DNA of 21,411 nucleotides, taken from positions 13,826 through 35,236 of IMG/VR virus record IMGVR_UViG_3300030103_000168. One strand, 5' to 3'. This DNA comes from a virus. The notes beneath the pieces are model-generated. The model saw nothing but the letters and a program-made list of their open reading frames with translations, did no database searches and was not told the DNA's origin. Both the position numbers and the translations under genes were made by a program. Shown one piece after another: positions 1-21,411 of this stretch (position 1 is its first letter; each line of letters begins with the position of its first letter).

Positions 1-1108
1 TTTCTTCGCCTAGTCTAGCAGTAGGTGCGTGTAAAGTATGTGTTGGACTAGATTCTCCGATTCCAACCTTGCCTGAATTATCAATTTTTAATACAGTATT
101 AAAACTTGCTGCTGCTCCAGCACTTCCTGATGCTGTAGAAGTTAAAAACTGATGAGTACCATCTTGCTGTGTATAAAGGTTTGCATAACCTGTGCCAATA
201 AACTTATCGCCTGAATTGTAATACCAGTTATTACTTAACCAAAATCTTGCTTGTGAGCTATCTCCTGTAATTGCTGAAGTGCTATTTCCAAAATATGTAG
301 TTTTACCTAATGTATTATTTGCAAGTGAACTTGTGCCAATTCCAACATGACCTGAACTATCAAAACGCATTCTCTCAGTATTATTTGTGATGATTCTTAG
401 CTCATGATTTGAGCTATTTCCTATATAAGGACCAGCACCATCTCTTGTTATTACAAAATTTTCTCCTGATGATGGAGTAAAAGTAGCACTTGTTCCTGTT
501 AAAGCACCATCAATATTTGCAGAACCACCTAAATGTAAATCTTTAAATCTATAACTTGGATCACCTAAGTCAGCATCATTGTCAATTATTGTTCCTGAAT
601 TGTCTGTTGGAAGTATGCCATTTACATGAAAACGCAATCCATTATGACCTGATGAAGAACTAAATATATTCAAGTCATTTGCTGTATTTCCTATAGAACC
701 AATTATTGCAGAAGCACTAGAAGAATGAACATTTAGTTGACCATCATTAAGTTGAACAGCACCACCAAAAGAACCACCTGCATTGAATAAAGCCTTACCT
801 GCATCTGACATATCAAATTGAACAGCATTGATAGCAGAACCACCATCATTACCAACTATAATAAAATCACCATTTGAAATAGTTGTTTGAATTTTATAAT
901 CATTTCCGTCTTTAAAATGGTCAGCAAATTCTGTACCCCCGTCAGCAAATTTTATATCTGCACCATCTACATCTATTATTAAATCTCCACCAATGTCTAG
1001 TGTTAAATCGCCAGCATCAGAAATAGTAGATCCATCGAGAGTAATATCATCAACCGTTAAGGTTGTTAGAGTATCTAGGTTATCTGCTGTGATCTTAGTG
1101 TTTGCCAT
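1..1108 (-). CDS. Tail fibre protein, N-terminal part (3' end beyond window)
   Basis: Open reading frame of 369 codons starting at an ATG at 1108 and running off the left edge without a stop, so the C-terminus is missing. An AGGA ribosome site lies about 9 bases before the start, and the upstream fibre gene stops 3 bases earlier. The first 90 residues (start MANTKITADNLDTLTTLTVD, then ISDAGDLTLDIGGDLIIDVD) are the type of N-terminus I associate with fibre proteins of marine phages. Further on come a SYRFKDLHLGGS motif and two fibre repeats of the ERMRFDSSGHVGIGTSS and SGKVGIGESSPT type, shared with the neighbouring 794-residue fibre. The composition is Gly/Ser/Asn/Thr-rich with no cysteine-rich or membrane segment. 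Likely a trimeric beta-rich adhesin; receptor unknown. The lost C-terminus would hold the tip or chaperone domain. Confidence 0.8.
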   Translation of the reverse strand, partial: MANTKITADNLDTLTTLTVDDITLDGSTISDAGDLTLDIGGDLIIDVDGADIKFADGGTEFADHFKDGNDYKIQTTISNGDFIIVGNDGGSAINAVQFDMSDAGKALFNAGGSFGGAVQLNDGQLNVHSSSASAIIGSIGNTANDLNIFSSSSGHNGLRFHVNGILPTDNSGTIIDNDADLGDPSYRFKDLHLGGSANIDGALTGTSATFTPSSGENFVITRDGAGPYIGNSSNHELRIITNNTERMRFDSSGHVGIGTSSLANNTLGKTTYFGNSTSAITGDSSQARFWLSNNWYYNSGDKFIGTGYANLYTQQDGTHQFLTSTASGSAGAAASFNTVLKIDNSGKVGIGESSPTHTLHAPTARLGEE

Positions 1109-1111
1109 TAT

Positions 1112-3496
1112 TTATCCTATTAAATGCCCTGAAAAGTTACTTTCTTGGTGTATAGTATAACCACCTGAATTTCCTGAAAGAACAGCTACCCCTACTTGAT
1201 TTCCAGAACCTAAATATACAGTCCAAGATGTTGTCATACTATAATATTGGTCATCGAGGGAATCAGGTCCATAAATAGCATGACCTTGACCATAACCAGA
1301 TTGAGAGGTACTTGGAGAGGTTCCTGTATAAAATGCAATTCTCATAAAACCACCGCCAGTATAACCATCAATTCTTACATTTGTTGAAAAACTATACCAA
1401 CCAGCAACAGGAGCAGTATATCTTCCAGTACTAGTACTGTATCCTCCTCCTTGTTCTAAAGTAGTAAAAACAACACCTACATGAGTATTACCACTTGCAG
1501 TCGGATTACTAGTTCCTCTAGCCCAAAATGCTCCGTTTGCAGCACTTATTCTTGGTTTTGTTACAAGTCCATTTTGGTCAATATTAAAAACTTCAGTACC
1601 ACCTTGTTCTATTACAAAATCACATACACCTGAAGAAGCAGTATTTGATAAACCAAAATTACCAGCATTGTCATCTAAGAAAAATTTACATCTTCTATTA
1701 TTAGAACCCTCGATAACATTTAAAGTTAAGGCTACTTCTTGATTGTTTGTAGTAGAGCCTATAGTAAAATTTCTATCAGGACTACCTACTGTTGTACTAT
1801 CTGTTGTGCCTAAAAATAAATTACCTGAAGCATTAATACGCATTCTCTCCCCATCAACGCCACCAAAGGTATATCCTGTATAACTACTTTGAGTTCCATG
1901 AAAATCTAAAAATCCAGTTGAAGAATTTCTACCTATTTTATATTCTTCTGATTCTGCTGTTCTCAATCTTAACTGATCTGAAGTTGTTCCTAAAATATCT
2001 AATTTTGCATTTGGAGATGCAGTTCCAATTCCAATTTTTCCATCTTCATGTATTGATATTGCTCTTGTACCACCATTAATACCAATATCTAAATAATCAT
2101 CAGCACCAGTACCTGATTGCACCGCCATAGACCATGCTTCATTACCTGAGTGTGTGACCTCTAAAAAGTTACCACCACCTGATGCAATTGTTTGAACTAT
2201 TTTACTACCTGAAGCACCTGTAAAATGTCCTGAACTATCAATACGCCATCTTTCTGCTGTATTCGTGCCACCTGAAGCTGTGTAGAACAACATATCAGAC
2301 GCATTTGTGCCTGTGTTATAAGTTGTCCTTATGCTTGTGTTTCCGTATTTAGCTCCATTGTAAATTTCTCTGTAGCCTTCTAATAAAAACTCTGTTCCAC
2401 TTACGCCTGTGCTATCTCCTACTGATACATGACCACCTAAAACTGATAGCTTTTCAGTAGGACTACTCGTTCCAATTCCAACACGATTATTAGTAGAGTC
2501 TACAACTAAAGTGCTTGTATCAACTGTTAAGTTGGCTGACATCTTTACATCGCCAACAATATCCACGGGCACGGATGGTGAAGCAGTTCCTAGGCCTACA
2601 CGAGAGTTAGAGTTATCTACAACAAAAGTGGGTGAGTCAAAAGCAACATCGTTAGATCCTACGGTCAAAGTGCCAGGCATAGTAATGTTGCCCGAAAGTT
2701 TTGCACTAGTTATAGTGCCGTCGCTTGGTGTTCCAATATTTACTGGGTTTATTACATAAACTGTTACGCCCCTACCAGCTATGACGCCTGTAGTTATAGT
2801 CAAAGTGTTGTTAGAGATAGTGTAAGCGTCTTGGTCTTGAAAGACGCCGTCTACAAAAACTATTAGGTTTGTTTCAGCTGCTGGAGTATCAGATAAAGTA
2901 AAGTCTGTTTGTGCACTGCCCCCTACATCTGCTGCGGTAAAAGAATCTACAGTTAAGTTAGAAGACTGTAAATTAATAAGATTATCTACTATGACTTCTA
3001 AGGCCATACCATTTGGGGGTGCAGCATCAAAAGTAAGAGTAGAGCTAGAAAAAGATATAGTGTTATGGTGTTGTAGTACACCATTTAAGAAAACCATGGC
3101 ATTGCCCTCTACACCAGGGTCTATACCTATGTCATAACTTGTTGCGCCACCAGAAGTGGTTGCATTAAAAACTGTTTGATTTGCAGATTTAGCTGCAATG
3201 TTTTCTTGAATTGTTTCAAGAACTCCCGCAGTAAGCCTAAGTTCAGCTGCGTCACCCGAACTAAAGGCCCTAGCCGTAGTGCTTTCTTGGGCACGAACAA
3301 TAGTTAAAGTGTTACTTGATCTTGCAGTAACTTTTACTATCTCATTATTTGTACCGTCGTCAAACGTACAGAAGAAGAACTCTCCTGCAGCTAAGCTTGG
3401 AAATACACTACCGTCTGTTACTGTAGCGCTTGTCGCACTATTAGTTAGACTAGATCCAAGCGTTGTTTTGGCATTGTTCTTAAAAACAATTCCCAT
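1112..3496 (-). CDS. Tail fibre protein with GIGT repeats and C1q-like tip
   Basis: 794 residues, ATG start preceded by AGGAGA about 10 bases upstream. Domains in order: a conserved beta-rich N-terminal domain (about 1-97, start MGIVFKNNAKTTLGSS) that probably docks to the tail; two tandem domains of about 75 residues (about 105-255), both containing a V-F-[LV]-[ND]-G-V-[LF]-Q core, typical of podovirus fibre shafts; a shaft with repeats such as NNRVGIGTSSPTEKLSVLG, DGKIGIGTASPNAKLDILG and ERMRINASGNLFLGT; and a C-terminal domain (about 655-794) with the TAPVAGWYSFSTNV strand and a final NFSGHLIG, resembling the C1q/TNF jelly roll found at the tips of some phage fibres. It belongs to a run of five tail-tip genes and probably contributes to receptor binding. 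The DNA coding for the C-terminal two thirds is more AT-rich than that coding for the N-terminus, suggesting a mosaic gene. Confidence 0.8.
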   Translation of the reverse strand: MGIVFKNNAKTTLGSSLTNSATSATVTDGSVFPSLAAGEFFFCTFDDGTNNEIVKVTARSSNTLTIVRAQESTTARAFSSGDAAELRLTAGVLETIQENIAAKSANQTVFNATTSGGATSYDIGIDPGVEGNAMVFLNGVLQHHNTISFSSSTLTFDAAPPNGMALEVIVDNLINLQSSNLTVDSFTAADVGGSAQTDFTLSDTPAAETNLIVFVDGVFQDQDAYTISNNTLTITTGVIAGRGVTVYVINPVNIGTPSDGTITSAKLSGNITMPGTLTVGSNDVAFDSPTFVVDNSNSRVGLGTASPSVPVDIVGDVKMSANLTVDTSTLVVDSTNNRVGIGTSSPTEKLSVLGGHVSVGDSTGVSGTEFLLEGYREIYNGAKYGNTSIRTTYNTGTNASDMLFYTASGGTNTAERWRIDSSGHFTGASGSKIVQTIASGGGNFLEVTHSGNEAWSMAVQSGTGADDYLDIGINGGTRAISIHEDGKIGIGTASPNAKLDILGTTSDQLRLRTAESEEYKIGRNSSTGFLDFHGTQSSYTGYTFGGVDGERMRINASGNLFLGTTDSTTVGSPDRNFTIGSTTNNQEVALTLNVIEGSNNRRCKFFLDDNAGNFGLSNTASSGVCDFVIEQGGTEVFNIDQNGLVTKPRISAANGAFWARGTSNPTASGNTHVGVVFTTLEQGGGYSTSTGRYTAPVAGWYSFSTNVRIDGYTGGGFMRIAFYTGTSPSTSQSGYGQGHAIYGPDSLDDQYYSMTTSWTVYLGSGNQVGVAVLSGNSGGYTIHQESNFSGHLIG

Positions 3497-3517
3497 AAGT
3501 AACGTCTCCTATCTATG

Positions 3518-3943
3518 TTAGCTAACGGTTACTGTCCAGGTAATTGTCATTGAGTCATTAGCCCCTTTGTTAACAACAGAAAATACGGTTCTACAAAGCA
3601 TAGTACCACTAGAAGAAGCGTTAAATAACCCCGCTTCTGTAACAGCACCTGTACCAGTACCAGCAGCAAAAGTTGCTACATAAGTTACAACAGCACCAGA
3701 TACACTAGTACTTGTTAGAGATACCCTACCAAGCTGAGTGCCTAATGCAGTTTGTGAAGCTGCTGCCGCAGTTGACCCACTACCAATCGCCATGTGTGAC
3801 ATAGCAGTTGCAGAAGCGTCTTTCATACGGGAAGCAACATACCCTTTTCCAGCTGTAACAACCAAGTTATCGACTTCTTGTACAGTGTCACCGTTTAAGG
3901 CTATCTGTAATTTACCCTTTAGTTTTAAGTCGTCATTAATCAT
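3518..3943 (-). CDS. Small tail/fibre-associated structural protein
   Basis: 141 residues, ATG start, with a weak TGGAGC site about 7 bases upstream and a 12-base gap to the preceding gene. The N-terminal region contains LKGKLQIALNGDTVQEVDNL followed by an A-S-R-M-K segment and MAIGSGSTAAAASQTALGTQ; the C-terminal half is beta-rich with VTYVATFAAGTGTGAVTEAG, then LCRTVF and a final SMTITWTVTVS. I recognise this architecture as a small structural protein found next to fibre genes in marine and other phages, with an EAGLF motif shared with tail-collar and fibre proteins. The likely role is a tail-tip or fibre-attachment subunit. No enzymatic motif is visible. The family recognition is from memory, so the specific role is inference. 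Confidence 0.55.
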   Translation of the reverse strand: MINDDLKLKGKLQIALNGDTVQEVDNLVVTAGKGYVASRMKDASATAMSHMAIGSGSTAAAASQTALGTQLGRVSLTSTSVSGAVVTYVATFAAGTGTGAVTEAGLFNASSSGTMLCRTVFSVVNKGANDSMTITWTVTVS

Positions 3944-3955
3944 ATTAGCTCCATT

Positions 3956-5698
3956 TTAATTTAAAACACTAGTATTTAAGACAGATGTATTCAGTATGCT
4001 TCCACCACCGGGAACAAACAGAATCTCAACTGACTCAGTTATTGTAGCACTATCTGTAAAAGATGTGTCAAAAGATAAACCCAAACTTTCTGAAAGGCTG
4101 GGTGTATCAGCAAAGGGATCTACAGGCCCTATTGCTAAACTTGGTGAGTCTGAAAGACTAAAAGCATCTACAAAAGCCGAATTTTCGCCTACAAAATTAA
4201 AAGAAAGGCTTTCTGACATAGTAATCGTGTCTGTTATGGCAGGTTTAGTTATAGAAAACACGGGAACATCTGTTACACTAAACACGTTGCTTTTATTTAA
4301 ACCTGATTCAGTAGCTAGATTATCTTCTGCACTAGCTAAGTCATCTAAAGCATAGGCATCTGTAAAAGTTCTTTGGTAAGTAACAGCCCTAGCTAGGCTT
4401 TCTGCTATATTAGGAGCGTCAGAAAGCGGTCTTTCAAAACTTTTTGCTGGTACATCTAACATCAACATATCCCCAGCACTCGCAAGAGACGAGTTTACCT
4501 CTCCTCCCATGCCAGAATGATTAGTACAATAATAATATAATGTGCTAGACGTAGACCCAGTTACTTGTATTCTTGTGTAAGCACCAGAAGATCCTGGCGT
4601 TCCATTGGTTGTAACTCCTGTTGTATATTCTGTTCCGCTTGCGTGGCTACCATTTGAGGTTTCACTAAATCTAAAAGGATGATTAGAATTACTAGAATCT
4701 GACTGTTCAAAAGTATATGTATTACCTGTTAACAGGTGCACTATAGGAGTTATAACCCCATCTATATAATATTTATTACCAGAGCCATGGTTGTTTACCC
4801 CGGTTGCTACAGTCACTGCAAACGTAGTATCTCCATCATCTTGAACAGATGTTTCAGCTCCCATTCCACTATGATTACTACAGTAGTAATGTAAATCAGG
4901 AGTAGAAGAACTTACTACAATCCTAGTATAAGCTCCTGCAGATCCAGGTGTACCGTTTACAGTTACGTCTGTAGTGTACGCACTACCTGAGTTATGAGTG
5001 CCGTTTCCTGTAGTAGAAAACCTAAAAGGATGATTAGAATTACTTGAGTCTGACTGGTCAAAAGTGTATGTAATACTTTCATTTAAAATTAATCCGGGAC
5101 TAGGTAATCCATCTATGTAAAACTTATTACCTGATCCGTAAACATTAGTGCCCGTAGCTACAGTAACTGTGTAAGTTTTAGTTGTAGGCACGCTAGAAGA
5201 ATCGTCAACAGCTTTACCCACATCCTTTGCATCAGACTCAGATATAGTCGTGGTATCAGCTTTACTTAGCCCTACAGACAGGACTTCAGAATCACTAAAA
5301 CCGTAACTATCGGCAAGATCTCTAAAATATTGTACTGTTTTACTAAGTTCTTCAGTTACCGAGGTAGTGTCTGCAAGTGCTTTGTCTAACGCTTTGGCTA
5401 ATTCTTCACTAACTATTGGCGTGTCGCTTGCAGCTTTGCCAAAGTCGAATACGTCCGAATCAGTAAAACCAAAGGACTCTGCGTTAGGTGAGTTGTATTG
5501 AGTGCTAAAGTAAAGGTTTTTGGTGTCTGCGTCTATGAAAACATCTGCAGCAGTAAGTTGTTGAAATGCAACGATTTGTTGCATGTCTATGAATTGTACT
5601 GTGGTTTTTAGATGTTCAAATAAGCTTACAGCTTCTGTAGAATCTGTCTGTATTACCAGCTTTATCTGCTGGTAGTCTACTGTAAACTTGAATGCCAT
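3956..5698 (-). CDS. Tail-region protein with two cupredoxin-like domains and Asp/Ser repeats
   Basis: 580 residues; ATG start overlaps the preceding stop by one base (TAATG), with no clear ribosome site, so translation is probably coupled. Residues 1-65 form an N-terminal domain of unknown type. Residues 78-168 and 420-560 consist of degenerate repeats of about 20 residues with a [SAT]D-x(3-4)-[IVL]-[ST]-E-[SE]-L core (ADTTSVTEEL, SDAPNIAESL, ADTPSLSESL). Between them lie two similar domains (about 175-283 and 292-401), each with a beta-rich body, an SNHPFRFS strand, a YTRI strand and a terminal YYC[ST]NHSGMG. The His (223, 340), Cys (273, 391), His (276, 394) and Met (279, 397) have the order and C-x2-H-x2-M spacing of the type-1 copper site of amicyanin. 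The protein ends in a short L-N-T-S-V repeat. Its position in the fibre cluster suggests a virion surface protein. Copper binding is inferred; the fold could be used only for adhesion. Confidence 0.72.
   Translation of the reverse strand: MAFKFTVDYQQIKLVIQTDSTEAVSLFEHLKTTVQFIDMQQIVAFQQLTAADVFIDADTKNLYFSTQYNSPNAESFGFTDSDVFDFGKAASDTPIVSEELAKALDKALADTTSVTEELSKTVQYFRDLADSYGFSDSEVLSVGLSKADTTTISESDAKDVGKAVDDSSSVPTTKTYTVTVATGTNVYGSGNKFYIDGLPSPGLILNESITYTFDQSDSSNSNHPFRFSTTGNGTHNSGSAYTTDVTVNGTPGSAGAYTRIVVSSSTPDLHYYCSNHSGMGAETSVQDDGDTTFAVTVATGVNNHGSGNKYYIDGVITPIVHLLTGNTYTFEQSDSSNSNHPFRFSETSNGSHASGTEYTTGVTTNGTPGSSGAYTRIQVTGSTSSTLYYYCTNHSGMGGEVNSSLASAGDMLMLDVPAKSFERPLSDAPNIAESLARAVTYQRTFTDAYALDDLASAEDNLATESGLNKSNVFSVTDVPVFSITKPAITDTITMSESLSFNFVGENSAFVDAFSLSDSPSLAIGPVDPFADTPSLSESLGLSFDTSFTDSATITESVEILFVPGGGSILNTSVLNTSVLN
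4496..4825 (-). repeat. Cupredoxin-like domain 2 (coding repeat)
   Basis: Residues 292-401 of the same protein. Candidate ligands H340, C391, H394 and M397 with the same spacing. The distance between equivalent residues of the two domains is 117-118. Protein similarity is high while third codon positions differ, so the duplication is not recent. Confidence 0.75.
4850..5176 (-). repeat. Cupredoxin-like domain 1 (coding repeat)
   Basis: Residues 175-283 of the 580-residue protein. Candidate copper ligands H223 in SNHPFRFS, then C273, H276 and M279 in YYCSNHSGM. Aligned with domain 2 it keeps all four ligands, the G-S-G-N-K-[FY]-Y-I-D-G start and the N-G-T-P-G-S-[AS]-G-A-Y-T-R-I block. Confidence 0.75.
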
Positions 5699-6072
5699 TA
5701 ATCAAAGTCGTCACGTACTTTAAATTTTATTAGGTCTTGTACTGTTTGTATGTTTCCATCTGACTTTGTAAACTCAAGTTCTCCCTCAAAAGTACCTGCA
5801 GTTGACCATGTTCCCGATGGGAAAGCTAAGATACAAGTGCCTGAACTAGGGGCAGAAAGTGTAGCTGTAATAGTAGATAACACTGTAGTTTTACCTACTT
5901 CTCTTATTCTTAACTTTACAGCACCGCCTGTTAAATTTACAGGAGCCCAAGTCGTACTATCTTCTATATCTAAAGTAGCACCAGAGGCAGCAGTATTGCT
6001 GTCTTTTAAGTTAAAAGTAAGTTCAGGGAGTGTATCTCCTACTACTAATTTTATTGTGTCTGAATACGCCAT
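5698..6072 (-). CDS. Small beta-rich tail protein, BppU N-terminal-like
   Basis: 124 residues, ATG start, 12 bases after the stop of the giant upstream gene, with only a weak upstream AGGT. The sequence opens with IKLVVGDTLPELTFNLKDSN, has a central PVNLTGGAVKLRIREVGKTT, and ends with GTFEGELEFTKSDGNIQTVQ and a short FKVRDD strand. A G-D-T start, a D-L-T-G-like turn followed by a strand, and a late [FY]-E-G-E-L-x-F-x-x-x-D-G motif are what I associate with the N-terminal immunoglobulin-like domain of phage baseplate upper proteins (BppU family) and similar small tail proteins. The likely role is a connector between tail and fibres. No signal peptide or catalytic motif. It lies between ejection and fibre genes and overlaps the following gene by one base. 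Confidence 0.55.
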   Translation of the reverse strand: MAYSDTIKLVVGDTLPELTFNLKDSNTAASGATLDIEDSTTWAPVNLTGGAVKLRIREVGKTTVLSTITATLSAPSSGTCILAFPSGTWSTAGTFEGELEFTKSDGNIQTVQDLIKFKVRDDFD

Positions 6073-6084
6073 AACTAATTATAC

Positions 6085-9000
6085 CTATAATGAAGAATAA
6101 AAGGGAGTTATGTCTTTTACCCTTAAATTTCCTGTTATTAAATCATACCCTTTTTCTACAGTGGGTCCAAGTGGACCTACCCACATAGGATCTCCATATC
6201 TTTTATCTTCCATAAACAAAGGAAGTGCTAAAGTAAAAGGCCCAAGCACCCCGGATCTATCTATAATCTCTGTACTATACTCACCCCAATCCATGCTTCG
6301 TGACCTTCTGTAGTTTTTATCTTCTGGGCTTACACCTGGTAAAACCCAAGCTAATCCAACTTTAAATCTTTCACGTAAATCAAACCCTAACATAGTTAAT
6401 GGTAGTAAAGTTGCAGCACCTAAAAACAAAGGTACAGCTGCACCTTTTAACCCAGCCTCTGTATATCTAGCCTGCATTTCATTTATAGAACCACCTACGA
6501 TAGTTTTACCATAAGCGTAGAAGAAAGATTTAAGTTGCCACACTAAAGCAAACCTAGGGTCAGAGGCCCAAATGGGTCTTTCTGCAGCATTTGGCCTTAC
6601 TATAGACTCATCTACAAACCTAGCTAATGCTAATTTTATTTTTTCGTTGCCAGCTTCATTAATATTACCACCAGCCCAGTTGTTCACTTCTTCTGCTGTT
6701 AACCCTAACTCTTTTAAATATCTTATTGATCTTTGATTACCGGCTGCAGCTTTTTTAGCGTTGTCTAATAAAAATGCTTTACCCATACCTGCTGCAAATA
6801 CTCTAGTAAACTTAGTAAACTGTTCTAATCCTATACCCCTAAAGAACTTATTAGTAAACTTTTTAGTATTTTCACTTGTATATTCTAACTCGCCAGCACC
6901 CACAAAGGTTTCCATCATTGCATCAATACCAACAACTCCTATATCTTTAGCTAATGTTGCTGCTTCATTTGGGTCTTTTATCATATTAAAAATAGTACTG
7001 GCTGCAGTTCGTAAGGCTCCAAAGTCTTTAGAACGCAGTATTGGTCCTGCTAAATCTGGGAAAGAAGCAAAAGTAGCAAAAGTTAAAAGTGTAACTACGT
7101 TAAAAGCTAATCCTATTTGATTAGCGCCCCTAAACATTCCACTAGAGATTGGAGTTATTTTACCTAACATAGCCATAACTGCTTGCTCAGCTAGTTCTCT
7201 TTGCTTAGGGTTTTCTATTTGACTAAGTAACTCAGCAATTCTTTCTGGTCCACCTCTTTTATTTAATTCTGTTCTTTTTACTGTATTATCAATATATTTT
7301 TGCAACGCTCTGTGTGGGTCTTCTAATAACCCTGCGTCTCTTAAACGTTTAGTAGGTACATTTTTATAAAGAGCTGCTCTAGACTTCAGTAAACCTATGT
7401 TATATTTAGCGCCATCACTATCTATTTCTATCTCATTAGATATATCTGCAAGTGTAGCTTCTACTGCTTCATTAGCTTCTTGTTCACTAAGACCATCGTT
7501 AAACTCCATAAGTAAGTTTACTAGTTCTTGTTTCTTTTCAGGGTTACCTGCTACTTCTTCTATAAGTAAAGAACGTGGGAAGAAGTTAGAAAGTTTACCT
7601 ATACCTATTTTTTCCAACCCTAATGAATCGTAATGTTCTGTTAGCCACTCTCTAATTCTTGCAGCTTGTGGCCCTAGTTGTTCTGTAGGTATAGTATTAT
7701 CCTCAGCTTGTAAAAGAATATCCATTTTTTCTTGGGTCATTTCACCACTCTTACGCACTCCTAGAATATCTTGTATTTGAGTCATTTTAGCTCTAGCTAT
7801 AGTAGTCGTTGCAGTAAGTAGTCCTATTGCTTCTGTAGTTTGTGGCTGTCCTCTAAACATTTGAGCTAATGCTTTACCACCTTTTCCATAGCCTCTAAGT
7901 AAATCATCTTTAGCAAGTAAAACCATTTTTATAAACTCGCCCACACCAAGGGCTGCCCCTGTTTCTCCTGTTTCTTTTAATCTATTTACCGTTTGCTGTA
8001 TTTTTTGTGGGGCTTTGGGGTCACCTAATGGTATTTCTTTACCTATCTTCTCTACCGTTTGTTGTATTTCTGCACTTGCTAGATACTTTGTCATAAAATG
8101 ACCGGGGTCAGTGTTTATTCTTTTTAACTCTACTACATAATCAGCAAAAGCAGGACTTACTCCATATCTTCTAGTAGCAAAACCGCTAAACTCTTTTACA
8201 AAAGCTTGTATCTTACCTGCTAAACGTTTAAAGAAAGAGTCTGTTTGATTTTGTGCTTTTTTTGTTTCATCAAGAAGAAAAGAAGCTACTTGGTCTGACA
8301 TCCATTCTGTAAACCCTTGTTCATCATTTGTATATTGAGCAGTGTCATTACCTTCTCTGTCTTGATTAAATGCATCAAGCAAACCTTGTCTTAACTTAGG
8401 TATATTCAAAGAGTTTTCTAATTGTTCTCTTACAAAAGAATGGCCTATCTCATGGGCTACAACAAATGCCCTAGCTCCTTGTTCTGCTTTGTTAAATCCT
8501 TCTCTAGTTTGCACAAGAAGAACATCAAAGTTTGCGCCTTCAATATTTAAGCCTCTAGTAGATTCTCCGCTATCTGGGGCTAGTCTTCTTAAACCATTTT
8601 GAACTCTGTTTAGTAAATCTGCATCTCCTTCTAAAGACTCTAAAGTAATATCCTCTGTAGTACTAAATACTTTGTAGGCTTTTTTCAAACCTAGTTTAGT
8701 ATTAGCGATACGTTGAAAGTCTTTAAGAAAAGTAGCATCTAAGTGTTGTTCAACCACACTAGTAAAAGAAACACCGGGTTTAGGGCCCCCTGTTTTTGTA
8801 GAAGACCCTTTCGCGTAGGGATTTTTAAATAGTCTTCTATTAAACTCATTTTCTATTCTTTCGTCTGGTGTAGGTTCTTTTCCACCTTCTTTTTCTTCTG
8901 CTACTTGTTCTATATCAAGGTTGTCAAACCCAACTTCGTTTGCTCCCTCTTTAACATTAACACTAGATGCTCTACCCCTTTGTAAATCATTTAAAGTAAA

Positions 9001-11562
9001 CTTATCTTTACCTTTATTCTTTGTGTAAATAAAAGCCCCAGGGTCATTAAAAGCTGCGTCATCTACAAGTTTGCCGTCATAAAATAACGCATAGTTACCC
9101 TCTAAAGAACCTAACATAAAAGCAAGTCCATCTACAGCACTACCAAACTCATCTGGAGAAAAACTTTCTCCAAAACGCCTTGCAAGGATCCTGCCTTGGT
9201 TAACAAGAGTTGGCATATCTATTCCTACAGGCTTACTCATCTCAGGTGTTTCTATTGTAAACCTACTATTTCTTGCTCTTCTTTTTGCTAAGTTAACTGA
9301 TTTAGTTATATCTGCAGGACTAGGTTGAGTCACCCCTGGGGTATAACCCATGTTATATTTAATTAAATTAAATCCGCCTCTATCAGTATTTTCGTTAATT
9401 TTATAAAAAGCACCAGTTGAATCATTTACATTTTCTTTTACAAAAGCTTTTAGTAAACTTTCTGAATACCTTTTTTTATTTACATTTTCTTCAAACTCTC
9501 TCTCAAACTCTGTTGGAACTAAAGACTTAGCTTCTTCTACTAAAGCTTGGTCGTAAGTTATATCAGTAGAAGGTATAGCCCAAACTTGTGTACCTTTTTG
9601 TCTAGGGGTTATAGGGTCAAGAAAAGAACCTCTACCCTCTTCTACAGCAGTAGGCTCGCTAACATCAAATATATTTCCTAATTCTTCTTCCTCTGTTTGA
9701 AAGGATTCTTGCTGTTCATTTTCATCTAACCCCTCATCCTGCATAGCGTCCGTACGTTCTCGTATTACAGTGTCAAGTTCTTGAGAGTCAAAAGTGTGAC
9801 CGGGGTTTTTATTAATATATGCTTTAGCGGCTTCTTCTGCAGCAGGAATACCATCAGCTGTAGTAGACTGTTCCCAAACAGTGTTACCATCTTTATCTTT
9901 GACGGTTGTTGCATAAGCATCGCCTGCATCTCTTGAACGAGAATACCCAAGATTATCAGCTAACCACTGGTCTAAAATAGTTTTATCAAGGGTATTTGTA
10001 GTCATTACATTAGCAAAAGACTCCGCTTTTTGTTCATTAGTTGTATATAAAGTTCCTACTCCTGCTATTTCTACAACTTTCATATTCGGATATTTAGCTT
10101 GCATTTTAGCTTCAATTGATTCCATAGCTTCTTTACTTTGGTCTACAACCCAAACTAAATCTCTTTTTATAGTTGGGTTACCCATGTCAGCAAACTGTGC
10201 TTCTAAGTTTGTTGCACTTTCTGGTAAAACTTTTCCTGTTGCTCTTTCATAAGCTTTTTGTGCAGCTATAGCATGTCCTTGTTTCATCATGTCATAACTT
10301 TTACCAGCTACAGAAGATGGAGCACCTATGATACTACCCATTCCCATGCCGCCAAAGAACCCAGCAAATAAAGCATTAGCTCTATCTAAATTAGCCATAT
10401 CTTTCGTGTAGGCTTCGTCGATCCTAAATTTTTGTCGCACGGAAAGTTCTTCTTGCCCCGTTTCTGCTATGCCTTCTGCTACCGCAGTTGTTCCTAAAAC
10501 TTGTCCAAACCTGCTTCTTCTACTTTGTATATTTGCAGCATAATCTTTTTTAGTTACATCAACTAGTTCCCCATCTAAAGTATATTGTGCCCCACCTTTT
10601 GTTGTAGGGGGTGTACCGCCTTTAGGTTTTTTGTTGATGACTTTTCCTACAGATTTAACTACTGCTACTTCACTACCTAAACCTAAAGCAGCAAAACCAA
10701 GGCCTTGTAAACCAGAAGCAAAAACTTCGTCTCTACCAGTCATGCCTTGTTCTGCGTAATCTCCAAAAGCAATACCTTGTCCCATAATTTGTTCTTGTGA
10801 CCCAGCACCTCCTAACGCTCCTATTTTTGCTGCTCTTTTTTTAGACTCACTACGAATGTGTGCATAAAGATTATCAATCATTGTTTGTTCGTCTGGTGTT
10901 AAAGCTTTAAGTTTAACGGGGGTTTTTTTTGCTTTATTTGCTTCTATGGCTATATATTTGTTAACAACCTTTTGTATAGTTGCGCGGTCTCCTGCTTCTT
11001 TTGCTATGCTGGTAGGCAAAGCTCCTTTTGACGCTGCTTGTTTTGATAAAAATTTTATACCTAAAGACCTGCCCGCAGCGGTTGTAGCCCCTGCACCTGC
11101 TGCTGCAGCTACGCCACCAGTTCCTATTGCAGCACCAGTCATAGCTAGGCCAATACTTGCAACAGCAGAAGGTACAAATTGTCCTGTAGCTGAAATAGCT
11201 TGATTTATAAAACCTCCAAAAGTAGGTTCATCTAAGAACTCTTCAAAAGTTTCTGCGTTTGCTAGGTAAAAAGCACCTGCTGATTGAATTCTTTGAGCTT
11301 TATTTAAATGGTCTTGCATATCCTCTTCATTGCCCATAAAGGACGCAATTGAGGCATTGAAGTTTTCTATTTGCGCTTCAGTATTAGCAAGACCAGTTCT
11401 AACAGAAGCTTTAAATAATTTAATAGGGTCATCAACAATAGCAGCTTCAGGAACAGTAGGAGTAGCTAGAGTACCAGTCACCGTTCCAGAGGGTATACGG
11501 CTTTGAGGGGGTTGAGCTAAGCTACCTCTGACTCTATTTGTTTGTGATGTTCTTCTCGCCAT
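6085..11562 (-). CDS. Giant internal virion/ejection protein with HEXXH metalloprotease motif
   Basis: 1825 residues, by far the longest gene here. The ATG at 11562 overlaps the upstream gene by 29 bases, and the ribosome site is weak (GAAGA). Ala/Gly-rich hydrophobic stretches lie at about 123-165, 281-303 and 396-416, suited to membrane insertion, with an EGIAETGQEEL motif at about 363-373. Residues 1034-1043 read VVAHEIGHSF: a zincin HEXXH motif with zinc ligands H1037 and H1041 and catalytic E1038; E1086 in TEWMSDQ, 45 residues on, is a suitable third ligand. The C-terminal region has a PIWASDPRFALVWQLKSFFY block (about 1663-1682) and a hydrophobic helix (about 1707-1727), features I recall from the C-terminal domains of large polyvalent phage proteins. 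It occupies the place of T7 gp16 or P22 ejection proteins, but no transglycosylase motif is seen. Inferred role: packaged in the head and ejected, with a protease acting on envelope or virion proteins. Confidence 0.65.
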   Translation of the reverse strand: MARRTSQTNRVRGSLAQPPQSRIPSGTVTGTLATPTVPEAAIVDDPIKLFKASVRTGLANTEAQIENFNASIASFMGNEEDMQDHLNKAQRIQSAGAFYLANAETFEEFLDEPTFGGFINQAISATGQFVPSAVASIGLAMTGAAIGTGGVAAAAGAGATTAAGRSLGIKFLSKQAASKGALPTSIAKEAGDRATIQKVVNKYIAIEANKAKKTPVKLKALTPDEQTMIDNLYAHIRSESKKRAAKIGALGGAGSQEQIMGQGIAFGDYAEQGMTGRDEVFASGLQGLGFAALGLGSEVAVVKSVGKVINKKPKGGTPPTTKGGAQYTLDGELVDVTKKDYAANIQSRRSRFGQVLGTTAVAEGIAETGQEELSVRQKFRIDEAYTKDMANLDRANALFAGFFGGMGMGSIIGAPSSVAGKSYDMMKQGHAIAAQKAYERATGKVLPESATNLEAQFADMGNPTIKRDLVWVVDQSKEAMESIEAKMQAKYPNMKVVEIAGVGTLYTTNEQKAESFANVMTTNTLDKTILDQWLADNLGYSRSRDAGDAYATTVKDKDGNTVWEQSTTADGIPAAEEAAKAYINKNPGHTFDSQELDTVIRERTDAMQDEGLDENEQQESFQTEEEELGNIFDVSEPTAVEEGRGSFLDPITPRQKGTQVWAIPSTDITYDQALVEEAKSLVPTEFEREFEENVNKKRYSESLLKAFVKENVNDSTGAFYKINENTDRGGFNLIKYNMGYTPGVTQPSPADITKSVNLAKRRARNSRFTIETPEMSKPVGIDMPTLVNQGRILARRFGESFSPDEFGSAVDGLAFMLGSLEGNYALFYDGKLVDDAAFNDPGAFIYTKNKGKDKFTLNDLQRGRASSVNVKEGANEVGFDNLDIEQVAEEKEGGKEPTPDERIENEFNRRLFKNPYAKGSSTKTGGPKPGVSFTSVVEQHLDATFLKDFQRIANTKLGLKKAYKVFSTTEDITLESLEGDADLLNRVQNGLRRLAPDSGESTRGLNIEGANFDVLLVQTREGFNKAEQGARAFVVAHEIGHSFVREQLENSLNIPKLRQGLLDAFNQDREGNDTAQYTNDEQGFTEWMSDQVASFLLDETKKAQNQTDSFFKRLAGKIQAFVKEFSGFATRRYGVSPAFADYVVELKRINTDPGHFMTKYLASAEIQQTVEKIGKEIPLGDPKAPQKIQQTVNRLKETGETGAALGVGEFIKMVLLAKDDLLRGYGKGGKALAQMFRGQPQTTEAIGLLTATTTIARAKMTQIQDILGVRKSGEMTQEKMDILLQAEDNTIPTEQLGPQAARIREWLTEHYDSLGLEKIGIGKLSNFFPRSLLIEEVAGNPEKKQELVNLLMEFNDGLSEQEANEAVEATLADISNEIEIDSDGAKYNIGLLKSRAALYKNVPTKRLRDAGLLEDPHRALQKYIDNTVKRTELNKRGGPERIAELLSQIENPKQRELAEQAVMAMLGKITPISSGMFRGANQIGLAFNVVTLLTFATFASFPDLAGPILRSKDFGALRTAASTIFNMIKDPNEAATLAKDIGVVGIDAMMETFVGAGELEYTSENTKKFTNKFFRGIGLEQFTKFTRVFAAGMGKAFLLDNAKKAAAGNQRSIRYLKELGLTAEEVNNWAGGNINEAGNEKIKLALARFVDESIVRPNAAERPIWASDPRFALVWQLKSFFYAYGKTIVGGSINEMQARYTEAGLKGAAVPLFLGAATLLPLTMLGFDLRERFKVGLAWVLPGVSPEDKNYRRSRSMDWGEYSTEIIDRSGVLGPFTLALPLFMEDKRYGDPMWVGPLGPTVEKGYDLITGNLRVKDITPFYSSL

Positions 11563-13990
11563 TTTTATCTTCGTATATAAAAGCTTCTAATAAGTTACGA
11601 GCGTATGAACCTTCTTGACCAAAGCCGTTTGTTAACCCTCCTAAATCAATACTGCCATCTAGTTGAGCCCCTTGTGCATTTACATAGTATATTTGATCTA
11701 TTTGACCATTAGGAAAAGTAGTATATCTAACTCTATCAAGTATCTGTCCTAAATCAGGAGACTCTCCGCTACGGAAAAGAACATCTTTAAACCAATCTTT
11801 TAAGTCTTCTGACCCATTTGCTTCCACAAGATTTTGAAATAATATGCCTGCAATACCTTTAGCAGCTTCGTACCCACCTGGGCTTCCAGCACTAATAGTA
11901 ACTATGCCGTCTTTGGTACGTGCAAATTTAGGAGAGTTTGGATTAGCTTTGGTATCATTTAAAAACCCTAAAATTCTAGGTGTAACTTGCCTATCAAAGA
12001 TAGTGTTTGCATCTTGAAGTTCACCTTTATCATCCATTGGATAAAGTAAATCTATAATGCTAGTATAGTTTTCTCTAATCTCGTCATCAATCTCACGAAA
12101 TGCTTTTTGCATGTCAGATTTAAATTTCTGAGCATTCATAGCAAATGTATCTGCTGCTCTTGATTTATCACCATAAGCGTCAAAAATAATCATGTTTCTT
12201 TGTAAAGTAGTTCCATAATCAGGAACATTACCCATCCTATCTACACTAGTATTGCCTGCCATAACATTAGCCATAGTAAAAGCATCTATGTTAAAAGCTG
12301 ATGAAGAACCAAATGGAATCCTTTCAACATCATCAACAGAATTAACATCAAATTTAGTAATAATATCTTTTACTTTTTTTACTAAGTCTCCATCCTTGCC
12401 CATTTTTTCTAAGCTAGCTTGGTTAGTTGTAAACCAATTAGTAAACTCTTCGTCACTAGCATCTGCTTCTGGTAAAGGCGTAAAGGTGTGGGTTTCTACG
12501 TCAGATGTAACTTTTACTTCTGTTTGTGGTAGTCCTGTATTAAGCCCTTCTTTTTGTTTAAGTAGGTTATCTTTTTCTGTTTGAAGTTCTTGTAGTGCGT
12601 TTTGGCTGTACCCAGCTTTTAAAGTATCGTTATTTAATATGTTATCTATCTCACTAATTCTAGTATCTATAGGGCCTGTTTGTTTTTGTATGTTTCTTCG
12701 TTTGTTTTCACTTGAAGCACCTATTGCTTTTTCGGCAACTTCTAATCCTTCTTTAATTTTAGCTTGTGCGTTTTGTTTTTTATTTGCAAGAGTTTCATCA
12801 TATTCACTTATAGTTTGATATCGTTTAACACCAGAAACACCACTAGCCCCTACAAAAACCCTAAGTTCTCCATCCTTTACTGAGTATTTTTTCCCAGGAG
12901 CCATAGGACCAGAAGCTGCACCAATGCTGTTAGGGTTTTCAAGAAATTGTTGTTTTATGTTTTCAAACTCTGCTATTTCTTGGTTTGCTTGATTAAGTTT
13001 ATTACTATTAATAGTTATTTCTCTTCTTGCTGAGTCTAATTGACCTTGTTTTACGACAACCCTGCCTTCTGTTCTATCGTTGAGGGGTCTTTTACTAACC
13101 CCAGATTGAGCAGCCTTAAATAAAGTATCTATTTCATTTTTCCCTAAAGAAACTTCTCCTGCTTTTGCAGTTTCAAGAATATCTATAGCATCAGAATTAG
13201 AGCCGTCTGCAAGTCTTAAATTACTTTTATCTGTAGTTGCAGGTGGTGTATCTGTAGACGGTGTTGTAGTTGTTGAGGCTCCTTGCACTTTATTTAAACC
13301 TAACTCTGTATTATCTACAGCACTTTTATCAACAGAAGGACTTATTAAACCTTGTATTTCTAAAATAGCTTGTTGTTTCTGTTCCATAGATAATTCAGGG
13401 TCATTGTCAATTTGATCTATTTGCCCCGCATATTCATCCATTAAATTGCCAGCAGAAACAGCTTCCCCTCTATTTTTTTTCACTCTTGAGTCTACTACTC
13501 TGTAATTAGTAGTCATAAAGTCTTTAAAATCACCTTTACTTAGTTTTACTACATAATCATTATCATCTTCACTGGAAAACCAAGTTTTTGGTGCAAATTT
13601 TTTATCTGGTCTCTGCATAATTAAACTAACAGTACCATCTTCGTTTTCTATAAAATCAGCTACTTTACCCTGTGCAGTCTCTCCACTTTCTGTTTTAAAC
13701 TGGCCTATAGATTTTGTTGCATTTGCAACCATAATTGCTTGGGGTTTATTTTTTTGAAATAAATCTTGAAACCCTGAATCTACTTTTGTACCATCGTCGT
13801 TAGTAGTTTGAAGAAAGTCTCCTCTAGCATCTATAATGTTATTAGACTGTAAATAATTAACGAGTTCTGTTTCGTCTCTTAAATTAGTCATACGTTGATC
13901 TTCTCTCAACGCTAACCTTTGTCTTTGTTCGCTATAAGTAGGACCAAGCGCCTGGCCTACCCTACCTAATAATCCTACTCTTTCTACCAT
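11534..13990 (-). CDS. Large internal virion protein (ejection-type), coiled-coil rich
   Basis: 818 residues, ATG start one base after the preceding stop; no convincing ribosome site, so coupling to the upstream gene is likely. The N-terminus (MVERVGLLGRVGQALGPTYS) is followed by a mixed region, a Thr/Pro/Asp linker around 235-258 (STTTTPSTDTPPATT), and helical segments rich in Gln, Glu and Lys with heptad-like spacing (about 310-355 and 405-490). The C-terminal third is a soluble mixed domain with ILFQNLVEANG and RYTTFPNGQIDQIYYVNAQG. I do not recognise a catalytic motif. Size and position, between two small Ala/Gln-rich proteins and the giant protein, match the T7 gp15 / P22 gp20 slot of the ejection complex. 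The assignment rests on gene order and composition, not on sequence similarity that I can name. Confidence 0.5.
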   Translation of the reverse strand: MVERVGLLGRVGQALGPTYSEQRQRLALREDQRMTNLRDETELVNYLQSNNIIDARGDFLQTTNDDGTKVDSGFQDLFQKNKPQAIMVANATKSIGQFKTESGETAQGKVADFIENEDGTVSLIMQRPDKKFAPKTWFSSEDDNDYVVKLSKGDFKDFMTTNYRVVDSRVKKNRGEAVSAGNLMDEYAGQIDQIDNDPELSMEQKQQAILEIQGLISPSVDKSAVDNTELGLNKVQGASTTTTPSTDTPPATTDKSNLRLADGSNSDAIDILETAKAGEVSLGKNEIDTLFKAAQSGVSKRPLNDRTEGRVVVKQGQLDSARREITINSNKLNQANQEIAEFENIKQQFLENPNSIGAASGPMAPGKKYSVKDGELRVFVGASGVSGVKRYQTISEYDETLANKKQNAQAKIKEGLEVAEKAIGASSENKRRNIQKQTGPIDTRISEIDNILNNDTLKAGYSQNALQELQTEKDNLLKQKEGLNTGLPQTEVKVTSDVETHTFTPLPEADASDEEFTNWFTTNQASLEKMGKDGDLVKKVKDIITKFDVNSVDDVERIPFGSSSAFNIDAFTMANVMAGNTSVDRMGNVPDYGTTLQRNMIIFDAYGDKSRAADTFAMNAQKFKSDMQKAFREIDDEIRENYTSIIDLLYPMDDKGELQDANTIFDRQVTPRILGFLNDTKANPNSPKFARTKDGIVTISAGSPGGYEAAKGIAGILFQNLVEANGSEDLKDWFKDVLFRSGESPDLGQILDRVRYTTFPNGQIDQIYYVNAQGAQLDGSIDLGGLTNGFGQEGSYARNLLEAFIYEDKNGEKNITNK

Positions 13991-13991
13991 G

Positions 13992-14546
13992 TTATATACT
14001 AAAAATAGCCCCCAATATTGAGCCTCCTAAACCAACCATATTACTGTGGTGTTGCGCTTTTGCATTTTTGTAAGCTGCTGCTCTTTGCGCCGCCATACCC
14101 GAAGCATCACCTAAACCACTTAAAGAACTTTGGTTAACGCCTTGCCCAATACCTATAAGCTCATTTAAAGTTGCATTATTAATTTCTCTTTGTTGAATTC
14201 TAGCGTTATTTAAAGAATTAGTAAGTCCTAGTTGCCCACCTAACTGCAAATTTCTTTGTTGTTGTTGTCTTTGGGCATTTGACAAACCAGCTCCACCATA
14301 TCTCTCTATGTTTCGTTGTTGTATCTGTTGAGCTATTTGATTTTGCCTAACTTGATCTTCTCTAGCTTTATCCATTAAAGAAGTATCATCTGTAGCTTTT
14401 AATAACTTTTCTTCAAAGTCTCTAAAGTTATCAATAAAATCCATATAGTCTTGTCGAGTTATTTGAGCAAAAGTATCTTCCGGATTTGTAACCGAAGGTA
14501 ACGTGCTTACGTAATCTGTACCCCTATGTCCTCTAATATGTGGCAT
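13992..14546 (-). CDS. Gln/Asn-rich small internal virion protein
   Basis: 184 residues, ATG start overlapping the previous stop by one base (TAATG) and preceded by a strong GGAGG about 8 bases upstream. The N-terminal half is soluble and charged (RQDYMDFIDNFRDFEEKLLK); the middle is a Gln/Asn/Arg-rich helix with runs of glutamine (NAQRQQQQRNLQLGGQ) and the end is a short hydrophobic glycine-rich tail, SNMVGLGGSILGAIFSI. Such a glycine-rich hydrophobic end on a small helical protein is typical of the T7 gp14 type of internal core protein, which inserts into the outer membrane after ejection. Its neighbours are other ejection-type genes. The family is not firmly recognised and the function is inferred from position and composition. 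Confidence 0.45.
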   Translation of the reverse strand: MPHIRGHRGTDYVSTLPSVTNPEDTFAQITRQDYMDFIDNFRDFEEKLLKATDDTSLMDKAREDQVRQNQIAQQIQQRNIERYGGAGLSNAQRQQQQRNLQLGGQLGLTNSLNNARIQQREINNATLNELIGIGQGVNQSSLSGLGDASGMAAQRAAAYKNAKAQHHSNMVGLGGSILGAIFSI

Positions 14547-15148
14547 TAGAAACCTCCACTATTTGAATAATTATTATCTACTGCTGCTGGTGTATCATCT
14601 GCTGAGCCGCCAAAAAAACTGTTTGCTCCAAAAAACCCACCATCGTTTTGTTTATCTCTCGCTATAAAACCAGAAGCTAAGTTTGTACCTACTTTGAAAT
14701 TAGCATTTCTTCTTGCTTGTTTAGCTTTAGCAAACTGTAACTGTTTTGTAGATTCTATCCTTGCGGCTTTTGATAGACCGGACTGCGCATCCGCGGCCAT
14801 ACCTCTAGCATTTTTAAGAACATTTATTTGATCCCCTCTTTGGGCTGTTAAACCTTGCGCTCTAGCTTGTAGTTGTTGCGCTCCAGCTGCTGAAGCTAAA
14901 TCTGCTGCTGCATCTACAGATTGAGCAGCTTTTATACTAGGCCTACCACTCAAAGCTTGCATAGTATCAGCTTGAGCCCTACCAGCTGCTACTCCAGAAT
15001 AGTCTTCTGTCATAGACCTATCCCTAAGTTCTGTTAACTTAGGTAAATATTTTTCTCGAAAATAGTTTTTTTCAGCTAAAGATACAGAAGCGAGAGCTTT
15101 TTCTTGCTCGCTTGCTTTAAAGTCTGAACTTTTTGGTTTACTACTCAT
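14546..15148 (-). CDS. Ala/Gln-rich internal virion protein
   Basis: 200 residues. The ATG at 15148 overlaps the upstream stop by four bases (ATGA), with AGGAAAG upstream. The protein is helical and rich in Ala, Gln, Arg and Ser: an N-terminal EKNYFREKYLPKLTELRDRS segment, a central alanine-rich helix (VDAAADLASAAGAQQLQARA) and a C-terminal Gly/Phe/Asn-rich tail. Small alanine-rich proteins of this sort in this place are usually ejection or core proteins of short-tailed phages (compare P22 gp7 and T7 gp14). The N-terminal Y-F-[RK]-x-x-[YF]-x-P motif is one I have seen in proteins of similar position in other phages, but I cannot name the family. No membrane helix, no enzyme motif. Confidence 0.5.
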   Translation of the reverse strand: MSSKPKSSDFKASEQEKALASVSLAEKNYFREKYLPKLTELRDRSMTEDYSGVAAGRAQADTMQALSGRPSIKAAQSVDAAADLASAAGAQQLQARAQGLTAQRGDQINVLKNARGMAADAQSGLSKAARIESTKQLQFAKAKQARRNANFKVGTNLASGFIARDKQNDGGFFGANSFFGGSADDTPAAVDNNYSNSGGF

Positions 15149-15579
15149 TTAACTTCTTTCCTATATATTCGTGTATCTAACGCCCAGCCAATTGTTTTAG
15201 TGTACGACTCCATTTCTGGCACTCGTGATCTCGCTTCGAGATACTTACAACCTACTTCTTTTGCTAGGTTATTAAACCACTCATCGTGAGCTAACCAATT
15301 GTGCCCACCTTTTTCATAAGTATACGCTATCCATAGCAGTAATGTCTTGTCTTTTGTAAACTGGTCGGTTTCTACAGTCAGTATCAAAAAACCTACAGGA
15401 GAGGTGTAAAGGAAAGCTCTTTCGTTTACGCACTCACTGTAAACATCTTCGGGAATATAGGTAAGATGCGGATTTTCTTTTAAAATATCAAGTATGCCTG
15501 TTTTTATAACGTTCCAACACTTTCTTATGTCAGTATAAACGGGTTCCTCAATAGTCGATTTCCTTTCCGTACCTTCCAT
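15145..15579 (-). CDS. GNAT-fold-like virion-associated protein
   Basis: 144 residues. Its start lies inside the end of the upstream gene (32-base overlap), but the AAGGAG five bases before the ATG at 15579 supports it. Predicted layout: N-terminal helices (DIRKCWNVIKTGILDILKEN), a central strand pair VGFLILTVETDQ and KTLLLWIAYTYEKGGHNW, a helix (EWFNNLAKEVGCKYLEARS) and a final strand with TIGWALDTRIYRKEV. This order and the ending (G-C-x-x-[LI]-E ... hydrophobic-G-[WF]) resemble GNAT-type proteins encoded beside the internal core genes of T7-like phages (T7 gp13 position). No clear acetyl-CoA pyrophosphate loop (R/Q-x-x-G-x-G/A) is visible, so it may be structural rather than an acetyltransferase. 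Confidence 0.5.
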   Translation of the reverse strand: MEGTERKSTIEEPVYTDIRKCWNVIKTGILDILKENPHLTYIPEDVYSECVNERAFLYTSPVGFLILTVETDQFTKDKTLLLWIAYTYEKGGHNWLAHDEWFNNLAKEVGCKYLEARSRVPEMESYTKTIGWALDTRIYRKEVK

Positions 15580-16222
15580 ACCGTCTCCTTGGCATTCCTA
15601 TTCCCTTGTACTTAACAGTTCTTTTTACCCCAAGATCTCCGCCTCGGGCCCTTAATTCTGCTTGTTTCGTTTCGATATTAAATTGAAATGAATATTCTTG
15701 TGACGCGCCAATATCTGTCCACTCTTTGTTTGGCATACGTAATAATCTGTATAAAGTTCCATATATAATTGCATCTCTATATTGATTAGATATTGTAGTA
15801 TCTATGTTATTGCTAGTTCTAGTAGGTTTTAAAGCAACACTAGCTATAACTTGCTTAGCCCCACTTGGAACAGGCACTATCCAAAAAGTAGTCGGGGTTT
15901 TCTGTAAATACACATGAGGTTGGCCTGTTTTATCTCTCCAATCTGGATAATTTAACTCTAAGCTACGTGGGCTTATAGGATCCATATCATTACCATCGTG
16001 CGTCATTAATAACACTTGATGAACTTCAGTCCCTACTGGTATGTCAAAATCATATTCATAGACCCCTGAAATAGTATTAAAAGGATCCATATCTAAAATA
16101 TAAGCTTTTGACCTTTCACAAAATTCTATAGTTGCAGCTCTTAAATGTTGTTCTACCAAAGAATCTGGACACATAGGAACATAAGGTAATATTTCTTTAA
16201 CTAAAGAAGAGAAAGAAGCCAT
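15548..16222 (-). CDS. Head-tail adaptor-like protein 2
   Basis: 224 residues, ATG start two bases after the stop of the previous gene, with a strong GGGAGGT about 8 bases upstream. The N-terminus reads FSSLVKEILPYVPMCPDSLV followed by a helix with a conserved-looking ATIEFCERSKAYILDMDPF, then a beta-rich middle (TFWIVPVPSGAKQVIASVAL), a helix around NQYRDAIIYGTLYRLLRMPN and a basic, Arg/Tyr-rich end (MPRRRYGRYGKEIDY). The general plan (N-terminal helices, beta middle, late helix) is parallel to the gene just before it, suggesting two related connector components. The probable role is assembly onto the portal ring as part of the head-tail connector or tail tube. The family is not certain. Confidence 0.55.
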   Translation of the reverse strand: MASFSSLVKEILPYVPMCPDSLVEQHLRAATIEFCERSKAYILDMDPFNTISGVYEYDFDIPVGTEVHQVLLMTHDGNDMDPISPRSLELNYPDWRDKTGQPHVYLQKTPTTFWIVPVPSGAKQVIASVALKPTRTSNNIDTTISNQYRDAIIYGTLYRLLRMPNKEWTDIGASQEYSFQFNIETKQAELRARGGDLGVKRTVKYKGIGMPRRRYGRYGKEIDY

Positions 16223-16224
16223 TC

Positions 16225-16938
16225 TTAATTACCTCCCATAGAAGCTGCAGTTGTAGTAGTTACAGGATCAATATTTGGGTCTAAAAGGCTCTGAGCTTGT
16301 CCACCTTGGCCCAAACTAGCAGTAAAAAGTTGATAATGACTACCTGCTCTTTGCGCATTTGACGCATATTCTGCGTCTTTCATATATGCTTTATACAAAA
16401 CAAAATCCACAATAGCATTTCCATAAATATCATCAACGTAAATTGTAGAAGAAGTGCCACTTAAGTCTGTAGGTGTTCTAGAAAAAACAATCTCTACGTA
16501 CGCATTACCAGATACCCCTGGATACACGTAATACTTTCTTGGGTCATCTTCATCAAAAATATAATTTTTGACAACAGTACCATGCGCAGAGTGCCCTGTT
16601 ACAGTGGGATCATGCCAGTCAGGGTCTTGCGCATTTAAAATATCAGAACTTACTAATCGAATGGCTCTTTTACCTGTAGCACTGCTTCCAGTTGCTGACA
16701 TGTTACGAACTACTTTTATTAGTCGTAGACCAACATCCGGTATAGTTTGTTCTGTTCCAGTAGCTAATTGAACATTAGCATGGTCTGCAGATGCTTCAGG
16801 TCTAAGGTTTACAATTTCCCTTTGAGCATCATTAATATACCTAAGTAATTCTGCTTCTGACCACCTAACACTCGTAGTATCTTGTAAGGTATCTTGCACC
16901 CTTGTAATTATATTAGCGCCTGTAAGTGTACCTGCCAT
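16225..16938 (-). CDS. Head-tail adaptor protein (DUF6682-like)
   Basis: 237 residues, ATG start 12 bases after the preceding stop, with a weak CAGAGTAA site. The N-terminus carries the hallmark I associate with the DUF6682 adaptor family in phages that have an N4-gp56-type capsid protein: RVQDTLQDTTSVRWSEAELL followed by RYINDAQREIVNLRPEA. A beta-rich centre (KYYVYPGVSGNAYVEIVFSR) and a helix with DDIYGNAIVDFVLYKAYMKD precede a glycine/threonine-rich tail. It should sit under the portal as a connector ring component. It follows the capsid-associated acidic gene and precedes a second adaptor-like gene, the usual order in this type of module. Confidence 0.75.
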   Translation of the reverse strand: MAGTLTGANIITRVQDTLQDTTSVRWSEAELLRYINDAQREIVNLRPEASADHANVQLATGTEQTIPDVGLRLIKVVRNMSATGSSATGKRAIRLVSSDILNAQDPDWHDPTVTGHSAHGTVVKNYIFDEDDPRKYYVYPGVSGNAYVEIVFSRTPTDLSGTSSTIYVDDIYGNAIVDFVLYKAYMKDAEYASNAQRAGSHYQLFTASLGQGGQAQSLLDPNIDPVTTTTAASMGGN

Positions 16939-16950
16939 AAGTTACTCTGA

Positions 16951-17331
16951 TTACTGTGCAGCTTTTATTTCTTCAATCAAAGTAGCTTTCTTTTTTCTTC
17001 TATCTAATTCAATGCCTAAACTACGACCATGTGCTTCTAATTCTATTTTAGTCATACCTTCTAAGCTAACTGAATGCTGTTCTACTACTGGCTCTTCGAT
17101 TGTTTCTTGTTCTACTGGAACTTCTTCAGCCGCTCCACCAGAATCTTCGTCTGTCACTGGAGGTTCTTCCACAACAGGTGTTGGCATTTCGCCTTCATAT
17201 TGTGTACATCCCTCTTGTAAGCAAAGCAACCCAAGTTCATTTGAAACTTCTTTTGGTACTCCTGCTTTTAAAGAAATACTTGCGCCCCAAGTTGAAGCTA
17301 TATATTTATCATCACTAGAAATTATTATCAT
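16951..17331 (-). CDS. Acidic capsid-associated protein with C-terminal HeH/SAP-like motif
   Basis: 126 residues, ATG start with AAGGAG 7 bases upstream, in the short gap directly after the terminator that follows the capsid gene. Residues 1-45 form a small beta domain (SDDKYIASTWGASISLKAGV) with two cysteines (37, 42). Residues 46-87 are a Glu/Pro/Val linker without predicted structure. Residues 92-126 (MTKIELEAHGRSLGIELDRR, then a lysine run and LIEEIKAA) match the small helix-extended-helix / SAP-like motif seen at the C-terminus of several phage head proteins, often nucleic-acid binding. Position between capsid and adaptor genes suggests a head completion or decoration role. The exact role is not known to me. 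Confidence 0.5.
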   Translation of the reverse strand: MIIISSDDKYIASTWGASISLKAGVPKEVSNELGLLCLQEGCTQYEGEMPTPVVEEPPVTDEDSGGAAEEVPVEQETIEEPVVEQHSVSLEGMTKIELEAHGRSLGIELDRRKKKATLIEEIKAAQ

Positions 17332-17342
17332 TTGTTACTCCT

Positions 17343-17373
17343 TAAAATATGGGTGGCCAAAGAGCCACCCATA
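17343..17373 (-). terminator. Factor-independent terminator after the capsid gene
   Basis: A perfect 10-base-pair stem (17348-17357 with 17364-17373; minus-strand arm TATGGGTGGC) with a 6-base loop, followed on the minus strand by TTTTA. The 3' arm base of the stem is 14 bases past the capsid stop at 17387, and the ribosome site of the next gene starts immediately after the T run. The U tract is short, so partial read-through into the connector genes is likely. It would make capsid mRNA more abundant than that of downstream genes. Confidence 0.85.
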
Positions 17374-17386
17374 AAATATATCACAA

Positions 17387-18532
17387 TTAGAATGCGACAT
17401 CTAATCTTATAACACCAAAGTCTTCAACTTGACCTGTGTGGTCAGAATTGTACTTAGGCTTTTTAAGACCAAATATTTTACCAATTGATATACCGTTTTG
17501 GTTTCCATAGTCAAATGTGTCTTCAACTATTTCAGGAATACCAATGTCAGCCATAGCTAATGCTTGAGCTCCGCAGAATAAACATGCAGAACCATTAACA
17601 TCAGCGTCAGCACCCCATTTGTATCCAGCAGCACCAGCATTTGATGATGTACCAGTTAAGGCGCCAGTTGTGTTAAACACATGTCTGAACTCATGTACCA
17701 TGATTCCATCAACCATTAAGCTTGATGAACCAGAGAATAAGCTAGACTGAGGTCCTCTGATACCAGCTTGTCTTACGTTAGCAAGGAAGTCTGAATCGAG
17801 TTTTAAATCAGCCATAACTTGTGGTGTTACGAAGAGATGATATGTCTCGTCGTTACCCGCACCTCTTAGACCTCTGATGTATTGATCTTTTGCATAAGCT
17901 TTTAGATCAACAATAGCACCATAAGTTAGTTTGTCAGCTGCAACAGTTGCAGTAACATCACCAGCTACGATACCATTTGTAGCATCAAATCTTCTATGTC
18001 TATTTGAGGTAGGAGCAGTTACGTCAGATGAGAACGCAAGGTCACCAAGATTCTGTCCAGAATTTTGAACAGGTCTTAATGCACCGTTGTTCTTAAGTGT
18101 GTAACCGATACCACTTAGAGTTAAGAATGCTAATTGGTCCATTCTGTCAGCCATTGCGTAAGCAAGTGCATCTCTAGAATGTTCCCTAAAGTTCACAACT
18201 GATTTTTGATCATTCATTCTACCTGAAAGTCTGTTCGCAAATCTTAGTTGATCAAGTTGTACAACAATGTCGAAAGCTCTTAATGACTCTTCATTACCCT
18301 CTAAAGTATTGTCTCCAACGATACCATCACCAGTCATATCGGCTAAAAGTGTTAATACAGCTCTAGCTCCTTTTTCTGATTGAGTAAGTTCAGATATAGT
18401 CTGAACCATAGCATTGGATCCGCTACCTGCGAATTGGTTGATGAAGGACATATTCCTAGCGACACGCCAAAAATCACGTGACCAGATGGTAAGTTGTTCA
18501 CTGGTCAACGCGGCAAAGTTTGTATTTGCCAT
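17387..18532 (-). CDS. Major capsid protein, N4-gp56 family
   Basis: 381 residues from the ATG at 18532. A TTG 18 bases upstream in the same frame is part of the ribosome site and not the start; AAGGAG lies 7 bases before the ATG. The N-terminus MANTNFAALTSEQLTIWSRD, the segments VQTISELTQSEKGARAVLTL, LADMTGDGIVGDNTLEGNEE, FANRLSGRMNDQKSVVNFRE, and ADRMDQLAFLTLSGI are the conserved blocks of the N4-gp56/DUF4043 major capsid family (HK97 fold), and the length fits. It forms the capsid shell on the scaffold. It is the only gene here with its own candidate promoter, leader and terminator, which fits the need for hundreds of copies per virion. The C-terminal part (GVIRLDVAF end) is complete. Confidence 0.93.
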   Translation of the reverse strand: MANTNFAALTSEQLTIWSRDFWRVARNMSFINQFAGSGSNAMVQTISELTQSEKGARAVLTLLADMTGDGIVGDNTLEGNEESLRAFDIVVQLDQLRFANRLSGRMNDQKSVVNFREHSRDALAYAMADRMDQLAFLTLSGIGYTLKNNGALRPVQNSGQNLGDLAFSSDVTAPTSNRHRRFDATNGIVAGDVTATVAADKLTYGAIVDLKAYAKDQYIRGLRGAGNDETYHLFVTPQVMADLKLDSDFLANVRQAGIRGPQSSLFSGSSSLMVDGIMVHEFRHVFNTTGALTGTSSNAGAAGYKWGADADVNGSACLFCGAQALAMADIGIPEIVEDTFDYGNQNGISIGKIFGLKKPKYNSDHTGQVEDFGVIRLDVAF

Positions 18533-18539
18533 GATAATT

Positions 18540-18545
18540 CTCCTT
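18540..18545 (-). promoter_or_regulatory. Ribosome binding site of the capsid gene
   Basis: AAGGAG on the minus strand, 7 bases before the ATG at 18532. It decides the start: the upstream in-frame TTG at 18550 would begin before this site and is not a credible initiator. It lies about 14 bases after the T run of the terminator-like hairpin of the leader, so access to it could depend on the leader fold. Confidence 0.8.
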
Positions 18546-18558
18546 ATCAAAGTTGTTT

Positions 18559-18585
18559 AAAAACCAGTCGTCTTTTGGAGCGACT
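18559..18585 (-). terminator. Terminator-like hairpin next to the capsid ribosome site
   Basis: AGTCG (18585-18581) pairs with CGACT (18570-18566) across a 10-base loop, followed by GG and a five-base T run (18563-18559). The 5-bp stem is weak for a terminator, so it may work as an attenuator or be only one state of the leader. Its 3' arm contains ACGAC (18571-18567), which is complementary to GTCGT in two upstream hairpin loops of the same leader. Confidence 0.3.
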
Positions 18586-18634
18586 ACCTATCCGTATACC
18601 CGTTATCGTGGGGGGGACGCTCTCGTTGTTTGCG
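18577..18634 (-). repeat. Leader repeat unit 3 (longer, with C7 tract)
   Basis: CGC (18634-18632) and GAGAGCGT (18624-18617) repeat the unit start, followed by a run of seven C (18616-18610) between CGT and ACG. The GG..GTCG..CC element returns at 18588-18577 after an insertion of about 20 bases with ACGG-like repeats. The most diverged copy. Confidence 0.4.
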
Positions 18635-18676
18635 GATTACGACTCCGGTTAGTTTTACGCTCTAACAAGCGAAAAC
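18633..18676 (-). repeat. Leader repeat unit 2
   Basis: Contains the strongest helix of the leader (9 bp with one bulge, loop TGTTAG), the competing GTTAG/CTAAC stem (18666-18662 with 18652-18648) and CGGA/TCCG (18647-18644 with 18636-18633) closing a loop with GTCGT. Order and loop motifs repeat those of unit 1. Confidence 0.5.
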
Positions 18677-18682
18677 GATTTT

Positions 18683-18723
18683 TTACAGGAACGACCCTGG
18701 TAAGATATCGCTCTTACGTGCGA
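18683..18723 (-). repeat. Leader repeat unit 1
   Basis: Contains TCGC/GCGA (18723-18720 with 18711-18708), the competing GTAAGA/TCTTAC stem (18717-18712 with 18705-18700), and a hairpin TTAC-C-AGG with CCTGTAA (18703-18696 with 18689-18683, one bulged C, loop GTCGTT). The last two share 18703-18700 and exclude each other. Confidence 0.5.
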
Positions 18724-18733
18724 ACTTATTTAA

Positions 18734-18762
18734 TTTATACCACAGTTTATCCGAAATCGCCA
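18734..18762 (-). promoter_or_regulatory. Candidate sigma-70-type promoter for the capsid gene
   Basis: On the minus strand TATAAA at 18739-18734 preceded by TGG (extended -10, TGnTATAAA) with a poor -35 (TGGCGA at 18762-18757) at 17 bases spacing. It overlaps the end of the scaffold gene and would start transcription just upstream of the leader repeats. In AT-rich DNA such matches occur by chance; the support comes from position. Confidence 0.35.
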
Positions 18763-19799
18763 CGCATTCTTTTTAAAGTCTCTGCGGGCAATGCATCGAA
18801 TTCTTCTGTAGACAATACATCTAAATCTATTTTTTTCTCAACTTTATTTTTACCTTTTAAAGTAGGCGGTTGAGATTCAGCAGCTTCTATCTTTTTAGTA
18901 GTATTAGCTACTTTTTTCTTTTCTACTATTTTTTCACCAACTACATCTTTTTTTGGTTCTTCTGTTGATAATGTAGGTTTGATTACATATTTAGCAGCTT
19001 TATCTAAAGCATCTGCTCCTGAAAAACCCTGTATCATAAAAGCATCTCTAAGGTCCATAACTTCTTGGGTTAAATCAGCATCATAACTAGCGCTGGTTTC
19101 ATCAAGTTGTGGGTGAGCAGTTTGTAACTCTACAGCTTTATTTTGTAAAGCTACAGCTTCTGTGCTTTGTTGCACAGTTTGTCCCATACGTTCTTGTACT
19201 TCAAACAACATAGACTTACGCTCTGCGTCTCTAATTTCTGCTCTTAGTTCTGCGGCTTTTTCAGCTTCGCCGTTTAATATATGGTCTTGATACTCTATTT
19301 CTTTTGCAGCAAAATCATACTCAGGTGCTTTATCTATTGTCTCTACCGGATTAGTTGCTTCTTGTAATTGTTTTGTTAAAGCTTTTTGTTTAGCTAAAAC
19401 CTCATCAAACCTAGATTTTGGAATCATAGGCTCTTTTGGTTCTGGAGTTCCTTCTTGTACTGTTTCAACAACCGGTTGTGTATCTGAGTCATCGTCTTCC
19501 AATACTGTTTCTTCTCCTGCGTCTTCTGCAACTTCAGTTTCAGTTTCAGGTTCTTCTGTTTCTTCTGCCTCTTCAATTTCTTCTGCTGGTTCTTCTTCAG
19601 CCTTAAGCTCTTCAACTTCTTCAACTTCCGCCTCCTTTGGAAATTCTATTTCTTCTTCTTCTGTTTTAGGTTCTTCTTCAAAGTTTAGATCAACTTTAAA
19701 CCCTTCTGCATCCTCTGCTGTTTTTTTATCAGCGCCAGGTATGCCATCTAACATTACTTTATCGTCTGTTGATGTTTCAGTTTTTTTATTTTTTGCCAT
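18747..19799 (-). CDS. Capsid scaffolding protein
   Basis: 350 residues, ATG start with AGGAGGT 9 bases upstream, inside the end of the portal gene region. A Lys/Thr/Asp-rich start is followed by a strongly acidic low-complexity stretch (about 40-104, mostly Glu with Pro and Val), a PKSRFDEVLAKQKALTKQLQ segment (about 127-146) that begins the helical part, a long helix through about residue 230, and a basic Lys-rich region before the end IDLDVLSTEEFDALPAETLK with RMRGDFG. The PKSRFDEV motif and the E-F-D-x-L-[PS]-x-x-x-L-[KR]-x-[ML]-R-G-D end are typical of scaffolding proteins encoded between portal and N4-gp56/P22-type capsid genes. It guides capsid assembly and then leaves the shell. No protease motif is seen, so it is not a fused protease-scaffold. 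Confidence 0.8.
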   Translation of the reverse strand: MAKNKKTETSTDDKVMLDGIPGADKKTAEDAEGFKVDLNFEEEPKTEEEEIEFPKEAEVEEVEELKAEEEPAEEIEEAEETEEPETETEVAEDAGEETVLEDDDSDTQPVVETVQEGTPEPKEPMIPKSRFDEVLAKQKALTKQLQEATNPVETIDKAPEYDFAAKEIEYQDHILNGEAEKAAELRAEIRDAERKSMLFEVQERMGQTVQQSTEAVALQNKAVELQTAHPQLDETSASYDADLTQEVMDLRDAFMIQGFSGADALDKAAKYVIKPTLSTEEPKKDVVGEKIVEKKKVANTTKKIEAAESQPPTLKGKNKVEKKIDLDVLSTEEFDALPAETLKRMRGDFG

Positions 19800-19801
19800 A
19801 A

Positions 19802-21411
19802 TTAATTACCTCCTGTGGTTTTCATGGCTGCAGCGGCCATTTTTGCTGCTGCTGCAGTATCAGTTTGACTCTTTCTCATATCGTTTGTTAAAGCAGATAA
19901 CCTTTCACGTAGAGAAAGTTCCTCACGTTTTGTTTCAATTTTACTTTGTAATTCAGCAACCTTCAACTGTGGATCTTGTTCTGCTGCTTGAGTTTTTGCA
20001 ACATTAAGCGCAGATTCTGTTTGTAACCTTGTTACTTCTGCTTCTAATTTAGCTATTTCAAGCTGAGTACTTCTAATTTGTGATTCCATTTGGAACTGTT
20101 GTAATTGTACTTGCTGCTCTGTAGGAGGCGCAGTTCCCTCTTGTTGTCTAATTCTTTCTGCTATATCTGCTTTACGTGACAAGTGTGAATACTCTACTAT
20201 CATATCATTTGGTATTGGTACTCCAACCCCTCTAAGTTCAATAGCTTCAGCAAACTGCATTTCGTCAAAGTTATCTCTAGCTGGAGCAGTACCTACAACA
20301 GTTAAATCGTTTATAACCATGCCTTCTGGAGTCATTTCGTTTACTTTTAATTTTTGTCTTGGTTTATAAGGATCTGATTCATCGGTGATTTGAATTATAC
20401 GTTCTTCTGTATAGTAAGTTTGAATCATTTGTAGGACTTTTTCTGCTAAATATTGTCTAGTTTTAGCAAGGTTGTCTAAAGGTACTTGTAACAATAAAGA
20501 CCCTCTACCTTGTTTAGCTTGAATAGCTACACCAGATACTTCTGGGCTATCCATACCGAGCATAGCATCTGTAATACCGCTTATTTCTTTTATGTTCCTT
20601 GCAGCTTTTTGGCCTAATCTATCTAAACCAGTAGGTATTTGGTTAGGTGGTATTTTACCGGGTGGGGTAGAACCTCTATTATATTCTAAAACTAAACCTG
20701 TCTCAGCCCCGTGCTCTTCTAAATCGTCTGGGGTCATACCAGACAAAGAACCAGATTCTACAATCCACCCGCTATTTGCAGTCGTATTAACGATGTGCAG
20801 TTCTTGAGAAGTTATTTTGTTAAGTTGTTCTTGTGGAGACAACAGATTTCTTACCATCCCAAACGGTTTGCCTCTACGAAAGTATGGAAAGTATGGCACG
20901 ATTGTAAAATGGTCATATGGAGAATAGTCATCGAATAACACTACGGTATCTGCGGTCACAGTCCAACGGACTCGTCGCATTTTTTTAGAAATAATATCTA
21001 ACCCATAATCATCAGCAAATTTTTCTCTTTTCTTTTTACCCCAAGCGTTTGGGATTTTTCTTTTATCCCCAGTAACTGGATCTACATAATACATGCAATC
21101 ATCTAACTTATAATATTGCCTTTCGATAACACGAATAGATCTAAGCATTCGTGCGTTTTCTGGATCACCCGGATACTGTTGTCCGTAGTTATATTCGTCT
21201 GTATCTCCGTATCTAGACTCTTCAAACTCCATAGAATCAGCACCTAAAGTTGTACCTGTTTCTGCTAAAAATCTTAACTTGTCTGCTTTGTCTTGGCCGT
21301 AAGTTTCTTCTATCTCATCTATACTCATCCATTTACTTTCAAATATTTCGTTCCATGTCCTTGGGTCATAGTGTTTTGCATCTGGGTCAATAAGAATATC
21401 CAATGGGTCTT
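19802..21411 (-). CDS. Portal protein, P22-like (5' end beyond window)
   Basis: About 535 residues visible; the frame stays open to the right edge (residues D-P-L precede the TTG at 21403, which is not a start), so the N-terminus is missing, perhaps 100-200 residues by comparison with P22 portal (725). Recognisable blocks: FGMVRNLLSPQEQLNKITSQ with ELHIVNTTANSGWIVESGSL, then a PPNQIPTGLDRLGQKAARNI segment, EISGITDAMLGMDSPEVSGV, and AIQAKQGRGSLLLQVPLDNL followed by a helix. These are the wing/stem blocks of the P22-like portal family. The last 120 residues are a long Gln/Glu/Ala-rich coiled coil, equivalent to the portal barrel. The protein forms the dodecameric vertex ring through which DNA is packaged and ejected. 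It stops two bases before the scaffold ATG. Confidence 0.9.
   Translation of the reverse strand, partial: DPLDILIDPDAKHYDPRTWNEIFESKWMSIDEIEETYGQDKADKLRFLAETGTTLGADSMEFEESRYGDTDEYNYGQQYPGDPENARMLRSIRVIERQYYKLDDCMYYVDPVTGDKRKIPNAWGKKKREKFADDYGLDIISKKMRRVRWTVTADTVVLFDDYSPYDHFTIVPYFPYFRRGKPFGMVRNLLSPQEQLNKITSQELHIVNTTANSGWIVESGSLSGMTPDDLEEHGAETGLVLEYNRGSTPPGKIPPNQIPTGLDRLGQKAARNIKEISGITDAMLGMDSPEVSGVAIQAKQGRGSLLLQVPLDNLAKTRQYLAEKVLQMIQTYYTEERIIQITDESDPYKPRQKLKVNEMTPEGMVINDLTVVGTAPARDNFDEMQFAEAIELRGVGVPIPNDMIVEYSHLSRKADIAERIRQQEGTAPPTEQQVQLQQFQMESQIRSTQLEIAKLEAEVTRLQTESALNVAKTQAAEQDPQLKVAELQSKIETKREELSLRERLSALTNDMRKSQTDTAAAAKMAAAAMKTTGGN

Follow-up and report, generated by a model that had tools for sequence, protein, structure and literature searches.

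Tandem cupredoxin-like domains with a complete predicted type-1 copper ligand set in a tail-region protein of a marine tailed phage

Amicyanin, plastocyanin and pseudoazurin (PF00127) are free periplasmic electron carriers that hold copper by an upstream His and by a Cys, a His and a Met of a single loop, and in plastocyanin and amicyanin a Pro precedes the second ligand His. The ligand loop of rusticyanin is longer, and laccases are multi-domain oxidases using the cupredoxin fold. On the phage side, we know of no cupredoxin on T4 gp9, the connector between baseplate and long tail fibre that has a PF07880 N-terminus, and none was found in the literature searched. Metal in tail fibres has been described: HxH sites in T4 gp37 and in alterophage R22Y hold iron and were proposed to serve as receptor lures, with a bearing on host uptake and ocean metal cycling (PMC11705849). 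Cupredoxins and metal in tail fibres are each known; for cupredoxins or blue copper on phage tails no description was found in the open literature, most subscription journals lying outside the search.

The window analyzed here is a stretch of 21,411 nucleotides belonging to a 35,236-base IMG/VR virus record. Between structural genes on its minus strand lies an ORF (3956..5698) for a tail-region protein of 580 aa, which was predicted from its AlphaFold2 models to contain two cupredoxin-like domains in tandem, namely, domain 1 (aa 175-281, 4856..5176, minus strand) and domain 2 (aa 292-399, 4502..4825, minus strand). Each has its upstream His in SNHPFRFS and C-x2-H-x2-M in YYC[ST]NHSGM. The ligand positions of domain 1, all on the minus strand, are His223 (5030..5032) and the loop C273-x2-H276-x2-M279 (4862..4882, with C273 at 4880-4882, H276 at 4871-4873 and M279 at 4862-4864). 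Those of domain 2, on the same strand, are His340 (4679..4681) and C391-x2-H394-x2-M397 (4508..4528, with C391 at 4526-4528, H394 at 4517-4519 and M397 at 4508-4510). In sequence, both domains therefore have the arrangement of a type-1 copper site, that is, an upstream His with Cys, His and Met in one loop. The original prediction of two tandem domains with a full ligand set was borne out by the ORF, the residue positions and the fold prediction, and it was also right that the spacing in both domains is that of amicyanin. However, unlike in amicyanin and plastocyanin, Pro is absent between the ligand Cys and the ligand His of the loop C[ST]NHSGM, and these copies are tandem modules in a phage tail protein rather than free electron carriers. 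Apart from C273 and C391, both at ligand positions, the protein has no Cys.

The domains are flanked by regions with SES-type repeats, an N-terminal one (aa 1-168, 5195..5698, minus strand), conserved among close relatives only, and a C-terminal one (aa 406-580, 3956..4483, minus strand). PHROG tail-fibre families match the 580-aa protein, chiefly via its two domains. The protein resembles the HxH iron fibres in placing metal, here by a predicted copper-type site, in a phage tail fibre, but there His pairs lie along a trimeric fibre, whereas the predicted site here is formed by a single chain. An HxH iron fibre was ruled out, as the protein has no HxH and its His residues are found only at positions 29, 223, 235, 270, 276, 304, 321, 340, 352 and 394.

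The AlphaFold2 models had a pLDDT of 93.2 and a pTM of 0.85 for domain 1 (19 aligned sequences) and of 88.4 and 0.83 for domain 2 (22 aligned sequences). Compared by Foldseek with the PDB, both domains had rusticyanin in first place, for domain 2 with a probability of 0.99 and with amicyanin reaching up to 0.97. The best E-value for the two domains was 0.017, the others being weaker, and Ig folds also appeared lower down in both lists. The VIA-align matches were 2dv6 for domain 1 (Z 7.4, rmsd 2.5 over 88) and 3x1b for domain 2 (Z 7.8, the maximum, rmsd 2.6 over 90). All 50 of the 50 best VIA-align rows for domain 2 were cupredoxin-fold proteins, as were nearly all of the best rows for domain 1, with SO1698 entries and a factor VIII fusion as exceptions lower down. 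The matches named include Hyphomicrobium nitrite reductase, rusticyanin, laccases, Nitrosopumilus purple cupredoxin and nitrosocyanin. Rusticyanin and the cupredoxin domains of nitrite reductase and laccase are the best structural matches, but their identity to the window domains is about 9-18%. As a Z of at most 7.8 is middling, the argument rests on the uniform identity of the matches and not on the score. The predicted models show the Greek-key beta-sandwich of about 7-8 strands that defines the cupredoxin fold, at Z below 8; in them the Cys ends a late strand, His and Met lie in the next loop and the first His stands just before an earlier strand. The structure prediction proposed as a check on the original prediction thus matched both models to cupredoxins. 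In the BFVD, "beta-sandwich proteins" of Pithovirus and Marseillevirus (A0A481Z6J5, A0A481Z7Q7 and A0A481YY19) structurally resemble the domain.

Neither of the window's domains matched any Pfam model; PF00127 (Copper-bind) matched neither the 580-aa protein nor anything else in its phage record, the amicyanin model TIGR02657 did not match domain 1, and a direct PDB sequence search with a window domain returned no credible match. Relatives do exceed the cut-offs. Bacterial relatives that are 41-44% identical stand above the Copper-bind (plastocyanin/azurin) cut-off of 21.2 bits, namely, L147 from Woeseiaceae (25.1 bits) and L121 from SAR116 (22.6 bits). L147 also found plastocyanin in the PDB at an E-value of 7.5e-4, with its YYC..H aligned over the plastocyanin ligand Cys and His. 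The NCBIfam models for plastocyanin, pseudoazurin and amicyanin match some family members, TIGR02657 matching 1 of 20 (E 0.032), and a cyanophage gp9 domain aligns, weakly, with the nitrite-reductase cupredoxin loop CTLHPWM. Another link is that of the Opitutia relatives L152 and L159, which exceed the cut-off of Pfam At5g54830-like (PF25489), a model that phage gp9 copies match weakly. This domain is named from a plant protein and occurs in DOMON/cytochrome b561 proteins; its link to the window copies is indirect. Since the window copies are without a Pfam match whereas their relatives exceed these cut-offs, the sequence evidence assigns the family to the cupredoxin superfamily, as one separate from PF00127.

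The original prediction argued for selection on the metal site from the two copies alone. At 64-68% identity between domain 1 and domain 2, however, the pair says little on selection, and it is conservation across the family that carries the argument and supports the claim. The conservation set was built from the six-frame ORFs of 321 sequences and comprised 272 distinct rows, in which the upstream His column holds His in 271 and a gap in 1. In every one of the 258 rows that have a residue in each of the four columns, these residues are H-C-H-M, even where identity to the window is as low as 30-40%, and the median pairwise identity of the copies is 51%. The ligand loop is 7 residues long in all 258 of these full copies, 257 of which have a single Cys, and median dN/dS was 0.11 for 537 close copy pairs. 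A chance motif is ruled out by this family-wide conservation and by the shuffled versions of the 580-aa protein, in which C-x2-H-x2-M is present in 0.055%; a disulphide is likewise ruled out, as there is one Cys per copy. The extra conserved His of GTH[GN] (His235 and His352) was also considered as an essential ligand and ruled out, being absent from most copies of the short form of the domain.

The pattern of the genome scan included the ligands, so that the 83 copies it yielded are no test of conservation, and searches with a query lacking the loop or with a ligand-blind profile are fairer. The scan with the loop-less query found the loop kept in 44 of 44. The ligand-blind profile ended before the Cys and had the upstream His masked; at E below 1e-5, C-x2-H-x2-M was kept in 261 of 270 testable copies and gone in 9. 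These nine represent one orthologous domain, found mostly in baseplate-type proteins of about 850 aa. In this cyanophage-type lineage (L301-L320, e.g., aa 141-265 of an L310 ORF), sequence such as APDKIYYFDRT stands in place of the loop; Cys, Met and the second His have gone as a block, while the upstream His was kept. Among annotated phage proteins examined singly, the loop was intact in 13 of 14; in a tail fibre copy of Synechococcus phage S-B05 it has decayed to YQASNVAGMGG, without Cys and His, which makes this copy a natural ligand-less control. The metal site is thus nearly always whole and rarely dropped, and the existence of ligand-less relatives indicates that the fold can live without metal. 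Ligands that vary freely among homologues, which would have spoken against the original prediction, were not seen in this survey, the losses being confined to one baseplate lineage and isolated cases.

The claim that such a domain is unusual on a phage has to be corrected, since scans of IMG/VR and of deposited phages show it to be common in marine phages. With three queries, the related stretches found in IMG/VR numbered 449, at least 585 and 366. Among deposited phages, the long form was present in 54 records, its carriers including phages of Synechococcus and Prochlorococcus, the Methylophilales phage Melnitz and the Pelagibacter phages Baldr, Mosig and HTVC028P. The short form was present in 353 records, nearly all cyanophages; among the matches listed, most are annotated as the baseplate wedge-tail fibre connector (gp9). 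Two gp9 proteins examined whole have T4_gp9_10_N at the N terminus and the cupredoxin-like domain at the C terminus, and the gp9 connectors of cyanophages L326, L327, L329, L330, L334 and L335 end in the short domain with ligands intact. These are homologues of T4 gp9, whereas the 580-aa protein of the window is not gp9. Syn9 and P-SSM2 both carry the domain, the latter at four places.

Cellular copies were found in lipoproteins with cadherin domains (L111, a 520-kb contig), in a SAR86 subtilase-cadherin protein (L131), in flavobacterial proteins of about 4000 aa and in a Cellvibrionales MAG (L154, ORF 5839-6984), whose secreted protein has three tandem domains and a C-terminal hydrophobic anchor. 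A Pelagibacter genome match (L117) was rejected as a cellular copy because its N-terminus is that of a T7 tail fibre (PF03906); the other Pelagibacter genome matches of about this length probably also belong to phages. The partners of the domain include the extracellular cadherin, Big_9 and subtilase domains, T4_gp9_10_N and the T7 tail-fibre N-terminus. In the tree, viral and cellular copies interleave, with poor resolution. Judged by sequence, this is a widespread and unannotated marine domain family of phage tail fibres, of T4-like gp9 connectors and, in marine bacteria, of exported or surface proteins.

The number of domains differs between close relatives. The flanks of relative L037 are 97% and 93% identical to those of the window protein, yet it has one domain as opposed to two, and this domain shares 66% and 73% identity with the two of the window. 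Relative L005 has three domains; its copies 2 and 3 share 87% and 91% identity with the window copies, although its flanks share only 32% and 42% with those of the window protein. The tree groups the L037 copy with L005 copy 1, so that a first reading of L037 as a domain swap was revised: differential loss from a three-copy ancestor fits the tree at least as well. From these identities and the tree, the gain, loss or exchange of domain cassettes appears not to be tied to the rest of the protein, and the metal site stays fixed.

We consider it probable that the domain serves in adhesion or as a connector, as a copper-clamped module on the virion that is loaded with copper after lysis. The firmest part of this proposal is that each domain would bind one copper ion. 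With less certainty, the 580-aa protein would be carried on the virion, be made copper-free in the host cytoplasm and take up copper from seawater after lysis; free copper is scarce in the cytoplasm, where phage proteins are made, which argues for loading outside the cell. Least certainly, copper might fasten the C-terminal loop to the upstream strand and so lock a small, disulphide-free beta-sandwich; in sea-exposed fibres, this could then act as a module for connection or adhesion that is stable and can be interchanged. The extracellular partner domains favor such a clamp or adhesion role over that of a free electron carrier.

The position of the domain on tail fibres and baseplate connectors, and the turnover of copies against conserved flanks, could also be read as host recognition, in which the metal-loaded domain docks on a metal-uptake or cuproprotein receptor of the host outer membrane as a copper "Ferrojan horse". 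In known cupredoxins, however, the ligand set largely buries the copper, the same domain occurs on bacterial surface proteins, and no receptor is known, so that docking seems unlikely to us. In its favor, iron-binding HxH sites in tail fibres have been proposed as receptor lures (PMC11705849). Redox chemistry at the cell surface, i.e., electron transfer or sensing that triggers fibre deployment or tunes adsorption to the host redox state, would agree with the complete type-1 set and its amicyanin loop spacing, with electron-transfer proteins as the best Foldseek matches and with the one group of relatives above the At5g54830 cut-off. Yet no redox partner gene was recognised within the window and the partner domains elsewhere are of the adhesion type, and we regard this role as distinctly improbable.

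The loop-less copies bear on a further reading, namely, that the conserved residues are structural only, or bind zinc or iron, in an Ig-like decoration of cupredoxin descent. The nine baseplate copies and the S-B05 copy without Cys and His are still encoded, and Ig folds do occur lower in the Foldseek lists. On the other hand, four residues fixed in all 258 full copies at a median identity of 51%, with the Cys unpaired, speak against it, and the joint loss of Cys, His and Met in the baseplate lineage is as expected for a shared site; we hold this reading to be unlikely. A copper clamp thus stays our preferred account, and the predictions from sequence and models suggest that many marine virus particles carry copper.

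Few proteins in the sea are as poorly annotated as the tail fibres of marine phages. Should the domains hold copper, they would represent a class of cuproproteins on virus particles for which no description was found, borne by phages of Prochlorococcus, Synechococcus, SAR11 and OM43, and this would bear on adsorption, on the stability of the particles and on the copper chemistry of the ocean. A far-reaching version, which we think quite unlikely, is that, in a large part of the abundant ocean phages, tail fibres and gp9 bear redox-active blue copper that serves to sense or exploit host surface redox state or copper uptake, and that the particles form a pool of ligand-bound seawater copper. The copper reading is directly testable with cultured phages.

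The other genes noted in the window are also on the minus strand. The major head protein (17387-18550; PF13252, phrog_334) has its closest deposited relatives, at 53% identity, in Pseudomonas phage KPP25-like phages, a similarity that links the virus to this Pseudomonas phage group. Two SU10-type adaptors, a 1825-aa virion protein, a 141-aa protein and two tail fibres were also identified. A 124-aa neighbour of the tail-region protein (5698..6072) is weakly BppU_N-like, as in baseplates (PF10651, E 0.0028, below the cut-off), and the neighbouring tail fibre protein at 1112..3496 (phrog_8469) has a C1q-like end, PF00386 being just above the cut-off. Outside the window, the same phage record has a curli cassette on the minus strand at 1359-4380 of L325 (G000:C1:1-13826), with CsgF (PF10614), CsgG (PF03783, E 4e-47), a curlin-repeat-like secreted protein and FecR. 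Such a cassette is known in pelagiphages (PMC9599517) and, in part, in Melnitz (PMC9004378).
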